A stretch of DNA of 64,000 nt from an uncultured cyanobacterium (lineage in GTDB: Bacteria; Cyanobacteriota; Cyanobacteriia; Cyanobacteriales; Nostocaceae), in the NCBI GenBank assembly GCA_903848645.1, contig CAINGU010000031.1, positions 45,919-109,918 of the forward strand, written 5' to 3'. The position numbers were made by a program, and so were the translations under genes. The notes under the pieces are model-generated. The model saw only the letters and a list, made by a program, of their open reading frames with translations. It did not search any database and was not told the origin of the DNA. How positions within the stretch are numbered: the first letter of the stretch is position 1; the number at the start of each line of letters is the position of its first letter. Shown one piece after another: positions 1 to 64,000 of the stretch.

Positions 1-643
1 ATTCAAATCCCTTAATTGTTTCGTTATTAGACTCATGGGCCTTACCCAAAACAAAGTTACCAATTTCTTGATTAATTCCAACTGGGTGAGACAAACGGAA
101 CAAGTCACGGTGTGTCCAGCCATCACGTTGGCGATACTTAATTGCTTGATATGACAAATCATTTTCAGATTTATTTGTGTACCAATCAGCAATAGCACCC
201 TTTTTAGCACGACCCCAACCACCAAGATTTTCGATATATTGTGCAAATTCAAATACATGAGTAGATGTACGAGCAATATTATCAAAAATAGAACGAGTTG
301 CAGCCTTATTCTTACCTTCTGTAAACAAAAGAGCAAGAGCAAATAATGCAGGGCTATTCTTGTATGCACGACCATTTGTAGATACTTCTACAATAGTGTT
401 GCGAACTAGATCTTCATCTGCATGAATTAGATCAGTTAAAAATTTTACGCTTTCGCCTGTAATTTTCTTTTCATTGGCGTAATATGTACCACCATCAGTT
501 CCTAAAATTAAGAATCTTTCAAGACGCGACTTATCAGATACTTGAAAAACATATCCTCCAGCGTTGTTCTTAATTTCATCTGTGCGTGAACGCTCTGTTT
601 GAGCAGTTACTTTCTTATTTACATTCTTTAGTGCATTTGACAT
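1..643 (-). CDS. rsr: Ro60/Rsr-like TROVE-domain RNA-binding protein (3' end outside window)
   Basis: The gene runs off the left edge; 214 codons are visible from the ATG at 641-643. A strong Shine-Dalgarno sequence, GGAAGGAG, lies 6 nt upstream of the start. I translated it by hand. The N-terminal half matches the TROVE module of Ro60: RFLILGTDGGTYY near residue 42, then ALFALALLF, an alanine-rich helix with STHVFEFAQY, GGWGRAKKGAIADWY, and KYRQRDGWTHRDLFRLSHP near residue 180. In the Ro60 family this HEAT-repeat ring binds misfolded RNA ends through its central hole and Y RNAs on its outer face. The vWFA-like domain expected at the C-terminus would lie beyond the window. The segment just upstream holds the Y RNA-like genes described below, which is how rsr and yrl genes are arranged in bacteria. 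The family call is firm; the phage role (RNA quality control, RNase tethering or tRNA maturation) is inference. Confidence 0.88.
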   Translation of the reverse strand, partial: MSNALKNVNKKVTAQTERSRTDEIKNNAGGYVFQVSDKSRLERFLILGTDGGTYYANEKKITGESVKFLTDLIHADEDLVRNTIVEVSTNGRAYKNSPALFALALLFTEGKNKAATRSIFDNIARTSTHVFEFAQYIENLGGWGRAKKGAIADWYTNKSENDLSYQAIKYRQRDGWTHRDLFRLSHPVGINQEIGNFVLGKAHESNNETIKGFE

Positions 644-676
644 AATCGGCTCCTTCCAGAGCATAGTTGGTTGTAT

Positions 677-816
677 AAAAAAAATAACGAATGTGTTATA
701 GATTTCGGGTTTTACCTGCTTTACCATTAAGCTACATCCCTTGCGGGACAGGTGGGAATCGAACCCTCCAACTGGTCGTTATAAGCGATAACCGAAAGTC
801 TGCCGACTCGTTATTC
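677..816 (-). ncRNA. Y RNA-like RNA 1 with permuted tRNA-like module (YrlA type)
   Basis: This looks tRNA-like but cannot be an ordinary tRNA. Reading the minus strand, the ends pair: AAUAACGAG (815-807) with UUCGUUAUU (691-683), followed by eight U, a terminator-like tail. Above this, UUUCGGUU (797-790) pairs with AACC-C-GAAA (711-703), leaving a bulged C. The distal part holds a T arm with loop UUCGAUU (752-768, one mismatch in the stem), then UGUCCC-GCAA-GGGAUG, which is an acceptor-like stem closed by a GCAA tetraloop (735-750), then a D arm GCUUAAUGGUAAAGC (718-732). T arm before D arm, with a closed acceptor stem and ends leaving at the anticodon position, is the permuted layout known for bacterial YrlA RNAs. 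Its position next to the Ro60 gene supports the call. Confidence 0.72.
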
Positions 817-830
817 ATTGTTAATTTTAA

Positions 831-980
831 AAGTACAAATGTGTGGTAGAAATAGTTTGGTTGTTGTTTTTTGGCGGATGCTCTACCGACTGAGCTAACA
901 AAAGTCCCTGGGACAATTGTGTTGGATTCGAACCAACGGCACTCTGCTTGAAGGTAAACTAATTCAATCGACTCGTACTT
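831..980 (-). ncRNA. Y RNA-like RNA 2 with permuted tRNA-like module (YrlA type)
   Basis: This has the same architecture as the RNA at 677-816 but a different sequence. The ends pair: AAGUACGAG (980-972) with UUUGUACUU (839-831). The 5' strand continues with the shared UCG, so both RNAs read ACGAGUCG. A second helix UAGUUU/AAACUA follows. The distal module has a perfect T arm (GTTGG/CCAAC with loop UUCGAAU, 921-937). Next is an acceptor-like hairpin formed by GUCC/GGAC and outer ACAA/UUGU (about 897-919), closed instead of open. Last comes a canonical D arm AGCUCAGUCGGUAGAGC (880-896). A linear tRNA reading is not possible because no 5' acceptor strand precedes a D arm upstream of the T arm. 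No U-rich terminator is obvious, so its 3' end may be made by processing. Confidence 0.68.
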
Positions 981-989
981 ATTTAATTT

Positions 990-1057
990 TAATTATGAAT
1001 ATGTTGTGTAAAACGGTGATTTTCTGAAATGATAACCGTAATACTCCGACTCATATA
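990..1057 (-). ncRNA. Short Y RNA-like stem RNA 3
   Basis: This is a candidate small RNA without a tRNA-like module. It follows a consensus promoter (1062-1090) whose predicted start falls near 1055. The 5' end UAUGAG pairs with UUCAUA (994-999), and the 5' strand continues UCGGAG, the GAGUCG motif shared with RNAs 1 and 2. An inner helix ACGGU/ACCGU follows. It shares the segment GAGYCGRAGUAUUACGRUU with the RNA at 1166-1234, although the lower stems of the two RNAs differ in sequence while staying paired. That pattern points to a conserved structured RNA. Exact ends are uncertain. Confidence 0.5.
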
Positions 1058-1061
1058 TTTA

Positions 1062-1090
1062 ATTGTAGCATATGGATATGTTATTGTCAA
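1062..1090 (-). promoter_or_regulatory. Consensus sigma-70-type promoter for RNA 3
   Basis: On the minus strand the -35 TTGACA (1085-1090) and -10 TACAAT (1062-1067) are separated by 17 nt. The predicted start is near 1055, matching the 5' end proposed for the short RNA at 990-1057 and giving a read-through route into RNAs 2, 1 and the Ro60 gene. Confidence 0.6.
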
Positions 1091-1158
1091 TAGAGAGCCA
1101 GCTCACTGGCAGTTTGTCATTGATTGATAAGATAACTATCGAACATTCGGCCCATATG
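1069..1158 (-). ncRNA. Possible Y RNA-like RNA 5 (weak)
   Basis: The ends can pair perfectly over 7 bp: CAUAUGG (1158-1152) with CCAUAUG (1075-1069). The 5' strand reads GGGCCGAAUGUUCGAUAGUU, resembling the GAGCCGAAGUAUUACGAUU of the neighbouring RNA at 1166-1234. An internal hairpin GCCAG-CUCA-CUGGC is visible (about 1097-1110). Against it, the 3' part overlaps the promoter at 1062-1090. It could be a genuine member of the array or just a spacer with a promoter. Confidence 0.3.
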
Positions 1159-1165
1159 TAATTTT

Positions 1166-1234
1166 AAAGATAAGCATAAAATGTATAACGAGTTTTTCAT
1201 CCCTTTGATAATCGTAATACTTCGGCTCACCTTT
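1166..1234 (-). ncRNA. Short Y RNA-like stem RNA 4
   Basis: It begins a few bases after the 3' end of tRNA-Pro, so it may be released by tRNA 3' processing. The ends pair over 9 bp with G-U wobbles: AAAGGUGAG (1234-1226) with CUUAUCUUU (1174-1166). The 5' strand continues CCGAAGUAUUACGAUUAUCA, nearly the same as in RNA 3. An inner ACGA/UCGU pairing closes a loop. No tRNA-like module is present. I read it as a minimal Y RNA-like molecule; function is inferred from motif sharing and position. Confidence 0.48.
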
Positions 1235-1238
1235 TTTG

Positions 1239-1309
1239 TCTGAATAGAAGGAATCGAACCTTCACCCCATGCTCCCAAAGCACGAGTTCTACCATTAAAC
1301 TACATCCAG
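1239..1309 (-). tRNA. tRNA-Pro(UGG)
   Basis: Acceptor CTGGATG pairs with TATTCAG (7 bp with wobble), discriminator A. The T arm GAAGG/CCTTC with loop TTCGATT is perfect. The anticodon stem CGTGC/GCATG closes loop TTTGGGA, anticodon TGG. CCA is not encoded. Confidence 0.9.
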
Positions 1310-1343
1310 TCAATATTGCATTTTAAATAGATGCAAAAACTAT

Positions 1344-1414
1344 TGGCACCCCGTCAAGGAATTGAACCTTGCAAGACAAGTTTTGGAGGCTCGTCCGTTC
1401 CCAGAACCCAGGAT
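1344..1414 (-). tRNA. tRNA-Trp(CCA)
   Basis: The 3' side is ACGGGGT, discriminator G and an encoded CCA. The 5' acceptor ATCCTGG pairs with two wobbles and one terminal mismatch. The T arm CAAGG/CCTTG is perfect. The anticodon loop is CTCCAAA, anticodon CCA, with a C-A at the base of the loop. The D stem has only 3 bp. It starts 1 nt after the CCA of the preceding tRNA-Met, so the two must be cut apart precisely. Confidence 0.78.
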
Positions 1415-1415
1415 T

Positions 1416-1489
1416 TGGTTGGAATACTAGGAATTGAACCTAGATATACGGCGTATGAAACCGTTGTTCTGCCCTTGAACTATACTCCA
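1416..1489 (-). tRNA. tRNA-Met/CAT (elongator-like, or Ile2)
   Basis: Acceptor TGGAGTA/TATTCCA is fully paired, with discriminator A and encoded CCA. T arm CTAGG/CCTAG with loop TTCAATT. Anticodon stem ACGGT/GCCGT, loop TTCATAC, anticodon CAT. The paired first base argues against an initiator tRNA. A CAT anticodon could also be converted by lysidine to read AUA, which sequence alone cannot settle. Confidence 0.85.
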
Positions 1490-1490
1490 G

Positions 1491-1563
1491 TAGCGTGGGG
1501 TCGGATTCGAACCGACATTGTTAGGCTTATGAGACCCGTGAGTTACCAGTACTCTACCCCGCT
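1491..1563 (-). tRNA. tRNA-Met/CAT (initiator-like, bulged acceptor)
   Basis: The body resembles bacterial initiator tRNA: GCGGGG in the acceptor, D arm GAGTACTGGTAACTC, anticodon loop CTCATAA, T arm GTCGG/CCGAC. The 3' acceptor strand reads CCC-A-CGCT, so pairing with AGCGGGG needs a bulged A. CCA is not encoded. Only 1 nt separates it from the next tRNA. The bulge is either a real oddity or a sign of decay. Confidence 0.72.
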
Positions 1564-1694
1564 ATATGAAGCATTTTAAATCCGCTCCAAAGATTAGGCA
1601 ACTCTATTGAGTCCGTCCACCACTAAACTTTTAACGTATTGTTTAGAACTACGGCAGTAACTACTTGGTTACGAGTCCAAGTTTTCTCCGCGTA
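1564..1694 (-). other. Structured leader RNA ahead of the tRNA array, unassigned
   Basis: About 130 nt lie between the predicted start (near 1694) and the first tRNA, with no plausible gene. Three hairpins are visible on the minus strand: ACUUGG/CCAAGU with loop ACUCGUAA, CUAAAC/GUUUAG, and ACUC-AAUA-GAGU. The nonamer AACCAAGUA and a nearby UAGUUCU recur in the unassigned RNA at 3858-3976. It has no T arm, so it is not a normal tRNA. It could be another Y-like RNA or a processed leader. Confidence 0.4.
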
Positions 1695-1700
1695 ATATAT

Positions 1701-1740
1701 ATTATATACCATACGGGGAACTTTTGTCAAATTCCCCGTA
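1701..1740 (-). promoter_or_regulatory. Consensus promoter with palindromic operator for the RNA array
   Basis: On the minus strand -35 TTGACA (1725-1730) and -10 TATAAT (1701-1706) are both perfect, spacer 18 nt. The -35 box sits in the centre of a perfect 9-bp inverted repeat TACGGGGAA/TTCCCCGTA (1712-1740). This can serve as a repressor operator, or as the terminator hairpin of hsp20, which ends at 1804. It should drive the leader, the four tRNAs and RNA 4. Confidence 0.75.
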
Positions 1741-1803
1741 CAATATTTAGGTTCGCTCCGTGAAAGGACAGTCACGGGATTCTCTGCGTATTATTATTAT
1801 ATC

Positions 1804-2376
1804 TTATTTGATGGTGATTTGTCTAGCTTGTTCTTCTTCTGGAAGGTTTCTAACTAATTTAATAGTTAAAATTCCATCCTTAAATGCAGCAGATTCAACT
1901 TCTACATATTCGGCTAAAGCGAAAGCTCTAGTAAATGATCGGGTTGCAATACCTTTATAACTATATTTCTTTTCTTTTTCTTTATCTTCTTCAATTGAAC
2001 CTTCAATTAAAAGAGCATTTTTTTCTTGTTTAATTGAAATATCTTTTTTGCTAAATCCAGCAACTGCCAATTCAACTAAAATTGTATTTTCATCTTCTGG
2101 GAAAATATTGTATGGAGGAAATGTTCCAGAATTTTTAATAATTCTTTCACCTAGCAATTCTAGATTTTCTAATTGCTTATCCCACCCAATAAAGTTTTTT
2201 GAGATATCTATTCCATTATATTGTGTGTAAACTGCGGGAATAGTATTTAATCCATTCCAAAGTACGGAACTAGTTGGTAGTGTACTTGTTAATGTAGATT
2301 GTAATGCACCACTAAATGTTGCGGAATTTGCTGATGCTGCATAATTAATTGTAATTCCATTTGTTTTTTTTGTCAT
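1804..2376 (-). CDS. Small heat-shock protein, Hsp20/alpha-crystallin family
   Basis: This 190-residue protein has an alpha-crystallin domain at roughly residues 85-180: VELAVAGFSKKDISI, the long loop with KEKEKKYSYKGIA, then AAFKDGILTIKL, the signature end of the fold. A C-terminal ITIK resembles the I-x-I/V tail motif used in oligomer assembly. Such proteins hold unfolding proteins in soluble form; phage copies may protect virion or replication proteins late in infection. I start it at the ATG at 2374-2376, preceded by GAAAGGGG, rather than an in-frame codon 16 residues earlier with no ribosome site. The leader carries two hairpins, one covering the ribosome site (see 2377-2400). A promoter lies at 2434-2461. 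Confidence 0.9.
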   Translation of the reverse strand: MTKKTNGITINYAASANSATFSGALQSTLTSTLPTSSVLWNGLNTIPAVYTQYNGIDISKNFIGWDKQLENLELLGERIIKNSGTFPPYNIFPEDENTILVELAVAGFSKKDISIKQEKNALLIEGSIEEDKEKEKKYSYKGIATRSFTRAFALAEYVEVESAAFKDGILTIKLVRNLPEEEQARQITIK

Positions 2377-2400
2377 TTTAACCCCTTTCAGCGAGTTATA
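2377..2400 (-). promoter_or_regulatory. Hairpin covering the hsp20 ribosome-binding site (possible RNA thermometer)
   Basis: In the leader, UAACUC can pair with GGGUUA over six contiguous bp (one U-G), loop GCUGAAAG. This includes GGG of the Shine-Dalgarno sequence GAAAGGGG and reaches within 3 nt of the start codon. A further U-A pair lies beyond one mismatch. A short AU-rich hairpin of this strength over the ribosome site of a small heat-shock gene is the layout of known thermometers (FourU, ROSE, cyanobacterial hsp17). Thermal behaviour here is inference. Confidence 0.38.
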
Positions 2401-2404
2401 TTTT

Positions 2405-2431
2405 ATATAGATTCCCGAAGGCAATCTATAT
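2405..2431 (-). other. 5' leader hairpin of hsp20 transcript
   Basis: ATATAGATT (2405-2413) pairs with AATCTATAT (2423-2431) over 9 bp, with a CC/GG inner stem. It lies at the predicted 5' end of the transcript and may protect the message. Confidence 0.45.
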
Positions 2432-2433
2432 AT

Positions 2434-2461
2434 ATTATAATACTTACTGATTTTAGAGCAA
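2434..2461 (-). promoter_or_regulatory. Promoter of hsp20
   Basis: On the minus strand -10 TATAAT (2434-2439) and -35 TTGCTC (2456-2461, 4 of 6 matches) have a 16-nt spacer. The predicted start is near 2427, leaving a leader of about 50 nt. Confidence 0.5.
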
Positions 2462-2463
2462 AA

Positions 2464-2874
2464 TTACTGGTTTGATTTACCTTTTGGACTAGAAGAATTA
2501 CCGTATCCTACTGATGGTTTCCCGTCATTTTGTGTAGGGGAATTATAGGTAGATTTCCATCCAGCATCCCCGTTTTGGATACCAAATACGGGAGATAAAG
2601 AGCCACCCCAAAAACTTAACGAACCAATACCTTCTTGTTCATCTTGTTTAGTTTGACCATATTGTTCATCTTTAATTAATGGTTCATCTGAACCTAGTGC
2701 TTCAAATGCTTTAATTGCTTCTTCTTCTGTTAAATAGCAGCCAATAGACTGACCAGTTCCCGCTTTTGTCAATGACCAACCATGCTGACAATCGGGGGTA
2801 CTAAATTCAATTTTCCAGCCGACTCCGCCACTTATACGACCAGAGTATGCTCCAACATCTTTTTCAGTTTCCAT
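2464..2874 (-). CDS. Conserved-looking hypothetical protein
   Basis: A 136-residue protein I do not recognise. Its first 55 residues form a compact unit: GVGWKIEFSTPDCQHGWSL, a turn with TGQSIGCYL, then a helix EEEAIKAFEALG. The C-terminal half is rich in G, S, N and Q, looks disordered, and ends in KGKSNQ. It starts 4 nt after the stop of the 29-residue ORF at 2879-2968, so the two are probably co-translated. The disordered tail may suggest a virion or DNA-associated protein, but nothing decides it. Confidence 0.6.
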   Translation of the reverse strand: METEKDVGAYSGRISGGVGWKIEFSTPDCQHGWSLTKAGTGQSIGCYLTEEEAIKAFEALGSDEPLIKDEQYGQTKQDEQEGIGSLSFWGGSLSPVFGIQNGDAGWKSTYNSPTQNDGKPSVGYGNSSSPKGKSNQ

Positions 2875-2878
2875 TTAA

Positions 2879-2968
2879 TTACTTCTTTTTATAAATAGAA
2901 GCAGCAGCTTTTGCTAAACTGCTTACGTTTAGTCTGATGCGTTTCTTCTTTTTTGCCTTTGGTGTCAT
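2879..2968 (-). CDS. Tiny basic protein (29 aa)
   Basis: A 29-codon frame starting MTPKAKKKKRIRLNV and ending AASIYKKK. Eleven of 29 residues are Lys or Arg. Its ATG overlaps the TGA of the upstream gene as ATGA and its stop lies 4 nt before the next ATG, a spacing that suggests a real coupled gene rather than a chance frame. A nucleic-acid-binding role is plausible from charge alone. Confidence 0.42.
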   Translation of the reverse strand: MTPKAKKKKRIRLNVSSLAKAAASIYKKK

Positions 2969-3273
2969 ATAGATTCTATCGCAAATACTGCAAGTTTTGG
3001 TGTTCCTGATGCTGCAATTGCATAAACTTGATCGTCTGCTCCAAGTTCATAGGCTACTGCTTGAGCAAATGGAAGTTGGTACCCATAAGAAGTTGCAGAT
3101 AAAATATTACCATTAACATCTTTATAAGACCCAAGATAGATAGTTATTGCTGCGTCTGTATTTAAAAAACTTGTTGCTGCGGTACGTTCGTATCCCATTT
3201 CATTTGCCTGTGCAATGCTTACAAGTGTTGGGGTTGTAGCATTAAGTGTTACTAGTTGGTGTGCTGTTGCCAT
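2965..3273 (-). CDS. Small beta-rich protein, possible virion component
   Basis: A 102-residue protein, strongly biased to Ala, Thr and small residues, with alternating patterns typical of beta strands: ATAHQLVTLNATTPTLVSI, AAITIYLGSY, PKLAVFAIES. The composition is like phage head-decoration or minor structural proteins, but it is far from the head genes. Its start lies inside the 3' end of the HNH gene (32-nt overlap) and it has a ribosome site AGGAGG 7 nt before the ATG. Family not recognised. Confidence 0.6.
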   Translation of the reverse strand: MATAHQLVTLNATTPTLVSIAQANEMGYERTAATSFLNTDAAITIYLGSYKDVNGNILSATSYGYQLPFAQAVAYELGADDQVYAIAASGTPKLAVFAIESI

Positions 3274-3757
3274 TTGTTTTTCCTCCTGAATTAATTACTT
3301 TCTTTAAAGATATATTTTTCATATCTGCTTGCGTTAAAACTTCTGCAGCAGCAGGTGTTCCATTTTTTCTAAATCTTAGTGTTTCCCATAATGCATGGGG
3401 TAAAGAGTGAACTCCATAGTGTGTTCTATGATGATTAGTGCATAAAACTTCAAGATTTCCTGGACTCTCTAACCATTCTTGAAATTCTTGATCATTTTGA
3501 AAATGTAATCCAAAATATGCTTCAACTTTTTCTTCGGAAGTATTGTTAAGTTGGGAAAATTCTATATGAGTGTGATGTAATTCTGGTTCTCCACCACAAA
3601 GATCATCATTAATAACACATTTCCAAAGACCAGCTTTTTTGATTTTTTCTTTAGCTTGTTCAAAATATTTATAATTTGGATCATCTTCGCGTGGGTCATG
3701 CTCTGGGATATGTGCCAGAATGTGAAGTTCTATATTTTGATCGTGTGCATCAGTCAT
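3242..3757 (-). CDS. HNH-type nuclease-like protein
   Basis: A 171-residue protein with an HNH-like core: ELHHTHIEFSQ near residue 60, then NLEVLCTNHHRTHYG near residue 105, giving the His-His and Asn-His-His of the beta-beta-alpha metal site. The cysteine pairs of many HNH proteins are only partly present (CVINDDLCGG). Free-standing HNH genes are common in phages as homing nucleases or packaging cofactors; this one is near the tRNA cluster, a frequent site for homing nucleases. There is no ribosome site; a TATAAT box at 3767-3772 would place the transcript start almost at the ATG. Confidence 0.72.
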   Translation of the reverse strand: MTDAHDQNIELHILAHIPEHDPREDDPNYKYFEQAKEKIKKAGLWKCVINDDLCGGEPELHHTHIEFSQLNNTSEEKVEAYFGLHFQNDQEFQEWLESPGNLEVLCTNHHRTHYGVHSLPHALWETLRFRKNGTPAAAEVLTQADMKNISLKKVINSGGKTNGNSTPTSNT

Positions 3758-3766
3758 GATAGTTTA

Positions 3767-3772
3767 ATTATA
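3767..3772 (-). promoter_or_regulatory. -10 box for a near-leaderless transcript
   Basis: GTG-TATAAT on the minus strand ends 10 nt before the A of the ATG at 3757, with no Shine-Dalgarno sequence between. No good -35 is seen, since it would fall in tRNA-Thr. Confidence 0.42.
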
Positions 3773-3778
3773 CACTAT

Positions 3779-3852
3779 TGGAGCCACATGTAGGAATCGA
3801 ACCCACAACATCTGATTACAAGACAGAAGTTTTACCGTTAAACTAATGTGAC
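3779..3852 (-). tRNA. tRNA-Thr(UGU)
   Basis: Acceptor GTCACAT/ATGTGGC, discriminator T, encoded CCA. T loop TTCGATT. Anticodon stem TCTG/CAGA with loop CTTGTAA, anticodon TGT. Confidence 0.88.
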
Positions 3853-3857
3853 GTGAA

Positions 3858-3976
3858 GACCATATACGAATTCCAGCACATTGAATGGCTGCCCTAAGAG
3901 TCTCCCGCAGAACTAGTCTCACGGGTTACTTGGTTATTCGTAACTATATCCATACTAAGGTGTGTCGTATATAGTC
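3858..3976 (-). ncRNA. Structured RNA between tRNAs, unassigned
   Basis: The ends of this 119-nt segment pair over 12 bp with one U-G: GACUAUAUACGA (3976-3965) with UCGUAUAUGGUC (3869-3858). Inside are hairpins GUUAC/GUAAC around GAAUAACCAA, CCCG/CGGG and CAGC/GCUG. There is no open frame and no T arm. The closing ACGA/UCGU resembles the lower stem of Y RNA-like RNAs 1 and 2, and AACCAAGUA and UAGUUCU recur in the leader at 1564-1694. It may be a further small RNA of the same system. Confidence 0.5.
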
Positions 3977-3979
3977 TAG

Positions 3980-4061
3980 TGCCCTGGATCAGATTTGAAC
4001 TGATACATCTTGCGATAGCAAATTTTAAGTCTGCCGTGTCTGCCGATTCCACCACAAGGGC
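3980..4061 (-). tRNA. tRNA-Leu(UAA)
   Basis: Acceptor GCCCTTG/CCAGGGC with one mismatch, discriminator A, no CCA. T arm ATCAG/CTGAT. Anticodon stem GCAGA/TTTGC, loop CTTAAAA, anticodon TAA. It has the long variable arm expected of a class II tRNA. Confidence 0.88.
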
Positions 4062-4065
4062 TTAG

Positions 4066-4139
4066 TAGAACAATTGGGAATTGAACCCAACTCTAGGGAG
4101 GATATAAGCCACCATCTGACCACCAGCCAGCCCTGTTCT
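4066..4139 (-). tRNA. tRNA-Ile(UAU)
   Basis: Acceptor AGAACAG/TTGTTCT is fully paired, discriminator A, no CCA. T arm TTGGG/CCCAA with loop TTCAATT. Anticodon stem GGTGG/CCTCC (one T-T), loop CTTATAT, anticodon TAT. A UAU anticodon for AUA is rare in bacteria, which normally use lysidine-modified CAU. Confidence 0.8.
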
Positions 4140-4143
4140 ATAT

Positions 4144-4383
4144 TTAGTTAGCTGAACCTATTGCTTTGTTCTGAACTAACTTTTCTCGCTCGTCTAAAAT
4201 TTCATAAGCGAATTCTTTTAATGCAGTTTCATTTTTTGCGAAATGGTGTCCACAGAACATCAATTCTCCTGAAACTCCTTTAACCAAAACTAATGCTTCT
4301 GCAGAACAAGCATCACAACGATTTATTGGCCCTAAAACATACTCTTTTTCAATTGGTTTATTTTCAGTTGTTTCTATCGTCAT
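4144..4383 (-). CDS. Small zinc-binding protein, DUF7455-like
   Basis: A 79-residue protein with RCDACSAEALVLVKGVSG followed by ELMFCGHHFAK. This Cys-x2-Cys / Cys-x2-His arrangement with the GGEL-like turn fits the DUF7455 family, which is frequent in Actinobacteria and their phages and of unknown role. I start at the ATG at 4381-4383 because TATAAT at 4390-4395 would make that A the transcript start; an ATG 6 nt earlier (4387-4389) is the alternative. It ends 4 nt before tRNA-Ile. Confidence 0.72.
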   Translation of the reverse strand: MTIETTENKPIEKEYVLGPINRCDACSAEALVLVKGVSGELMFCGHHFAKNETALKEFAYEILDEREKLVQNKAIGSAN

Positions 4384-4389
4384 ATTCAT

Positions 4390-4395
4390 ATTATA
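4390..4395 (-). promoter_or_regulatory. -10 box placing the transcript start on an ATG
   Basis: TATAAT on the minus strand lies 7 nt upstream of the A at 4383. No Shine-Dalgarno fits the second ATG; an AGAGAG overlaps the -10 box. Confidence 0.4.
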
Positions 4396-4424
4396 CTCTC
4401 TTTGTTAGATGGTTAATAGTTTTG

Positions 4425-4497
4425 CTGGAATGGCTAGGCTCGAACTAGCGACTTGAGAATTAACAGTTCTCCACTCTACCGACTGAGTTACACTCCA
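4425..4497 (-). tRNA. tRNA-Asn(GUU)
   Basis: Acceptor TGGAGTG/CATTCCA, discriminator G, no CCA. D arm with AGTCGGT. Anticodon stem GAGAA/TTCTC, loop CTGTTAA, anticodon GTT. T arm GCTAG/CTAGC with loop TTCGAGC. Its 5' end lies inside the last codons of the nuclease gene at 4488-4931. Confidence 0.9.
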
Positions 4498-4931
4498 ATG
4501 TGTTCATCTATATATTGTAACATAAAATTAAGGTTTTGTCTATTTTTTTCTAAAACCCCCAGTGCGGTATTACAATTATTACATAATATTCCACGAATAC
4601 ATTTACCACAAGACTTTGCACCATTACAGCAATTATGGTTATGGTCTATATCTGTTGCATTTTTATTTTTACAAATATAGCACTTGCCTTCATATAAAGA
4701 TAACATTTCGTTATATTTTTCTTCTGAAATATGATGGGATTTCCAATTTGTTTTAGATATCCTATCTTTTTTTTTCTTTTCTAATTTCTTTTCAGGGTTG
4801 TCAAGATAGTATCTTGTTACTTGCTCAGTTTTGCATTTTTTGCAAACACCACTTCTACCATCAATACAATCAACTGCCTTAACAAAAAGATCAAGACTTT
4901 TATTTTCACTACATTTTATACATATTTTCAT
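4488..4931 (-). CDS. Recombination endonuclease VII-like HNH protein
   Basis: A 147-residue protein. The N-terminal zinc knuckle CIKCSENKSLDLF with CKKCKTEQ is followed by a Lys-rich linker and then the nuclease: GKCYICKNKNATDIDHNHN, CCNGAKSCGKCIRGILC, NNCNTALGVLEKN. The DHNH core flanked by Cys pairs is the T4 endonuclease VII arrangement, which resolves branched DNA during packaging; many phage copies also behave as homing nucleases. Its stop codon overlaps the 5' end of tRNA-Asn by 10 nt, an unusual packing that suggests insertion or co-adaptation. The start ATG lacks a strong ribosome site. Confidence 0.85.
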   Translation of the reverse strand: MKICIKCSENKSLDLFVKAVDCIDGRSGVCKKCKTEQVTRYYLDNPEKKLEKKKKDRISKTNWKSHHISEEKYNEMLSLYEGKCYICKNKNATDIDHNHNCCNGAKSCGKCIRGILCNNCNTALGVLEKNRQNLNFMLQYIDEHIGV

Positions 4932-4967
4932 AACATTAGTTTAACAGGCATTTTAACAGGAGCAAAA

Positions 4968-5279
4968 CTATTCTATCACACTCTCTGGTGTGTTGTCAAA
5001 TATATCTAACAGCTCTTCAATGCTATCAAATTGACTAGACATTTGTCTACGTTGTGCTTCATATTTACCTAATTCAGATAACTCAACTGCATATTCGTGA
5101 GCCATATCATATAGACCTTTGACATATTTTAAATCAAGAGCAGGATCTTGTTTTCTTGCTGTTCTTATTTCCCGTCCAATTTGCGAAGAGGCTTTTGCAA
5201 AAAAATCAACAAGTTCATATAAATTAATATAAATGTCCTCTTCATGCTCAATTGTCCGAATTGCACCATCTGCTAACAT
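4968..5279 (-). CDS. Hypothetical helical protein next to terminase
   Basis: A 103-residue acidic, mostly helical protein: YINLYELVDFFAKASSQIG, then KQDPALDLKYVKGLYDMAHEYAVELSELGKYEAQRRQMS and an acidic tail. It follows the large terminase gene by 32 nt and is preceded by AGAGA, a modest ribosome site. No family recognised. Its place directly downstream of terL could mean a packaging accessory, but the sequence gives no motif for this. Confidence 0.6.
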   Translation of the reverse strand: MLADGAIRTIEHEEDIYINLYELVDFFAKASSQIGREIRTARKQDPALDLKYVKGLYDMAHEYAVELSELGKYEAQRRQMSSQFDSIEELLDIFDNTPESVIE

Positions 5280-5311
5280 TTGTTCTCTTTTCTATTCATA
5301 AAGGTATTCTA

Positions 5312-7159
5312 CTATAGAATTCTAATGCTGTCAAGAGGGGATTCATCTTCATCCATCTCTTCCCCGTCACCGAAGAAGTTCCTGATGCTGTTAGGCATAG
5401 TTCTGCGGGGAGGAACCTGAATAACATTCTTTAATCTTTCTTCTGATTCTTGTCTTAATTTTTCTAATTCGTCTTGAAATACACCAGAATAAGTATAGAT
5501 TTCAACTTCTTTATCCGCGTCTGGTGGAGTTAGGGATACAGCATTAAATACCGCTCCGCAAACTGCGTCTGAAAGGTCTTTAGAACCCTTTCTAGGGTGA
5601 TCTACTTTGTCTTTAATAATTCTTAGTTGAAGTAATTCATCAATAAGCAATTGTATTTTTGGGCCATGCAATCTTTCTTCTGTTATTACAAGAGACATAT
5701 CTTCATAATGTTTTTTAGCTACTGACAAAATTTCTGTTTTAATTCCATTAACTCCAAGTTGTTGCATCATGTCGTGAGAGTTCCAACGGTCAAATGTAAC
5801 CATTTTAAGATTAAAATTACGGTTTCTAATTGATAAAATGTAATCTTTAACTTCTGTAAAGTCTACTGATTTGGATGCTGTAGGAGTCCAATATCTTATT
5901 GCATCTACTACTACTCTTGGGGCAGCTTCTTTAAATTTTCCACCAATTTCCATAGTAACCCATCCATCAACGTGTGCTAATGCTACTGCACAGTGGTCAT
6001 GTTTTTGAGCTAAGTCTACATGCATAAAGTATTGAATATCTGGTTTTGGTTTAAAATCATCATCAACTCTACCATCTTTATCTACATTTATTTTTGGATT
6101 ACTAAATGCTTTTTCAATTACTGCACGATTTTTAAAAAACGCATCTGTTGCTTCTGGTGGCATACAAGCAAAACGCATGAGTGCATCAGTTGGATCAGTG
6201 TAAAAAGCTTCTGTAAAATCTTCAATTTTTCTAGTAGGGTTAATTTCCCATGTTGGTCTTTTTAATGCAAATATTTTTGGAAGTTTATAAGAAATAATAT
6301 GGTCTTCTTCCCATTCAATTTCAAATTCATTTCCTTCTGTTCCGTCTGAAAGATCTGGATTAACTTTAAATAATTTGCTTCTTAATACTACTTCTTTTTC
6401 AGCAATAACTTCATTATATCTTTGTTGGATATAATCATTTTTAAATCTAGGGAATGAAAGTAATACAAGTTTTCCAAAATCTGGAAAACGAGAAGTAATA
6501 GAACCTTTATACATTTTATAAATAGATGATGCAGTTTTTGCTTGTGCATTTCCAGATGTTGATTCTAATTCAAATCCTGAAATTTCATCCAAGATAACTA
6601 CTAATACGTTGTATCCTTCCCAAGCTTCTGATTCAGAGTGACCTGAGTGAACAGTTATTTCTTTATCAAATTCTACCATGCTGGCTTTTGGGTTATATTT
6701 TCCTTGAAACCAAGGTGACTTTTCAATACGTTGATTAAATCCTTTAAAGAAAACTCTGTTAGCTTGTTGGGCGTTGATAGCAATGTTAATAATATCAATA
6801 GCATCTCCTGGTGGCTTACCGTAATAAACTGCAGGGTCTTTTAGACATAATAATAAATATACTATATAAGCACAAGCAATTGTAGAAGTGTAGTCTTTAC
6901 CTGAACCTTTACCTAATTGTAAAATAATTTCAGTACAAGTTTGCTTAAATATTTTTCTGCCTTCTGTATCGCCATATAAATTAATAAGAGTTTCTTCTTT
7001 ATATATTTGAGTAGATGCTTTAAGCATTGTATACTGTAAATCAGATAATGGGGGAAGACCGAGATATTTTTTATCAGTAACAAATTGTTCTAACGGTACT
7101 GGCTTTTCTTCAAAATCGTCCCCGCTTAATGCATCTAAAAATATACTAAAATCTTGCAT
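5312..7159 (-). CDS. terL: Terminase large subunit
   Basis: A 615-residue packaging motor and headful nuclease. The ATPase half has LGKGSGKDYT (Walker A, near residue 85) and VLVVILDEISGFE (Walker B with catalytic Glu, near 187). The C-terminal RNase H-like nuclease shows HVDLAQKHDHCAVAL (near 383, first metal Asp), FDRWNSHDMM and an acidic GSKDLSDAVCGAV near residue 540. Length and order are standard. Its ATG overlaps the stop of the small-subunit gene as TAATG, so translation is coupled. Confidence 0.93.
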   Translation of the reverse strand: MQDFSIFLDALSGDDFEEKPVPLEQFVTDKKYLGLPPLSDLQYTMLKASTQIYKEETLINLYGDTEGRKIFKQTCTEIILQLGKGSGKDYTSTIACAYIVYLLLCLKDPAVYYGKPPGDAIDIINIAINAQQANRVFFKGFNQRIEKSPWFQGKYNPKASMVEFDKEITVHSGHSESEAWEGYNVLVVILDEISGFELESTSGNAQAKTASSIYKMYKGSITSRFPDFGKLVLLSFPRFKNDYIQQRYNEVIAEKEVVLRSKLFKVNPDLSDGTEGNEFEIEWEEDHIISYKLPKIFALKRPTWEINPTRKIEDFTEAFYTDPTDALMRFACMPPEATDAFFKNRAVIEKAFSNPKINVDKDGRVDDDFKPKPDIQYFMHVDLAQKHDHCAVALAHVDGWVTMEIGGKFKEAAPRVVVDAIRYWTPTASKSVDFTEVKDYILSIRNRNFNLKMVTFDRWNSHDMMQQLGVNGIKTEILSVAKKHYEDMSLVITEERLHGPKIQLLIDELLQLRIIKDKVDHPRKGSKDLSDAVCGAVFNAVSLTPPDADKEVEIYTYSGVFQDELEKLRQESEERLKNVIQVPPRRTMPNSIRNFFGDGEEMDEDESPLDSIRIL

Positions 7160-7683
7160 TAATTAATTACAACTGCCTCAACATGACCAGTTACCTCTGA
7201 TAATCTTTTATTTACTTCCCATTTGCAATGGTCGCAATTTGCTGTAACCTCTTTTAAAATACCAATAAGTAATTCTTGTTTGCGTTCTGTTTCTAATATT
7301 TGGTCTGCCATTTCATTGTTTTGTAATAGCCCTGCTTTTTGTAGCATTTCAATTCTTTTTGTTTCAAGATCCCCAACTATTTTAATTGCTGAGTTTTTGT
7401 TTCCTAATTCTCCTGCATTTCCTGCTTCATTGATAACATCCCAAGCTTCTTGAATAAGCATAGAAAAATGCTGATCTGCACCAGCCAGTGCCTCTAGTGC
7501 ACGAGATTTAATATTATTATTATTGTGGGCAAATTCTTTCCAATTATCAATATGATTTTCAACTTGAACGCGAGTTAAATTTAATGACTTAGCAATAGAT
7601 GCGACAGTGCTTCCTTTAAGTAGTTCTTCAACTACTTTATTCATTTGATCAAACTGACTTGCAACTTCTATTTCATTAGCCAT
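7159..7683 (-). CDS. terS: Terminase small subunit, putative
   Basis: A 174-residue protein in the position of the small terminase. Near residue 25 it has GSTVASIAKSLNLTRVQVENHI, a helix-turn-helix typical of small terminases that recognise the packaging site. Long helices follow (ETKRIEMLQKAGLL), then a Cys pair CDHCKW. A longer frame from a TTG at 7725 lies wholly inside the FmdB-like gene. I prefer the ATG at 7681-7683, coupled by an 8-nt overlap with the FmdB-like stop. It overlaps terL by 1 nt. Confidence 0.72.
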   Translation of the reverse strand: MANEIEVASQFDQMNKVVEELLKGSTVASIAKSLNLTRVQVENHIDNWKEFAHNNNNIKSRALEALAGADQHFSMLIQEAWDVINEAGNAGELGNKNSAIKIVGDLETKRIEMLQKAGLLQNNEMADQILETERKQELLIGILKEVTANCDHCKWEVNKRLSEVTGHVEAVVIN

Positions 7684-7852
7684 TATCTGTTTTGTAAAAC
7701 CCTCCGCCTTTAAATTGTATTCCAAAAGTACTATAAGACCTAATCATTCTATGACCATTAGTACAAGTTGGAATAATTTCTGGATCATTTATTTTTCTAA
7801 CTACTTCTGTATCTTCATCACATTCAACACAACTATATTCATAAGTCGGCAT
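7676..7852 (-). CDS. FmdB-family zinc ribbon protein (58 aa)
   Basis: A short gene found by hand translation. It begins MPTYEYSCVECDEDTEVVRK, the hallmark start of FmdB zinc ribbons, then PTCTNGHRMIRSYSTFGI and a Gly-rich FKGGGFYKTDNG tail. A strong ribosome site AGGAG precedes the ATG by 5 nt. FmdB-like proteins are probable regulators, and short versions are common next to terminase genes in actinophages. The second metal knuckle reads CTNGH, so one Cys is replaced by His. It overlaps the small terminase start by 8 nt. Confidence 0.88.
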   Translation of the reverse strand: MPTYEYSCVECDEDTEVVRKINDPEIIPTCTNGHRMIRSYSTFGIQFKGGGFYKTDNG

Positions 7853-7860
7853 CTTTACTC

Positions 7861-8475
7861 CTATTCAAATAAACTGTTTCCCTCAACATTTTGCGAAACT
7901 GCAAGTGCCCAAATAGATTCGGGAATAACTGTTGGATCAACATACCAATCTTCAAAAGGTTTGTTTTCTCCATGATTAATGTCTTCTGCTACTAACTGGT
8001 ATCCATAACTCTCAAGAACAAATCTTGCTTTGTTTTTAAATAAATGATTAACTTCACTAAAATACAAATCATGTTCAAAAGTTATTACAGAAAAACGATA
8101 TTCTTCTAAAGGCATTAACATCAAAGCAGCAAGTGTATGTTCTGCTGGTTCTATATCTAATTGTAAATAATCAATTTGTTTTGGAGCATTGTGCTCTATA
8201 AACAATTGACGATAATCTGCTATTGTTGCATCTATTGCTAAACAAGGATTACTTCTTATATTTTTAAATTCTGCAGCTTTGTCTTCTCTGATTTCTACAC
8301 CAAAGCCTTTCCAGCCGTACTCTTTATCAAGATTAAGAGTATTAGAATCTATAAAGGGATCGAAAGCACCAATTTCAACATAGTACCCGTCACGCTTCCA
8401 TTGAAGCATATTTAAAACAAAAGACTCCTGACCCGCTTGGGATTGGGAGCCAATTTGCTTAATTAATTTACTCAT
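7861..8475 (-). CDS. FkbM-family methyltransferase
   Basis: A 204-residue S-adenosylmethionine-dependent methyltransferase. The fold starts with AGQESFVLNMLQWKRDGYYVEIGAFDP (motif I, glycine-rich loop), then NTLNLDKEYGWKGFGVEI (motif II acid), IDYLQLDIEPAEHTLAAL (motif IV) and VITFEHD. FkbM enzymes O-methylate sugars or polyketides; with the GT2 and nucleotidyltransferase genes just upstream, a sugar substrate on the virion, DNA or host glycan is likely. There is no ribosome site: a consensus promoter (8481-8510) places the transcript start on its ATG, so the message looks leaderless. Confidence 0.87.
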   Translation of the reverse strand: MSKLIKQIGSQSQAGQESFVLNMLQWKRDGYYVEIGAFDPFIDSNTLNLDKEYGWKGFGVEIREDKAAEFKNIRSNPCLAIDATIADYRQLFIEHNAPKQIDYLQLDIEPAEHTLAALMLMPLEEYRFSVITFEHDLYFSEVNHLFKNKARFVLESYGYQLVAEDINHGENKPFEDWYVDPTVIPESIWALAVSQNVEGNSLFE

Positions 8476-8480
8476 AATTA

Positions 8481-8510
8481 ATTATACACCTTTAGTATCA
8501 CTCTTGTCAA
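8481..8510 (-). promoter_or_regulatory. Consensus promoter giving a leaderless FkbM transcript
   Basis: -35 TTGACA (8505-8510) and -10 TATAAT (8481-8486) with an 18-nt spacer, read on the minus strand. They lie inside the last codons of the gene at 8482-8823. The expected start (about 8474-8475) coincides with the ATG. Confidence 0.7.
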
Positions 8511-8823
8511 GGGCAATTTTAAGAAGAACAAGATATCCAATTAAATCAACAATATCATTATCCCCAGCAAAGCCTTTTTTGTTCTTAATTCTATTTAATT
8601 TGTCGTCTATTCTTACTTTTAGTTGCTCAACACTATCAGATTGGGCAAATAATCTTGAAGGCTCCAATGCTGAATTTCCATAAGAAATATTTTTTTCTAT
8701 AAGAAGTTGAGCAAGTTCATGGCAAGTAGATAAAATTTCATAACCTGCTGGTGCTTTTGTTGCATGCTGGTAAAGATCATCACAATTAAAAACTGCTCTG
8801 TCTGCATATACTGCTTTTAACAT
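8482..8823 (-). CDS. DUF1599/Nmad1-like small helical protein, tentative
   Basis: A 113-residue protein with the pattern EKNISYGNSAL, then SVEQLKVRIDDKLNRIKNKKG and NDIVDLIGYLVLLKIAL. This K-x-x-x-YG ... R-x-x-DKLNR ... D-x-x-DLIGY series matches what I know of DUF1599 (nucleotide-modification-associated domain 1), an all-alpha fold linked to modified-nucleotide pathways. The D-x-x-D pattern also resembles MazG-like nucleotide binders. It overlaps the nucleotidyltransferase stop by 1 nt, so it is co-translated with the sugar cassette. Confidence 0.55.
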   Translation of the reverse strand: MLKAVYADRAVFNCDDLYQHATKAPAGYEILSTCHELAQLLIEKNISYGNSALEPSRLFAQSDSVEQLKVRIDDKLNRIKNKKGFAGDNDIVDLIGYLVLLKIALDKSDTKGV

Positions 8824-9485
8824 TATAACTCCTCACGATATAATAGTTTTAAACCGTTTACTGTTCCAATATCTAAGTATTTACCTTTTGCAATTACTGC
8901 TTTAACATTTTTTTCTTCATTAACCCAATCCATTATTTGTATTCCTGGGTTTGGTAATTCTTCATTTATGTATACATTATTAAGAGCCATTGCTCCCCAC
9001 ATATAAGAATACCGACAACTAGGGTCTTTGTCAAGGGCATCAATTATATTAAGCTCTCGGTCAAAATCAATTTGTCCCACTCTACCCATAAGATCTTCAT
9101 GACATTTAAAAGCAGCTAAAGCAACATCAGCATCAGATTCTGCAAGTTGCTTATAAAATTCTCCATTAGATCCTGGCATATAAGTATCTGGCATTCCAAT
9201 TATATATCTAGAATTTGGATTTGCCATCATTTTAACTAATGCGTCAGACATAGTAGAAGGCTCAATTTCATATACTACCGCCTCTGGGGGTAAGTCCATT
9301 TGATTTACAATAGGCATCCAAGATTTTCTTGTAGAAATTTTTACAATATCGCAAACTTTTAACATTTGCTCAACGTGCCATTGCAAAATATTTTGGGTAT
9401 CTGTTAATGGTAAACAAAACTTTGGTATTCCGCCTAGTCGTGATGCACTCCCAGATGCTGGCAATAGTCCGATTATCGCAGCCAT
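8823..9485 (-). CDS. Sugar nucleotidyltransferase-like protein
   Basis: A 220-residue GT-A-fold nucleotidyltransferase. The N-terminus MAAIIGLLPASGSASRLG with IPKFCLPL is the G-x-G-x-R...PK signature that holds the NTP. GMPDTYMPG near residue 96 is the metal-binding acid loop, and GKYLDIGTVNGLKLL near the end is typical of RmlA/GlmU-type enzymes (phosphate-sugar site followed by a closing helix). It lacks an acyltransferase domain. It probably makes an NDP-sugar for the neighbouring glycosyltransferase. It overlaps the GT2 stop by 13 nt. Confidence 0.8.
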   Translation of the reverse strand: MAAIIGLLPASGSASRLGGIPKFCLPLTDTQNILQWHVEQMLKVCDIVKISTRKSWMPIVNQMDLPPEAVVYEIEPSTMSDALVKMMANPNSRYIIGMPDTYMPGSNGEFYKQLAESDADVALAAFKCHEDLMGRVGQIDFDRELNIIDALDKDPSCRYSYMWGAMALNNVYINEELPNPGIQIMDWVNEEKNVKAVIAKGKYLDIGTVNGLKLLYREEL

Positions 9486-10135
9486 TCATTTTCCCTTCTT
9501 CTATCAATATTCCAAACTCCATTAACTTTAAAGTTTTGTAGTTTTTTTTGTTCAAAATATGCTTGATTAATTCCAAATGTTTTATTATTTTTGTTAGTTA
9601 GATTAACATCACTTTTAATAGTTTGAGATGCACCATGAGGAACATTAACTTCAATAGATCCATTTACATAACCATCTTTAACATTCGAACGCATTACTCT
9701 TTCGTAATAATCTGTATCTTCATAATAGATAGGATAAAAAAATTCATCAAATAATCCTACTTCTCTAATAACGTCTTCACCAATTGTAAAAGCACCCCAA
9801 CCTTCGGTGGTCATTACTAATTTACCTTTACCACTTTCTGATGATAACTTTTCTAAAGCTCCTGGAATCCAAAAGGTATCTGCTGATGAAAACATCCAAT
9901 ATTCTTCATGAGGATATAATTTAATAGTTAAATTCCATGACCCCGACATTCCTAAATTAGAAGGAAGATTTAAAACTCTAATATTTAAATCAGTTCTTTT
10001 GGGGGTATAGACCTCTTTTCCATTGTTGATGATAAGAATTTCTCCAACAGGATAATCAATGCTTTCAATGTTTTGATCTAACAGGTCGTACCTGTTCAAA
10101 ACTGGTATTGCTAATACTGGTATCACTTTGTCCAC
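9473..10135 (-). CDS. Glycosyltransferase family 2-like
   Basis: A 220-residue GT-A glycosyltransferase. It opens VIPVLAIPVLNRYDLLDQNIESI, the nucleotide-binding first strand and helix of GT2 enzymes, followed by EILIINNGK, LNLPSNLGMSGSWNLTI, and SSADTFWIPGALEKL, where the acidic SAD replaces the usual DxD metal motif. Later YPIYYEDTDYYERVMR holds the catalytic-base region (EDxDYxxR). The start is a GTG at 10133-10135 inside the end of the 57-residue gene upstream. Acceptor unknown; the FkbM and nucleotidyltransferase neighbours suggest modification of a sugar on the virion, host surface or DNA. Confidence 0.8.
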   Translation of the reverse strand: MDKVIPVLAIPVLNRYDLLDQNIESIDYPVGEILIINNGKEVYTPKRTDLNIRVLNLPSNLGMSGSWNLTIKLYPHEEYWMFSSADTFWIPGALEKLSSESGKGKLVMTTEGWGAFTIGEDVIREVGLFDEFFYPIYYEDTDYYERVMRSNVKDGYVNGSIEVNVPHGASQTIKSDVNLTNKNNKTFGINQAYFEQKKLQNFKVNGVWNIDRRRENEWLR

Positions 10136-10296
10136 TTTCTTGGTTTTTTAATTAATCCAAATGTATCTAATGCTCTTTGAATGGTCATATGGGAACATTT
10201 TGCTTCCATAGCCATTTGTAGAACTGTCTTCTTCTCAACAACATATCTCTTGTAAACCCAATCTTTGTTGTCCCAAAGTTTTAAACTTTTTGCCAT
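10123..10296 (-). CDS. Small helix-turn-helix-like protein (57 aa)
   Basis: A 57-residue basic protein found by hand translation, preceded by AGGAGG 5 nt from the ATG. WVYKRYVVEKKTVLQMAMEA followed by KCSHMTIQRALDTFGL reads as a short helix-turn-helix of the kind that tells a protein when to act (like homeodomain-like resolvase or terS HTHs), ending in a basic KKPRKWTK. It is the first gene after the HNH at 10306-11025 and may be that nuclease's partner or a small regulator of the sugar cassette. Confidence 0.68.
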   Translation of the reverse strand: MAKSLKLWDNKDWVYKRYVVEKKTVLQMAMEAKCSHMTIQRALDTFGLIKKPRKWTK

Positions 10297-10305
10297 TATA
10301 CCTCC

Positions 10306-11025
10306 TTACACAATCTCATTTACTGCATTTAATTTTAGCCTATTTATCCAAATTATAAATCTATCAAACTCCATAGAATTTTTTGCTCTATTACAAACAT
10401 AACAGCAAGAAAGACAATTTTTTATTATATATCCAAGCTTATTATCTTTTCTATCTATACCATTATATTTTAACCCATGTTCCCCAGATGAGATAGCTTC
10501 TGGCTCTACTCCACAATAATAGCATTTACCAGTAAAGAGCGTGACAGCTTCATCAAAAGTTAAAGAAAACTCTCTATTATTTTTATTAGCATTTCTTTTA
10601 TAAATTCCATATAATCTTTTATATGGAACAAATTTTTCTTTATTACTATTTATAAAATCAGACTGACTACACTTATAACATTTTTTACTTTTTCCATATC
10701 TTAAATCAGTAAGACCTACTTCACTTATTATGCCACAACTACATAAACACTTATATCTTCTTCCCTTTTGGAATACTTTAATTTCTTCAATTATAGTCCA
10801 TTCTCCATATGTATCTCCAATGTCTAGTGAACTAACACCTTTACATCCACAACTAATATGCTTATTATTTTCAAGCATATATTTTCTTGAATAAGATTCT
10901 TTCCCGCAAATACATATCACTTTATATTCATAATGATTATTGCCAGACCTTGCTGGGACTATATCTATTACTGTAAAAAACCCATATTTTTTACCAATAT
11001 CTTTTTTATTTACATTTTTTGCCAT
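10306..11025 (-). CDS. HNH endonuclease with N-terminal zinc/DNA-binding repeats
   Basis: A 239-residue protein. Two related N-terminal units, GKKYGFFTVIDIV...CICGKESYS and GDTYGEWTIIEEI...CLCSCGIISE, each end in Cys pairs and probably bind DNA. A CYKCSQ knuckle follows. The C-terminal nuclease has GKCYYCGVEP, YNGIDRKDNKLGY (the HNH His replaced by a D-R-K-D core as in related phage enzymes) and CLSCCYVCNRAKNSM. It is a probable homing nuclease. There is no ribosome site; TATAAT at 11031-11036 places the start on the ATG. Confidence 0.78.
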   Translation of the reverse strand: MAKNVNKKDIGKKYGFFTVIDIVPARSGNNHYEYKVICICGKESYSRKYMLENNKHISCGCKGVSSLDIGDTYGEWTIIEEIKVFQKGRRYKCLCSCGIISEVGLTDLRYGKSKKCYKCSQSDFINSNKEKFVPYKRLYGIYKRNANKNNREFSLTFDEAVTLFTGKCYYCGVEPEAISSGEHGLKYNGIDRKDNKLGYIIKNCLSCCYVCNRAKNSMEFDRFIIWINRLKLNAVNEIV

Positions 11026-11030
11026 AATTT

Positions 11031-11059
11031 ATTATACTATAAGATTATTAATAAACCAA
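11031..11059 (-). promoter_or_regulatory. Promoter giving a leaderless HNH transcript
   Basis: -10 TATAAT (11031-11036) with a partial -35 TTGGTT about 17 nt upstream. The predicted start coincides with the ATG at 11023-11025. Confidence 0.48.
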
Positions 11060-11611
11060 ATGATCCAAGGCATAAAAACTTATTCCAAATGCATCTGCCA
11101 CATTGTCTGATTCAAGAGATATCCCATATGTATCTTTAACCCAATTTATAGTTTTTTGCTTTCTTTTTTCTCTAATTTTATTTTTAATCCAGCTATCAGA
11201 TTTATTAGGAAATTCTAATCTGACTGCTTCTTTTTCAGATTTATTAAAATTTTTATTTCCTAAATAGGACTGCCAAGTAATCGGATGAATTTCATGAACG
11301 GTTACTCCATCACTTAGTAATTCTCCCATTATAGCACCAAATACATATGCCATTTTAATTCCAGTTGCCACAGACCTAACTGAAATTGCTGCTTCCATAA
11401 CTACAAAATCAAATTTTAATTCTTCTTTAAAAGCATGAATTTTACGTTTAGCATCAAGAATTCTTTCATAAACATCTGATCCTTCAAATGTTATTTCCCC
11501 CCACTTAACGGCTTCTTTTTCATGCATAAGGCAGAAAGCAAAACTATTTGTGCTGGCATCTATACCTAGCACTCTGTGTGCTTCTGGACGAGCAAATTTA
11601 GCTAGAGACAC
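11048..11611 (-). CDS. RuvC-like Holliday junction resolvase
   Basis: A 187-residue RNase H-fold nuclease. VLGIDASTNSFAFCLM (Asp18) is the first metal site, DFVVMEAAISVRS (Glu near 72) the second, and SDNVADAFGISFYAL (Asp near 169-172) the third, all in the right order and spacing for RuvC. Resolvases of this type cut four-way junctions made by recombination, here by the phage RecA, before packaging. A Lys/Arg-rich segment (KNKIREKRKQKTINWVK) may contact DNA. It overlaps the upstream zinc-finger gene by 14 nt in the recombination cluster. Confidence 0.83.
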   Translation of the reverse strand: MSLAKFARPEAHRVLGIDASTNSFAFCLMHEKEAVKWGEITFEGSDVYERILDAKRKIHAFKEELKFDFVVMEAAISVRSVATGIKMAYVFGAIMGELLSDGVTVHEIHPITWQSYLGNKNFNKSEKEAVRLEFPNKSDSWIKNKIREKRKQKTINWVKDTYGISLESDNVADAFGISFYALDHLVY

Positions 11612-11891
11612 GTTTCACCATATCTATCAAATCTTGTTTTTTCTTTGCTTCTTGTGCAGCAATGCATTTGCTGCATATCATACCTTCATTGTATCTACTT
11701 AAAATAGATCCGCATTTAGGAGTTTTACAAATTCTTTTTTTGCCAGCTAGTCGTGCTTTATTGTTATAGTATTTTTCTTTTAGTTGTTCATTAGTTGCAA
11801 TCCTGCAGCATTCATCAGAACAATATTTTTGATTATGTGTTTTTGGAGTAAATTCTTTTACTCCTTGGCATTTATCGTAAGCACAAATCAT
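11598..11891 (-). CDS. Zinc-finger protein of unknown role
   Basis: A 97-residue protein with several knuckles: CAYDKCQGVKEF, KYCSDECCRIA, CKTPKCGSIL and MICSKC. The first half, with HNQKYCSDEC, resembles the zinc fingers found in phage and plasmid proteins that carry HNH or DNA-binding tails. It is co-translated with the Cas4-like nuclease upstream (4-nt overlap, ATGA) and the RuvC-like gene downstream. A nucleic-acid adaptor role is likely but unproven. Confidence 0.68.
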   Translation of the reverse strand: MICAYDKCQGVKEFTPKTHNQKYCSDECCRIATNEQLKEKYYNNKARLAGKKRICKTPKCGSILSRYNEGMICSKCIAAQEAKKKQDLIDMVKRVSS

Positions 11892-12673
11892 TTACCAATC
11901 ACCAACGGTTCTATAAACACTTCTCCAAGGTCTTTTTTATCCGACCAACATACTTTTTTTACTGCACAATATTTACAAGCACTTTGTGATTTAGTAAAAG
12001 GTCTTTCTGGCAAAGTGCCTGCTTCATAGTTAGCATAAACTTCACGCATCCAATTCCAAACGTAATCAATTAATTCAGTATTTTTTTCATCCATATTAAT
12101 TGGAATAATTAAAAATGAATTATCGTTTTTGTTTTCATAAAAGAAAAATCCTTGTTTTGCTCCGCGAATTTTCATATATGTTAAAAGTTGAATTTTATGA
12201 TATGGCAAACCTTGCATCTCTGCAGCACGAAGATCAAAGCTTTCTTGCTTAATAGATTTAATTTCTCCTACAACTTCTTGACCATTCCACTCTATGAGAG
12301 TATCTACAAATCCACGAATTGGAGGATCATCATGAGTAACTTCAACTTCATTTGCCTTAAATACTGCAGTTTTTGACAAAATCTTTTGAATACGGTCATG
12401 AACATACGTTCCATTATCCATATTCATCACGCCAAGGGCATCTGTTTCATTTTCAAAATCAGCACCAGTAAATGCTAGGAACCAATATCTTGGGCAGTTA
12501 CCTGCTCCATATCCTACTCCACTTGGGGCAAAAGTTTTCTTTTGAGTAAAAGCATCTGGTCGCTTTTCACTTAAAACTGTTTTAATATAAATTTCTGCCA
12601 ACTCAAGAGCATCAAACCCATTTGGATCTGATTTTTTTTGGAACTTTAAATTTGCTACTGCTTTTCTTTCCAA
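11888..12673 (-). CDS. Cas4/RecB-like PD-(D/E)XK exonuclease
   Basis: A 261-residue nuclease. GNCPRYWFLAF near residue 55 gives the first Cys; GTYVHDRIQKIL has the conserved His; IRGFVDTLIEW holds the metal-binding Asp (near 121) and VVGEIKSIKQESFD the E-x-K (near 138), followed by HKIQLLTYM (motif QxxxY). The C-terminal CKYCAVKKVCW supplies three more Cys for a 4Fe-4S cluster, as in Cas4 and AddB. There is no CRISPR context, so its job is most likely DNA end processing in recombination and replication, beside RuvC, RecA and SSB. Confidence 0.85.
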   Translation of the reverse strand: MERKAVANLKFQKKSDPNGFDALELAEIYIKTVLSEKRPDAFTQKKTFAPSGVGYGAGNCPRYWFLAFTGADFENETDALGVMNMDNGTYVHDRIQKILSKTAVFKANEVEVTHDDPPIRGFVDTLIEWNGQEVVGEIKSIKQESFDLRAAEMQGLPYHKIQLLTYMKIRGAKQGFFFYENKNDNSFLIIPINMDEKNTELIDYVWNWMREVYANYEAGTLPERPFTKSQSACKYCAVKKVCWSDKKDLGEVFIEPLVIGK

Positions 12674-12674
12674 G

Positions 12675-13001
12675 TTAAACCCCGTATCTTGCTGAATACT
12701 TTAGGGCATCCACCAGTTTATTTATTGCTTCTTCTGCTGTAAAATAGACATTCTTTTTCTTACTATTTTCTCCACCTTTTTCAAAGGTAGTATAGTACCT
12801 TGCCATAATAGAAAATTTTGCTGATAGTGCTTGCATTTTTACTATAAGGTCTGGGGCTTTATTTGAAGGTAAGTTAGGCTTTGCAATTAATTGAATAATA
12901 TAATTAAGAGCTTCATCTAAATCTTTATCATTCATATAAGCTTTGATATCATTAAACTCTGTTAATTTACTAATTAATTCAATTGTTGAATTATCTTCCA
13001 C
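12675..13001 (-). CDS. Hypothetical helical protein in the recombination operon
   Basis: A 108-residue protein, all-helical by pattern: IELISKLTEFNDIKAYM, then EALNYIIQLIAKPNLPSNKAPDLI and KMQALSAKFSIMARYY. Its end AINKLVDALKYSARYGV suggests an amphipathic helix. It sits 1 nt before the Cas4-like gene and overlaps the next gene upstream by 1 nt, so it is surely translated with the replication and recombination genes. Family not recognised. Confidence 0.62.
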   Translation of the reverse strand: MEDNSTIELISKLTEFNDIKAYMNDKDLDEALNYIIQLIAKPNLPSNKAPDLIVKMQALSAKFSIMARYYTTFEKGGENSKKKNVYFTAEEAINKLVDALKYSARYGV

Positions 13002-13183
13002 TATTCAAGAATCCTAACAACAAATTGGCAAGGGTCATTGCCAGCTTCCCATTCTTGTAACTCTTCTTCACTAATCGGGTCTATTCCATCATGCGTTGCA
13101 CAAACAACAGTTGAAATCCACCCACGATTAATTCCACTTTGGAGCCAAATTGAAAATTCATCTACTTCTTCATCTTTTATCAT
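13001..13183 (-). CDS. Small acidic hypothetical protein
   Basis: A 60-residue acidic protein (DEEVDEFSIWLQSGINRGWIS ... EEELQEWEAGNDPCQFVVRILE). It overlaps both neighbours (1 and 14 nt). Short acidic proteins of this type recur in phage replication operons. No domain recognised. Confidence 0.58.
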   Translation of the reverse strand: MIKDEEVDEFSIWLQSGINRGWISTVVCATHDGIDPISEEELQEWEAGNDPCQFVVRILE

Positions 13184-13484
13184 TTTGTGTCTCCCAACAC
13201 TCTACCATTTGTTCGAACAAAGCCCATTCTATTACTGCTAGACGAGTCTTTGTTCCTTCCCCGCCTAAAATTAATTTAAGTACAGGATACTTGTCCCTGC
13301 TAACTTTAAAAGTATCCGTACAAATTTTTGCCCATATTTCTTTTGAAATGGAGATGGATTTACTATACTCCTTATAATCAACCACGAAATCATGCCATTG
13401 GCTATCACCTTTTTGATATACGCCTCTACCAGAATTTTTTTGAGCTTTTGCTCCATCACGTTTTATTTCTCCACGCTCTGACAT
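13170..13484 (-). CDS. Putative PD-(D/E)XK resolvase/nuclease-like protein
   Basis: A 104-residue protein. A basic N-terminus (KRDGAKAQKNSGRGVYQKGD) leads into HDFVVDYKEYSKSISISKEIWAKI, which has the shape of a PD-(D/E)XK core: an acid, a short strand ending D-x-K, then an Ser-rich turn and helix. A strand-helix unit YPVLKLILGGEGTKTRLAVI follows. Hjc-like archaeal and phage resolvases look like this, but the catalytic set is incomplete by eye. Start overlaps the stop of the zinc gene upstream as TAATG. Confidence 0.45.
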   Translation of the reverse strand: MSERGEIKRDGAKAQKNSGRGVYQKGDSQWHDFVVDYKEYSKSISISKEIWAKICTDTFKVSRDKYPVLKLILGGEGTKTRLAVIEWALFEQMVECWETQNDKR

Positions 13485-13681
13485 TAAAATGCTACTGCTG
13501 ACTCGTGCCCTTGACTACATACCCATTTTAATTTATTATGGCTTCTGTCTACATATCCTTCAAATACAACTTCATTACATGAAGTATTTTGACACATAAA
13601 AGAACCACTTGCAGGTTCCATAGTTGTAGTAGTTTCTGAAACTACTTTTTTGCCGTTTAAAAAATCTTCAAGACTTGTCAT
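13484..13681 (-). CDS. Small zinc-binding protein downstream of recA
   Basis: A 65-residue protein with FMCQNTSCNEVVFEGYV and KLKWVCSQGHESA, giving a Cys-x4-Cys and Cys-x3-His metal site. The N-terminal MTSLEDFLNGKKV is a short helix. It overlaps the recA stop by 14 nt and is translated just after it, so a role with RecA or the repair complex is possible. Not a family I can name. Confidence 0.6.
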   Translation of the reverse strand: MTSLEDFLNGKKVVSETTTTMEPASGSFMCQNTSCNEVVFEGYVDRSHNKLKWVCSQGHESAVAF

Positions 13682-14672
13682 ATATTTCCTTAATTAATTC
13701 ATCTGTAAATTCTGGATTGGCTCTTAAATATTCTACTGCTGATTTTCTTCCTTGTATACGGTTTGAATTAATTGTATACCAAGAACCGCCTTTTTCAATA
13801 AGCCCCATCATTTCTGCAACATCTAGGACTTCTCCAACTGTATCAATTCCAACTTTATCTCCTTGAAAATAAAAGTCGTACTGACCTGTGCCTCCCATTG
13901 GCCCTGTTTTATTGAAATCAATTGTCCAATTAACTGGGCGACCAACTTTTTGCTCAAGTACCTTATCACCCACCGCAATTCCAGACTTGATAGAATTTGC
14001 ATCAGCCGTTGAAGACCAAAGCTTGATAATTGTGGATGAAAAAAACATAACAGCCATTCCCCCTGTTGGGATGTGGGTTGCATGCATACTTCCAAAAGAA
14101 TTTCGTTGCTGCGAAATAAGTACGAGTAGCGTATTTTTATTTGCGTAGTTGAGCATTTTGACTGCATGAGTCATATCCTTTGCTTCTGCACCAATTTGTT
14201 TGGTGTCTTCTAATTTCTTTAAATCTGTACTATCTTTTTCAAAATAAATTGCTGGAAGTAATGCAGAAATAGAATCCACAACAATAATATCAACTCCTGC
14301 TTCCATAAGTTGCTGACCAATATCAACCATAGCATTAATACTTTTTGCAGAAGAATAAATTAACTTTTCTGAATCTACACCTAATCGTGCTGCCCATTCT
14401 GGGTCATAAGATGCTTCTGCATCAATCCAAGCACAAGTCTTGCCATTTTTTTGTGCCTCTGCAATCATTTGTAAACAAAAAGATGATTTTCCTGCAGATT
14501 TATTTCCCCAAATGAGGACTTGTCTTCCAAAACCTATCCCGCCTTTAAGGGACATAGTTAAACCGATACTAGGTGTTCTTTGCTTTTCGGTGTTTACTGT
14601 TGTTGCTAATTGTAGTCTTGCTCTTGTTTTTGGATCTAGCTTTCCCAGTATTTCTTCCGTTATTGTTGTCAT
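13668..14672 (-). CDS. recA: RecA-family recombinase
   Basis: A 334-residue recombinase. IWGNKSAGKSSFCLQM (near residue 55) is the Walker A loop; GVDIIVVDSISALLP (near 130) the Walker B; LVLISQQRNSFGSMHATHIPTGGMAVMFFSS covers loop L1 and the L2 start with the conserved Gln. The bacterial N-terminal domain is shortened and the C-terminal regulatory tail differs, so it is closer to phage RecA/UvsX-like forms than to the host enzyme. It should pair strands during recombination-dependent replication with the SSB, Cas4-like and RuvC-like proteins of this cluster. Its first 104 nt overlap the end of the upstream gene. Confidence 0.92.
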   Translation of the reverse strand: MTTITEEILGKLDPKTRARLQLATTVNTEKQRTPSIGLTMSLKGGIGFGRQVLIWGNKSAGKSSFCLQMIAEAQKNGKTCAWIDAEASYDPEWAARLGVDSEKLIYSSAKSINAMVDIGQQLMEAGVDIIVVDSISALLPAIYFEKDSTDLKKLEDTKQIGAEAKDMTHAVKMLNYANKNTLLVLISQQRNSFGSMHATHIPTGGMAVMFFSSTIIKLWSSTADANSIKSGIAVGDKVLEQKVGRPVNWTIDFNKTGPMGGTGQYDFYFQGDKVGIDTVGEVLDVAEMMGLIEKGGSWYTINSNRIQGRKSAVEYLRANPEFTDELIKEIYDKS

Positions 14673-14829
14673 GCATACTCTTTTCTAATTCACTTGCTAA
14701 TTCTTTTATTTGTTCGTTACGGCTGGTTACTAATAAATCTATTATCTGATAGACTATTTTTTCATCTTCTGCTCTAACTACAAGCAAAATCTCGTTTTCC
14801 GTACCTTTAAGTATGTAGGATTGAGCCAT
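14569..14829 (-). CDS. Hypothetical protein overlapping the recA start
   Basis: An 86-residue protein. The first 50 residues (AQSYILKGTENEILLVV, EDEKIVYQIIDLLVTSRNEQIKELASELEKS) look like a real alpha/beta unit. The last 35, translated from recA sequence in another frame, are a low-complexity N/K/R/S tail. The 104-nt overlap with recA is exceptional here. A TATAAT box (14838-14843) 8 nt before the ATG, with no strong ribosome site, gives a nearly leaderless start for the recA operon. The stop may be a passive run-on. Confidence 0.6.
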   Translation of the reverse strand: MAQSYILKGTENEILLVVRAEDEKIVYQIIDLLVTSRNEQIKELASELEKSMHDNNNGRNTGKARSKNKSKTTISNNSKHRKAKNT

Positions 14830-14837
14830 ATACTTCT

Positions 14838-14843
14838 ATTATA
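14838..14843 (-). promoter_or_regulatory. -10 box (GTG-TATAAT) ahead of the recA operon
   Basis: AGTGTATAAT on the minus strand, the same context as at 3767 and 8481, ends 8 nt upstream of the ATG at 14827-14829. No clear -35. Confidence 0.42.
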
Positions 14844-14849
14844 CACTAT

Positions 14850-15074
14850 TTATTCAGGCTTTTCTTCAAGTTGAATAATGTTTTCTAAATCTGATAAAAA
14901 TATTTTAAGAGTTTCAGTTTCTTCATCTGGTTCAATTCCAAGTACTTTGCCTTCGTAATTTTTGAGCAAGCTTTCTAGGGAAATCTCTACTGCTCCATGA
15001 CAATCAATGATTGCTGCAATTACTTGTTGCAAACTTGGTGTAAATTCTGCAACGGATGTTTCTTCTTTTTTCAT
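14850..15074 (-). CDS. Small acidic hypothetical protein after DnaE
   Basis: A 74-residue acidic protein with FTPSLQQVIAAIIDCHGAVEISLESLLKNY then LGIEPDEETETLKIFLSDLE. A strong ribosome site AAAGGAGG precedes its ATG, and it overlaps the DnaE stop by 4 nt. Small acidic partners next to polymerases can be clamp-like or regulatory factors, but no motif proves this here. Confidence 0.62.
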   Translation of the reverse strand: MKKEETSVAEFTPSLQQVIAAIIDCHGAVEISLESLLKNYEGKVLGIEPDEETETLKIFLSDLENIIQLEEKPE

Positions 15075-18000
15075 ACTACCTCCTTTACAAATAGTGTTCC
15101 ATCTTCCATTTCTTCAATCAATGGGTCACAAACTGTGCCTGTATTCATCTTACCTAAAGCCCTTGCATAATTTTTTGTAAACACTAATACTCTTTCTAAG
15201 TTTTTATCAGCATCAGAAAGGATAAGGTGTGCCATCATTTTATTTGCTTTAGTTTTATAATGTGTAAAATCAACTACCAACCTTTTGCCAGATGGGATAT
15301 TTAATTTATCTCTATACAGCCATTGAACAAATGTTTCATCAGTCTTATTAACAACATCTTCAATTGTGACATATTTGTGAATACGATTATCTCCAACTAA
15401 AAAGAAATACATCATCCCTGGCTCAATTTGAGTATTGGCTTCATGAAAAATACCAATAGACCCAGTATCATCCACTAGCTCTACCCGCGACCACGTTGGG
15501 CCTTTTTTAATTGACTTAACCATAGCCAAAACAACAAAGCAACCCTCCTCTAGAAAATCAATAAGTGGATTTACTTGAGATTTAATTTTAGGACTTAGCT
15601 TTCCTGTATCAAACTTTGGAATACCAAGATACTCATAAAGGTTTTCATTTTCTTTACCTGTTCTTGGATTATCTTCAAATGCTGCTGCTCCAATTAAATT
15701 AAGAGATTCAACAACATTAGAGTTAATACCACTCCCCTTTGTCTTTGCCTTCTCTATAAATTCTGCATAATTTTTAAATGGGCGTTGTGTAATTATCTTA
15801 CTACCAATTTTATCTGAAATAAACTTAATATCAGATAACCCAAATCTTATTGAGTTTCCTTCAATGTTGAAGTCAAGCTCCGACTCGTTAATATGAGGAA
15901 GCAAGATTTTGATACCCAATCGCTTTGCTTCCAACAAATAGTCAGTGCGACCATCCTTATCTTTTTCATTTTTGAGAATGGCAAACATAAACTCAAGAGG
16001 GTAATAATATTTAAGCCAAGCAGTGTAATAACTAAGCATAGAGTAAGCAATAGCATGCGAACGGTTAAAAGAATAACCTGCGTGGGCTTCGAAATCGTGC
16101 CATAACTTTTCGGCATCTTCTCTTGTAATATGCTGGCTCGCACCTTGGATAAACTTGTCTTTATATTGATCAAATTCTTTAACATCCTTTTTCTTACCAA
16201 TAATTTTTCTTACTTTGTCAGCATCTGCCCATGACATTCCACCTAAATATACACAAGCTTGCATAACTTGCTCTTGGTAAATAATCACTCCATACGTTCT
16301 AGCTGTAAACTGCTGCATAATAGGATGTGCATAAGTTACCATCTCGTCACCCTTTTTACGTCTTACATACGATCCTCCAACCGTATTCATGGCTCCTGGA
16401 CGTACTAAAGCATTAGATGCTGCCAAATCTTCAAAATTATCTACACCCATTTTCATAAGTAAGTTAGTATAAGGTGTTGCTTCTGCTTGGAATACTCCCT
16501 TAGTAAAACCACTAGAAAGCATACCAAAAACATTAGCATCATCTAATGGGATATCTTTTAATACAATTTTTTTCTTTTTAATATGGGCAATTGTTTTAAT
16601 AGCATCATCAACAACAGATAATGTTTTAAGACCCAAAACATCAAGTTTAATGAGACCTAAATCTGCGGTTTGTTCCATATCATATGCCACAACAGGAATA
16701 CGACCAGATACTGGCTCGCTTGGGTCTACTCGTGTTTCAATAGGAACATACTTACTAATATCGTCTTTTGCTACAACTACACCAGATGCATGCATTCCAC
16801 TACTCCGAATTTTGCCTCGCAACATAGATGCATACTTAGTTATTTCTGGATATTTTTTTCTAAATTCTTCTGTACTTGCAGAACTTTCATATTCCTCAAA
16901 AGTTTCAATACCTTTAAGTGCTTTATCTACTTCCCCAAGCGGTACCAGAAAAGCCCTTGCTACATCACGGATAACTCCCTTATCCTTAAAATAAGTATAA
17001 GTAGAGATGGATGCAACATGCTTAAATTTCTTTTTTAAATACTCTTTAACTTCGCCTCTTCTTTTATCTGCAAAGTCACAGTCAATATCAGGCCAATCTG
17101 CTCTTTCCTTATTGATAAATCTAAAGAAAAGTAAATCATATTTAATTGGATCTACATCTGTAATTCCAAGTAAATAGCATATTAATGATCCTGCTGCCGA
17201 TCCTCTTCCTGGCCCAACAAGAATTTCATTCTGTTTAGCCCAATTAACCATATCACTAACAACGAGAAAATAACTAGCAAACTTTTTCTCTTTGATAACT
17301 TCAAGTTCTTCTTGTAATCTATCTTCATAAGAGCTGTTTCCTACCCATGCTGATGTTAATTTTCTTTCTTCTAACGCTAATAAACAAATCTCTTCAAGGG
17401 ATTTGTGAGCATTTCTTTTTGGTACTGGTAATAAATCTAAATTTTCATGAAACTCATAAGTAAGTATCTTATTAGATATTTCTACTGATGATTTATATAT
17501 GTCTCTTCTGATAATACCAGCCTTTTCAAAGTCCGCCACAATTTCATCATAGGATTGAATATACACATTGATATCAGCGAAAGAAATAGGGCGATTGGGG
17601 TACAGATGATCAAAGCGATCAAAAATAGAAGATTCTTTACGACCACTTGTATAGTCTGCTTCTTTATTTTGGGCTGGCTTTGTTGAGAGGATAAGAAGGA
17701 GTTCTTCCAAATCCCTCTCCTCTTTCTTTGCAAAATGGCAATCGCCTGTAGCAACTGGTTTCACCCCAAATTCATCTGCTAAAGACAATAAAGCAGAATT
17801 TAATTCATTTGGATTATGAGCTTGTACTTCAATATAAAAATCATCTTTAAAACGATCTTTATACTTTTGTACTAATTCTCTTGCAACTTCAATATCTCCA
17901 CGCTCAATAGCTTTAGAAATAAATCCGCCCATGCATCCTGATAATACAATTATACCCTCACCATGTTCAAAAAGAACTTCTGTATCAATACGAGGTTTAC

Positions 18001-18361
18001 TATAAAAGCCTTCTGTCCAAGCGATCTGTGATAACTTTTGAAGATTCTTTAATCCAGTATCATCTTTTGCAAGTAAAATAATATGATCATACAATTTTGT
18101 ATTATCATCTCTTTTAGCTACTGCTCTTTTATCAAAACGGTCTGTAGGTGATAGATATGCCTCTAGCCCAAGTATAGGTTTCATACTTAGGCTTTTTGCA
18201 GCAATTTGCATATCTCTGTGTCCAGCAAGGGATCCATGATCTGTAATTGCTAAAGATGTCTGACCTTGATTCTTTGCAGCCTCAAGTAACTCATGGGGGG
18301 TATTAAGTCCATCCATTAATGAATAATGGGAATGAACATGCAAATGCACAAAGTCAGACAT
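15071..18361 (-). CDS. dnaE: DNA polymerase III alpha subunit (DnaE-type)
   Basis: A 1096-residue C-family replicative polymerase. Residues 1-210 form a PHP domain with intact metal motifs: FVHLHVHSHYSLMDG, AITDHGSLAGH, and ATGDCHFAKK. The palm has VGPGRGSAAGSLICYLLG (near 383) and WPDIDCDFADKRRGEV with the catalytic PDIDxDF (near 427). Tandem helix-hairpin-helix and an OB-fold region (SRVELVDDTGSIGIFHE) follow. It is a little shorter than bacterial DnaE (about 1160), mainly at the C-terminus. No separate proofreading exonuclease is seen, so the PHP domain may supply that activity. Operon: SSB and primase upstream, RecA downstream. Confidence 0.94.
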   Translation of the reverse strand: MSDFVHLHVHSHYSLMDGLNTPHELLEAAKNQGQTSLAITDHGSLAGHRDMQIAAKSLSMKPILGLEAYLSPTDRFDKRAVAKRDDNTKLYDHIILLAKDDTGLKNLQKLSQIAWTEGFYSKPRIDTEVLFEHGEGIIVLSGCMGGFISKAIERGDIEVARELVQKYKDRFKDDFYIEVQAHNPNELNSALLSLADEFGVKPVATGDCHFAKKEERDLEELLLILSTKPAQNKEADYTSGRKESSIFDRFDHLYPNRPISFADINVYIQSYDEIVADFEKAGIIRRDIYKSSVEISNKILTYEFHENLDLLPVPKRNAHKSLEEICLLALEERKLTSAWVGNSSYEDRLQEELEVIKEKKFASYFLVVSDMVNWAKQNEILVGPGRGSAAGSLICYLLGITDVDPIKYDLLFFRFINKERADWPDIDCDFADKRRGEVKEYLKKKFKHVASISTYTYFKDKGVIRDVARAFLVPLGEVDKALKGIETFEEYESSASTEEFRKKYPEITKYASMLRGKIRSSGMHASGVVVAKDDISKYVPIETRVDPSEPVSGRIPVVAYDMEQTADLGLIKLDVLGLKTLSVVDDAIKTIAHIKKKKIVLKDIPLDDANVFGMLSSGFTKGVFQAEATPYTNLLMKMGVDNFEDLAASNALVRPGAMNTVGGSYVRRKKGDEMVTYAHPIMQQFTARTYGVIIYQEQVMQACVYLGGMSWADADKVRKIIGKKKDVKEFDQYKDKFIQGASQHITREDAEKLWHDFEAHAGYSFNRSHAIAYSMLSYYTAWLKYYYPLEFMFAILKNEKDKDGRTDYLLEAKRLGIKILLPHINESELDFNIEGNSIRFGLSDIKFISDKIGSKIITQRPFKNYAEFIEKAKTKGSGINSNVVESLNLIGAAAFEDNPRTGKENENLYEYLGIPKFDTGKLSPKIKSQVNPLIDFLEEGCFVVLAMVKSIKKGPTWSRVELVDDTGSIGIFHEANTQIEPGMMYFFLVGDNRIHKYVTIEDVVNKTDETFVQWLYRDKLNIPSGKRLVVDFTHYKTKANKMMAHLILSDADKNLERVLVFTKNYARALGKMNTGTVCDPLIEEMEDGTLFVKEVV

Positions 18362-18386
18362 GATTATCTTTTCTATTAGTTTCTAA

Positions 18387-19079
18387 TTACCAATTAATGG
18401 TAGAGGATGTACTTGATTCTTTTTCAGATGATGCTTCATCATGCTGACCAAGATAAAATGCTTCTTGTTCTGCATAAGGAATATCTCTAACTGCTGTCTT
18501 TTCAAGATCAAAGAGTTTATATTTATTAAAATCAATATCTTCTAGATTCTTAGCAGGTAATGGAATTGCAGAGTAACTTGTATCAGTTGCTCCAGAACCA
18601 GTGCGTTTTACTTTCCACACAACATTTGTAATACTTCCAGTCTCAAGTGCCCACGCGATTACTGCCTCAGTAATTGCCTTTGAGCCTAATCCTTGTGAAA
18701 GAATTGCAACATAAGGTTCTTTATCACCATCTTCTACAAGAACATTTGCATAAAAACGCTTCTTGCCATGCCATTTAGCCTTCGGGTCACGTCTGTGCAT
18801 TTCGCAACCAAAGCAACTTCCTTGGTCTTCAATTGTACAAAGCCCCTTACGCTTATACATTCCTGCTGCGGGGTTGGAGTGCTCTACTGCAATAAATGCA
18901 GAGCCTGCTTTGTCATTGTAATTTTCTGAATTTGGATCAATTTCTTGTAAAAAGCGAATCTTTACTGATTGACCATCATTTATTTTTAACCAAGTTCCTT
19001 TTTCTGTTTCATCAGTGGAATTCTGGTTTTGATTTTCTACTTGCTTGTTAATTGCTGTTAAGCCTTTTACTATTCCCAT
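18387..19079 (-). CDS. ssb: Phage single-stranded DNA-binding protein (gp32-like)
   Basis: A 230-residue protein beginning with a short N-terminal helix, then GTWLKINDGQSVKIRFLQEI, the first strand of an OB fold. A zinc knuckle LCTIEDQGSCFGCEMHRRD (Cys-x7-Cys-x2-Cys-x-His) resembles the T4 gp32 core. RFYANVLVEDGDKEPYVAILSQG continues the fold, and a Ser/Glu-rich acidic tail (EASSEKESSTSSTINW) matches the protein-recruiting tail of SSBs. It coats replication intermediates and recruits polymerase, primase and recombinase. Ribosome site AAGGAGA precedes the ATG. Confidence 0.82.
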   Translation of the reverse strand: MGIVKGLTAINKQVENQNQNSTDETEKGTWLKINDGQSVKIRFLQEIDPNSENYNDKAGSAFIAVEHSNPAAGMYKRKGLCTIEDQGSCFGCEMHRRDPKAKWHGKKRFYANVLVEDGDKEPYVAILSQGLGSKAITEAVIAWALETGSITNVVWKVKRTGSGATDTSYSAIPLPAKNLEDIDFNKYKLFDLEKTAVRDIPYAEQEAFYLGQHDEASSEKESSTSSTINW

Positions 19080-19127
19080 ATTATATATCTCCTTAGTTTA
19101 ACGGACTTTATAGTGTCCTGTATATCA

Positions 19128-19136
19128 ATTATATCA
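19128..19136 (-). promoter_or_regulatory. Extended -10 promoter ahead of SSB
   Basis: TGATATAAT on the minus strand is an extended -10 (TGnTATAAT), inside the last codons of the primase gene. It would give the SSB transcript a leader of about 40 nt containing the inverted repeat GGAC/GTCC. Confidence 0.38.
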
Positions 19137-20093
19137 TACATTCATGTACTCAAAGTGCGGTATAGAATTTTTTACACACTGTTTAATTTCATTATCATCT
19201 AGGTCGCCAACGTCTTTAGCTCCATGAGGATATATTAAATTATTATCATATTTAGCCCATAGGACATTTTTTCTATTTAATTTTCCAGCAATTGTTAATC
19301 CTAAAGCTTTTCCTGCTGCATCATTATCTGTCATAATAATAATAGTAGAAGCATATTTATTAAGTAATTGGACATTAATATCAGATAAGCTCCCGCCCAA
19401 AGTTGCAACTGCATTAGGATATCCTGCTTGCCATAATCTAATTGCATCAAAACTAGACTCTACCACAATGATGGTTCCACCTTGCCGTTTTGCTTTATGT
19501 AAATTAAACATAGTTTTATTTCTAGGCAAGTGGGGACTGTTCTTAAATTCTTTTCCTTCTATTGATCTTCCAATAATTCCTACTGGTATACCGTCTGGAG
19601 AATGTAGCGGAACAGTTACCATATTTTGTTTATGAGAATACCCAAGATCAAAATACTCCATAGCACTTTCTTCAATTTTGCGAGATTTTAAATATTTTTT
19701 TCCTTCATCAGATTCCATTAAATTTTTATGCAATGAATCTAAAGTAACTTGTGGAAATTCTATAAAATCTGGTTTTTCTGTAAATAGATCTTTTAACTCT
19801 TCTTCAAATAATTCATCAGATGTTAGCTTGTTTGAAGATATAAATCTAAGGGCTTCAAAGTTATTTCTTTTAGTAAGTTTCATTACTAAGTCTAATATTG
19901 TACCCGCCGAATTACAGTTTTGGTTATAGCAAACATATAGTCCTTTAAGATAACTTGCTGCAAATGCTGGAGAATCTGTGTTATGATGAAAAGGGCACAT
20001 ACACAAAAAATCTGTCCCTGTTTCTGAAACGATATCTATTCCGCAAGAATGCAAAATAGAGCGGAGATCCGCTTTAGTATATGCATCTAACAT
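19134..20093 (-). CDS. dnaG: DNA primase (DnaG-like, CHC2 zinc and Toprim)
   Basis: A 319-residue primase. FLCMCPFHHNTDSPAFAAS and LYVCYNQNCNSAGTILDLV give the Cys-x2-His...Cys-x4-Cys zinc binder (residues 30-65). After a linker, GYSHKQNMVTVPLHSPDGIP starts the catalytic core. TIIVVESSFDAIRLWQAGYPN (near 205) and ASTIIIMTDNDAAGKALGL (near 245) are the Toprim Glu and DxD motifs. It lacks the C-terminal helicase-binding domain of bacterial DnaG (about 580 residues). DnaB lies about 340 nt upstream in the same operon. Ribosome site AAAGGA. Confidence 0.88.
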   Translation of the reverse strand: MLDAYTKADLRSILHSCGIDIVSETGTDFLCMCPFHHNTDSPAFAASYLKGLYVCYNQNCNSAGTILDLVMKLTKRNNFEALRFISSNKLTSDELFEEELKDLFTEKPDFIEFPQVTLDSLHKNLMESDEGKKYLKSRKIEESAMEYFDLGYSHKQNMVTVPLHSPDGIPVGIIGRSIEGKEFKNSPHLPRNKTMFNLHKAKRQGGTIIVVESSFDAIRLWQAGYPNAVATLGGSLSDINVQLLNKYASTIIIMTDNDAAGKALGLTIAGKLNRKNVLWAKYDNNLIYPHGAKDVGDLDDNEIKQCVKNSIPHFEYMNV

Positions 20094-20096
20094 TAT

Positions 20097-20378
20097 TTAT
20101 CCTTTGGTGATTAGGTTTTGACCAGAAAATCCTTCGTATTTAAAAGATTTGGCTTTACCGATATAAATCCCATACATAACAAGATTGAAAGTATAGTGAT
20201 CTTTTTCTTCATTATATTTTATACTAAACTGTGGCTGCATGTCAAGAACTGGGACGTAACCTTTGTCCCGCATCTGCTGGACTAAAAGCCTTTCGTAATT
20301 TTCTCTTGAGCTTTGGAGTTTGGAATCATCTTTAATAGTTCCACTTATCCAAAAGTCATGTATTTTTCTAGGGTACAT
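20097..20378 (-). CDS. Hypothetical protein between primase and helicase
   Basis: A 93-residue protein: MYPRKIHDFWISGTIKDDSK, a helix with LVQQMRDKGYVPVL, then strands QFSIKYNEEKDHYTFNLVMYGIYIG. It lies between dnaB and the primase gene and ends 3 nt before the primase start region. Codons GTG and TTG upstream (to 20387) are possible starts, since the AAGAAAG there fits GTG at 20384 as well. Function unknown. Confidence 0.58.
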   Translation of the reverse strand: MYPRKIHDFWISGTIKDDSKLQSSRENYERLLVQQMRDKGYVPVLDMQPQFSIKYNEEKDHYTFNLVMYGIYIGKAKSFKYEGFSGQNLITKG

Positions 20379-20432
20379 GATCACCAATCTTTCTTGATAA
20401 GTATACCAAGAAAAGTAATCATTGCATAAATT

Positions 20433-21665
20433 TTATGTCATTGGAATATCGTAAGCTTCTTTTACAATTCCTCTATTTAAATCCCAATCTAAAAACATTC
20501 CAAATTCTGTTCCGTGACGATTCTTTCTACTGATAATTTCCATCATATTATTATCAGGATCTTTATGAATTGCAATAGCCATATCTGCATCATACTCAAT
20601 CGCCTTAGACCATGCAACTTGATTTAGCATTGGTGGAGAATCGTGGTCAGAAGTTTCTTCTGCAGTTGCTGCAGTAATATCAATAATAGGAATATTATTT
20701 CTCATTGCAAGCATTTTAAACTCACGAGAAATATTCATATTACGCTCTGTAGGAGCTTTTGAATTATTAGTATCAGTAAAAAGTTGATGGTAATCTAAAA
20801 TTACAATATCTGGTTTGTGCTGATCAATTTTTGCCTGTACTGTAAGAGGAGTAACATTGCCAGAACCTTCGTTTGATACAAGGATAAATCCATTTTTATC
20901 AAGAAACTTCTTCTTTCCCCAATCGTCAAACTCTTTCATATCAATGCTTCCTCTTGCAAAATCTGAGGACTTAAATAATCCCGATCCAAGCATTGTATAG
21001 ATACGGTCACGCATATTTTCAGGAGTCATTTCTAAAGAAATAATCATAGGCTTAAAACCCTGCTCCCACGCTTTGCAGGCCAAATAAGACGAGAACCATG
21101 TCTTACCCTTACCAGGCCAGCCAATCATCACTATGAGGTGTCCTGGGGCCATTCCAGTAGGGTACGCGTAGTCAATAGCCTTAAAACCTGTTTTGATTCC
21201 TGGACTTCCGCCCATAATATCAGAACGATTTTTAACTGCTTCAAAATGCTTTTCTGCAGACTCATAATCTGTTAAATCAATATCTCTAACATTAGTTGTA
21301 AACTTGCCCAACTTGGTTAATTCAATTTGCATCTGATCAATAATTCTTGCAGATGCTTCTGTTTTTAGACTTGTTCCCGATTGAAGTAAAAGATTTCTCA
21401 AACGGCTCGCTAGGAAATCATTCTTTAATTGATCTACATAATAAGCAGTTTCTCCTTTTACTTTTTCAGGTTCAAAATCTTTAAACCTTTCAGTAAGAAC
21501 TGAGATATCTGGAACTGCTTTAAATTTAAGGTAATAAGATTTAAGTCCATCCCAAACATCTTTATGAGAAGTAAAAATTTCATCAATGTTGTCGGCAAGG
21601 ACTGTAGATATATCTTTATTATTGCAGATAGATGTAATTACTGCCGATTCTTTATTAATGCTCAT
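20433..21665 (-). CDS. dnaB: Replicative DNA helicase, DnaB/SF4
   Basis: A 410-residue ring helicase. An N-terminal helical domain (residues 1-135) is followed by the RecA-like motor: MIGWPGKGKTWFSSYLACKAWEQG (Walker A), then MIISLEMTPENMRDRIYTM, DIVILDYHQLF (Walker B), and MEIISRKNRHGTEFGMFLDWDL with the arginine finger region. It unwinds the fork ahead of the phage polymerase and should work with the primase downstream. Start: ATG at 21663-21665 with GAAAGAG, overlapping the upstream stop by 11 nt; a TTG 15 nt earlier is also open. Confidence 0.92.
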   Translation of the reverse strand: MSINKESAVITSICNNKDISTVLADNIDEIFTSHKDVWDGLKSYYLKFKAVPDISVLTERFKDFEPEKVKGETAYYVDQLKNDFLASRLRNLLLQSGTSLKTEASARIIDQMQIELTKLGKFTTNVRDIDLTDYESAEKHFEAVKNRSDIMGGSPGIKTGFKAIDYAYPTGMAPGHLIVMIGWPGKGKTWFSSYLACKAWEQGFKPMIISLEMTPENMRDRIYTMLGSGLFKSSDFARGSIDMKEFDDWGKKKFLDKNGFILVSNEGSGNVTPLTVQAKIDQHKPDIVILDYHQLFTDTNNSKAPTERNMNISREFKMLAMRNNIPIIDITAATAEETSDHDSPPMLNQVAWSKAIEYDADMAIAIHKDPDNNMMEIISRKNRHGTEFGMFLDWDLNRGIVKEAYDIPMT

Positions 21666-21987
21666 TATCTCTTTCTTCAACCATAGTTTTAGTTTTAGAC
21701 ATTATAATTTGTCTACGAGTTTTGTCTTCTTCTTTTGCCTGCAACTGTATATCTAATTTTTCAAAATTATAAAAAAACCAAGATATCGGATGCCCTTGTT
21801 TAGATACTGAAAAATAATATTCTAACAAAGTTTTTGCTCTATCATATCCTACACTATCAATAACATCTTGCATAGCCCACTTTTCACGATATCTATTTAC
21901 AACTGCAGTTTTCTTATAAACTTTTTTATAAAGGGCAGCATAAAGAGAAACTAGGCCGTAGGCAAGCTTTGCTTCATCTTTTGTCAT
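21655..21987 (-). CDS. Helicase-linked hypothetical protein, possible loader
   Basis: A 110-residue helical, basic protein: KDEAKLAYGLVSLYAALYKKVYKK, RYREKWAMQDVIDSVGYDRAKTLLEYYF, then HPISWFFYNFEKLDIQL. Helical proteins coded directly before a phage DnaB often act in its loading, but here only position and helicity support that. It overlaps dnaB by 11 nt and the next gene upstream by 4 nt. Confidence 0.55.
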   Translation of the reverse strand: MTKDEAKLAYGLVSLYAALYKKVYKKTAVVNRYREKWAMQDVIDSVGYDRAKTLLEYYFSVSKQGHPISWFFYNFEKLDIQLQAKEEDKTRRQIIMSKTKTMVEERDNEH

Positions 21988-22193
21988 TTTCTACCCTGTA
22001 AATCCTTTGCTAATTCTAATAATTTTTCTTCTAATTTTCCTTCAACAAATGAATATACTCTTTCAGTTGCTGAATCAATTGTTTCACCATCACGTTTAGT
22101 ATCTTCTACTGCAATACTAATCTTGAGGTTTTCATAGTTTCCTAAATTCCTAGTGTAGTCTAATCCTACACGAATCTTAGTCCCCTCCGTCAT
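21984..22193 (-). CDS. Hypothetical protein in replication operon
   Basis: A 69-residue protein of alternating strand pattern (KIRVGLDYTRNLGNYENLKISIAVED) and a C-terminal helix (VYSFVEGKLEEKLLELAKDL). The ATG at 22191-22193 has AAAAGGAAG upstream, so I prefer it over the ATG 18 nt earlier. It overlaps the neighbour upstream by 17 nt. Similar short alpha/beta proteins appear in actinophage replication operons; function unknown. Confidence 0.58.
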   Translation of the reverse strand: MTEGTKIRVGLDYTRNLGNYENLKISIAVEDTKRDGETIDSATERVYSFVEGKLEEKLLELAKDLQGRK

Positions 22194-22407
22194 GATTATC
22201 TTCCTTTTCATTCAATGTAAACCCTGGCTTAAACTTAGCGATAGAACTATCAGACAAGGTTTGATATACCATAAGAAGTCTATCGGCTACTGCTATCATA
22301 GCATCAATATCCTCTTTTTGTCCAGCTACCTCCATAACATACTCCATAACTTCTAGAGCACTGTCCAAAACTTTCAATGAATTCTTATTTTGTTTCTTAT
22401 TTACCAT
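22177..22407 (-). CDS. Small helical hypothetical protein
   Basis: A 76-residue protein starting NKKQNKNSLKVLDSALEVM and continuing AGQKEDIDAMIAVADRLLMVYQ, two long helices with an acidic tail ending DNHDGGD. It overlaps the HTH gene upstream by 7 nt and its neighbour downstream by 17 nt. Nothing further can be said. Confidence 0.55.
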   Translation of the reverse strand: MVNKKQNKNSLKVLDSALEVMEYVMEVAGQKEDIDAMIAVADRLLMVYQTLSDSSIAKFKPGFTLNEKEDNHDGGD

Positions 22408-22913
22408 TCAGGCTGTTTCCAAACTGGAACAAAATCTTCACCATTTTTAACATATAAAATATTCTCCTGTTTCATTTTTGCTTCTACCTCTGCCCTACTT
22501 GGCATATCCCCTGGAGTAATTGCCCCATCTTTTCTAGGTCTGCCCCTATGTACTGTTTTAAAAAAATTATGCATAGATCTGATATCATCTTCACTCCAAA
22601 AATATTTTCCTGGGGTTTTATTTCCATTAATTGAATATATCCTTTGGGGGTACTTTAAATCACCTCTACGCAAATGCATATTTATTGTATCGTGGTGTTT
22701 TCCTATTATTTGCTCTACTTCTTTCATTGAGTAAGCATGTTGCTTATTTTTATTAACATCTGTTAAATTATAAGCAACACGCTTTCCCAACTGGTAATCC
22801 CAAGCGATTAATAAGTCTTCTGCTCTGGAACGGCGTAATACTTTATGTATTTTTCCGTTTAAATAGAAATAGCGTAACCGTGTTGTAGTATTTCTTCGTG
22901 CTTTGCTACCCAT
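22401..22913 (-). CDS. DNA-binding protein with MerR-like HTH and AT-hook
   Basis: A 170-residue protein. YSMKEVEQIIGKHHDTINMH is a winged/MerR-type helix-turn-helix (near residue 70) that fits excisionase-like and replication-initiator proteins. It is followed by YSINGNKTPGKYFWSEDDIRSM, a wing, and then GRPRKDG, an AT-hook core. The N-terminus is basic. As the first DNA-binding gene of the replication operon it may recognise an origin or act as a regulator. The gene overlaps the zinc-ribbon gene upstream by 55 nt; its ribosome site is weak. Confidence 0.65.
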   Translation of the reverse strand: MGSKARRNTTTRLRYFYLNGKIHKVLRRSRAEDLLIAWDYQLGKRVAYNLTDVNKNKQHAYSMKEVEQIIGKHHDTINMHLRRGDLKYPQRIYSINGNKTPGKYFWSEDDIRSMHNFFKTVHRGRPRKDGAITPGDMPSRAEVEAKMKQENILYVKNGEDFVPVWKQPEW

Positions 22914-23044
22914 GATGCAAACCTATTATCTCTTCTAATCATCCATCTTTTCCCACACATGATACAGAAAAATTCAACTCGTAGGTTCTGGGAATAAACT
23001 CGGTCTACAAAAACTCTTCCTGTACATTTATCACACTTCATCAT
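22859..23044 (-). CDS. Zinc-ribbon protein (61 aa)
   Basis: A 61-residue protein with MMKCDKCTGRVFVDRVYS and VEFFCIMCGKRWMIRRDN, two Cys-x2-Cys knuckles of a rubredoxin-like ribbon. Similar small ribbons accompany phage replication genes. It overlaps the HTH gene by 55 nt. Confidence 0.65.
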   Translation of the reverse strand: MMKCDKCTGRVFVDRVYSQNLRVEFFCIMCGKRWMIRRDNRFASWVAKHEEILQHGYAISI

Positions 23045-23058
23045 AATTATTTTTTACT

Positions 23059-23400
23059 TTATGCTTGGCCTGTGGTACTAGGTGCTGCTGGGTCATTCTT
23101 TGCAACTTCTGCAGTAAGATCTTTTTCAACAGTTTTAGTAAGGTCTGTAGCTGCAGCATCAACGACTGCTGTATCTGCACTACTGAACTTTAGCTTCTTT
23201 AAAAGCTTATTTAATGCAGGAACTACATTTAGTTTAGCAAGTGCTGGCACTACCAAACCTGCAACTAATGACCACAATACTGTTTTGTAGTCGTGGTGTC
23301 CTGGAAGCTTTAATGTTGCAATCGTAATGGCTACTGCAGATCCTGCTGCACCCAAAAGATAATGCTCTACATATTGCTCTGGTGTTCTTTTTGTACTCAT
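23059..23400 (-). CDS. Putative holin
   Basis: A 113-residue protein. The ATG at 23398-23400 is chosen because AGGAGG precedes it; a longer frame extends into the metallophosphoesterase gene. Two hydrophobic stretches, VEHYLLGAAGSAVAITIATL and VLWSLVAGLVVPALAKL, are separated by a short polar loop, followed by a charged Ala/Asp/Lys-rich tail. This is the layout of small two-helix holins. Against it: the endolysin lies more than 25 kb away, so it may be another membrane protein. Confidence 0.5.
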   Translation of the reverse strand: MSTKRTPEQYVEHYLLGAAGSAVAITIATLKLPGHHDYKTVLWSLVAGLVVPALAKLNVVPALNKLLKKLKFSSADTAVVDAAATDLTKTVEKDLTAEVAKNDPAAPSTTGQA

Positions 23401-23414
23401 TTTTCCTCCTATTA

Positions 23415-24176
23415 TTATGCAGTAAATACTTTGCCGTCTACGACACAAGTATAATCCCGCGTTATTTGAATTAGTTGCATATGTGGATAATCGTTTACAA
23501 CGTGTGCAATCGCAAATCCTGCTTGCCAATTCTTTTGTATGGAATAATCCATTTTGTTCTCGTCACATAGGTGCCCAATTTCATATCCACGCAACTCTTG
23601 TCCCGTGATATTGTATGTTTGAAAATAAGCACCCATGCGGTGAGAATGTCCACGAACTAAGGATACTCCCCAGTTGTTTACGTCATTACGAACCGACTCT
23701 CCAGAGTTCTTGGAAATGGACTCGCCGTGATGCCCATACATATCACCAAAGCGTTTAACTGGGGGAGCGTTATACTCGTGCCAATTAATGCCATGCTTTT
23801 TATATTCGTATAGTGAGTCTGGTGTAATGAATTCTAGAAATGCTGGAGCTTTTTTTGCTAAGTAATCACCATGTCTTGTCCAGCCGTGATTCCCATCATG
23901 AAAATGTATATCTGTGTTAGAGCCAGTTATATCTCTTAAATCTTTTAAAAAATCCCTTGTCCCTGTAACTCCACCATCTGAAATTGGAATAGAAAATTCT
24001 GCAGGATACTCAGAAGACCAACGTGAAGTTGAATCTGCATCATCAATATCTCCAAGCAAATCTAAAGCATCTGGCTTAAACCATTTTACAACTTTAGTAA
24101 ATAGTTCAACTTTTCTTGGATCATGCTTTGGAAAATGAATATCCGAAGCCATAATCCATTTTAAATCATTAGTCAT
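23415..24176 (-). CDS. Calcineurin-like metallophosphoesterase
   Basis: A 253-residue enzyme with the full metal-site series: IMASDIHFPKHD (D-x-H), LDLLGDIDDADSTSRW (GD-x-x-D), HFHDGNHGWTRHGDYL (GNH), MYGHHGESI, and SLVRGHSHRMGAYF (GH-x-H). It may act on nucleotides, nucleic acids or phosphoproteins. Phage relatives occur near replication genes and have been suggested to process DNA ends or cyclic nucleotides. The gene is followed by the putative holin. Confidence 0.85.
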   Translation of the reverse strand: MTNDLKWIMASDIHFPKHDPRKVELFTKVVKWFKPDALDLLGDIDDADSTSRWSSEYPAEFSIPISDGGVTGTRDFLKDLRDITGSNTDIHFHDGNHGWTRHGDYLAKKAPAFLEFITPDSLYEYKKHGINWHEYNAPPVKRFGDMYGHHGESISKNSGESVRNDVNNWGVSLVRGHSHRMGAYFQTYNITGQELRGYEIGHLCDENKMDYSIQKNWQAGFAIAHVVNDYPHMQLIQITRDYTCVVDGKVFTA

Positions 24177-24208
24177 TTAATCCTTTTTCTAGGTTTAGTG
24201 CAGTGGTC

Positions 24209-24469
24209 TTACTCTTTGTGGGCTTTGTTGTGCTCTAGCCTTGAGCATATAAATAAATTAATCAATCTATTATCAGATTTATCTTTATTTATATGATGAA
24301 TGGTTTCCCAATCTTCTATTACTCTATTTAATTGTTTTTCTATTACTAATCTATGCTCGTAATACCAACCTTTAAAGTTTTTTGGATGTTCTGGAACTTT
24401 AATAAGAACATAACCTGCTCGGTTTATTTTCCTATCTCGCTTTGTCCAAGCTTTGATAGGATCGTACAT
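24209..24469 (-). CDS. HNH endonuclease (86 aa)
   Basis: An 86-residue protein: GYVLIKVPEHPKNFKGWYYEHRLV, then WETIHHINKDKSDNRLINLFIC with the HH...N of the HNH core, and SRLEHNKAHKE, with its final His. Length and order fit the HNH_3 free-standing homing endonucleases found in many phages. Its ATG overlaps the end of the 126-residue structural gene upstream as TAATG, suggesting insertion at a gene boundary. Confidence 0.82.
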   Translation of the reverse strand: MYDPIKAWTKRDRKINRAGYVLIKVPEHPKNFKGWYYEHRLVIEKQLNRVIEDWETIHHINKDKSDNRLINLFICSRLEHNKAHKE

Positions 24470-24849
24470 TACGCGATTCCGACAATAATATAATTAATAA
24501 CTGTTGCTGCAGGATCTGCTTTAAATGTTATAGTTTTATCATCTTGTTGAGATATCCAGCATCTAGAAGGTGTTGAGCTACTTGTATATGCAGTTGCGGA
24601 AACTGCTGTTACTTTTGTCATTCCCCCGACTGGTAAGGCAAGTTGTGCAGTTTTTACAGATGAACTTGCTGTAAGCTTTAATGTTCCGCCTACCGTAATA
24701 GTTGTTGTACCACCAGATTGTCCTGCTGCTACACCTAATTTTTGAGCAATATCATTAATAGTACCTTGTTGGCTATTAAGCACTGCAATAATTTGATTAA
24801 TAATGCTATAATCAATAATTAGATTATCTGAGGGTAATATTAAATTCAC
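24469..24849 (-). CDS. Small beta-rich protein, probable virion component
   Basis: A 126-residue protein with an N-terminal helix (YSIINQIIAVLNSQQGTINDI) and a long Ser/Thr/Val-rich strand region: GGTTTITVGGTLKLTASSSV, SATAYTSSSTPSRCWISQQDD, KTITFKADPAATVINYIIVG. The architecture suits a trimeric fibre-like domain with a coiled-coil stem. It is the last of the tail block, so a distal virion role is likely. Confidence 0.55.
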   Translation of the reverse strand: MNLILPSDNLIIDYSIINQIIAVLNSQQGTINDIAQKLGVAAGQSGGTTTITVGGTLKLTASSSVKTAQLALPVGGMTKVTAVSATAYTSSSTPSRCWISQQDDKTITFKADPAATVINYIIVGIA

Positions 24850-25241
24850 TCTAGGGGTTCTCCTTCTTCATGGATTTGGACTTCTTTTTGTCCTACCAAG
24901 ATTGCTTCTAAATTAAGCCATTCTAGTACGTCTGGATTTATAATGTGACGAATTTTTGAATCACTTACTAAATACATTTTACCATCAGATACATCTTTTA
25001 GCAAAGTTCCGTCTCTAAACCCCAATATTCCCGCCATAAGCAATTTAGATATTTTTTCTTCTGTAGTAGATATTATAGGAAGACCCCATGATGCTACTGC
25101 TTTTTCAGAAATAAATTTAAATTTTTTATTACCTTTAATATAAAAATGTCCTTTTTCGGTGCAGGCTATTAATCCCCCTGGAACTATTGGATTATGAACT
25201 TTTTGAATTTGTTCTTTTTGAAAGATCTTGAGAATATTCAT
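24846..25241 (-). CDS. Structural-block hypothetical protein with sandwich repeats
   Basis: A 131-residue protein with two related turns of strand pattern: PGGLIACTEKGHFYIKGNKKFKFISEKAVASWG and FRDGTLLKDVSDGKMYL followed by VSDSKIRHIINPDVLEWL. Each reads D/E-G-x-x-Y-x-x-x-x-x-K-x-R/F-x-I, a unit seen in fibre-like and cell-wall-binding phage proteins. It overlaps its neighbours by 4 and 50 nt. Function unknown. Confidence 0.52.
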   Translation of the reverse strand: MNILKIFQKEQIQKVHNPIVPGGLIACTEKGHFYIKGNKKFKFISEKAVASWGLPIISTTEEKISKLLMAGILGFRDGTLLKDVSDGKMYLVSDSKIRHIINPDVLEWLNLEAILVGQKEVQIHEEGEPLE

Positions 25242-25383
25242 CTAATGCTTTCTGTTTTTCTTCTATAAGTTGTGCCTGTTGTGTAAATTCTGCTCTTAGG
25301 TTTGCAAGCTGTACTTCGTAATTTGAAACAATTTCTCCGATACGTTGCTGCAGTGCAGTAATTATTAAATCTTTTTTATCCAT
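25192..25383 (-). CDS. Small coiled-coil protein
   Basis: A 63-residue helical protein: DLIITALQQRIGEIVSNYEVQLANLRAEF followed by EEKQKALDEYSQDLSKR, a heptad-like pattern suggesting a coiled coil. It overlaps its neighbour upstream by 8 nt and the next downstream by 50 nt. Probably a virion linker or chaperone. Confidence 0.52.
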   Translation of the reverse strand: MDKKDLIITALQQRIGEIVSNYEVQLANLRAEFTQQAQLIEEKQKALDEYSQDLSKRTNSKSS

Positions 25384-25594
25384 TGAGTGATGCTAACTCT
25401 GCTTCAAGTGCTGAAACTTGTGCTTTTGATTGCTCAATTTGGTTATTAATGTTTTTAATTGTGTCTTCGTTTGGAGAAGTTTTTGCATTTTCTTCAAGCA
25501 AACTTAATTCAAAATTATATAATGAAAATGCTGCATTTTTTAAATGTGAGTTAATTACATTTGTTTTTTCTTCTACTGTTAGTTCTATGGTCAT
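25376..25594 (-). CDS. Small coiled-coil protein
   Basis: A 72-residue helical protein: TNVINSHLKNAAFSLYNFELSLLEE, then IEQSKAQVSALEAELASLNG. Its heptad pattern and size resemble the 25622-25840 protein and it may be a paralogue. A ribosome site AGGAGG lies before the ATG. Confidence 0.52.
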   Translation of the reverse strand: MTIELTVEEKTNVINSHLKNAAFSLYNFELSLLEENAKTSPNEDTIKNINNQIEQSKAQVSALEAELASLNG

Positions 25595-25621
25595 TATTTC
25601 CTCCTATCTCATTATATCAGA

Positions 25622-25840
25622 TTAATTGTTTGCCGTCAATAAAGCAATTTGGGTGTTTAATAAATCTATTGAAGATTTAATGTCTTGGGAGGCTTGAGGA
25701 ATTGTCTCTTTAGTCATATTTTCCAGCAAATCCAAATTTATTCTATCATTCATAATATCATCAAAATGAGATAGAGTCAATTTATAAGCATTTATTTTGC
25801 CATTAATAATATCAATTTGTTCTTGTATAGTAAGCATCAA
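25622..25840 (-). CDS. Small helical protein, paralogue-like
   Basis: A 72-residue helical protein beginning MLTIQEQIDIINGKINAYK, very like the TIELTVEEKTNVINSHLKNA of the gene downstream. The I-x-x-x-N and NTQIALLTANN features recur, so the two may be a tandem duplication. Overlaps the FnIII gene by 4 nt. Confidence 0.52.
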   Translation of the reverse strand: MMLTIQEQIDIINGKINAYKLTLSHFDDIMNDRINLDLLENMTKETIPQASQDIKSSIDLLNTQIALLTANN

Positions 25841-27363
25841 TAGTAAAACCAGTTCGGGGTAGTTGATCCAGCACCACTACCATTAGAGTATGTTGTAGAA
25901 CTTGTTCCTGCAAAATTTGTACCATACGCCGACATATAATAATATCCATTTACTGATCCTGCCATTGATGATATATATAGCAATGAACTTGATCCAGAAA
26001 AAGAGCTACTTGTTACAAGGGAATATGAGCCAGTTCCGTACCCTGATGTTCCTGTTCCTGTTGCAGTTCTATATAAACTATAATAAACAGTAGTAGCTCC
26101 AGTTGATGATGGATCAATCCACCCTGCAAATGTGTGGGTAGAGTTTCCTGCACTCAACGTAAATGTAGGAGCAGAAGGTGCAGAATAATGTGTTACGGTT
26201 GCAGAACCAGATGTACCAAATGTTGAAATTGCATTAACTGAACAATAATAAGTTCCTGGTGCAGTTCCTGTTGTATTACCATATGCATTATAAGCAATAA
26301 TAGAATAAACATAGAATGTTGTTCCTGGGGTTAATCCAGTAAATGTAGTACTTGTTCCAGTTACTCCAGATTGTGTTCCTGCTGATGTAGAAATAGTATA
26401 GCTAGTTGCTCCAGAGGATGGATTCCAAGTAACTTGTGCTTGAGAACTTGGACTATAAGGAGTAACTGTGGCATATTGTGTTCCAGATGAAGAAAAAGAA
26501 AATGGAGATATTGATGTTGAATTAGGACTTGGTGAAGGTGATGCACTTCCACTGTTTGCACCAGTTAAAGAAACTGAATAAGAGCTTGCTCCACCTGATG
26601 GTGCAGACCAAGAAACAGAAAATGTGTTGTTTGCATTATCTGTAACTGTAACTGATGGTACAGAATTTGGCGCAAGTGTAGTATCTGTTGGAGTATTCCA
26701 AGTAAATGCTCCTGGTGATGCACCTAATGATGTACCACTAGTTGAATTACTTCCTGTTGATTCCGATCCATAAGATGTAGATATTGTTGCAGTAGCACTT
26801 GCTCCAGTTCCTAATCCAGATACTGTTACAGAAGAGCCAGATAAAGATATGGAGCCAGAAGAAACAGATGGAGACCAAGAATAATTAGAATTATAATTTG
26901 TTATTGTAAATGTATATCCGCCAGTTGTACTTGTTGTTCCTGAAAATGATGGTATTAATTGTGTTAATCCTGAAATAGCAGAACTCCAAGGATTTGATGA
27001 ACCAGTTACTCTTACCCAAAAATAATAAATTGTTCCTTGTGTAAGTCCAGAAGATGTGTAAGTTAATCCTGAAATTACTGATGATGTTGGAGTAGTTGAT
27101 GATGTTGGTGGAGTAGATGAAGTACTTATATAAACATCATATTGAATTCCTGAACCTGATGAAGACCATCCCCAAATGATAGAGGTAGAATTACTTGTAG
27201 TAGCATACATTCCTGTTGGTGCACCTGCGGACGAATAAAATTGTTTCCAATTTGTGCCATCACTAATATACCCAGATAAAACAGTTTTCCAAATTGATCC
27301 ATTAGATATTTGAATAGAAGATGGTGTAAGCCAGCTAGTTCCGTTAGATATTTGTAATTGCAT
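25837..27363 (-). CDS. Fibronectin type III-rich tail protein
   Basis: A 508-residue Ser/Thr/Gly-rich protein. A start unit ISNGTSWLTPSSIQISNGSIW is repeated (residues 4-40), then FnIII domains follow: WGWSSSGSGIQYDVYISTSS, LTQGTIYYFWVRVTG, SPSSQAQVTWNPSSGATSYTI and LTPGTTFYVYSIIAYN. FnIII and Ig-like units on phage tails aid weak binding to glycans on the host. It lies among tail genes, so a virion fibre is likely. Confidence 0.75.
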   Translation of the reverse strand: MQLQISNGTSWLTPSSIQISNGSIWKTVLSGYISDGTNWKQFYSSAGAPTGMYATTSNSTSIIWGWSSSGSGIQYDVYISTSSTPPTSSTTPTSSVISGLTYTSSGLTQGTIYYFWVRVTGSSNPWSSAISGLTQLIPSFSGTTSTTGGYTFTITNYNSNYSWSPSVSSGSISLSGSSVTVSGLGTGASATATISTSYGSESTGSNSTSGTSLGASPGAFTWNTPTDTTLAPNSVPSVTVTDNANNTFSVSWSAPSGGASSYSVSLTGANSGSASPSPSPNSTSISPFSFSSSGTQYATVTPYSPSSQAQVTWNPSSGATSYTISTSAGTQSGVTGTSTTFTGLTPGTTFYVYSIIAYNAYGNTTGTAPGTYYCSVNAISTFGTSGSATVTHYSAPSAPTFTLSAGNSTHTFAGWIDPSSTGATTVYYSLYRTATGTGTSGYGTGSYSLVTSSSFSGSSSLLYISSMAGSVNGYYYMSAYGTNFAGTSSTTYSNGSGAGSTTPNWFYY

Positions 27364-27364
27364 A

Positions 27365-28669
27365 TTAATAAACCAAAACTATTAGTCCATTATTTCCAGA
27401 TGCTGAATAAGTATTAGATCCAGATTGAGCTACTATATTTTTTGCAGTTACTGAATTATATTGAGTATAAGAAGGGTCTAATTGACTTTCTAGCTTAATC
27501 TTTCCAGTGCCTGCAGATATAGATACTCCAGAGGAGGAGCCTATGTATATAAAAGGAGCAGTCGAAAATGCACTTGGGTTTCCATAAAGATTTATTCCAA
27601 GCGTATCGAGATAAATTGCAGGATTTGATCCAGTAAGTGTATAGTCTGCTGTTGTACCAGCATTTATAGCAATTCCGTATTGACTACTACTTTCATAATA
27701 AGAGGTTATGTGTGCTACATTTTGTGTATTATAACTAAAATCAATAGAATTTGTTGATGAATTACCAGATATTTTTATACCATATCCAGAAGTATTAAAA
27801 TTACTTGTTTGAAATGTCGGCCCACTAATTAAAATTGAAGCAGCTAACGTCCCTGTTGTAATTGCTCCAGCATCAATATTTGCAATCACTAAGCCAGATA
27901 TTATTACAGAAGTCCACGAAGTTCCTCCTGCACCAGTCCATTGCGCTATAACTTTACCATTATTTATTCCTGATGTTCCGTATTGATACCAAATATCTCC
28001 AACTGTATTAGAAGTAGTTCCTGGGGTACTTGTAGAATAATGAACTGTATTTTTGCCACTTGCACTGCTTGCAGCAACATTGCCAATATATGTTCCTAAA
28101 TTTATTCCTGAATAAACAGATCCACTTACATCACCAGAAAAATATGCAGATCCTGTAGAAGTTATTCTAAACTGTGGAGCAGAAATAGATCCATTTGTTA
28201 AATCAATTAACATTCCTGCAACAGAATATTTTGGTTCTGTTGATGATAAACTTGCACTATAATTTGAACTTTGTATAGATGGAGAGGTTATTGTTCCTGA
28301 AAAAGTTGCTGCTCCAGTTTTAGCATTTAAAAAGAATTCTTGTGTTCCAGAACTCCAAGCACCTATCCCTGTTTGATTAATAATAATCCCAGTTCCGCCT
28401 GGATTGGTTGTTGTTAAATCAATTTGACCAATATTAGAAGGAAAAGTACCTGCAAATATTGAACCACCAGCTAATTGAATATCTGTTCCATAATTTGTTG
28501 TTTGTAAATTTGCTCCACTCCCAGACACGGAAGGAGTAGATATTTGTAAAGGTGGGGAATAATCAGATACATGGGTTGTACCATTTGCATCAGTGTATGT
28601 TGCAAATACTTTAATAATATAATTTTGGTTTGGTTGTAGACCAAGAACATCTATGCTTTGTGTTGTCAT
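27365..28669 (-). CDS. Tail tip/fibre protein with beta-helix-like C-terminus
   Basis: A 434-residue protein. The N-terminal unit (LGLQPNQNYIIKVFATYTDA) ends an FnIII-like domain. The body has the tail-tip series LNAKTGAATFSGTITSPS, GMLIDLTNGSISAPQFRIT and GSAYFSGDVSGSVYSGIN, a pattern well known from central fibre proteins that form intertwined trimers. An Ile/Ser/Gly-rich C-terminal part (SSSGVSISAGTGKIKLESQL) fits a trimeric beta-helix. Overlaps the upstream gene by 4 nt. Confidence 0.72.
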   Translation of the reverse strand: MTTQSIDVLGLQPNQNYIIKVFATYTDANGTTHVSDYSPPLQISTPSVSGSGANLQTTNYGTDIQLAGGSIFAGTFPSNIGQIDLTTTNPGGTGIIINQTGIGAWSSGTQEFFLNAKTGAATFSGTITSPSIQSSNYSASLSSTEPKYSVAGMLIDLTNGSISAPQFRITSTGSAYFSGDVSGSVYSGINLGTYIGNVAASSASGKNTVHYSTSTPGTTSNTVGDIWYQYGTSGINNGKVIAQWTGAGGTSWTSVIISGLVIANIDAGAITTGTLAASILISGPTFQTSNFNTSGYGIKISGNSSTNSIDFSYNTQNVAHITSYYESSSQYGIAINAGTTADYTLTGSNPAIYLDTLGINLYGNPSAFSTAPFIYIGSSSGVSISAGTGKIKLESQLDPSYTQYNSVTAKNIVAQSGSNTYSASGNNGLIVLVY

Positions 28670-29613
28670 AGAAGCTCTACATAATACTCTATATCCAATG
28701 GGGAATTGGCATCTTTTGCTATTGGATTAGTTAAGATAGATTTGCTAACAAGAGTTTCTTCAAAAGATATTTGGTTAGCACTTGATACTTTAATAGCATC
28801 AATTGTGGCATAAGTTGATGAATCTGTTGAAATACTTATAGATGTTATTGTACTAAAGTTTGTTATTGAGCTAGTGAAGGGGGCAGAAATAACTGAATAC
28901 CCCGCCGTTGCCGTAGTTGCAAATACTAAATTCTGTGTTGCTCCAGAAGAATCAGTAAGAATAACAGTTATTCCTGTTGAGCTTGCGGTTGTATTAAATA
29001 CCAAAAGTTGAAGTGAATCTAAAGTTGTATAATTAGAAAATGAGATTGAAGTATTTGGGCAAACATAAGTTGTCCTTGGTTGAAAGCTTATTGAGTTTGC
29101 TCCAATTCGTGGAGAGCTAGCTCCTTGTGCAATATAAGGTGTTGGAATTACTGTACCTACAGATAATGACCAATTATTTAAATTTGAAAAATTATCAAGA
29201 ATTACATTATTTCTAGTTGATGTTGAATATCCAGAATTGCTTATTCCATATAAACCAATTTCATAAATATTTGCATAAACTCCTACTGGAATTGTAGATC
29301 TTACTACTACTAAATCTGGATTATTTGCTACTGTATTTGCAGAAATAAAAGTTTTTAATGTAACAGGGCACCTTAATGTTTCAAAGTTAAGCTGAGTATC
29401 AGATAGTGATGGAGATACTGAATTAATTGCTCCTATTGCCATATCAGCAGCCCAATCTAATCTTCCCCCCGATAAATATTGAAGAATCATTTTTCTTCCG
29501 TTAGAAGTAATTAAATTAGATGATCGTCCTATTTCTATTCCATCTTGTTTAAATACATAAGTTCCTTTAAACTGTGACACTATATGATACCCCCGTTGAT
29601 GATCCTTTTGCAT
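28666..29613 (-). CDS. Tail protein with C-terminal carbohydrate-binding-like module
   Basis: A 315-residue protein. The N-terminal part SSNLITSNGRKMILQYLSGG with MAIGAINSVSPSLSDTQLNF is a conserved tail-associated module. Later DNFSNLNNWSLSVGTV leads to a jelly-roll-like section (SISFSNYTTLDSLQLLVF) as in carbohydrate-binding modules. It overlaps its neighbours by 4 and 47 nt. It may recognise the host wall polysaccharide. Confidence 0.62.
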   Translation of the reverse strand: MQKDHQRGYHIVSQFKGTYVFKQDGIEIGRSSNLITSNGRKMILQYLSGGRLDWAADMAIGAINSVSPSLSDTQLNFETLRCPVTLKTFISANTVANNPDLVVVRSTIPVGVYANIYEIGLYGISNSGYSTSTRNNVILDNFSNLNNWSLSVGTVIPTPYIAQGASSPRIGANSISFQPRTTYVCPNTSISFSNYTTLDSLQLLVFNTTASSTGITVILTDSSGATQNLVFATTATAGYSVISAPFTSSITNFSTITSISISTDSSTYATIDAIKVSSANQISFEETLVSKSILTNPIAKDANSPLDIEYYVELL

Positions 29614-30484
29614 AATTTACTTGAACAGAAATATAATATGTTCCTGCAAAATTAACTCCTGAATTATTTAATCTAAACGAATACATCCCTGAATTTAATG
29701 CCCCTATTGCATTTGAAATATAAGTATTTGTCCCGCCCTTTGCTGGAACTACATAAGAACAAGATCCTGATGTTGGGCTTGCGTATGGTACATGATTTCC
29801 TGTTACTGTTACTGTATAACTTATAGCATTTATTAATGATGCCCACTGAATTTGAAAAAAACTTGGGCCATTATGCAAAGTTGTTATTGTGCCTACTGGT
29901 GAATTTGTGTTGTCTGATACTACTTGAGGTTTATTTGAGCTACCAGAAGATCCCGTACCAGTTACTGGAATATTAGTTGATGTTGTTGGCCCAGTTATAA
30001 CTGGGACTGTTGATGGTGATGTTGTATCTATAGTTGTTGCGGTAGTTGGTTCATAGTATACATGATATGTAAAAGATCCATCTCCTGGATCACTTGGGGA
30101 TGCTTCAAAATTAACCGTAATATTTTCTACTATTCCAACATCTGTTGAAATATAATGTAATGCAGTTTTGTCCCATGTGGGTATTCCAGGAACTAAAATT
30201 CCTTTATCTATAGTTGATGCAAATAAAGTTGTGTCTTCACTATCATTAAGTAAAACTCCATTAAGAACATCAATTTGACCAGTTCCTGGTGCTAGGTATT
30301 CTTGTCTTAAATATTGAGCATAATCTGATTCTGATAGTACCACAATTTGACCAGTGTGATCTTTTAAATATTGAGGATTATTTCTTCCATCTTTTTCAGA
30401 AATATAAATGACTTGTTTGGTTTTTACACCAAGGCTCATGGAGCCGTCTACTGGCTTTCGCGTAACTCTTTCTTGTACTGTCAT
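29567..30484 (-). CDS. Tail protein with FnIII/Ig-like domain
   Basis: A 305-residue protein with a distinctive N-terminus (ERVTRKPVDGSMSLGVKTKQ). A central unit SFTYHVYYEPTTATTID is followed by a Thr/Pro/Ser linker, then WASLINAISYTVTVTGNHV, which is FnIII-like. A ribosome site AGGTA precedes its ATG. It lies between the 1713-residue tip protein and the carbohydrate-binding-like gene, so it is probably a baseplate or fibre subunit. Confidence 0.62.
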   Translation of the reverse strand: MTVQERVTRKPVDGSMSLGVKTKQVIYISEKDGRNNPQYLKDHTGQIVVLSESDYAQYLRQEYLAPGTGQIDVLNGVLLNDSEDTTLFASTIDKGILVPGIPTWDKTALHYISTDVGIVENITVNFEASPSDPGDGSFTYHVYYEPTTATTIDTTSPSTVPVITGPTTSTNIPVTGTGSSGSSNKPQVVSDNTNSPVGTITTLHNGPSFFQIQWASLINAISYTVTVTGNHVPYASPTSGSCSYVVPAKGGTNTYISNAIGALNSGMYSFRLNNSGVNFAGTYYISVQVNYAKGSSTGVSYSVTV

Positions 30485-30516
30485 TTTTTATACCTCCCCC
30501 CAATTATATCATTTTT

Positions 30517-33500
30517 TTAAATAGTAACAGATGCGTATGCTGTTGTTCCTGATATTGTACCATTTTTACCATATACAGATATTTGGTAATCTCCATTAGA
30601 TAAACCAGTAATTACTTTTGATGTACTTGAAGTATAAATTGGAAATGATGCAACAAGATTTAAAAAGCTTGTTGATCCTACATACTCATATTTAAACAAA
30701 TTTACTACATAAGATGTAGAGTTTGATGCAGACCAATTTGCTGTAAATCCTGATGATGTTATAGATGATGTTCCTAAAGTCGGAGTACCTGGAATTAATG
30801 GAACTGACTGATATGTAGTACTAGCAGAGGCAATTAAAATTCCAGAACTATTATATACAGAAACAAAAATTTTATAAAGCCCATAAGATTGATAATTGGA
30901 GCCAGGGCTATGGCTATATGGACTAGTTGATGGTGATTGGGTTCCGTAGTCGCCATTAGAATTACTCCATGAAACGCTGTAGTACGCCCCAGTTGGAATT
31001 GTGCTTGTAGCCCATGAAACTGTAAAGCCATATAATCCGTTAGCAACTGCTGTAGGAGAGGTTGTAAAGGCTATAGAAGACGGTATTTGGCCCACTGAGC
31101 CAGTTGCTGCATAAATAGTCCCCCATGTTATAAAACATCTTATGTAAAGGTTTTGATCGCTTGAAGATATTGTATAGGTTGAAGAAGCCGCTCCTGAAAT
31201 GTTAGAAAAGCCAGAAGCAGGATCGGAACTATTTTGCCATTGGTAAGTTGGAGTTCCACCAGATGATGGAGGAATCATTCCAATTATAGATAAAGTATTA
31301 CCAACTGCTAATGTTCCTGAAATTGAACCAACACTTCCTGAATTTGGATTCATTGGAATTGGAGGACTAATGGGTGCTGATGGGTTACTTGGTAAAGCAT
31401 TAACTAATGGTGCAATATATGTATTAGGTGATTTTACTATAGCATTATTTCCTACTTGATTTAGTGTAAGTATAGTTGAAAGACCAGTATCAAATGTTTG
31501 TTTTACACCCTGTACTATATACTTTTGATTAATAATATTTTTAAGTTTATAATTAACTAAAACAGTATCTCCAATTTCATGAAGTGGATTTCCGTATACT
31601 GATAATGTAGTATCTCTTGAAAACCCTTCTAATGCTCGATATATTGTTCTTAAAATTGCAATTGCAGTATTTTTATCTTGTACCCAGCTACTTGTTATAT
31701 CTACAGTTTCATTAATATTTGCAATATCAAATATTTTTTCAATAACAACATCATCACCTAAAGATATTAAAGAGTTAGTAATTAAACTAAAGTCTACATT
31801 TATTTTATTAACAGTATCTGGAGATTTTCTAATCCATACTTGTGATGGGGAGCAATTTACAATTGCAAAGCGGCTTCTAAATCCAGAATGATAAATAGGT
31901 GAATAATTTAATGAATTTTCATCTACTGAAATATATGGCAAGTTAGGTATATTTCCAGTTGCTGGGACTTCAACAATTGCTCCATTTATAATTTCTGTGC
32001 TTACTGGAACTGGGGCAGACAAATTAATGGCAGTTGATGCAGCATTTCCATTTACTAAATAATACCAATTATATGAAAGTTTAAGGGGGTAAGCATCTAA
32101 AGATGGTGCTTGTGTATTTTGAATATCATAATAATTTATTCCAACAATTGATGGTGATGATTGGGCAATCCAGCTTATTTCAAATATTTTTTTATTACTT
32201 GCAATTTTTTCTGAAAACCAAGGTAGTTGATAATGATATAAAGTTCCTGAATCTAATAGGGAAGATTGCGTAGCATAAACTTCTGCTACTTGAACTGCAG
32301 CAGTTGCAGATGCAGCAGAATGTACAAATGCACCAAATGTTCCAGATGTGTCCAAAGAAATTCCTCTTATTGTAGACAAAGGTACATGGTTTTTGTTTAA
32401 ATAAATTTCAAAAGAATTATTTGAATTACCACTTGCTTTTACAAATTTAATATTAGTATATTTACTATAATCTTCAAATGGTGATTGCAATGGATATTTT
32501 GCTTCATTATTTATGATCTTAGTTACATCTATATAAGGAGTTAATAAAAGAGAAGTTCCTCCAAAAGATCCTTGAGTAACATATAGCTTATAAGTGTATT
32601 TTACAGGATTTGTACTAATTTGCTCTTGTGTAATATATACAAATACATTATCAATATTTGAAGAATTTGTAAGAACTAATCCATATGAAGTATTTGTTGG
32701 ATAAGAAGTTTTTGAATTTGGCCCAGATAAGATTTTAGTAGAAAAAGTTGTATAAGTATTTCCAGGACTATATGAATCTATTGCCATAATTTTAGAAGTA
32801 GATCCATTGACAGAAGATAGTAAAATATTTCCGTTAGAAATAGATGGGGCAATCGTTGCTTTTGAAGTATCAAATCTTGATTGAATATCAGAAAGATTAG
32901 ACATAACTAAATGACTGGATACTGGTGTATTGAACTGCCCTCTGTTTACATTAGTGATTCTTCCTGTTGCTTGAACAGTAAATGGTTGGTTTCCTGCAAG
33001 TCCTGAAACTTCTGCAAATTGTGAAGCAAATTCAGCAGAGTTTAAAACAGATCTAATTTGATTAAATCCAGAATTATTTGTATAACTAAACTCTTTGTAT
33101 TGAAAACTTACTATTTCATTTTCAATGATAGCATATCCATTATGATCTATTCCATATGATCTAAAGACAGGAGCAGTGGTTGTGGCAGCAGTTGCTTCCC
33201 CAGCAGGAACCGTAAAGAATGTATCTGCTTGTCCCATAGAATTGGCTAGAGTATTAAAAGTTGTTGCTTCATCAATTGATGAATCCCATATAGCATTAGT
33301 TGAATCCATAAAAGTTGGAGCATGATCTACATATAAATTATTATTTAATAATCTGATATCGGAAGCAATAGTTCTATCAATTTGTGGTGATTTATAAGTA
33401 AATGTTGCTTTTCCAACTTTTGTTCTAGTTGTCTCTGTAAAAGTATCTACAATAATATTAGGTAAAATAGTCATATCATTAATATATCCATCAGAAGCAT

Positions 33501-35658
33501 TAACTGTTACTCCGCCAGATGTATCGTGTATTTGTGTAGAAATTTTATTACTTGGGTCAAAAAGACTATCAACATTTATAAACTTCATAACTCCATAAGA
33601 ATCTACATATGCAGCAATTTGATATGCTTCAAACAATTCTCTTAATACATCAAATACTTTTTGTTGGCTTCCATCAACATAAAAATATCTCACTCTTACA
33701 GGAGCAATAGTATTTTTTTGAATACCATCATTTGTTACATGAATAGAAGATGTTACTCTTTTTAAACTATCATAATCATAATCAGTAAATCCTGCAAAAT
33801 CTAAGACGTTGCTTATCATTCTGAAAGCATCTTCTGTTTGTGTTACATAATCAGTTGGGGACATTAATTGTAAATATTTACTTACGTCATATGCAGTAAC
33901 AACAGTGTGTTCAATATCACTTGAATCCCAAGTATCTACATAATATACACCACCTGGAATTAATTTATCAGAGTTAGTTACTGATGTGTCTGGTGAAATA
34001 ACAGTTACATTGTCTAAAATTCTATAATTAATATAGCATTTTACATAATTTTTAAAAAGTCCTTTTAATATTGAGCTTGTTGAATTATTAGAGAATAAAC
34101 TTAGCACAACACCACTTACAGTTAAAGGAACATTTGATAAAGTAATTGTTGCCACATTAGATGAAATTTGAGATATTGGTAAAGGATTTTGTTTATTATC
34201 TAATTCTGAATCTGTTGATACTGACATTGTATAATAAGAAACATCTACTTCTAATCTTGGGGAAATTTCAATAATTTGCATTCTGCTAAATTCTGATGTT
34301 TTATCAACTAGGTTCGGGGTACCATTAAGACTTTCATCTATTGAAGTTGATGAAGCATATTGTGATCTTATAGTAGCAGAGATTTGTGTTACTTGTATAG
34401 AGTTTATTTGTATAGTAGCGTTTACTGTGCCACCCTTGCTTCCTCCAAATTTAACATTTCCCTGAAAATCAAAAGAAGGAGTTCCAGGAATAGTAGTATT
34501 GTCTGCAGTACCTGACCATGTGCCACCATTTTTACCAGAAACCCAATTTCCATTTGATTGATAATAAAGAATGCATGTTCCAGATGAATCTATATCTGTA
34601 TTCGATAATGTTATAGTTTTTGTATAAATACTTGTGTATCCACCTGATGTAGTATTAGTTTGTCCATTTAATACAACTGAAAAAGATGATGGAGTTGAAT
34701 ATGCAGTATTAAATTTAATTACAATTTTATTTACATTAAGTAATTGATCATATGATCCAGATATAATAGGTGATGAAGAATCTGCAACAAAATATTTATA
34801 TTTAGTCCATTCTGAAAGGGAACCATTTTTAAATACTGGATTTGCACTACTAGTTCCTAATAATGTTGGATGAAATATTACTGGACTAACTGGCATAACT
34901 TGGTTATTCCAAATACTTGACCCATAAGTTGTAGAGCCTGATTCAATTCCCATATCAGTCTTAATTGCTCTAAAACTAGTGGGCAACTGACATAGAGAAT
35001 TTCCAGATGGAACGTAACTTTCTCCTGGTCTAAAAGCTGTAAATGGGTCTGATGTAGTCCAAAGATTTCCATATTGATATTCAAAATCTGTTGTTTGGTG
35101 AATCTCTAACTGGTCAATAAGAATTCCATAAGTTGCAGTTCCATCTGTTGCTCCATGATGAAGAGATAATATAGGGTTAGAGTAATTAGTGTTAAGTGGT
35201 CTTGGACTTAGATATATTTCAAATTTTGTCCACATGATGCTATCTATAGTTTGAGAAGATGAATGTGCTCTATGATAATCAATATAAGCTAACGCTGATA
35301 AATTTACTTGTGCGTCACGATCTACTTTTGCCCAAAATGTAATTTTATAAGTATTAGAGTTGGATGATAAAGGGATAGTTATAGAAGAGTCCCCAGACCC
35401 TGATGTGGTATTAAAAGAATAACATGAACGTGTAGATAAACTAGTGTCATTTAAAAAAACAGAAGTTGTTCTTCCACTTGCTACTGTAGTTGGGGGATTA
35501 CTCCATGTACCTGAAATTAAAGTTGGATTATAGTTACCATTATTGGTTACATATGGTGTAAAAAAAAGATTATAATTCCATTCAAAAGAAACTTGTGGAG
35601 TTACATAATGGGTATTACCTTTAGCAAAATATTGCTGAATTGATTTTTTTCCTAGCAT
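30517..35658 (-). CDS. Large tail-tip (Tal/hub-like) protein, 1713 aa
   Basis: The second largest gene. Residues 60-200 hold a jelly-roll (SITIPLSSNSNTYKITFWAKV), residues 330-400 a second one. RMQIIEISPRLEVDVSYY near residue 465 begins the hub part; YFYVDGSQQKVFDVLRELFEAY (near 655), MKFINVDSL, and DTVLVNYKLKNIINQKYIVQGV are features of siphophage hub proteins that bind the tail tube to the fibre. The C-terminus has Ig-like and FnIII units (GTLAVGNTLSIIGMIPPSSG, FTANWSASNSTSYVV). It follows Dit and tape measure, the standard order. It may hold host-range determinants. Confidence 0.75.
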   Translation of the reverse strand: MLGKKSIQQYFAKGNTHYVTPQVSFEWNYNLFFTPYVTNNGNYNPTLISGTWSNPPTTVASGRTTSVFLNDTSLSTRSCYSFNTTSGSGDSSITIPLSSNSNTYKITFWAKVDRDAQVNLSALAYIDYHRAHSSSQTIDSIMWTKFEIYLSPRPLNTNYSNPILSLHHGATDGTATYGILIDQLEIHQTTDFEYQYGNLWTTSDPFTAFRPGESYVPSGNSLCQLPTSFRAIKTDMGIESGSTTYGSSIWNNQVMPVSPVIFHPTLLGTSSANPVFKNGSLSEWTKYKYFVADSSSPIISGSYDQLLNVNKIVIKFNTAYSTPSSFSVVLNGQTNTTSGGYTSIYTKTITLSNTDIDSSGTCILYYQSNGNWVSGKNGGTWSGTADNTTIPGTPSFDFQGNVKFGGSKGGTVNATIQINSIQVTQISATIRSQYASSTSIDESLNGTPNLVDKTSEFSRMQIIEISPRLEVDVSYYTMSVSTDSELDNKQNPLPISQISSNVATITLSNVPLTVSGVVLSLFSNNSTSSILKGLFKNYVKCYINYRILDNVTVISPDTSVTNSDKLIPGGVYYVDTWDSSDIEHTVVTAYDVSKYLQLMSPTDYVTQTEDAFRMISNVLDFAGFTDYDYDSLKRVTSSIHVTNDGIQKNTIAPVRVRYFYVDGSQQKVFDVLRELFEAYQIAAYVDSYGVMKFINVDSLFDPSNKISTQIHDTSGGVTVNASDGYINDMTILPNIIVDTFTETTRTKVGKATFTYKSPQIDRTIASDIRLLNNNLYVDHAPTFMDSTNAIWDSSIDEATTFNTLANSMGQADTFFTVPAGEATAATTTAPVFRSYGIDHNGYAIIENEIVSFQYKEFSYTNNSGFNQIRSVLNSAEFASQFAEVSGLAGNQPFTVQATGRITNVNRGQFNTPVSSHLVMSNLSDIQSRFDTSKATIAPSISNGNILLSSVNGSTSKIMAIDSYSPGNTYTTFSTKILSGPNSKTSYPTNTSYGLVLTNSSNIDNVFVYITQEQISTNPVKYTYKLYVTQGSFGGTSLLLTPYIDVTKIINNEAKYPLQSPFEDYSKYTNIKFVKASGNSNNSFEIYLNKNHVPLSTIRGISLDTSGTFGAFVHSAASATAAVQVAEVYATQSSLLDSGTLYHYQLPWFSEKIASNKKIFEISWIAQSSPSIVGINYYDIQNTQAPSLDAYPLKLSYNWYYLVNGNAASTAINLSAPVPVSTEIINGAIVEVPATGNIPNLPYISVDENSLNYSPIYHSGFRSRFAIVNCSPSQVWIRKSPDTVNKINVDFSLITNSLISLGDDVVIEKIFDIANINETVDITSSWVQDKNTAIAILRTIYRALEGFSRDTTLSVYGNPLHEIGDTVLVNYKLKNIINQKYIVQGVKQTFDTGLSTILTLNQVGNNAIVKSPNTYIAPLVNALPSNPSAPISPPIPMNPNSGSVGSISGTLAVGNTLSIIGMIPPSSGGTPTYQWQNSSDPASGFSNISGAASSTYTISSSDQNLYIRCFITWGTIYAATGSVGQIPSSIAFTTSPTAVANGLYGFTVSWATSTIPTGAYYSVSWSNSNGDYGTQSPSTSPYSHSPGSNYQSYGLYKIFVSVYNSSGILIASASTTYQSVPLIPGTPTLGTSSITSSGFTANWSASNSTSYVVNLFKYEYVGSTSFLNLVASFPIYTSSTSKVITGLSNGDYQISVYGKNGTISGTTAYASVTI

Positions 35659-36188
35659 TACATCTCCGTAAATTCAAATGTTATATCAACTAAATCAAAG
35701 CCCAAAGAGCGTTTTACAACTTTATAATCAAATCCTGTTATAAACCCATAATAAACATTGTTTGTAGAATTTGGGGCAGTAAATGATGATATATAGGTAT
35801 CTCCTGACGTATAGCCAGATATTGTGGCTTGTGTTTCTGTAGGAATAAAGCCAGATGTTGTTGAAATATTTTGGGTATTAACAGAAGCATTAGTAGTTTT
35901 TAAATAAATAGGAATAAAAACATTAGCATCATAAAAAGATTTTAACCACGCTCCCCCTTTATTCCCATCTGAGGTCATAGTACTACTACTCCAAACAGAA
36001 GACCAAGAAGTAGATATTTTTTGTTTTCTAACAACGACATATCTTCTTAAAGTTCCTTCCGCCATTCTGCTACTTTTTTCAACTATTTCATAAGGAAAAT
36101 CTAAAGGCTGTCTGTTATCATCAGTGATTTGGTACCATGTTGATTTATCTATTGATAAAGAAAGCCCAGCGTTAATAGAATATGACAT
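35658..36188 (-). CDS. Distal tail protein-like (Dit position)
   Basis: A 176-residue protein between the tape measure and hub genes, where siphophages code the distal tail protein. YSINAGLSLSIDKSTWYQIT, VEKSSRMAEGTLRRYVVVRKQKIS and SLGFDLVDITFEFTEM give strand patterns but no motif I recognise as diagnostic. It overlaps the tape measure and hub genes by 1 nt each (TAATG). The call rests on position. Confidence 0.6.
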   Translation of the reverse strand: MSYSINAGLSLSIDKSTWYQITDDNRQPLDFPYEIVEKSSRMAEGTLRRYVVVRKQKISTSWSSVWSSSTMTSDGNKGGAWLKSFYDANVFIPIYLKTTNASVNTQNISTTSGFIPTETQATISGYTSGDTYISSFTAPNSTNNVYYGFITGFDYKVVKRSLGFDLVDITFEFTEM

Positions 36189-39100
36189 TAGTTATTTCCC
36201 ACCCTTGATTTTCTTCCACTCATACCTTCTTTTGCAGAAATTTTTGAAAATATTTCTTTTACTAGGTCGTCAGCAGTTTTTCCAACACCATTGATGTTAA
36301 TTTCATAAGTGTTATGATTAATTGTACCAGATCCATTACCAGAAGATGTATTAACTAATCCTCCAGCAGAGTAAGAAGTTCTTGAAAGGGTTGCTAGGCC
36401 TGCTACTCCGCTTGGAACATATCCACCAGTTGCAAAGTGCCTTGCTTGACGATTCATATGCTGTTTGTGAAAAGTGATAGAAGAATTTGTTCTTGCTACT
36501 CCACCAGAAGCAAAATGTCGTGCATTAAGCATATCAAAAGCACCTACTCCATAATGTGATACGGCTGCTGCATTGATAACATATTCTCCATTTGAAAGCA
36601 TAGCTGGAATTGAATCTGATGTTCCTGAACCTGCTCCTGAAATTTTTCCACCTGATGCTTTTGAAACTTTTGGAGCAAATACTCCTTTTTTACTATTAGT
36701 TGGATCGTTAGGTAGTTGTGCACGAACATATTGATTTCCTTGATCAACATAAAGTACTCCATCTGCTACAAAAAAATCACCTTTTTTGAGTTTGTTTCCT
36801 TTAAAAAAATCGCTTGCTCCTTTACCAGATGCTCCTGAAAAGCCTGCTACATCATTATGAATCATAGAAGAATCAATTTTTGATATAGGATTATCTCGTG
36901 TTCCAAGTACTGCTTGAGTTTTTAATACTCCCGCCCCATTAGAAACTGCAGCAGTTAAATCGTCTACACTTTTTTGGAGTGCAGTTAGCGCAGATGTATT
37001 AGCAGTTTGTGCGGAAGCATTAACAGTTTGTGCTGATACATTTGCAGCATCTAATTTTAATCTATTTGCATCTGCTGCTTTTTGTGCATAATCTACTTTA
37101 TTTTGTAAATTATAATCACCAGTTGTGCTTAATAATTGTTGTTGAAGAAGTTGTGCTTTTAGATTATCTCCAGTTGCTTGTGCCATTAAAATTTGATTTT
37201 TTAAATCTTCTCTTGTAGTTGCATAAGAAGTATTTTGAGTTTGTTGTTTTTGTAAATCTTGTAATGATTTTAATTTTGCATCAAGAAGCTTTTGTTCTGC
37301 AGTAAGCGCAGTTACATTTGCTTGTGTTGCTACAGTTCCAGCAGTTGAGGCATTGTTATTTCCTAGTTGTGCAGCAGATAATGCATCTTTAGCTTTTGCT
37401 AAAGCTGCTATATTTTTTGCCATCTCTGGAGTTGGGTCTTTTAGTGATTTTAAATATTCTTTATAATTTGATCCAGTTAAATTACTTAGTGTTACATCAT
37501 GACCATTTTGAAGACCTTTCATAATAGTTGCGATAGTGCTTGCGCCACCTGGGACACCTTTTAATAATAATTGCGTTGCTAATTGTGATAAAGATGAATC
37601 CCCAACGGTATTTGCATATGTTACAAGGCCTTGAAGTTGTTCTTCTGATGTTGCTGCAGATTTTCCAATTCCAGCAATTGCATCTGAATATTCTTTAGTG
37701 CTGGTAGTATTCATAGCATAGTTAAAAATTTGACCCATTACAGAAGCAAATTGTTTTGTATTTGGTAAAGCCGAATTTATTGAATTTTTAATTGCAATAA
37801 TTTGATTTGCTGGCGAATTAATTGATGTTGTAGCATCTTTTCCTGCAGCAGTTAAAATTAATTGCTGTAATTGATTTGCCTGAGATGAACTTAATCCGTT
37901 TACTGCTTGGCTCATAGTAACAAATTGAAGAGCAATTTTTGCAGCGTCTCCTGAATCTGATGTTTCTTTAATTTGTTTAATTATAAGGGAAAGCGAGTTA
38001 TCTGCAGGTAAAGATTTAATGCTTGCATTAAATTGTTCTAACTGGGTATTAGAGTATTCTATTCCTTTTGCAAGAGTTGATTGACTTTCAGATGAAGATG
38101 TTTTAACTACTTCATTTAAGAAAGTAATTGCTTTCATATGATCTGTTAAATCTGAAACTTTTCCGCCCATAATTTGTATTGCATCAGTACTCGCTGTAAA
38201 ATCTGCAACAGATTCTTGTTTATGAAGCTTTTCTGATGCCATTAAAGATTTAATTCCACCATTTACTAATGCAAGTGCAGCACCTGCTGCCATACCCCAA
38301 GGCCCAAACCCTGCACCCATAGATGCACCAGTCATGGCCCCGCTTATAAAATTACCACCAGGAAGTGATCTAAGTAGTGGTGAGGCCATTTGGGTAACTG
38401 AACCTAATGCCATACCAAGCCCTGCACGTCCCATAAAACCTAGATTTGAAAATTTATTCATCATTCCACTAATTTTTGAATTAGCACCAAATGCTTTATT
38501 AAATGTGTTTTGAATTCTTGATTGACCAACAGGGCTATTTAATCCTTCATCAAGACCAATATGTAATCCTTCTGTATAATCTAATGCAGTTTGTTCTGCT
38601 TTTAATGAAGGAGAATGTGCATCAATTCCTTGTTTACTTCTTGCACCAATATCAATAGCAGCACCTAATTCTGCACCTTTTTCTTTTAGAGAAGTAATAG
38701 AACCAATAGCTTTAGAGCCAGATGTTGATACATTTGATTTTGCAAGACCAGTACCAGATAAATCAAATGGAACTAAATCTCCTGAATCATTAATCCAATA
38801 TGTTGAGCCAGTTGCACCAGATTTTTTTATGCCATTTGGAGTTATTTGTGCCCCTCTTGTGGATGCAACTCTTTCTAGAGTGGAGCTTAGGCTTCCACCA
38901 AATTTTGTTTGAATATTTGATAGAACTGGTTTTAATTGTGCTTCCATCCATTCTTCAAGACCCATTTGCCCAGGATTTTTTCCAAACATTTGTTCAGGCC
39001 CAGTTTTTAATGCAATAATCATATCTTGATATGCTTTATCAAGTTGTGGTCTTGCTTTTGACATATCTGCACCAAGCTTTTGGGCAATATTTTTTAAATC

Positions 39101-41509
39101 TGCCATTGGATCAAGGTTTGCTCCACCTTCACCCGTTAATGATTGGTATCTTTCTAATTCCGAAGCTACTCCGCTAGATGAAAGCCCTTTTGCTCTGCTT
39201 CTTACCGATTGATTAAGAGTATCCGTCATTCCAATCATTACACCCTTAGTTACATCATTAACAGAATTTAATCTGCTTTGTGTAGGTAATAATGCAGTTG
39301 CTTTATCTAAAATATCCGAACCATGTGAAGAGTATGCGTGTCCTTTTTGAACAATAACTTTATTTCCATTTGGATCAAGTCCATGAGCATATCCTGGGAT
39401 ATTACCAGAAATTAAACCAGTAATAAGAGCAGAGTGTTGTTGTGCTTGTGCTTTAGGAATAACTGCTTCCCCTGGCATAAGCATTGCTGGAAATGAATCT
39501 TTATTCCCAGATCCTGGAACAATTCCTCCTGATGCCATACCTGGAAGAATTAATTGACCACTTGCTAATTCAACAGCAGCAGCTTTTTCAATAGATCCTA
39601 GTGCTCCTCCTGCGGTAGCAACGCTACCCATATTAATTTCACTTAGGCTTACTATCATTCTCTGTAATGCTGCATTAAGTGCATCTACTGATGCTACGTT
39701 AGAAAGTAAACCATCATTAAATACTTGTGTTGCAGTTTTTGCTGCAATTGAAGCGGGAGTCATTAAATCTTTCCATTTTTTTGTTCCATCAATTAAACCA
39801 AGTAAGCTATATCCAACTTTCATTCCTTGACCAACTAAGTTAGCAAGCAAACCAGTTATCATAATAATTGGGCCAGAAATAACTCCAAGTGTTAGCAAAA
39901 TTCCTAGTCCTGATTTAATTGGGCCTGGCAGTTTATTAAAAAAGTCCGCAATTTTTTGACCAAAGTCAATAATTTTTGTTCCAACTTCAAGAATTTTTTG
40001 ACCAATTGGGTAAAGGTCTGCTTTTAATGTTTCAATAGATCTTTGCCATTTTGCAGTTGTAGATTCTGTAGCCTGTTGCATTTCTTGACCAGCAAGGGCA
40101 GCAAGTTGTGCATTGGTTGCACCTGCTACTTTAAGAGCATTTTGTGTTTGTGATCCAACTTTGCCAAAGTTATCAAGTAATGCAGATACACGAGCAAACT
40201 GAAATTTTCCAAATAGTTTTTCAATAAGTTGTTCTCTTGCAAGTGGAGCAATTTTTGCTAATGAGGATTGCAGTGCTTCAACCATTTGTACTGGGGTACC
40301 AGCAGATTTTATAGTATTTAAATTAATTCCAAATGATGCAAATTCTTTATTTGCTGCAGAAGTTGGTGCAATAATAGATGCGATTGCTGATTTAAGTGCG
40401 TTAGCAGATTGTGCAGCAGGAATTCCAGCTTCTCTCATAGCAAGTAACATAACTGCGGTATCTTTATAGTTTCCTCCAAGTTGCGCCATAATTGGGCCAA
40501 CGCGAGGGATAGCATCTGTCATATCTTGGAGAGACATAGTTGTTTGCTTTTGCATAGATGAAAGAAAGTTTACTGCGTTTCCTAGATCTGCAGTACTTAC
40601 TTTATAAACATTTTGAAGAGAAACAATTGTATTTGTTGCTTGCGTGGCATCAAGTGCACCAAGCTTTGATAATCTTTGTGTTTGTGTAGTAACATCAAGA
40701 AGTGCTTGTCCTTCTTTACCCATTGCTGCAAAATTTGCTGCTACTTTAACGGTATCAGATTGGGCAATACCCATTGATGAAGCAATATTTTTTCCAAGAT
40801 TAAGTACCTGTCCTGAAATTTGATTAATTGCTGCTTGTGATGGTGGCTTTAGACCCAATCCATAAAGTCTTTGTAATCTTGTAAGTTCTGTATTAACTGC
40901 TTTAAAAGCATTAACTGCTTGGCTTCCAAATAAAATAGCAGGCATTGCAAGTCCTACTGTTAATTGACGACCTGCCCATTGGGTATTTTTACCAAAATTA
41001 ATAAGTTGGTTTGAGCCTTCTTTAACAGCAAGATTATAAATATTTTGCTTTGCTGCTGCAATTTCTGTAGAATGAGAAATTTCATTTATTTTAGTTGGGG
41101 TATAAACACTATAAACGCCCTGCTTTGTAATATCAGTTTGTATAATAGAATTATTTAATTTTACTTGCTCTACTGCTAATGCCTGGACTGCTTTTTTAGA
41201 TTCACCAGATTTATTAGTGATAATCCCAAAATATTGACCAAGGCTTAATTTTCCAGATTCTAAAGCTTTTCCAAATTTTGCAGTTTCTGATGTAAGTTGT
41301 ACTTGTGATTTTGTAAAATTGCCACTTGACATAAGGGCAGAATTAAAATCAGATTGTATTCCTTTTAATTGGGAAGAGATATTTGGAGATAGTCCAATAC
41401 CTGCTGCACCCTTTTTAAGTAGATCAACTTGAGCTTGAAGTGATTTTATTTGTGTGTTTACACTGGAGAAGTCACCTAATGCGACCACCTTTAGTTCAAT
41501 GTTTGACAT
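36188..41509 (-). CDS. Tape measure protein, 1773 aa
   Basis: The largest gene, coding the ruler of the tail. It starts with a coiled coil, then a helical region with QWAGRQLTVGLAMPAIL and MSLQDMTDAIPRVGPIMAQL (the TP901-type core). A hydrophobic stretch LGILLTLGVISGPIIMITGL near residue 546 could span a membrane during DNA entry. Two copies of a GSGxxDSxPAMLxxGExVI motif occur near residues 676 and 1636, typical of tape measures. The C-terminal third is helical and Ala/Gln-rich. Tail length estimated from 1773 residues at 0.15 nm per residue is near 270 nm. Confidence 0.92.
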   Translation of the reverse strand: MSNIELKVVALGDFSSVNTQIKSLQAQVDLLKKGAAGIGLSPNISSQLKGIQSDFNSALMSSGNFTKSQVQLTSETAKFGKALESGKLSLGQYFGIITNKSGESKKAVQALAVEQVKLNNSIIQTDITKQGVYSVYTPTKINEISHSTEIAAAKQNIYNLAVKEGSNQLINFGKNTQWAGRQLTVGLAMPAILFGSQAVNAFKAVNTELTRLQRLYGLGLKPPSQAAINQISGQVLNLGKNIASSMGIAQSDTVKVAANFAAMGKEGQALLDVTTQTQRLSKLGALDATQATNTIVSLQNVYKVSTADLGNAVNFLSSMQKQTTMSLQDMTDAIPRVGPIMAQLGGNYKDTAVMLLAMREAGIPAAQSANALKSAIASIIAPTSAANKEFASFGINLNTIKSAGTPVQMVEALQSSLAKIAPLAREQLIEKLFGKFQFARVSALLDNFGKVGSQTQNALKVAGATNAQLAALAGQEMQQATESTTAKWQRSIETLKADLYPIGQKILEVGTKIIDFGQKIADFFNKLPGPIKSGLGILLTLGVISGPIIMITGLLANLVGQGMKVGYSLLGLIDGTKKWKDLMTPASIAAKTATQVFNDGLLSNVASVDALNAALQRMIVSLSEINMGSVATAGGALGSIEKAAAVELASGQLILPGMASGGIVPGSGNKDSFPAMLMPGEAVIPKAQAQQHSALITGLISGNIPGYAHGLDPNGNKVIVQKGHAYSSHGSDILDKATALLPTQSRLNSVNDVTKGVMIGMTDTLNQSVRSRAKGLSSSGVASELERYQSLTGEGGANLDPMADLKNIAQKLGADMSKARPQLDKAYQDMIIALKTGPEQMFGKNPGQMGLEEWMEAQLKPVLSNIQTKFGGSLSSTLERVASTRGAQITPNGIKKSGATGSTYWINDSGDLVPFDLSGTGLAKSNVSTSGSKAIGSITSLKEKGAELGAAIDIGARSKQGIDAHSPSLKAEQTALDYTEGLHIGLDEGLNSPVGQSRIQNTFNKAFGANSKISGMMNKFSNLGFMGRAGLGMALGSVTQMASPLLRSLPGGNFISGAMTGASMGAGFGPWGMAAGAALALVNGGIKSLMASEKLHKQESVADFTASTDAIQIMGGKVSDLTDHMKAITFLNEVVKTSSSESQSTLAKGIEYSNTQLEQFNASIKSLPADNSLSLIIKQIKETSDSGDAAKIALQFVTMSQAVNGLSSSQANQLQQLILTAAGKDATTSINSPANQIIAIKNSINSALPNTKQFASVMGQIFNYAMNTTSTKEYSDAIAGIGKSAATSEEQLQGLVTYANTVGDSSLSQLATQLLLKGVPGGASTIATIMKGLQNGHDVTLSNLTGSNYKEYLKSLKDPTPEMAKNIAALAKAKDALSAAQLGNNNASTAGTVATQANVTALTAEQKLLDAKLKSLQDLQKQQTQNTSYATTREDLKNQILMAQATGDNLKAQLLQQQLLSTTGDYNLQNKVDYAQKAADANRLKLDAANVSAQTVNASAQTANTSALTALQKSVDDLTAAVSNGAGVLKTQAVLGTRDNPISKIDSSMIHNDVAGFSGASGKGASDFFKGNKLKKGDFFVADGVLYVDQGNQYVRAQLPNDPTNSKKGVFAPKVSKASGGKISGAGSGTSDSIPAMLSNGEYVINAAAVSHYGVGAFDMLNARHFASGGVARTNSSITFHKQHMNRQARHFATGGYVPSGVAGLATLSRTSYSAGGLVNTSSGNGSGTINHNTYEININGVGKTADDLVKEIFSKISAKEGMSGRKSRVGNN

Positions 41510-41518
41510 ATATCACCC

Positions 41519-42135
41519 CTATAGTTGTAAAAATCCTAATCCTTCACCTACTCCGAAGCCCTCATCTTTAGCAGTTTTAATATTCATTAAATCTGATACA
41601 TCTGACGGTTCTTCTTTTTCTTCGTCTAAGTTTACTCCTTGCATTGATGCTAAGAATTTCTTATCACGGTAATCTTTATCTCTAGCTGAATCTAATGTAA
41701 TCATTAATTCTTCTAAAGTAAGATTACTTTCTAACTCGTCATAATTTTTCCATATGCCAAGAAGAAAAGCTTCGGACTCTAAGGAGGCTAGGTCTAGTTC
41801 ATCCCAACTAGACTTGCTCCCAGAAGGTTTGGGTCGTTAAGTGATAACCCCCCACAAACTTCAAGGATTTTCATCATTGTTGGAGTATCAATGATTTCTT
41901 CAAACTGGTCTCTATTTTCAGCAAGAGGGGATTTCATTCCTTCTAGGCATACTATAGCTGCTCTAATAAATACATCCATTGCTTCTGCTTCTGTTTTTTC
42001 TTCATTTGCTGGATCTTTCATTTCATCAATAATTACCATGAATTTTTTTAATTGTTTAATTGGAAGAGGTCTTAAAGTAACATTTGATCCGTCACTTAAT
42101 TCAATCTCTAGTGTGTCATATACTGTTGTTGCCAT
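41519..42135 (-). CDS. Tail assembly chaperone, -1 frameshift product (GT type)
   Basis: A 205-residue fusion made by a -1 shift at 41827-41833, where zero-frame codons GAC-CCA-AAC contain the perfect slippery heptamer C-CCA-AAC. In zero frame translation stops at 41794 (113 aa). In the shifted frame it continues without a stop as PSGSKSSWDELDLASLESEAF, joins LTLEELMITLDSARD, and ends in GVNLDEEKEEPSDVSDLM. The E-L-x-x-x-L-D-x-A-R-D-K-D-Y-R-x-K-K-F pattern is the second-chaperone signature. Both products fold around the tape measure during tail building. The gene order (major tail, chaperones, tape measure) is canonical. Confidence 0.86.
41794..42135 (-). CDS. Tail assembly chaperone 1 (G type)
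   Basis: A 113-residue protein (TTVYDTLEIELSDGSNVTLRPL, KKFMVIIDEMKDP, AAIVCLEGMKSPLAENRDQF). It is made when no frameshift occurs and exceeds the fused product in typical siphophages. Ribosome site AAAGGAGT precedes the ATG; a promoter with -35 TTGTTT and -10 TATAAT (42162-42167) lies upstream. Confidence 0.85.
   Translation of the reverse strand: MATTVYDTLEIELSDGSNVTLRPLPIKQLKKFMVIIDEMKDPANEEKTEAEAMDVFIRAAIVCLEGMKSPLAENRDQFEEIIDTPTMMKILEVCGGLSLNDPNLLGASLVGMN
41827..41833 (-). promoter_or_regulatory. Programmed -1 ribosomal frameshift site CCCAAAC
   Basis: In the zero frame the heptamer reads C-CCA-AAC, an exact X-XXY-YYZ slippery site. It lies 31 nt before the zero-frame stop and inside the chaperone gene, where siphophages place this element. 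Confidence 0.8.
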
Positions 42136-42161
42136 ATGTCTTACTCCTTTGTCTCTGATTA

Positions 42162-42188
42162 ATTATACCAATATTATATTGTAAAACA
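42162..42188 (-). promoter_or_regulatory. Promoter of the tail chaperone genes
   Basis: -10 TATAAT (42162-42167) and -35-like TTGTTT about 16 nt upstream (minus strand), just downstream of the terminator at 42195-42220. Confidence 0.45.
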
Positions 42189-42194
42189 AATTCA

Positions 42195-42220
42195 ATACCC
42201 CGCCATTTCTGACGGGGTAT
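42195..42220 (-). terminator. Terminator after the major tail protein gene
   Basis: Perfect 8-bp stem ATACCCCG/CGGGGTAT, loop of 10 nt. On the minus strand it is followed by TTGAATTTGTTTT, a U-rich run. It separates the major tail gene from the chaperones. Confidence 0.72.
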
Positions 42221-42249
42221 GAAATTCTATATTAAGTTGTATTTATAGA

Positions 42250-43068
42250 TTAGTTAGAACCGTATACTCGGTCAATAACTACGCCATATTCTGCTCCTGC
42301 ATAAACATATGAAGAGTCAGGTAAGCAACGGAAATTCACTGGGAATACTGTTGCTCCATCACGCTTTAATGAATGCATTGTTGTATCAATAGACACAACA
42401 CGGCGAGCAATATAAAGACGCTCTTTGCTTCTTAGAATGTTTGCATAGCTTGATGCTGCATTTGGAGTAATTACTGTTGATCCCGATCCAGAAGTTGGGT
42501 CTGCGAATTGTGCAGATGTACCAATTTGTTGTGGAGCTTGACCTACTGCAATAAGAACACGCTCTACTGGAGCGTCACCAAGGGCACCTGCTGCAATGTT
42601 TAAAGATGCTGCTGGGTTATCAATAGATCCAATTGCTGGATCATTGTTTGTAAGTGTTGGTACTGCAGTTACTGCTGTTGAGCTAGTTGCTGCGTAGACT
42701 GTATCCAATTGACCCCATGAGAACTGTAAGTTTTCTAGGGTTGCTTCTGCAAGTTCTGTTTTAAGTAGAACTTTAAGTGCAGATTTGAAGATACGAGCTG
42801 AGTCAAGAAGTTGATCAACTGTTACGTCACCATATGTTGGTTCGTATGATACTTCAAGACCTGTATTTGTAAATCCTACTTCACGATATCCACCGTTTGC
42901 TGCTCCTGCTGATGCTAGAAGGCTTTGACGTGCTGGGGTACCTGCAGCGAACAGCGAACTCAAAGTTGTTGAGTCTGTTGCTGGGCGACCAAAAGTATTT
43001 GAAGAGTTTCCAACGCTAGTAAATAGTGCTGCTGCTCCAACGATTACGTTTTTAGTATTTGTAGCCAT
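42250..43068 (-). CDS. Major tail protein
   Basis: A 272-residue protein in the canonical position between the head-tail connectors and the tail chaperones. VIVGAAALFTSVGNSSNTFGRP begins the fold; GYREVGFTNTGLEVSYEPTYGDVTVDQLLD and LKVLLKTELAEATLENLQFS are typical of phage tail-tube subunits (VIP, E-V, D-Q-L-L-D). Its leader has the strong ribosome site AATAAGGTGGTGAAA shared with the major capsid gene, and a promoter with -35 TTGAAT and -10 TATGAT. Terminator downstream. So it is set apart for high expression. Confidence 0.85.
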   Translation of the reverse strand: MATNTKNVIVGAAALFTSVGNSSNTFGRPATDSTTLSSLFAAGTPARQSLLASAGAANGGYREVGFTNTGLEVSYEPTYGDVTVDQLLDSARIFKSALKVLLKTELAEATLENLQFSWGQLDTVYAATSSTAVTAVPTLTNNDPAIGSIDNPAASLNIAAGALGDAPVERVLIAVGQAPQQIGTSAQFADPTSGSGSTVITPNAASSYANILRSKERLYIARRVVSIDTTMHSLKRDGATVFPVNFRCLPDSSYVYAGAEYGVVIDRVYGSN

Positions 43069-43075
43069 TTATTTG

Positions 43076-43090
43076 TTTCACCACCTTATT
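43076..43090 (-). promoter_or_regulatory. Extended ribosome-binding site of major tail gene
   Basis: The 15-nt sequence AATAAGGTGGTGAAA lies 7 nt upstream of the ATG at 43068 and is identical to the site before the major capsid gene. AAGGTGGTGA pairs with the 3' end of 16S rRNA over about ten bases with one mismatch. Confidence 0.7.
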
Positions 43091-43139
43091 ATTTTTAGTT
43101 TAAAACAAAAAAAGATAAAATTTTGCTTCCTCATGTAAA

Positions 43140-43167
43140 ATCATAGCATTAAAGGGATATAATTCAA
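43140..43167 (-). promoter_or_regulatory. Promoter of major tail protein
   Basis: -35 TTGAAT (43162-43167), extended -10 TGC-TATGAT (43140-43148), spacer 16 nt, read on the minus strand. The predicted leader is about 65 nt. Confidence 0.45.
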
Positions 43168-43172
43168 ATTTA

Positions 43173-43703
43173 TTAGATATATCGCCCTGAAAGGTTTATA
43201 CCTTCATCTACAGAACGGGCATAAGTATAGATAAATGACATATCACCGCTCATATAGCCACCTTCGTCTACAAATGGCTGAACTGGGTTAGAAGTTTCTA
43301 TTTTAAAATAAAAGAATTTAAACGGACTTCCCGTAGAATTTGCTGTAGTATTAATATCATTAGCTGTATATTCATATCGTCTAAACAGATCTGTTAAAAA
43401 ATTTATAATAGTTAAAATAGTAGAATTACTTTTTGAAACTACTTGTAAAATCATAGTTTCTTCTGTAATCCACCATTGTGTTCCTGGTGGTGTTTTTTGA
43501 ATAATATCGTAAGTTATATATGTTACACCTGGTAATAAATTATTAAATTCTGGTATTTGTTGTGAAGGAATAATTGGTACTAGTGGGGTATCAAACCCAT
43601 CCGCAACATAATCGTTTGCAGATAAAATATTATAAGATTGTAATTGATTCCATATAAAATTTCTAACATCAAAAACCGCAACTCTTGAATAATCTACTGT
43701 CAT
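43173..43703 (-). CDS. Tail terminator-like protein
   Basis: A 176-residue protein directly upstream of the major tail gene, where the tail terminator usually lies. DVRNFIWNQLQSYNIL, then VTYITYDIIQKTPPGTQWWITEETMILQVVS and FLTDLFRRYE fit the alpha/beta fold of gpU-like terminators. The N-terminal helix and the central strands with paired Trp are the features that suggest it. Overlaps the gp10-like gene by 4 nt. Confidence 0.58.
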   Translation of the reverse strand: MTVDYSRVAVFDVRNFIWNQLQSYNILSANDYVADGFDTPLVPIIPSQQIPEFNNLLPGVTYITYDIIQKTPPGTQWWITEETMILQVVSKSNSTILTIINFLTDLFRRYEYTANDINTTANSTGSPFKFFYFKIETSNPVQPFVDEGGYMSGDMSFIYTYARSVDEGINLSGRYI

Positions 43704-44416
43704 TTAATTATTGCTCCAATACTATAATGTTGTGAGATTTCTTTAACTACCGCCACAACTTCCGAAGGGCTATAATTTTTTGATTTAAATACTTTTGCTA
43801 CTCCATTAGATAAATTTTCATAAATTCCAGAAGCGTCCATGATTGCTCCTGCATTTTTACTATACCACTCAAGCATATATGAAGCAAAAGAATGCTTTGT
43901 TTGTATTCCACCTGGGTGCATAATATTTATTTGTGTACCTGGGGCAATAAAAGCAATCCCATTATTTCCAGCCATTGCTAAAACCCGTTTTGCATTAAAT
44001 GATATTGGAGTTCCCGCTTCCATTACTTCTGCTTTATTTGCAAATATGCTTTTTTTAGAAACCACTTTTCCACTAGATCCTGGTATTAAAAGTTGTTTAC
44101 TAATTGGTACTGGCATCTTTGAAGGAAGAAATTTTGCATTAATAATTAAATTGCCATTAATAATAACAGATCTTTCCAAAATAAAAAGTCTTGCTGTTTT
44201 ATTTCCAATTTTACCCCACTCATAAACGTGGTGCATTTTTTTAGGATTCATTCTTGCATAATTATCAACTGCTACCATAAATCTTTGTCCAGTTATAGAA
44301 AATGTGGCTTCTGAAATAGCATCTAAAGATTGTGGACTAATTATTTCTTCTAAGCCTGCTGCAAGATTATTTAAATTTTCAGTTAGCTGACTAGTATCAA
44401 TTTCAAGTTGGATCAT
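43700..44416 (-). CDS. HK97 gp10-like neck protein
   Basis: A 238-residue protein. IQLEIDTSQLTENLNNLAAGLEEIISPQ is the N-terminal helix pair of gp10-like neck proteins, followed by RARMNPKKMHHVYEWG-like text (YARMNPKKMHHVYEWGKIGN) and a loop with GTQINIMHPGGI that fits the family. It helps join the head to the tail. Overlaps the neighbouring genes by 14 and 4 nt. Confidence 0.65.
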   Translation of the reverse strand: MIQLEIDTSQLTENLNNLAAGLEEIISPQSLDAISEATFSITGQRFMVAVDNYARMNPKKMHHVYEWGKIGNKTARLFILERSVIINGNLIINAKFLPSKMPVPISKQLLIPGSSGKVVSKKSIFANKAEVMEAGTPISFNAKRVLAMAGNNGIAFIAPGTQINIMHPGGIQTKHSFASYMLEWYSKNAGAIMDASGIYENLSNGVAKVFKSKNYSPSEVVAVVKEISQHYSIGAIIK

Positions 44417-44855
44417 TGCTTTGTACCTCTGATCTTACTAAGATTGATGCAAAATAAGTTGTATTGCCAAAAGGGTCTATTTCTGCATGAGATGCAGTTA
44501 CTTCAAATATTGTGTTTGGTTGATCAATTTTATCAATTTCTATAAAAATTGGTTTCTTTTTAGAAGTTTTAATATTCTCAATTCTCCAACGCTTACTCAT
44601 AAGCTCTGATGAATACATTTTTAATTGAATTTTTTCGTCATATTCCATATCAGATGTTTTTGCAAAAGATTTATTATCTCCTTTAGAAGAGCCACGCATT
44701 CTTACTGGTTCAATTTTGCACTTTATAGTTTTAGAGTATACCCATTTACGAACTACTGCTCCTGTATTGGGGTCTTGTACTGCTTCTTGTTTATAAATAT
44801 CTGCATACATATTCATAATAGAACCTATAAAAGAATTAGTATTAGAATTAAACAT
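44403..44855 (-). CDS. Head-tail stopper-like protein
   Basis: A 150-residue protein: YKQEAVQDPNTGAVVRKWVYSKTIKCKIEPVR, then DEKIQLKMYSSELMSKRWRIENIK. Strand pattern and position (between connector and gp10-like) fit the SPP1 gp16/HK97 gp9-type stopper that closes the head after packaging. Overlaps gp10-like by 14 nt and the connector by 1 nt. Confidence 0.58.
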   Translation of the reverse strand: MFNSNTNSFIGSIMNMYADIYKQEAVQDPNTGAVVRKWVYSKTIKCKIEPVRMRGSSKGDNKSFAKTSDMEYDEKIQLKMYSSELMSKRWRIENIKTSKKKPIFIEIDKIDQPNTIFEVTASHAEIDPFGNTTYFASILVRSEVQSNDPT

Positions 44856-45826
44856 TAAATTATTACAATGTTTGGGCGGCGATATTGATCAAGAATATTA
44901 TCAACCAAAACATTTCCTGTTCCATTAAACGCACCTTTTGCCATACGCAATGTAATATCGCTTAATGTTATTTGAGTTAAATATTTATTTCTCCAATTAT
45001 AATCTTGAGATAAAATATCTTGTTGTAAGAGCATTGATGCTAATTTAATATCTTCTGGAACATATTTATATCCAATTTCCCCAACAAAACGATATGTCCA
45101 TCCATCTCTAAATCTTCCCGCATCATAGATAACTGGATTTTGGCTATTATCTACCCCTATTTGTAAGCTTGGGTACCAAACTCTTATTTGAAATCCAGTT
45201 GGACTAATTTCTGTTGATTGCCCAAAAGTATTATAAGCTGGGGTTTGCGTAGTATCTAATACTAGAATATCATTTTCATAAATTTGATCTAAAGAGACCA
45301 TTCGTTCTGTAAGCTCAATATTATTTGATCCGATTCCACGAACTTCTTGACCACCATAATATTTATAAAATTTAGATCCTGTGTATCCTTCAATAATAGT
45401 TCTTGCCATTTTTTCTGTTTTCGCAATAATTGCTGGATCTAAATAGTTTTCATTACTTTCTACAGCACTATATCCTAAATGATCCATAGTTTCTGGAATT
45501 GTTGAGTATGGAGTTTCAATTTGATAAAAATCTGTTTGAGTTACCGCATTTCCATTAACTGTATATGACCACACAACTTCTAAAACCATGTTAATTTTTG
45601 TTATATTTGGAGTAAGCATATAAGAATATACTCCTCCTTCTGCTTCATCATAAGAGTTAAGATTTGTATAAAGGGGGGTTTGGGATAAAATTCCACCTGG
45701 AAGGTAAACATCACTATCTGCATTATAAATTGATAATGTTGGTAAAAAATCAGCTTGAGTCAATACTCCATCACTAAATACCTGTAAGTAAATTTTTTCC
45801 TGGCTATTTACACTAATTGTTTGCAT
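44855..45826 (-). CDS. Head-tail connector (adaptor) protein
   Basis: A 323-residue protein. An N-terminal beta part (SVNSQEKIYLQVFSDGVL) is unlike simple adaptors. The C-terminal part DPAIIAKTEKMARTIIEGYTG, YEGDIKLASMLLQQDIL-like text (VPEDIKLASMLLQQDIL) and IRMAKGAFNGTGNVLVDNIL is the helical adaptor core (gp6/gp15 type) that rings the portal. The extra N-terminal unit is longer than the family's norm. Confidence 0.65.
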   Translation of the reverse strand: MQTISVNSQEKIYLQVFSDGVLTQADFLPTLSIYNADSDVYLPGGILSQTPLYTNLNSYDEAEGGVYSYMLTPNITKINMVLEVVWSYTVNGNAVTQTDFYQIETPYSTIPETMDHLGYSAVESNENYLDPAIIAKTEKMARTIIEGYTGSKFYKYYGGQEVRGIGSNNIELTERMVSLDQIYENDILVLDTTQTPAYNTFGQSTEISPTGFQIRVWYPSLQIGVDNSQNPVIYDAGRFRDGWTYRFVGEIGYKYVPEDIKLASMLLQQDILSQDYNWRNKYLTQITLSDITLRMAKGAFNGTGNVLVDNILDQYRRPNIVII

Positions 45827-45847
45827 TCATTAACCCCCTATTTATTT

Positions 45848-46246
45848 TTAAGCGTAGTATTCCTGTGCTTCACGAGGGGTTGCAATTCTGAACCCTTCAT
45901 CTGTATCAAAAATCTTTTGAGCTTCATTTTCAGACATAGCCACAAATGGGTGCTCTCTTGTAAATCTATACCCACTTGTTTCATAAGAAAGGTTATTTCT
46001 TTCCATTTTAATAAGTACTTGATTTGTTGTTTTTAAAATTTTCTTTTCTTTTGCTGCTTTTTCAATTGGCGGAGTTTCAAGATCTTGTTTTTCAGCATTA
46101 TCAAATTTAGAATACATTTGATATGTAATTCCTTCTTCTTCTAAAGCTGCAATAAGCTCCTTTTTTGTTTTTAAACCATCTGTATTAATGGCAAAAGAAC
46201 CCGCTACTTTTTTTAATTCTGAGATTTTTAATTCTGTAAATGACAT
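45848..46246 (-). CDS. Small head-associated protein with SAP-like start
   Basis: A 132-residue protein. I start at the ATG at 46244-46246, preceded by AAAGGAAG, instead of 18 nt upstream. LKISELKKVAGSFAINTDGLKTKKELIAALEEEG is a SAP/HeH-like helix-extended-helix that can bind nucleic acid. The C-terminal half FTREHPFVAMSENEAQKIFDTDEGFRIATPREAQEYYA is like phage head proteins with a tail of this type. It sits between the connector and the major capsid gene and has its own promoter (46270-46278). Confidence 0.62.
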   Translation of the reverse strand: MSFTELKISELKKVAGSFAINTDGLKTKKELIAALEEEGITYQMYSKFDNAEKQDLETPPIEKAAKEKKILKTTNQVLIKMERNNLSYETSGYRFTREHPFVAMSENEAQKIFDTDEGFRIATPREAQEYYA

Positions 46247-46269
46247 GTGACTTCCTTTCGTCATTATTA

Positions 46270-46278
46270 ATTATAGCA
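46270..46278 (-). promoter_or_regulatory. Extended -10 promoter for the head-tail connector genes
   Basis: TGC-TATAAT on the minus strand is an exact extended -10. It lies right after the terminator at 46287-46312, so it restarts transcription after the capsid gene. No -35 seen. Confidence 0.55.
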
Positions 46279-46286
46279 GAAAATGA

Positions 46287-46312
46287 CTAAGGGGCGGTTT
46301 ACCCGCCCCTAG
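46287..46312 (-). terminator. Terminator-like hairpin after the major capsid gene
   Basis: GGGGCGG/CCGCCCC with flanking CTA/TAG pairing and a 5-6 nt loop. The U-run after the stem is weak (CATTTTC), so termination may be partial. Confidence 0.6.
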
Positions 46313-46331
46313 CCTTGCATCTAATTTAAGA

Positions 46332-47477
46332 TTAGAATGTATTTCCGTTTGTACCACCTGTGATACCAGAACCGTTAAGAGCTGATCCAAATGATGCGGA
46401 AGACATTGTTGCTCCTGCAACAGCTACGTTTTTCACGATAACGTGAGCGTCATAGTTTTCTAGTACGCAACCAACACGAATGTACAGTGTATATTCGATT
46501 GTGTCCTTCTTTGGTTGGAATAGGCGATAGACTGTTACATCACGCTTAATACCAATAATGAAGTTTTGAGGGAATGTTAAGTGAACATCACCTGTGTTGT
46601 TTTGTGCATTGAAAGTCTGTGTTTCGTTAATCAACGGTACGTTGATAACTGGAATACCGAACGCGAATGGAGTTACAGTACCTGGCCCACCATCATTTGC
46701 TGCAACGTCACCACGAATGATACCTGATGCGATATCATATGGGTTTCCATTACCAGCATTTGCTGTTAGGTTGAATAGGTAATCCTGTACCAAGTTAGAT
46801 CCAGTAAAGAATCTAAGTTGATTTCTGCGTTGCTTGTACTTGCGTGGGAGTGTCTTAATAGCTTGGTTGAAGACAGTTTTATCAAGTCCATATCCATTTG
46901 CATCAACAACGTGTGCGTTGTTAAGAGCAAGTGTACGGAAACCTGCGAATGCTGACATTAAACCAGCACCAGTTCCGAGACCGTTGATTAGTACATCCTC
47001 GATATCGTTACCAGCTTGGGTAGCCATAAGACGCGCAATGTGATCCTCTAGATCTGTACCTTCAAGGTTATCTTCAAGAGATTCTGCTGAAAGTTCCCAA
47101 TCTAAACGAAGTTTACGAGTTGTTAGAGAAACCTTATTAAATGTTGCGTTTTGTGCTGAGAAAGTTGAGCCATTTGCGTTATTGTAAGTACCGCTTGCTG
47201 CAACGAAATCTCTTGGGTTATCTTCTTGTGCAACTGTCATGATACGTTGTCCAACTGCAACACGATCAATTTCTGTTGTATTAGCTCTCATGCGAATAGT
47301 ACGAGCTGTTTTAGCCAGAATCGTAGCATCCCACATGTAATCTAGAAAACGATTTGCTTGATCTGGATATAGAAGACCATTACCCGAAGGGTTGTTGGCA
47401 TCTCCAGAAGCGTTTACAGTTTGTCCGTTACCCAGATTTGTTGTATCAATTACTTTTTGTAGAAGTTCATTACTCAT
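46332..47477 (-). CDS. Major capsid protein, HK97-fold
   Basis: A 381-residue protein in the canonical place after protease/scaffold. LYPDQANRFLDYMWDATILAK (N-arm and first helix), VAVGQRIMTVAQED, LDWELSAESLEDNLEGTDLEDHIARLMA (spine helix), and FPQNFIIGIKRDVTVYRLFQPKKDTIEYTLYIRVGC (P-domain/A-domain) match HK97-type capsids. The strong ribosome site AATAAGGTGGTGAAA and the terminator downstream indicate high expression. No long N-terminal scaffold domain, since the scaffold is with the protease. Confidence 0.88.
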   Translation of the reverse strand: MSNELLQKVIDTTNLGNGQTVNASGDANNPSGNGLLYPDQANRFLDYMWDATILAKTARTIRMRANTTEIDRVAVGQRIMTVAQEDNPRDFVAASGTYNNANGSTFSAQNATFNKVSLTTRKLRLDWELSAESLEDNLEGTDLEDHIARLMATQAGNDIEDVLINGLGTGAGLMSAFAGFRTLALNNAHVVDANGYGLDKTVFNQAIKTLPRKYKQRRNQLRFFTGSNLVQDYLFNLTANAGNGNPYDIASGIIRGDVAANDGGPGTVTPFAFGIPVINVPLINETQTFNAQNNTGDVHLTFPQNFIIGIKRDVTVYRLFQPKKDTIEYTLYIRVGCVLENYDAHVIVKNVAVAGATMSSASFGSALNGSGITGGTNGNTF

Positions 47478-47485
47478 TTTTTTTA

Positions 47486-47500
47486 TTTCACCACCTTATT
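47486..47500 (-). promoter_or_regulatory. Extended ribosome-binding site of major capsid gene
   Basis: AATAAGGTGGTGAAA, identical over 15 nt to the site before the major tail gene at 43076-43090, about 8 nt from the ATG at 47475-47477. Confidence 0.7.
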
Positions 47501-47514
47501 TTTTCTATATTTTT

Positions 47515-48918
47515 TTATATGCTGTTAGCACCGAGGAAAGCACCGTTCCATCCAGCTTTTGTTTGTTTTGTTACCGCAGGAGCCGAAACCCCAACGGACT
47601 TCTGAATTGCAGTAGCGGAATCAAGAGTGTCAAGCTTTTTATCAAAGCTATCTAACTTACCTGAAACATCACTTACTGACTTACTAATATCATCATACTT
47701 TGTAATAAAATCTTCATTTGCTTTTGAAATATCCTCATATTTTTTAGTCAAAGTTTCGATTACTGAATTTTGTTCAGACAAAGTTGTGTTCAACTTAGAG
47801 ATTTCTGAGGTGTATACATCAGTACTCTTTTTAATAGACTCTTCAAAGAAGGCCTTTAGTTCCGATACCATCTTAACTAAATCAAGAGAATCATCAACTT
47901 CGGAAACTGTTGCAGCTTTTTCAATGCTGGTATTTTCTGTAGCGACTTCTTCACTTGAAGCTTCTTCGGCTGGAGTCTCTACATCTGCTGCTTTTTCAAC
48001 AACTTCTGTATTTGTATCTTCTGCCATTTTGTTACCTCCTTCGTTGAGTGAAATATTATCACTCTTTTTAAGACCATCCTCATATTTGATTTTGGACTTT
48101 GTATTTTGATCAGGATAAGTATTAATGGTTGAACCACTATTAATGACATTACCTGCCAAATCTGGGCTTGCTGCCCCTGCTTCATCTTTCTTTAAATAAG
48201 AATCAAGAACTTTTTCAACTGCTTCATATTTTTCAATATCTTTTTCTTCAACCCATCCAATATTTATCATTGGATGGTCGCACTCTACACACTCTTTATA
48301 TGATTCAGATGAAGTTGATGCAATTTCATCTTCTGCACACCAAAATACATTTTCTAGTGCAGTTTCTGCAACTAAACCTTTTACAAAATTGCTTCCATCT
48401 TCATTTTTTTGAATAGACATAAAATTAGCTAACTGATTTGCTGGGGAATCTACAAGACTTAATTCATGTAATTCATAATCATAAATAACTCTATGTGATT
48501 CTGCAGAACCATCATTTGCTTTTTCCATTTTAGCATCTTTAATATTTCCACCAATTGAAAACCCTGTGTATGTACCATCTAAACATTTTTCCCATGCATC
48601 TTGTGCACCTTTTGAGATATATGCAGTTACATAAATTCCATTATATTTTTTTTGTGTTTTTGGGTCAAAATAATTATCTTCTTTAAAATCAATCATCTTA
48701 CCTACTGCGGTAGATCCATGCATTTCTCGGATATTTCCTCTAAAATTATCGAAAGCTTTTTTACTTGCTTCTGCTTTTACGATATCATTATGTTGATCTA
48801 TGTTGTCCAAAGATGCAAAACCTGAAACGGTTCTTTTCTCTTTATTAACCTTTGAAATAGGAAAATGGAGAGCCATTGATGAATCGCTGTTTTGCCAATA
48901 AGTTTTTTGAATATCCAT
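47515..48918 (-). CDS. Prohead protease fused to scaffold
   Basis: A 467-residue fusion. Residues 15-165 are a U35-type protease: HFPISKVNKEKRTVSGFASLD, NFRGNIREMHGSTAVGK (catalytic His), GFSIGG (Ser) and YELHELSLVDSPANQLA. A linker with a Cys pair (ECVECDHPM) and an acidic, Ser/Thr-rich part lead to a coiled coil (residues 330-440: ELKAFFEESIKKSTDVYT, ISKLNTTLSEQNSVIETLTK). This is the scaffold. The protease should cut it out before DNA enters. The overall layout is common in siphophages without a separate scaffold gene. Confidence 0.85.
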   Translation of the reverse strand: MDIQKTYWQNSDSSMALHFPISKVNKEKRTVSGFASLDNIDQHNDIVKAEASKKAFDNFRGNIREMHGSTAVGKMIDFKEDNYFDPKTQKKYNGIYVTAYISKGAQDAWEKCLDGTYTGFSIGGNIKDAKMEKANDGSAESHRVIYDYELHELSLVDSPANQLANFMSIQKNEDGSNFVKGLVAETALENVFWCAEDEIASTSSESYKECVECDHPMINIGWVEEKDIEKYEAVEKVLDSYLKKDEAGAASPDLAGNVINSGSTINTYPDQNTKSKIKYEDGLKKSDNISLNEGGNKMAEDTNTEVVEKAADVETPAEEASSEEVATENTSIEKAATVSEVDDSLDLVKMVSELKAFFEESIKKSTDVYTSEISKLNTTLSEQNSVIETLTKKYEDISKANEDFITKYDDISKSVSDVSGKLDSFDKKLDTLDSATAIQKSVGVSAPAVTKQTKAGWNGAFLGANSI

Positions 48919-48960
48919 ATGTAAATAAATAGTAGCATTATTTATAAATAACGCATAATT

Positions 48961-49311
48961 TTAGTGATGTAATTTTATAGGGTTGCTATTAATTTTTATA
49001 ATATTTTTTGTAACTGATGGAGTTAAGCCAGGTATTGGGGTATCGGGAATCATGGGTGGAGTAGAAGAACTTCCATCATCTATATTGTTTGCATAGGGGG
49101 TTTGGATGTGATCATCTGCCTCTACATTAGGGGAAGATGAAGAATTGTGGGATGCTAAACCGCCCGTTATAAAGCCCATTACGGGATAAATTATTCCTGA
49201 TATTGAACGCTGAAAGCCAGTAGCTGCCCACATTCCATATGAACTCATAAGAGCAATTGCTAATTGTTTTGCATCCCCTATTTTAAAAGAAAAGTGGTCT
49301 TTTAAGCTCAT
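48961..49311 (-). CDS. Small protein following the endolysin, possible membrane protein
   Basis: A 116-residue protein. The first 50 residues hold moderately hydrophobic helices (DAKQLAIALMSSYGMWAATGF, GIIYPVMGFITGGLA). The rest is polar and Pro/Ser/Asn-rich (SSSTPPMIPDTPIPGLTPSV). Its ATG overlaps the endolysin stop as ATGA, so it is translated with it and may help lysis or carry virion function; the segments are not hydrophobic enough to call a holin. Confidence 0.5.
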   Translation of the reverse strand: MSLKDHFSFKIGDAKQLAIALMSSYGMWAATGFQRSISGIIYPVMGFITGGLASHNSSSSPNVEADDHIQTPYANNIDDGSSSTPPMIPDTPIPGLTPSVTKNIIKINSNPIKLHH

Positions 49312-50159
49312 AATTTTCCTTTTAGGTTGTCATATACTATTTGAGGAATAGTTCCTGATTTTACTATAATACCTTTTTTTTTATCAAATTTAATCAAACC
49401 CGCCAATGTTTGTGAATTCATAGTCCCAGTTGCATATTTTTGTAATAATAGCCCTTGCTTAACAAGAGATTTTTGAATTGTTAAAACTGCATCATTTGTT
49501 TGACCAATTGCAAAAGAATTTTGGGATGATGGAAAAGGCGGAGCAATAAATATAGTTGGGCTTGGATTAGGGGTAGGAGATGATGTTATTTTTCCAGTGT
49601 GGTTGATTCCAGTTGCGCCAGCTACTACTGCTCCAACTGCTCCAACACTAGCCGTTGCTTTTTTGGTTGTAGATACTGATTTAGTAGGTTTTACAAGAAT
49701 TGGATACTTTGGTCTAACAATGGCAATAATAAATAAATAATTCCTATGAACTCTCCAGCAGCCTTCTTTAGTTGGGTCATTTGGGCTGCCTGTATTAAAT
49801 CCAATTGTTGTTATTCCACCAGAAGATGCAGCTTCTAATAATTCAACGTGGTCTGCAACCCCGTCACCATTCCAATCATAAAAAACCAAATCCCCTGGCT
49901 GTCCTGCAAATTTATTAACAACCATTCCTTGCATTTGAAACCAATGTAATGCTGCTGGATTAAATGAAAATCCTTTTGGTGTTTGTGCTGCAATTAAATG
50001 AGATAATCCAACTTGGGCAAAGCACCATGATACTCCCATTGCACAATAAGGGGCATTTGGAATTCCATACCAGATACCATAAGGGTTTTCATTTGATGCA
50101 CCTTCATGAAACCCAATTTGGGTTCTTGCTACATTGAGAACATCAAGAGCATTTGGCAT
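49308..50159 (-). CDS. CHAP-domain endolysin with peptidoglycan-binding tail
   Basis: A 283-residue lysin. N-terminal CHAP amidase/peptidase: APYCAMGVSWCFAQVG (catalytic Cys near 38), GDLVFYDWNGDGVADHVELLE (catalytic His near 107) and GCWRVHRNYLFIIAIVRP. A Thr/Ser/Pro and Ala-rich linker follows (residues 155-210). The C-terminal module (AIGQTNDAVLTIQKSL, TGTMNSQTLAGLIKFDKKKG) is a PG_binding_1-like wall binder. It sits between portal and prohead protease, an unusual site for a lysin, so it could equally be a virion-associated lysin for DNA injection. Confidence 0.85.
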   Translation of the reverse strand: MPNALDVLNVARTQIGFHEGASNENPYGIWYGIPNAPYCAMGVSWCFAQVGLSHLIAAQTPKGFSFNPAALHWFQMQGMVVNKFAGQPGDLVFYDWNGDGVADHVELLEAASSGGITTIGFNTGSPNDPTKEGCWRVHRNYLFIIAIVRPKYPILVKPTKSVSTTKKATASVGAVGAVVAGATGINHTGKITSSPTPNPSPTIFIAPPFPSSQNSFAIGQTNDAVLTIQKSLVKQGLLLQKYATGTMNSQTLAGLIKFDKKKGIIVKSGTIPQIVYDNLKGKL

Positions 50160-50161
50160 TT

Positions 50162-51778
50162 TTAATTACCTTCTTGTGGCCCTTCGCCTTTTGGATTGCG
50201 GGCATTTCCAGTTTTGTCTGGTGCATTAAGTTGTCTATTTTGATCACGAGTTTTATTACCACTTGCATCTGATGAAGCATCTTGTTGCATTTTTGGATTA
50301 AGTACAAGAACTGCATCTCCTCCAGGTAGTGGGGCAAGGCCTTTACGAGCGCGAACTTCGTTTGGAACAATAACTTGATCTTTAAGATAGCGATCATCAA
50401 TTCTTGATTGAGTTTCTTCATCTGTAAGAGCCAATTCATTAAATCTTAAAACAAAAGCATCAGTAAACTCTTTTATAATAAGATTAATTTTAAATTCTAA
50501 TTCTTCTTGTCGTGGGCGACATACTTGTTCTTTAAAAGTTTTATCTGCATCTTTAGCATTAGCAAGATTTAGACCTAATGGGATACCAATTTTGCTAATT
50601 GGTACTCTATGTGCCATAAGAATTCGGTCTCTATTTTCTACAGCATAATTTTTAAATGAAGAATCTTGTATTCCTGCTTCAACAGGCTGCATATCAAATT
50701 CTACACGAGCTGCATCTCCATCAGAAGGAAGAGGAATATAAAGTGTTCTATGATTTTTTCCTTTTAATCCAGTTTGAAAAAACTCTAAAAGCTTTCTTTC
50801 TGAATCTGCATTTAATTTTCCTCCTTTAACAACAATAACATATCTTGGAACTGCTTTATTTTCAAAATAATCAAGGTTAAATCTTTGTGCAAATTCATCT
50901 CCTGCTACTGCATTTTTTGCAGAAAGGATATCTGGAATACCATAGTAAGTGTTTGAAGGAGCAAATACTTTAAAATGAATTACTTCATTTGGTTGTGGGT
51001 CTGTACCAATTTGGTCTGGGGTTGTTGTATCTCCAAAATTTCTAAAAAAAGTGTATCTATTATAAACAACTTGAACAAACCCATCTCTGTGACGGCGAAT
51101 CCTCATAGTTGTTGTAGGAATATGACCAACAAAGCCAATTTTTCCTGCAGTTGTGCGACCAATTTCCATATATGCATTGCCTGTTGATTCTAGGTCTATA
51201 TATATTTTTTTCATTGTTTCAGTAAATGAATCATCAGAATTTGTTGATTCTAATTTTGATCTTAAATCTTCTTTTAATCCTTCAAGCTTTGATCTTAATT
51301 TATCAAGCTTTTTTGGTTGATCCATAACTGCTTCAATTTTTGAACTTGTTAGCCAAGTATTATCAAATTTGTACCCTAAGCCTATTACGTTTGCTGTTTT
51401 TGCATTAACTGCAGAATGGTGGTATGGAGAAACATCATAAAGTTGTGCTAAATATTGAATATTGTATGGTGGTTGAACTACTTGAAATAGAGAATATCCT
51501 GTAAGATCAAGAGGGTCAAGCTTTTTTGATTTTGCGTCACCAATACCAGTAAAAGATTTTTCTAATCTGTTAGCAGATCTGCGTAAATTAGTATTTATTC
51601 CTTCAAATTTTTTAATATCATCCCATTTTAATTCAAATGGATCGTCAAAAGTGTCTTCAACTGTGTGAAACCCAATATCTGAATCTGTCATAACACGAAT
51701 ACCAGATTCCGCTTCCGCTATCATTTTATCCATTGCGTCAGGTTCTTTATCTTCATCAACTACTTGTAAATTAGCCAA
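50162..51778 (-). CDS. Portal protein
   Basis: A 538-residue portal. DPLDLTGYSLFQVVQPPYNIQ leads to YLAQLYDVSPYHHSAVNAKTANVIG (wing and clip start). GNAYMEIGRTTAGKIG and VIHFKVFAPSNTYYGIPDIL are SPP1/HK97-type portal strands. AVENRDRILMAHRVPISKIGIPLG contains the pore helix region, and the C-terminal part has ALTDEETQSRIDDRYL. It forms the dodecameric gate on the capsid that the terminase docks on. Length is typical. It overlaps the gene upstream by 8 nt. Confidence 0.88.
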   Translation of the reverse strand: MANLQVVDEDKEPDAMDKMIAEAESGIRVMTDSDIGFHTVEDTFDDPFELKWDDIKKFEGINTNLRRSANRLEKSFTGIGDAKSKKLDPLDLTGYSLFQVVQPPYNIQYLAQLYDVSPYHHSAVNAKTANVIGLGYKFDNTWLTSSKIEAVMDQPKKLDKLRSKLEGLKEDLRSKLESTNSDDSFTETMKKIYIDLESTGNAYMEIGRTTAGKIGFVGHIPTTTMRIRRHRDGFVQVVYNRYTFFRNFGDTTTPDQIGTDPQPNEVIHFKVFAPSNTYYGIPDILSAKNAVAGDEFAQRFNLDYFENKAVPRYVIVVKGGKLNADSERKLLEFFQTGLKGKNHRTLYIPLPSDGDAARVEFDMQPVEAGIQDSSFKNYAVENRDRILMAHRVPISKIGIPLGLNLANAKDADKTFKEQVCRPRQEELEFKINLIIKEFTDAFVLRFNELALTDEETQSRIDDRYLKDQVIVPNEVRARKGLAPLPGGDAVLVLNPKMQQDASSDASGNKTRDQNRQLNAPDKTGNARNPKGEGPQEGN

Positions 51779-52109
51779 GTTTCATCTCCTTCATTTCTTT
51801 AAAATATTCAAGCATAGCAGGAGTATCTAATACATCTGGGACAAGACCCAATTCTAATCTTTGTCTTTGTATTTCTAATTCTTCGCTATCAACTGGTCGG
51901 TGCCCCGCAAAAAATATTGGGTGCCCTTCTTCTAATCCATAATGCTTTGCAGCTTCTTTAAGTTTTTTAATTTGGCGAATATCGCCTTTCATTGAAGGAA
52001 TACTTAAATATCCACCTTCATCATCCATTACCAATGAATCATCTGGCATCTGCCAAGCATATAAGCCCCAGTTTACCTCGTCAATTGGTGTTACATTCAT
52101 TTTACCCAT
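51771..52109 (-). CDS. Small protein upstream of portal, hypothetical
   Basis: A 112-residue protein beginning MGKMNVTPIDEVNWGLYAWQ, with SIPSMKGDIRQIKKLKEAAKHYG and HRPVDSEELEIQRQRLELGL. It looks like a small globular protein with C-terminal helices. An ATG 9 nt inside is an alternate start. As the first gene of the head operon it may be a packaging or morphogenesis accessory. No family recognised. Confidence 0.58.
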   Translation of the reverse strand: MGKMNVTPIDEVNWGLYAWQMPDDSLVMDDEGGYLSIPSMKGDIRQIKKLKEAAKHYGLEEGHPIFFAGHRPVDSEELEIQRQRLELGLVPDVLDTPAMLEYFKEMKEMKLG

Positions 52110-52162
52110 ATGCCAATAATACCATTGAAATTGCTAAAACTGAACATTGTACTACAATTTTA

Positions 52163-54151
52163 TTAGATATGTGTATGAAAAATGATTGCTTGACCATTAT
52201 TTATTTGAGATGATGTACCATTATATTCTAAAAGTTGCCCGAAGGAACTAATTGAGGAGCCAGTAAATACTAAAGAGTTCCCAGAATAAGTTATAGAGTC
52301 TGTTCCAATTCCAGTTCCTACTGATATAAAAGATAAATACCTTGCTTGGACTTGTGCTAACGTAAGCATTTTTGGATATATGCTTATATACCCATAGGTA
52401 GCTTCTGCTGGAGTTTTTGTAATATCATATGAGCCGTTTAAAAGTATAGTGTTTGAAATTGGCACAGGATAAACTAAAACTACATGATAAACTTCTCCAT
52501 TTGAAATAGTAATAGGAGAAGTAGTTCTATTTACTCCATTTACATATAAAACTGAACTTAATACTGTATTTTGTAAAATATTTGAGTTATCTATATAAAG
52601 ATCTGCAGTCCCCGAAGAATCAGTATCTAATATTGCTGAACCTGATCCATCATATTCCATCCAAAATTCAATAACTTGATATGAAGATCCAGTAATTGGA
52701 ACAATTTGTGCATACCCTGGTTTTTTTTCAATGTCTTGTGCAGAAAATCTTATTCCAAGGTTCCTAGATCTTGATAAAATATTAGTTGAATCTTTTTTTA
52801 ACATATAAGTTGTGCTTGAAGCAGGAGATATCTCAAATAATCCCGAATCTGAAATTTCTGAAATATCTGAATAAATATGTATTTTTAAATTATCTAATCT
52901 TGGTTGCAATCCAGTTGAGGTATCTACGGAATGAATAGTTACTTTTATTAAGCACTGACCTGCAAAAGAAGAACTAAAGTTAGATAAAAAGTAAGGAAAG
53001 TTTTTTCCATTAGTTACATTATAATAAGTAAGACCATTATCATAAGAAACTGATACAATAACTGATTTATTAGATATAAGGCTATTAGGTGATAAATGAT
53101 TGTATGAAGATGAATTCCAGGAAAGTTCAATTCCTGCAAAATCTGTATATGAAGATATTGTTATTGGGTAAATCCAAGTTCCTGTTGCTGGTGCAGGGGA
53201 TGAAGTTTGTGGTAATGTAATTCCAGTTTTATCAGAGACTAATCCAGAGTATGTCCCTTCATTAAATGCTGCACCATTATTAAATTCTTTTACAAATATA
53301 TTGTTTCCAGATTTGGTGTCAAAAGAAAAATGAGATACATTAGTTTGATTTGAGTAATTTATTGGGCTTGTGTCTCTATGTGCCCAATGCATATGGTTTC
53401 TTATTTCATTTACTGAAAGAATTCTATCATACATTGCCCACCCATTTGCGGTAAAGTACATATTTGTACTTGCTGGGCCAACTGCAAATCTGCTATACGG
53501 ATCTGAATAATATAAGTAATTTGATGGGATAGTTTTAGATTCATCTGTTATTCCATTAACATATAGACCCATTACTTTATCTTTTACACCCGCAAAAATA
53601 TGAATTGGTTTGTCCCATGAATGTACTTGTTTTTTAGTTGATATTGAATATCCACCTTGAAACCAAAGTGTAAAATAAATAAAATCACTATCTGTATAAA
53701 TTTGCATTCTTTTGCTAGAACCATAATGCAAATCCATAATATTACATACTCCTATTGGAGTTTCTGGCATTAGCACCCAAAGTTCGGTTCCAAAAGTTTT
53801 TTGTTCATATCCTTGTTGAAATGCCCCATAAAGATTAAGAACATCTATTCCAATATTGGGTGTTATTTTACATCCAGACAAATTTGTATCATAATTTGAA
53901 TGAGTTATTAATGTCATTACATCTTGAAAATTTGGAGCACCCAAAGTAAATGCTCCATGATTTCCAAAATTTGATACATCTTGAATAGAAATAGATCCAA
54001 CTTCTTGTTGGTAAGTAGATTCATTATTTAAATAATCTTGATATGTCGTATATTCTAAAAGCAAAGTTGCATAAGTTCTATAAGTTGTTCCTCCATCAAG
54101 AGGCCAAAAAGATAGTGGATTATCGCGTAATATTGCTTGCTTATATGACAT
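52163..54151 (-). CDS. LamG/concanavalin-like surface protein, 662 aa
   Basis: A 662-residue protein. KQAILRDNPLSFWPLDGGTTYRTYA is the signature start of a LamG (concanavalin-like) domain, followed by strands such as GTELWVLMPETPIGVCNIMDL and a GLYVNGITDESKTIPSNYLYY loop. A second similar domain lies near residue 450-640 (IRFSAQDIEKKPGYAQIVPI). Such pairs bind sugars or peptides on cells, so this is probably a virion fibre or decoration. Its transcript appears leaderless: TATAAT at 54158-54163 puts the start on the ATG. Confidence 0.72.
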   Translation of the reverse strand: MSYKQAILRDNPLSFWPLDGGTTYRTYATLLLEYTTYQDYLNNESTYQQEVGSISIQDVSNFGNHGAFTLGAPNFQDVMTLITHSNYDTNLSGCKITPNIGIDVLNLYGAFQQGYEQKTFGTELWVLMPETPIGVCNIMDLHYGSSKRMQIYTDSDFIYFTLWFQGGYSISTKKQVHSWDKPIHIFAGVKDKVMGLYVNGITDESKTIPSNYLYYSDPYSRFAVGPASTNMYFTANGWAMYDRILSVNEIRNHMHWAHRDTSPINYSNQTNVSHFSFDTKSGNNIFVKEFNNGAAFNEGTYSGLVSDKTGITLPQTSSPAPATGTWIYPITISSYTDFAGIELSWNSSSYNHLSPNSLISNKSVIVSVSYDNGLTYYNVTNGKNFPYFLSNFSSSFAGQCLIKVTIHSVDTSTGLQPRLDNLKIHIYSDISEISDSGLFEISPASSTTYMLKKDSTNILSRSRNLGIRFSAQDIEKKPGYAQIVPITGSSYQVIEFWMEYDGSGSAILDTDSSGTADLYIDNSNILQNTVLSSVLYVNGVNRTTSPITISNGEVYHVVLVYPVPISNTILLNGSYDITKTPAEATYGYISIYPKMLTLAQVQARYLSFISVGTGIGTDSITYSGNSLVFTGSSISSFGQLLEYNGTSSQINNGQAIIFHTHI

Positions 54152-54157
54152 AAAACT

Positions 54158-54163
54158 ATTATA
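54158..54163 (-). promoter_or_regulatory. -10 box giving a leaderless LamG transcript
   Basis: GG-TATAAT on the minus strand ends 7 nt before the A of the ATG at 54151, with AGTTTT between and no Shine-Dalgarno sequence. Confidence 0.48.
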
Positions 54164-54165
54164 CC

Positions 54166-54390
54166 TTAATTTGTAACAGGCTTTGGTTCACCAGGTAGGC
54201 TTTTGCCATTTGGTGCAAAAGGTTGATCTGGATTATGTGCTGCAATTGAAAGCTTTGCCCAATTTTCCGCTTCTTCATATGAATCAAAAGGGTCTCCATT
54301 TGGATAATCTGGTTGATATTGAAATGGAATGTCTTCTCCATCATTAAAAATTCTAATTGCAAATGTTACTGGGTCAATTGTATAATTCAT
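54166..54390 (-). CDS. Small hypothetical protein (74 aa)
   Basis: A 74-residue protein: YTIDPVTFAIRIFNDGEDIPFQYQP, then DPFDSYEEAENWAKLSIAAH. Strand-turn then helix; the EEAENWAKL resembles small tail-fibre chaperone-like or phage DUF proteins. Ribosome site AAGGAGAAA 4 nt from the ATG is strong, so the gene is real. Role unknown. Confidence 0.6.
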   Translation of the reverse strand: MNYTIDPVTFAIRIFNDGEDIPFQYQPDYPNGDPFDSYEEAENWAKLSIAAHNPDQPFAPNGKSLPGEPKPVTN

Positions 54391-54421
54391 TTTTTCTCCT
54401 TATTTATTATAGTTAATTATT

Positions 54422-55390
54422 TTAATGCATTGGTGCTGTTGCAGATCCTGCAGTTCCAAAAGTGTTTGTGACTACACAGAATGCAGTTCCATTCCACGCT
54501 AACCCGCCCCAAACTAATGATGCTGGAAGCGTTCTTTGAGTCCAAGTTATTCCGTCTGGTGATGTTGCAGATATTGTACTAGCTGCCGAATTTCCTCCTG
54601 GTGTAGCACAAAATACTGAACCATTCCAGGCTATTTTATTCCATTGTTGTGCAGCAGGAAGTGTTCTTGAAGTCCAAGTAGCACCATCTGGTGATGTTGC
54701 TGCTACAGTAGTTGCAGAACCAGATGCTCCCGCGATTGCACAAAATACAGATGAACCCCAAGCGATTGCTGTCCAAGCACTAGATGAAGGCAAAGTTCTT
54801 GCTGTCCAAGTTATACCGTCAGAAGAAGTTGCTGCTACGTTAGTCACATTGCTTCCAGACCCAAATACGTTTCCTGCAATTGCAGAAAATACTGAACCAC
54901 TTGATGCTATAGCTGCCCAGTTTGATGTTGAAGGTAAAGTTCTTCCTGTCCAAGTTATACCGTCAGAAGAAGTTGCTGCTACGTTATTTGCAGTACCATT
55001 TCCATTAGTTATTGCACAAAATACAGATGAACCCCAAGCTACTGCTGCCCAATTTTGTGATGAAGGTAAACTTCTTGCCGTCCAAGTTATACCATCAGAA
55101 GAAGTTGCTGCGGATGTTCCAGCAGAGCCTCCTCCTCCTGCAACAAGAGAAAAGACTGAGCCATTCCATGCACAAGATGCCCATGCAGCAGTACTTGGTA
55201 AAGTTCTTGCAGTCCAAGTTACTGCATCAGTAGATGTTTTTGCAGTTGCTACACCATTTTGAAAAATTAAAAATAGGCTTCCATTTGATGCCATATTGTT
55301 ATAAGCACCAGTTCCTGGAGATGTTTGTGCAGTCCAGTTAAAATTTGGCAATTTTTTCATACTTGCCATTATTCCTCTAAATAGTGGCAT
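54422..55390 (-). CDS. Beta-propeller-like repeat virion protein
   Basis: A 322-residue protein made of six near repeats of about 45 residues, each with a core like ATSSDGITWTARTLPSS and a following WxAIAWGSSVFCAI. The pattern SSDGITW is a sialidase-like Asp-box variant, so the protein probably folds as a six-bladed propeller. Such proteins are found on virions and may bind sugars. The start is uncertain: the ATG at 55390 overlaps the collagen-like stop, or an internal ATG follows AGAGGA. The DNA repeats too (for example 54801-54839 and 54949-54987). Confidence 0.65.
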   Translation of the reverse strand: MPLFRGIMASMKKLPNFNWTAQTSPGTGAYNNMASNGSLFLIFQNGVATAKTSTDAVTWTARTLPSTAAWASCAWNGSVFSLVAGGGGSAGTSAATSSDGITWTARSLPSSQNWAAVAWGSSVFCAITNGNGTANNVAATSSDGITWTGRTLPSTSNWAAIASSGSVFSAIAGNVFGSGSNVTNVAATSSDGITWTARTLPSSSAWTAIAWGSSVFCAIAGASGSATTVAATSPDGATWTSRTLPAAQQWNKIAWNGSVFCATPGGNSAASTISATSPDGITWTQRTLPASLVWGGLAWNGTAFCVVTNTFGTAGSATAPMH

Positions 55391-56316
55391 TAAGAAACAT
55401 CACCAAATACTTGCCAAGTGTCGGTAGCAATTTTTACAACATCTGCTCCAGAATACTGTGCGCGAAGTTTAGGTACTGCAACTGTGGCACCAGTTGATTG
55501 AATAGAAGTTGTTCCTGGAGTTACTGCTTGAATAGTATAGGTTCCAGTATTCCAACCAGTAACGTGAACTACTGCACCAATTGGAAAAGCCACGCTTGCA
55601 TTTGTAGGTACTGAAATATATTGAATTCCAGTATTAGAAAATGCAACAAGTTTGTCTTGATCAGCTAAAGCAAAGGTGTAATTAGTTGATTGTGCATTTA
55701 TTGTTGTAGTAGTAGTATTAGTACCTTGAATACCTTGTACTCCTTGAGTACCAGTTGTACCTTGGGTTCCCGCACCTGTTGTACCTTGCAAACCTAACAG
55801 ACCTTGCGTACCCTGAGTACCAGTTGCTCCTTGTGTACCTGTGGCACCAGTAATTCCTTGTGCACCAGAACCTGTAGTACCTTGTAAACCAAGTAATCCT
55901 TGCGTACCTTGAGTACCAGTTGTTCCTTGTGCACCAGAACCTGTAGTACCTTGTAAACCAAGTAATCCTTGCGTACCTTGAGTACCAGTTGCGCCTTGTG
56001 TACCTGTGGCACCAGTTGTGCCTTGTGATCCAGTTGCACCAGTTGTGCCTTGTAAACCAATTGTGCCTTGTACACCAATTGTTCCTTGTAAGCCTTGTGT
56101 ACCTTGAAAACCAATTATTCCTTGTAATCCACGAGTTCCTTGTACACCTTGTGGCCCAGTATTAACTAAGAGGTATGCATCAATTTCTGATGCGAGACGA
56201 TAAATATCTCTAGGAATGTCTGGGGTATCAGTATAAGCAGGGTAATTAAAATTACCACTTTGGACACCTACTCCATTAGTGGTTTGTAAATTACTGGTGA
56301 ATGTATAAGATGGCAT
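55390..56316 (-). CDS. Collagen-like repeat fibre protein (308 aa)
   Basis: A 308-residue protein. A head unit (VQSGNFNYPAYTDTPDIP, EIDAYLLVNTGPQGV) leads to about 45 Gly-x-y triplets with Gln, Thr, Ile and Ala, such as GLQGTTGATGSQGTTGATG, ending near residue 210. The C-terminal part VAFPIGAVVHVTGW with TYTIQAVTPGTTS is a trimer-forming cap. Collagen-like stalks in phage fibres form rigid rods. There is no Pro-rich hydroxylation pattern; Gln/Thr-rich triplets are usual for bacteria. A promoter-like TATACT lies at 56325-56330. Confidence 0.8.
   Translation of the reverse strand: MPSYTFTSNLQTTNGVGVQSGNFNYPAYTDTPDIPRDIYRLASEIDAYLLVNTGPQGVQGTRGLQGIIGFQGTQGLQGTIGVQGTIGLQGTTGATGSQGTTGATGTQGATGTQGTQGLLGLQGTTGSGAQGTTGTQGTQGLLGLQGTTGSGAQGITGATGTQGATGTQGTQGLLGLQGTTGAGTQGTTGTQGVQGIQGTNTTTTTINAQSTNYTFALADQDKLVAFSNTGIQYISVPTNASVAFPIGAVVHVTGWNTGTYTIQAVTPGTTSIQSTGATVAVPKLRAQYSGADVVKIATDTWQVFGDVS
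55856..55991 (-). repeat. Perfect tandem repeat in the collagen-like gene
   Basis: A 67-bp unit at 55856-55922 recurs exactly at 55925-55991 (period 69 bp, 23 codons). The exact identity implies a recent duplication within the Gly-x-y stalk. Confidence 0.85.
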
Positions 56317-56360
56317 ATATCATAAGTATACCAAAATACTTATAAAATGCAGTTTTTAAC

Positions 56361-56915
56361 TTACAAAATGCTTAGATTAGCGTATATAGATTTTTTATAA
56401 TGTTCTGGCAAATTAAGATCTTTAAGCCTATTTAATATTTCATAAGTTTCATCTTTTCGGCCTATCCAATATGCAGATACTGCTTTTTCAAATTCAAGGC
56501 AATATGTTCCCCAATATTCAACATCTATTGGTAAAGGTTCATCTCTTGCTATTTGTTTTAAACCAAGTTCTGCAAAAGTGTAACAAGCTTGATATCTTTT
56601 TGTTCTTTCGTAATGTCTTGATAATACAAAATATGCTTCTGGTCTAGTCGGCATATATGTAACTGCTTGTAAAAGAGAATTTTCTAAGGTGTGCTCCCGC
56701 CCACTTTGGTCTTGTGCACAATAAGAAACTCTAATTAAAGATGTATAAACAATTAATGGATGTGTTTCATAACCATATTCTGCTGCCCTTAAATAAAAAG
56801 ATATTGCAGATGATGTTTGACCAATTTTTTCATATTCTACTGCAATCTTAAAATTTAATTCTGGATTAAACATATCATGAGAAGCAGTTTCAATTAATTC
56901 TTCAATTGTTTGCAT
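56361..56915 (-). CDS. TPR-like protein
   Basis: A 184-residue helical protein with tetratricopeptide-type units: FNPELNFKIAVEYEKIG, SSAISFYLRAAEYGYETH, RPEAYFVLSRHYERTKRY, QACYTFAELGLKQ and FEKAVSAYWIGRKDETYEIL. TPRs make scaffold contacts, here possibly with the GH130-like protein encoded 14 nt upstream or with glycosyltransferases. It has no signal sequence. The likely host ancestors are glycosyltransferase-linked TPR proteins. Confidence 0.72.
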   Translation of the reverse strand: MQTIEELIETASHDMFNPELNFKIAVEYEKIGQTSSAISFYLRAAEYGYETHPLIVYTSLIRVSYCAQDQSGREHTLENSLLQAVTYMPTRPEAYFVLSRHYERTKRYQACYTFAELGLKQIARDEPLPIDVEYWGTYCLEFEKAVSAYWIGRKDETYEILNRLKDLNLPEHYKKSIYANLSIL

Positions 56916-57915
56916 TTTCTATTGCATCTCCAATCATATTATCTACAACTATTTTTGGAACTTTTAAAACAAAAGCTGTACTATCACTAAATCCAAAAGT
57001 TAAAAGTAAATCTTCTTCTAATTGTGCTGCACCTGTGCAAAATTCAATAGCAGCATCTAAAAATGAAAATGGTTCTGGTGAAATTCCTATTAAATCGTAA
57101 TGTTCATTCCATACGCAAAGTCTATGTCTATATTGACCATTTTTTTGATTTAAATAATTATACCAAAGTGCTGCTTCATGAGTAATATTAATATAATATT
57201 TACCCCAAGGAATAAGTTGTGAACCTCCTCGCAAATCTACATTTACTTTAGGGGCTTCTTCATTTATTGATACAACTTCACAAATTGCGGGATTGTGGGG
57301 TTCTGCTTTTACTATTTCGGAAGGAGAAGTCCATTTAACAAAATGAAAAGGTTTATCAATAATAGGATACCAGTTTTTTTCACAGTATGAATCATTTGCA
57401 CCTGGAGCTGGAATTCTAACTCTTGATACTTCTTTTGCAGTCCACTTTTTTTTATTAAGTGATATTTGAGAATATTCCATTCTTCCAGTACCAATTTCAT
57501 CTGTATCTCTGCGAACACCTATTAAGTATAAAATATTATTCCATTTTACAATTCTTGCATCTTCAAGTCCATGAAATTCCCATAAAGGAGGAACATCATG
57601 AGATTTTGTATCAACTAACGTATAGTGAGTAATTTTAAGATCTTTATCTAATTTGCAAAGATAGTTATATGTTCTTAGAGTTTGGTCTTTTTCTGGATGT
57701 AAATAAGCTAACGGCCCCCAAGCGGAGGGAAATTTCATATTTTTTTCTGCATGATACATTGAATAATTTACATGCCTTAAATTAACTAAAATGTCACCAT
57801 CATCATCTATAAAAATAGATGGGTTCATTAATCCAGTTCCTTTATTTAGTCCTTCTTTTATAAGAAGGGGAGATAACTTACCACCGTTAGAAACGGCTAA
57901 TTGTACGAGGTTCAT
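56902..57915 (-). CDS. GH130-like five-bladed propeller glycosidase/phosphorylase
   Basis: A 337-residue protein. MNPSIFIDDDGDILVNLRHVNY and WEFHGLEDARIVKWNNILYLIGVRR (near residue 117, GLEDAR) are hallmarks of GH130-type propellers, as are EKNWYPIIDKPFHFVKW and RGGSQLIPWGKYYINITHEA. Known GH130 members are mannoside phosphorylases or hydrolases. Virus use is unknown; the acid and sugar loops (DAR, GGSQ) look intact, so it may trim a glycan or bind one. Its promoter lies at 57922-57927 and its transcript looks leaderless. Confidence 0.78.
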   Translation of the reverse strand: MNLVQLAVSNGGKLSPLLIKEGLNKGTGLMNPSIFIDDDGDILVNLRHVNYSMYHAEKNMKFPSAWGPLAYLHPEKDQTLRTYNYLCKLDKDLKITHYTLVDTKSHDVPPLWEFHGLEDARIVKWNNILYLIGVRRDTDEIGTGRMEYSQISLNKKKWTAKEVSRVRIPAPGANDSYCEKNWYPIIDKPFHFVKWTSPSEIVKAEPHNPAICEVVSINEEAPKVNVDLRGGSQLIPWGKYYINITHEAALWYNYLNQKNGQYRHRLCVWNEHYDLIGISPEPFSFLDAAIEFCTGAAQLEEDLLLTFGFSDSTAFVLKVPKIVVDNMIGDAIENANN

Positions 57916-57921
57916 ATTATT

Positions 57922-57927
57922 ATTATA
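57922..57927 (-). promoter_or_regulatory. -10 box giving a leaderless GH130-like transcript
   Basis: TATAAT on the minus strand is followed by AATAAT and the ATG at 57915, so the start falls on the A of the codon. No Shine-Dalgarno sequence. Confidence 0.48.
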
Positions 57928-57932
57928 TCCTA

Positions 57933-59348
57933 TTAGATAACTATTTGTCTAAACATGAATGTTTGGGTATTATTTAACCAATAAACCCATTTAATAACAC
58001 TTGCACCATCTGTAAAAGTTACTGTCCATGCTTTATTTCCCGCAATAGCAGCACCTTGTGGATACATTAAAAGAGACCAAGGCTGCAATGCGTTTAGTGC
58101 AGCATCATATTTAAACCAACGTCCTGTTGCATCTTTTTGAATATACATAATACCATCATTACCTTGTGTAATAGAGGTACCAGTTGTAAATGTTTCTCCT
58201 GAGTTTTGGTATGTTATTCCAGATGCCCAAGTATTTGCAGCAATGTCATAATAATCTAATGTGCCCACAGCACCGCCCCTAAATGAATAAATTCTTTTTC
58301 CATTTACAACAGAATTTTCAGTATTAAAGTTTATATTTACAGATCTAAAAACCCATTCTGCAGTAACACCAGTTGATGGGGCTGCTGCTCTTGCAACACC
58401 TGGGGTAATTGTAGACCAAGTATTTCCAGATATGCTATATAAATAAAGTGTTACTGCAGCATTACCAAGCAAATATATATTATTATCATTACCTTCAATT
58501 ACATAAACAGATGTTGCATCTGGAGTTGTTGTCCATACTACTGAAACAGTTAATGCAGTTGCAGTATTTGAAGAAATAACACGAACTTGTCCAGCACCAG
58601 TTCCAGAAGTTATTCTAACTTGAAAATTTGTCCATTGGTTAGTAGTCCATGCTTTTCCAGTATTATTAAGAGTAGTTGTTGAGTTAGTTCCAGTTGAGGT
58701 TCCTGATGCAATAGGGTTTGTTCCCCCATTACTTGTTGCAACCATTTGAATTTCTGTTGTACCTGCTGATGGAGCACCTGAAACTGTAAGTGCAGCAGAC
58801 CATGCGCCTGTAGCAACATCCCAATATTTCATTGAAGAGCCACCTGCACCACCCATAAATAAATAAAAACGCCCAGTTAATAATAGATATGTTGAAGTTG
58901 CATCTGGAGTTGTTGTCCAAGGGGATGTGACTGTAAAAACAGCATTTGTTCCAATAGTATTTGAAGAAATAACGCGCTCTTGACCAGCACCAGTTCCTCC
59001 AGTAATACGAATAGTATATCCTGGTAATTGTTGTACAGTTGTTACTGTAGTTGTAATTGTGCTTGCTGATCCTGCTGATGCAGTACCAGTTGGGCCAGAC
59101 GGGTGGTGCTCACCTGCTGAACCTAATCCAAATGTTCCAGATAGTGCTGGGGAAGGCAACTGAACAAAAGCATCTTCGGCGGGATCATAAAGATATACTA
59201 CAGTAGCAGCTTGCCAATATAAAGATAATTGGTCAGATAATGAACTTGGTACTATAACTGATCCTGCTGCTGATGCAACTGGTGCAGGGTTAATCATTTC
59301 CCATTGTTTGCGATCTAAAATTCTTTTAAGATTAATTGTTGTTGTCAT
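57933..59348 (-). CDS. Large Kelch/propeller-like virion protein (471 aa)
   Basis: A 471-residue protein starting TTTINLKRILDRKQWEMINPAPVASAAGSVIV. Repeated strands GRFYLFMGGAGGSSMKYWDVATGAWSAAL, NIYLLGNAAVTLYLYSISGNTWSTITPG, and RIYSFRGGAVGTLDYYDIAANTWAS have the Y-D/N-x-x-x-x-x-W pattern of Kelch blades. Between blades are Thr/Ser/Gly segments with STGTNSTTTLNNTGKAWTTNQW repeated with variation. Similar proteins occur in the distal virion genes of many metagenomic phages. No catalytic site visible. Confidence 0.65.
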   Translation of the reverse strand: MTTTINLKRILDRKQWEMINPAPVASAAGSVIVPSSLSDQLSLYWQAATVVYLYDPAEDAFVQLPSPALSGTFGLGSAGEHHPSGPTGTASAGSASTITTTVTTVQQLPGYTIRITGGTGAGQERVISSNTIGTNAVFTVTSPWTTTPDATSTYLLLTGRFYLFMGGAGGSSMKYWDVATGAWSAALTVSGAPSAGTTEIQMVATSNGGTNPIASGTSTGTNSTTTLNNTGKAWTTNQWTNFQVRITSGTGAGQVRVISSNTATALTVSVVWTTTPDATSVYVIEGNDNNIYLLGNAAVTLYLYSISGNTWSTITPGVARAAAPSTGVTAEWVFRSVNINFNTENSVVNGKRIYSFRGGAVGTLDYYDIAANTWASGITYQNSGETFTTGTSITQGNDGIMYIQKDATGRWFKYDAALNALQPWSLLMYPQGAAIAGNKAWTVTFTDGASVIKWVYWLNNTQTFMFRQIVI

Positions 59349-59357
59349 TTATTCCCC

Positions 59358-59699
59358 TTATGTTGATACTATGAAATTTCTTAAATTTTGTGCAGTAACA
59401 TTCATTTGAGCATATTGATCATAATCAGTAGCATGCCTATTTGTATTATTTACTGTTGATGCAGATACTGTTGATACAGTTGTTACTGTTCCTGATGAAA
59501 TTGTTGTTGCGGGAGTTCCAGAAATTGTTACTGCAGGAGTATTTGCAACTGTTACTCTTTGTGATGCGTTGGTAGGATCATAATATCCCTGCCTTGCCAT
59601 AATATTTTCTAATGCTACAAGTATTTTCCAAAGTGTGGAAGAAACATCTTGTTGTGTTCCTTCAACATTTAATTGGTCAAAAGCATTTCTAAGAGCCAT
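59358..59699 (-). CDS. Small virion-block protein (113 aa)
   Basis: A 113-residue protein. I start at the ATG at 59697-59699, which overlaps the collagen-like stop by 1 nt; a longer frame extends into that gene. ALRNAFDQLNVEGTQQDVSSTLWKILVALENI is helical, then PAVTISGTPATTISSGTVTTVSTVSASTV is a Thr/Ser strand repeat, and the C-terminus is helical. Likely structural; unknown function. Confidence 0.6.
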   Translation of the reverse strand: MALRNAFDQLNVEGTQQDVSSTLWKILVALENIMARQGYYDPTNASQRVTVANTPAVTISGTPATTISSGTVTTVSTVSASTVNNTNRHATDYDQYAQMNVTAQNLRNFIVST

Positions 59700-60487
59700 T
59701 ATGTACCATCCTGAATCCATAAAGTTGGAATAGCTTGAGAAGTATCCCACCATAAATATTTTGTATCTGTTGGCTGTATAGATGAAATTCTTACTACATC
59801 ACCTAATTGTGTACCTTGTAATCCAATACTGCCTTGGGTTCCTTGTGTACCTTGCAAACCTGTATTTCCTATTGTACCTTGTTGCCCTTGTAACCCAAAA
59901 ATACCTTGAGTTCCTTGTGATCCAGTTGTTCCTTGTAAACCTAACAGACCTTGTGATCCAGTTACACCTTGTGTACCTAATAGACCTTGCGTACCTTGAG
60001 TGCCAGTTGCTCCTTGTGCTCCATCATTTCCATTTGCACCTGTGGTACCTTGTAATCCTAATAACCCTTGTAATCCAGTTGCACCAGTTGTGCCCTGAGT
60101 ACCAGAACCTGTAGCACCTTGTAAACCTAACAGGCCTTGCGTACCCTGAGTACCAGTTGCACCTTGCGTACCAATTATTCCTTGTAGTCCTTGATTACCA
60201 GTTAATCCTTGTGTACCATTAACACCTTGAATTCCATTAATACCCTGAATTCCAATATGTCCTTGAATCCCTTGAAATCCTAATGGGCCTTGTAATCCAG
60301 TATTTCCCTGAATACCATTTGCACCCAAAATTCCTGCAGTTCCTTGTGCTCCAATTATTCCTTGAATTCCTTGTAATTGTGAATAACCAAATCCTTGAAC
60401 ACCTTGTGTTCCTTTTGGCCCCTGATAACCAGGAGCTGATAATTGTACTATTTTATTTATTTGTTGAACATAAACTGTATCTGCCAT
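59699..60487 (-). CDS. Collagen-like repeat fibre protein (262 aa)
   Basis: A 262-residue protein. An N-terminal helix YVQQINKIVQLSAPGYQGPKG is followed by about 65 Gly-x-y triplets, including GTQGTQGLLGLQGATGSG and GVTGSQGLLGLQGTTGS, then a short C-terminal unit with KYLWWDTSQAIPTLWIQDGT. The latter resembles a tail-fibre cap with Trp-rich binding. Similar in composition to the collagen-like gene at 55390-56316; the pair may be a duplication with sequence exchange. Confidence 0.8.
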   Translation of the reverse strand: MADTVYVQQINKIVQLSAPGYQGPKGTQGVQGFGYSQLQGIQGIIGAQGTAGILGANGIQGNTGLQGPLGFQGIQGHIGIQGINGIQGVNGTQGLTGNQGLQGIIGTQGATGTQGTQGLLGLQGATGSGTQGTTGATGLQGLLGLQGTTGANGNDGAQGATGTQGTQGLLGTQGVTGSQGLLGLQGTTGSQGTQGIFGLQGQQGTIGNTGLQGTQGTQGSIGLQGTQLGDVVRISSIQPTDTKYLWWDTSQAIPTLWIQDGT

Positions 60488-60828
60488 TATGCCACCACAT
60501 TAGGAGTTACATCAAACCATCCTTGTATTAAAGTTTCTTTATCACCAGAAGGGTTTATTGAAACAATTTGATATTTTGATTTTGGTGTATTAAATTTTGC
60601 TGTTTTTGCACCAGTTAGTTTTACATAAATTGTTCCTAATCCAGTAACCGTAATTCCATCATCAAGTGATGCTGTAGCACATAGGTTGCTACCACCTTCT
60701 TTATCTCTTACTTGCATTTGAAATGTATAACCCGTAAAATCAACTAATCCGTTTTGATCAGTTAAAACAATGTAGGTATCCCATTTATCGCCCTGTATCT
60801 GTTCGAAATTGGTTTCTTTAATTGTCAT
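60487..60828 (-). CDS. Small beta protein, BppU N-domain-like
   Basis: A 113-residue protein. I start at the ATG at 60826-60828 (GGGGTG upstream) rather than a TTG at 60843. TIKETNFEQIQGDKWDTYIVL, DFTGYTFQMQVRDKEGGSN and GTIYVKLTGAKTAKFNTPKSKYQI resemble the N-terminal domain of baseplate upper proteins (BppU), which sit at the baseplate and anchor receptor-binding fibres. It overlaps the collagen-like gene by 1 nt, so it may be the anchor for the collagen-like stalk. Confidence 0.58.
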   Translation of the reverse strand: MTIKETNFEQIQGDKWDTYIVLTDQNGLVDFTGYTFQMQVRDKEGGSNLCATASLDDGITVTGLGTIYVKLTGAKTAKFNTPKSKYQIVSINPSGDKETLIQGWFDVTPNVVA

Positions 60829-60894
60829 AAGGGCACCCCGCAATATTAAGATTTATATGTTTATTTTACCATTGATTGATATCAAGACATAAGA

Positions 60895-60920
60895 AAACCC
60901 GCCTTATTATGGGCGGGTTT
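60895..60920 (-). terminator. Rho-independent terminator after the reductase gene
   Basis: 9-bp stem AAACCCGCC/GGCGGGTTT with an 8-nt loop, then TTTTCTT on the minus strand. It lies 29 nt past the stop of the ribonucleotide reductase gene. Upstream of the BppU-like gene no consensus promoter is seen, so some read-through is likely. Confidence 0.8.
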
Positions 60921-60948
60921 AATATGGGCTTCTCTTGTTTATATTATA

Positions 60949-62886
60949 TCAATTTTTACCAATGTCTACAATTTCACATTCCCCAGATACACAAGCCAGT
61001 GCTTGAGTTCCTGTAGTTGAATCCTCCAATTCATAAAGAGATAATGCAGACCAATCAATAGTTTTTGGCATTTTTGCTAACATTGCTTCATATTGATCTT
61101 TAGTTACTTCTTGATAAGGTGCTTGAACATAAGTATGTTCTGAGTATGGCAAAAATGAAATTCCTGAAACTTCATCAAAATGTTTATAAACCCAAGCTCC
61201 TACTTCCATCCATTCATCTTCTTTTACAGAAACAGTAATTGAAGGTTTGTGCTCACACCAGTGGCGTTGATATACCAACCAAACTTCAAGTTGCTGAATT
61301 GCTGTTAATTTATCTCTAGTTATGGCATGTTTTGGTGCTTTTACTGGAAATGAAAATACCATTGTATCATTTGGTTTCATTACATCATCTTCTGCTGGAA
61401 TTCCAGTATCTTTTAGAAATTGTGTAATAGGATCTTTTTTATCCCCACGAACTGTGCGTATATAGTACTCTGAATGCCATGCATGCATTCCTGAACTCAC
61501 CCCGACCAATTGGGATACTGTGCCCGAAGGCTTTACACAAGTTACTGCTGCGGAAGAAGGAATCCCAATTTTCTCTGCTTCCATAATATTTGTAGTAACT
61601 GCCAATTCTCTTAAAGAATCAAGAACATTTCCTAATTTTGTTAAATCTTCTTGTCCTGAAAAAAATTTATGACCAAATTGACCAGTTAATGAAACTCCCA
61701 ATAGGCGTTCTTCTTCTGTATTGTCTTTCCAAATTTTTCTAATATATTTAAAATCTGTTAAAGTTGATTGCCATGTTCCAAGAATAGAAGCAAGTTCTAC
61801 TTTTCTTTTAACATCTTCTACTGTGTCTTTTTCACGAAGAACAACTTCTGAAAGATTACAAAATTGGTAAGGACGAAGAATAATTTCAGAACATGGGTTA
61901 GTACCATAATGAATTTCACTGCTTCTGCGTCCATATTTTGCTGCTTGTTTTTGAGCTGCTGCAACATTATAAATACCACGCTCTCCAGATTTGGAATCAT
62001 AAAGAGATTTCCACTCTGAAATAAATTGTGCCATCTCTGGTTTACGAGAATATGCAACAGAATTATTTGCTAATGTCCGTTGAACATTTTTTTCCCACCA
62101 ATTACCAGATTTTGCTGCTGCCATTTCAATATCATTAATATTTGAAAGAGAAATCATTGCAGATCTACGGACTCCTCCTACAACAACTACTTCTCCAATT
62201 TTACACATAATGTCATGGCATTCTAATGGGGTTAAATTTCTTCCTAAAGCATTTTTAAAAATTTGAATTGTAAAATCAAAAAGGTTTACTAATGGTTGTG
62301 GGCCAGAAGAGCGACCGCCCATTGTTTTTAAACGGGCACCTGCAGGTCTAACTGCACTAATATCAATTTGGGGAATTTGTCCTGCCCATAATAACCCTAA
62401 AAGCTCACGATATGCTTTTGCCCATCCTTCTTTAGAATCTCCAACAATTACTGTTGTATTTGATTTTTCAAGAGTTTCTGGAAGTGACGGGAGTTTATTA
62501 ATATATTTATATTCAACTGAAAACCCGACTCCAGTCCCGCACATAAGAATATACATTGTTTCATCAAAAGATCTTGGGTTATCTACTGGCAAAAATGCAC
62601 AGTTATATCCAGATACGTTTTCTCTTTTTAGTGCTGCACCTGCAGTCATTACTGACCTCATAGAAGGCATTACATTACGATTAAATACTGCTTCGCGTAA
62701 TTCTTTTATTAATTCTGAATCTGGTTTATAGTTATGTTTTGATTCTAACTGAGATGTCATAAAATTAAAATATCTATCTACAGTTTCACCCCATGTTTCA
62801 CGGCGATTTTCTTTATCATCCCATCTCGCATACCGAGATAGTGCAATAAAATTTTCATATGGATTTTCAATAGTTTGCTGTAGCAT
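60949..62886 (-). CDS. nrdJ: Monomeric B12-dependent ribonucleoside-triphosphate reductase (class II)
   Basis: A 645-residue enzyme that makes dNTPs for replication. NVSGYNCAFLPVDNP (first redox Cys near 92), VGGVRRSAMISL, then YGTNPCSEIILRPYQFCNLSEV (near 331, with the N-P-C-S-E-I loop and the second redox Cys in FCNL), and ALACVSGECEI with Cys632 and Cys637, five apart as in the Lactobacillus leichmannii enzyme. No separate small subunit gene is seen, so the cofactor is adenosylcobalamin made or salvaged by the host. AGGAG precedes the ATG. Terminator downstream. Confidence 0.92.
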   Translation of the reverse strand: MLQQTIENPYENFIALSRYARWDDKENRRETWGETVDRYFNFMTSQLESKHNYKPDSELIKELREAVFNRNVMPSMRSVMTAGAALKRENVSGYNCAFLPVDNPRSFDETMYILMCGTGVGFSVEYKYINKLPSLPETLEKSNTTVIVGDSKEGWAKAYRELLGLLWAGQIPQIDISAVRPAGARLKTMGGRSSGPQPLVNLFDFTIQIFKNALGRNLTPLECHDIMCKIGEVVVVGGVRRSAMISLSNINDIEMAAAKSGNWWEKNVQRTLANNSVAYSRKPEMAQFISEWKSLYDSKSGERGIYNVAAAQKQAAKYGRRSSEIHYGTNPCSEIILRPYQFCNLSEVVLREKDTVEDVKRKVELASILGTWQSTLTDFKYIRKIWKDNTEEERLLGVSLTGQFGHKFFSGQEDLTKLGNVLDSLRELAVTTNIMEAEKIGIPSSAAVTCVKPSGTVSQLVGVSSGMHAWHSEYYIRTVRGDKKDPITQFLKDTGIPAEDDVMKPNDTMVFSFPVKAPKHAITRDKLTAIQQLEVWLVYQRHWCEHKPSITVSVKEDEWMEVGAWVYKHFDEVSGISFLPYSEHTYVQAPYQEVTKDQYEAMLAKMPKTIDWSALSLYELEDSTTGTQALACVSGECEIVDIGKN

Positions 62887-62950
62887 ATTACTCCTAGTTA
62901 GATTTATTTAGAATTCAAGTGTACCATACACTTTTTTGTAAAATCAATTT

Positions 62951-63949
62951 TTAAAGATTTTTATAGATTTCTTGTAGCCTTAAAATAGCTGGCTGTGTTA
63001 CTTTTTTCCAATTATAGTCTTTATGAACTTGAAAAGAATTTGCAAAAGCTAATTTGCTATAATTTTCATAATTTTCTACTAAATCTTTCATATAAAAAAG
63101 CAATTGTTCATAATTTGGTCTAAACATATCTCCTGGGTGCGTTGCAGGCCAAGGGGATGATGCTTTTTCAGAATTTAATGGTGCTGTAATATATTTTGCA
63201 TAAGATGCCCAAGCACTAGTGCATACTGTTGGTATTCCTTTAGCCATTGCTTGAAGTGGATTAAAACCAAAACCTTCTCCCCATGAAGGGTATACAAAAG
63301 CATCACACAAATCATATAAACCATTCATTTGTTCATCAGATAAAAATGATTCAATGGTTTTAATATTTGAATAAAAAGCTCCAGGTGAGCCACTAACTCC
63401 TCCAGTAATTGGATCAAATACAGAAGTAGTATTTAATTTACTGCATTTTAAAATTAGTTCATAATTTGGATTATCACCAAAAAGTTCAATAAATGCCCTA
63501 ACAACCATTTGTGCATCTTTTCTAAATGCAGGTTCGCCAATGTGCAAAAATCTAAAAGGGCGGGTTCCATCCAATTTTCTTTTCTTTGGTATCCATTCAT
63601 CTTCAATACCATGCTCATATACAAATATAGGTTTATTAGTATGTGCTTTAAACATTTCCCCGCACCAAGGTGAAGTTGTCCATAATTCATCAATTCCAAA
63701 AAGTAACGGTTTTTTCCATTCTTCAAAAATTGCAGTTGATTCCCAAGGAGTGTATCCTATTTTGTATTGGTGCTGCCCAAATTTATACATTGGAGGTTGA
63801 ACAAAAGAAATTCCTATTTTTGCTTGTGGAGAACCAATCAAACATTCAATTCCTTGTTTGCTGAATTCTTGAAATATGTGATAGGATGCTTCTCCATATC
63901 CAACATTTCTGTCCATAAATTCTGGAGCACCTGTAAATGAAACTTTCAA
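62951..63949 (-). CDS. GT-B glycosyltransferase, GT4-like
   Basis: A 332-residue glycosyltransferase. MKVSFTGAPEFMDRNVGYGEASYHIFQEFSK (with GYGEAS replacing the usual GG loop), YKIGYTPWESTAIFEEWKK, PFRFLHIGEPAFRKDAQMVVRAFIEL and LYDLCDAFVYPSWGEGFGFNPLQAMAKGIPTVCTSAWASY (the E-x-x-x-x-E donor site) are GT4 features. The start codon is TTG at 63947-63949 after GGAAGG. The substrate is unknown; it lies upstream of the reductase and fibre genes, so fibre glycosylation is a fair guess. Confidence 0.85.
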   Translation of the reverse strand: MKVSFTGAPEFMDRNVGYGEASYHIFQEFSKQGIECLIGSPQAKIGISFVQPPMYKFGQHQYKIGYTPWESTAIFEEWKKPLLFGIDELWTTSPWCGEMFKAHTNKPIFVYEHGIEDEWIPKKRKLDGTRPFRFLHIGEPAFRKDAQMVVRAFIELFGDNPNYELILKCSKLNTTSVFDPITGGVSGSPGAFYSNIKTIESFLSDEQMNGLYDLCDAFVYPSWGEGFGFNPLQAMAKGIPTVCTSAWASYAKYITAPLNSEKASSPWPATHPGDMFRPNYEQLLFYMKDLVENYENYSKLAFANSFQVHKDYNWKKVTQPAILRLQEIYKNL

Positions 63950-63970
63950 TTATTACCTTCCGACACTCTA

Positions 63971-63979
63971 ATTATAACA
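63971..63979 (-). promoter_or_regulatory. Extended -10 promoter of the glycosyltransferase
   Basis: TGT-TATAAT on the minus strand is an exact extended -10 (TGnTATAAT). The -35 region is poor. The predicted leader is about 15 nt with the GGAAGG ribosome site. Confidence 0.52.
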
Positions 63980-64000
63980 TTATTTTATTCTTATATATTA

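What the first reader, a model, noticed from the sequence alone, without database searches (positions are those of the whole stretch)
1..1740. Phage-borne Ro60/Rsr with a multi-member Y RNA array
Directly upstream of a TROVE-domain gene lies a set of minus-strand RNAs that share a long end-pairing stem whose 5' strand ends GAGYCG, an inner CGRUUAUC-type motif, and in two cases a permuted tRNA module. Bacterial Rsr works with Y RNAs (YrlA and relatives) that gate access to its ring and tether nucleases. A phage carrying the protein plus four or five distinct Y-like RNAs, intermixed with real tRNAs, is an unusually complete system. Possible roles are inference: steering host RNA decay, maturing the phage tRNA array, or resisting RNA-cleaving defences.
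Basis: partly seen in the sequence, partly recalled or inferred. Interest (0 to 1): 0.93.

Follow-up and report, generated by a model that had tools for sequence, protein, structure and literature searches.

The report
Phage Ro60 with five Y RNAs
A bacterial virus carries the gene for the RNA-binding protein Ro60 and, in line with its tRNA genes, five different predicted partner RNAs of the Y RNA class; the set likely helps process or police RNA during infection, and most of the related viruses examined that lack Ro60 lack these RNAs too.

Summary
The minus strand at 1234-682 carries five Y-RNA genes, 7-14 nt apart, directly upstream of a complete Ro60/Rsr gene that runs off the window's left edge. 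Covariance models built only from other loci find them; the one with a tRNA-like module gives all five as its top five hits in 64 kb (E 1e-19 to 6e-5). The stems covary. Two RNAs carry YrlA's permuted tRNA module; three do not.

The kind is known: phage and bacterial Ro60 with Y RNAs are published, and arrays are common in the loci I fetched, so 'unusually complete' is not supported.

Not found described in my searches: in tRNA-rich phages Y RNAs are beads in the tRNA string (48 of 97 within 15 nt of a tRNA gene; 3.7 expected, or 12 of 25 against 3.0 with a stricter control), some nearly 30 kb from ro60. They ring in 13 of 13 records with an intact ro60 and in 3 of 12 without; in those three ro60 is broken or looks recently lost. 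My best reading, inferred: a Ro60 particle matured with the phage tRNAs, serving tRNA/RNA quality control through a host exonuclease. The host is uncertain: the assembly is cyanobacterial, the phage looks actinobacterial.

The parts
2..643 (-). ro60/rsr gene, first 214 codons (539 in all; the rest lies left of the window on the same contig); start ATG 643-641, ribosome-binding-like AAGGAG at 655-650
682..816 (-). Y RNA e: closing stem, inner stem, CGGUUAUC, permuted tRNA module (T-arm, capped acceptor-like hairpin, D-arm); a run of eight U at 684-677
   Evidence: R2 E 1e-19; sub-threshold Rfam YrlA 26.4 bits; module; U run read
831..980 (-). Y RNA d: closing stem, inner stem, T-arm then D-arm
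   Evidence: R2 E 4.6e-10; not found by R1; sub-threshold Rfam YrlA 25.5 bits; module
994..1055 (-). Y RNA c: minimal, two stems and CGGUUAUC loop
   Evidence: R1 E 6e-9; R2 E 8e-8
1069..1158 (-). Y RNA b: handle plus a small inner hairpin, no tRNA module
   Evidence: R1 E 3e-4; R2 E 4e-5
1166..1234 (-). Y RNA a: minimal; begins 3 nt after tRNA-Pro
   Evidence: R1 E 9e-6; R2 E 6e-5; spacing
1238..1309 (-). tRNA-Pro(UGG), 3 nt upstream of Y RNA a
1416..1489 (-). tRNA-Met(CAU)
1493..1563 (-). tRNA-Met(CAU)
1701..1730 (-). sigma-70-like promoter, 12 of 12 consensus letters (TTGACA, 18, TATAAT), upstream of the tRNA / Y RNA / ro60 unit; predicted, not shown
1062..1090 (-). second promoter-like site, 11 of 12 letters with TG before the second hexamer, just upstream of Y RNA c; predicted, not shown

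Best explanation
A phage related to the Streptomyces phages of the family Stanwilliamsviridae carries a complete ro60 gene and, on the same strand just upstream, five predicted Y-RNA genes in line with tRNA genes; the RNAs are predicted to be cut from a shared precursor with those tRNAs and would load onto Ro60, which likely then steers a host 3' exonuclease to police or mature RNA, the phage's own tRNAs first. Shown by sequence: gene order, the five RNAs by held-out models, covariation of the stems, conserved Ro60 residues, position in the tRNA string, and joint presence and loss with ro60 in relatives. Inferred: transcription from the promoter at 1730-1701, release by tRNA-processing enzymes, loading by the constant outer stem, tethering of a nuclease by the tRNA-like module of d and e, gating by the minimal RNAs a, b and c, and tRNAs as the main target.
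For: Ro60 is full length, with the vWFA motif DVSGSM; K168, R172 and H185 (P0001 numbering, first Met left off) are invariant in 11 phage proteins and align to K170, R174, H187 of the 1yvp chain (that these contact Y RNA is recalled). Covariation: A2, 28 short Y RNAs, score 0.713 against 0.286 +/- 0.022 in 500 shuffles; the inner stem, not selected for, has changes on both sides in 7 of 8 pairs. A5, 20 long Y RNAs, 0.687 against 0.252 +/- 0.019; the acceptor-like hairpin, not selected for, 6 of 6 pairs. All 352 R1 hits at E <= 0.5 in 174 sources lie on the Ro60 strand (100, 153, 99; the 28 training RNAs are among them). tRNA string: 48 of 97 phage Y RNAs (44 of 89 distinct sequences) lie within 15 nt of a tRNA gene, random placement in the cluster mean 3.7, maximum 11 of 300 runs; bacteria 7 of 150. 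With placement kept out of annotated protein and tRNA genes, in 8 annotated records: 12 of 25 observed, mean 3.0, maximum 10 of 1,000 runs. Comrade's Y RNA at 98036-98138 lies about 27 kb from ro60, yet 6 nt from tRNA-Gly. Joint fate: 13 of 13 searched records with an intact ro60 have R1 hits; of 10 terminase relatives without Ro60, 9 have none (the same Ro60 query rang in 4 of 4 other records). Independent: TROVE genes sit in 20 of 29 archaeal tRNA gene clusters (PMC6333295, passage).
Against: No expression, binding or processing data. In the window only Y RNA a touches a tRNA (3 nt); b to e follow one another. The tRNA linkage is confounded by shared ancestry and phage genome size, and is about fourfold, not thirteenfold, when protein genes are excluded from the control. 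3 of 12 records without an intact ro60 still have Y RNAs: NoodleTree (remnant), SM23 (one stop in frame), Annadreamy (gene absent). Three Ro60 phage loci of 40 gave no R1 hit in the fetched flanks (L021, L035, L037); in L021's phage, Atu_ph07, two Y RNAs lie far away. Which nuclease is tethered is unknown; PNPase is taken from Deinococcus work. Y RNA c may have its own promoter. Nothing here separates tRNA quality control from general RNA decay by a direct test.
Confidence: 0.5

Rival explanations
1. General RYPER-like decay: the phage Ro60 and its tRNA-mimic Y RNAs re-aim host PNPase at structured host RNA such as rRNA, for takeover or nucleotide recycling; proximity to tRNA genes is only a convenient place to make small structured RNAs.
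For: In Deinococcus Y RNA tethers Rsr to PNPase and favours structured RNA decay (passages in PMC8394870 and PMC7790460). Modules d and e have the YrlA layout.
Against: Does not explain why Y RNAs abut tRNA genes in phages (48 of 97) but rarely in bacteria (7 of 150), nor TROVE genes in archaeal tRNA clusters.
Confidence: 0.25
2. Counter-defence decoy: the tRNA-like Y RNAs soak up host nucleases that cut tRNAs, and Ro60 stabilises them.
For: Suggested for Salmonella YrlA as a possible competitive inhibitor of an anticodon nuclease (passage in PMC7790460). Borg elements carry TROVE genes and, in another cluster, a protein likened to a tRNA-repair enzyme (passage in PMC11208441).
Against: The module has T-arm, acceptor-like hairpin and D-arm, but the Ro60 handle stands where the anticodon arm would be, so it lacks the part such nucleases cut; 3 of the 5 RNAs have no module.
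Confidence: 0.12
3. Hitch-hikers: Y RNA copies multiply in the tRNA string because Ro60 protects them, with no function beyond binding.
For: Number and position vary between related phages (1 to 7 per locus among the 29 loci); they are mostly absent where ro60 is absent.
Against: Strong covariation of the stems and the recurring split into minimal and tRNA-module types: 28 of the 29 loci keep at least one T-arm Y RNA.
Confidence: 0.08
4. Degenerate tRNAs or chance hairpins, not Y RNAs.
For: No Rfam family reaches its gathering score in the window except tRNA.
Against: Held-out models, covariation, strand bias and joint absence with ro60.
Confidence: 0.02

Closest known systems
Bacterial Y RNA YrlA (Rfam RF02553) with Rsr, as in Salmonella and Deinococcus
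   Same: Long end-pairing stem, Ro60 gene next door, permuted tRNA-like module with T-arm before D-arm in d and e; the Rfam consensus shows the same order of arms.
   Different: d and e score 25.5 and 26.4 bits against a gathering score of 69; three RNAs lack the module; the array lies in line with tRNA genes.
Phage Ro60 and Y RNAs, annotated 'Ro-like RNA binding protein' (Mycobacterium Bixzunavirus, Streptomyces Stanwilliamsviridae, Gordonia, Rhodococcus Trina)
   Same: 342 of 50,697 phage records encode a relative; of 15 such records searched whole (13 intact genes, SM23 with a stop, NoodleTree remnant) 15 have R1 hits.
   Different: The window's Ro60 is at most 62.8% identical to the named phages listed and 66% to a viral contig. 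No Y RNA was annotated in the named records I viewed; in Trina a 'tRNA-OTHER' overlaps one.
Archaeal tRNA gene clusters with TROVE genes (PMC6333295, passages seen)
   Same: TROVE gene in 20 of 29 dense tRNA gene clusters.
   Different: Archaea, not this phage; the passages I saw do not mention Y RNAs.
rsr-yrlBA-rtcBA RNA repair operon
   Same: Rsr and more than one Y RNA in one unit (passages).
   Different: rtcA and rtcB were not looked for here; the neighbours identified are tRNAs, Hsp20, an endonuclease VII-like protein and terminase.

Membership tests
Ro60 / Rsr protein | TROVE domain | tested here: met
   Pfam PF05731 4e-19 on the first 213 residues, a second match 3.8e-10 further on; PHROG 850 8e-95
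Ro60 / Rsr protein | full-length ring plus vWFA architecture with MIDAS | tested here: met
   By sequence only: alignment of residues 2-537 to 2nvo and 14-534 to 1yvp; D368, S370, S372, T445, D446, D469 invariant in 11 phage proteins; no structure was predicted
Ro60 / Rsr protein | Y-RNA-contacting residues (Lys170, Arg174, His187 of the frog protein, recalled) | tested here: met
   K168, R172, H185 of P0001 align to them and are invariant
Ro60 / Rsr protein | binds Y RNA and misfolded RNA | not testable with these tools
   needs protein work
Y RNA class | 5' and 3' ends pair in a long stem next to a conserved GYCGR-type site | tested here: met
   stems of 7-11 pairs in all five; covariation in relatives
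Y RNA class | gene beside a Ro60 gene | tested here: met
   38 nt from e to the ro60 start; 37 of 40 phage and 74 of 80 bacterial Ro60 loci have hits
Y RNA class | expressed and bound by Ro60 | not testable with these tools
   needs RNA-seq and pull-down
YrlA (Rfam RF02553) | reaches Rfam gathering score | tested here: not met
   26.4 and 25.5 bits against 69; none at gathering in 64 kb
YrlA (Rfam RF02553) | tRNA-like module, T-arm before D-arm with capped acceptor-like stem | tested here: met
   in d and e only, 2 of 5; the acceptor-like hairpin pairs less well in d
RYPER machine | Y RNA tethers Rsr to PNPase | not testable with these tools
   a PNPase gene exists in the assembly, but that assembly may not be the host
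rsr-yrl-rtcBA RNA repair operon | RtcB ligase and RtcA cyclase genes adjacent | not tested
   not searched as families; none of the neighbours identified is one

The most novel reading that the evidence does not exclude
In tRNA-rich phages Y RNAs are regular members of the tRNA operon: they are beaded between tRNA genes at 1-12 nt, cut out by the tRNA-processing enzymes, and form with the phage Ro60 a dedicated quality-control particle for the phage tRNA array, so that ro60, Y RNAs and tRNA strings travel as one system, from phages to tRNA-array islands of bacteria and archaea.
Probability: 0.3. Interest if true: 0.8.

Novelty: new variant of a known kind. Interest (0 to 1): 0.55.

Why it matters
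Why large phages carry dozens of tRNA genes, and what bacterial Ro60 does, are both open questions. A Ro60 particle whose RNA parts are strung between phage tRNAs, and are mostly gone where ro60 is gone, ties the two together and makes them testable: the roughly 91%-identical pair Annadreamy (ro60 absent, Y RNAs kept) and Blueeyedbeauty (ro60 present) is a ready natural comparison. The two covariance models also see Y RNAs that Rfam's YrlA model scores far below its threshold.

Tried and rejected
Rfam Y RNA families: only sub-threshold YrlA hits in the window; runs on Y RNA c alone and on a stretch of L042 gave no Y-family match. The likeness of the CGRUUAUC loop to animal Y RNAs is recalled and could not be shown. 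My motif-plus-stem scanner is noisy in relatives: 213 hits on the Ro60 strand and 41 on the other in 96 viral loci (about 31 per strand in shuffles), 254 and 75 in 80 bacterial loci (46); so most counts rest on R1, while the 105 RNAs are R1 hits plus scanner hits of score 7.5 or more. A first D-arm regex missed the D-arm of RNA d and was replaced; the loose D-arm rule also fires in 468 of 1,913 control segments, T-arm alone in 183, T-arm before D-arm in 34. R2 partly matches tandem tRNAs (model positions about 22-112), which I did not count. Structure prediction was not run.

Prophage of the assembled organism: not supported. The assembly has photosystem II genes, 42% GC around its PNPase gene against 34% in the window and no WhiB gene but the one on the phage contig, so it is cyanobacterial while the phage carries actinobacterial marks; I therefore dropped the argument that the host lacks its own Ro60. 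No 16S rRNA gene was found. No overlap of contig ends by exact 20-mers from the first 400 bases against the last 20 kb.

Rows dropped: L025, L027, L030, L043 and L046 (the same phages or near copies) were not given to R1; other near copies stayed in (such as L024 and L047; 89 distinct sequences among the 97). 3 of 153 bacterial hits were not aligned, so one search counts 150. Searches used a hand-picked set of 31 and 29 loci; the two left out, L035 and L037, had no hit. Of 136 terminase relatives at E <= 1e-100 (60 listed), searches covered 10, picked as likely to lack Ro60.

Literature: searches, in an open-licence library only; the main bacterial Y RNA papers were not held.
Full report
What is there. 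The window is the last 64 kb of a 109,918-base contig of an unnamed assembly. At its left edge, on the minus strand, starts a gene of 539 codons (ATG 643-641) that runs about 980 bases beyond the window. Its product is a full-length Ro60/Rsr: Pfam TROVE 4e-19 on the part in the window, PHROG 850 'RNA-binding protein' 8e-95, Rsr 2nvo 5e-93 and the 60-kDa SS-A/Ro chain 1yvp 5e-87. K168, R172 and H185 (P0001 numbering), which align to K170, R174 and H187 of 1yvp, are invariant in 11 phage proteins, as are the MIDAS residues of DxSGSM; that the first three contact Y RNA is recalled.

Directly upstream, on the same strand, lie five RNAs: a 1234-1166, b 1158-1069, c 1055-994, d 980-831, e 816-682. 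They fill 506 of 553 bases, with gaps of 7, 13, 13 and 14 nt, and close with stems of 10, 8, 7, 10 and 11 pairs. tRNA-Pro ends 3 nt before a; two tRNA-Met genes precede it; after ro60 another tRNA string follows, with 14 tRNAs called by ARAGORN. A perfect sigma-70 consensus (12 of 12) stands at 1730-1701 before the whole unit, a second site (11 of 12) just before c (six sites at 9 of 12 or better were found, 5.6 expected, so only these two stand out). e runs into eight U's. This points to one transcript of tRNAs, Y RNAs and ro60, with possible extra starts; that is prediction.

Are they Y RNAs? I built a covariance model, R1, from 28 short RNAs found near Ro60 in other phages; none came from the window. 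The closing stem was part of the selection; the inner stem was not, and 7 of its 8 pairs show changes on both sides (whole-structure covariation score 0.713, shuffles 0.286 +/- 0.022, slid versions at most 0.243). On the held-out window R1 gave c, a and b and nothing else; with filters off e rose to 12.7 bits and d was not found. A second model, R2, from 20 long RNAs that had been chosen for a T-arm before a D-arm, again without the window, shows changes on both sides in all five helices, including the acceptor-like hairpin, which was not selected for (6 of 6 pairs). R2 returned all five window RNAs as its five best hits at E 1e-19 to 6e-5, full length; the next three, at E 2e-4 and 0.1, fall on tRNA genes. 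So d and e look like circularly permuted tRNA mimics: T-arm, a capped acceptor-like hairpin, D-arm, and the Ro60 handle where an anticodon arm would be. a, b and c lack the module. Rfam's YrlA model sees d and e only at 25.5 and 26.4 bits, gathering score 69.

How common is it? 342 of 50,697 phage records encode a Ro60 relative, 197 of Mycobacterium and 115 of Streptomyces phages. R1 finds Y RNAs near Ro60 in 37 of 40 phage loci, 44 of 51 further viral loci (my count of the table) and 74 of 80 bacterial loci, where 150 of the 153 hits were aligned and counted. All 352 hits at E <= 0.5 lie on the Ro60 strand; the 28 training RNAs are among them. The sources include Chloroflexi, a planctomycete and a Bathyarchaeota bin. 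Arrays of several Y RNAs are thus ordinary in both phages and bacteria (seven in Trina's locus; four each in L145 and L178). In 29 phage loci with hits I classed 105 Y RNAs (R1 plus scanner): 30 T-arm before D-arm, 27 T-arm only, 11 D-arm only, 37 neither; 28 of 29 loci have at least one with a T-arm (control segments gave 34, 183, 468 and 1,228 of 1,913).

What looks specific to phages is the place. Of 97 phage Y RNAs, 48 lie within 15 nt of a tRNA gene, with gaps of 1-7 nt behind an upstream tRNA and 2-12 nt before a downstream one; random placement within the same clusters gives 3.7 on average and at most 11 in 300 runs. That control did not avoid protein genes. A stricter one, in 8 annotated records with placement outside annotated protein and tRNA genes, gives 12 of 25 observed against 3.0 on average and at most 10 in 1,000 runs. 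Counting distinct sequences once, 44 of 89 are near a tRNA gene. In bacteria it is 7 of 150, of which 50 lie in loci with tRNAs on the same strand. Whole-record searches show further Y RNAs far from ro60, such as Comrade 98036-98138, about 27 kb away and 6 nt before tRNA-Gly. Spacings of this size would suit release by tRNA-processing enzymes; that step is inferred. These loci are related, so the counts are not independent.

A natural experiment. Of 15 phage records with ro60 or a trace of it that I searched whole, 15 have Y RNA hits: 13 with an intact gene, SM23 with one stop in frame, and NoodleTree, which keeps only about the first hundred residues. Of ten terminase relatives without Ro60 (the query rang in 4 of 4 other records), nine have no hit. 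In Muntaha and Wakanda, which share with Comrade and Moab the order of tRNA genes from Pro to Asp, tRNA-Ile and tRNA-Ser are 3 nt apart, where Comrade has one Y RNA and Moab three, two of the latter by the scanner only. The tenth, Annadreamy, keeps Y RNAs: against L040, which by its record length is Blueeyedbeauty, it is about 91% identical on both sides of a missing stretch of about 3.9 kb that holds ro60; a loss is the simplest reading, since ro60 is widespread in the family. Fisher's test on 13 of 13 against 3 of 12 gives 1.1e-4, without correction for ancestry. The ten relatives were chosen because they were likely to lack Ro60 (60 of 136 listed).

Link to tRNA arrays in cells. Of the 80 bacterial Ro60 loci, 12 hold 8 or more tRNAs in less than 10 kb; ten of these twelve genomes were searched and have 56-77 tRNA matches in 3-13 Mb, so those loci are exceptional clusters. 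One of them, L151, appears to be held as a viral contig too (L096, same hit coordinates). For archaea a paper reports TROVE genes in 20 of 29 tRNA gene clusters (PMC6333295, passages seen). I searched for papers holding Ro60 with tRNA array (none) and TROVE with tRNA array (that paper only); the library holds open-licence papers only, and the two main papers on bacterial Y RNAs were not held. [quoted passage not shown] Chen and co-workers 2014, cited in PMC8394870, is recalled as reporting Y RNAs near Ro60 in more than 250 bacterial and phage species.

Mechanism. Reported for Deinococcus: Y RNA tethers Rsr to PNPase and favours decay of structured RNA (passages). The simplest transfer is that minimal Y RNAs occupy and gate the phage Ro60 while d and e bring in a host nuclease or tRNA enzyme through their tRNA-like face. 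The tRNA string, the joint absence and the archaeal clusters make the phage tRNAs the likeliest clients. A decoy against tRNA-cutting defences fits less well, because the module lacks an anticodon arm. I give identity about 0.97 and the full mechanism about 0.5 at most.

Host. The assembly has photosystem II genes and no WhiB but the one on the phage contig; the phage's best terminase and Ro60 matches among named phages are Streptomyces phages, and it carries a DUF7455 gene (that WhiB and this family are actinobacterial is recalled, though of 14 control genomes only Corynebacterium rang for WhiB). The contig is therefore probably a phage of an actinobacterium that came along with a cyanobacterial culture or bin.

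Noticed in passing
window 1325-1415, minus strand: A tRNA-Trp(CCA)-like stretch (by eye) with anticodon and T-arms but a 5' half that does not pair with the 3' acceptor strand; neither ARAGORN nor Rfam calls it.
   Followed up: no
window 1570-1700 and 3855-3975, minus strand: Unassigned stretches that fold well inside or beside the tRNA string; the first begins right after the perfect promoter-like site at 1730-1701.
   Followed up: no
G000 contig C31 as a whole: An actinophage-like contig (only WhiB of the assembly, 34% GC in the window) inside an assembly with photosystem II genes: likely carried along, not integrated.
   Followed up: partly
L123, L125, L126, L132, L133, L142, L148, L151, L156, L161, L175, L176: Bacterial Ro60 loci (Polyangium, Chloroflexi, Bradyrhizobium and others) with 8-27 tRNA genes in less than 10 kb: Ro60 in tRNA-array islands.
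   Followed up: partly
L146 (Bathyarchaeota bin): Ro60 with three R1 Y RNA hits in a record labelled archaeal.
   Followed up: no
L015 3176-3384 (Rhodococcus phage Trina): Feature annotated as pseudo 'tRNA-OTHER' overlaps a Y RNA; Trina has eight R1 hits in all. NiceHouse, placed in the same genus, has neither Ro60 nor R1 hits.
   Followed up: partly
L009 3995-5517; L019 3501-5051: Ro60 frames broken: two pieces in a viral contig, one stop in frame in Microbacterium phage SM23; Y RNAs present beside both.
   Followed up: partly
L021 / MF403008.1 467021-467086 and 446655-446719: Jumbo phage Atu_ph07 has no Y RNA hit beside ro60 but two far away, one next to a peptidyl-tRNA hydrolase gene.
   Followed up: partly
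window 1804-2424, minus strand: Hsp20-type small heat shock protein gene upstream of the tRNA/Y RNA unit.
   Followed up: no
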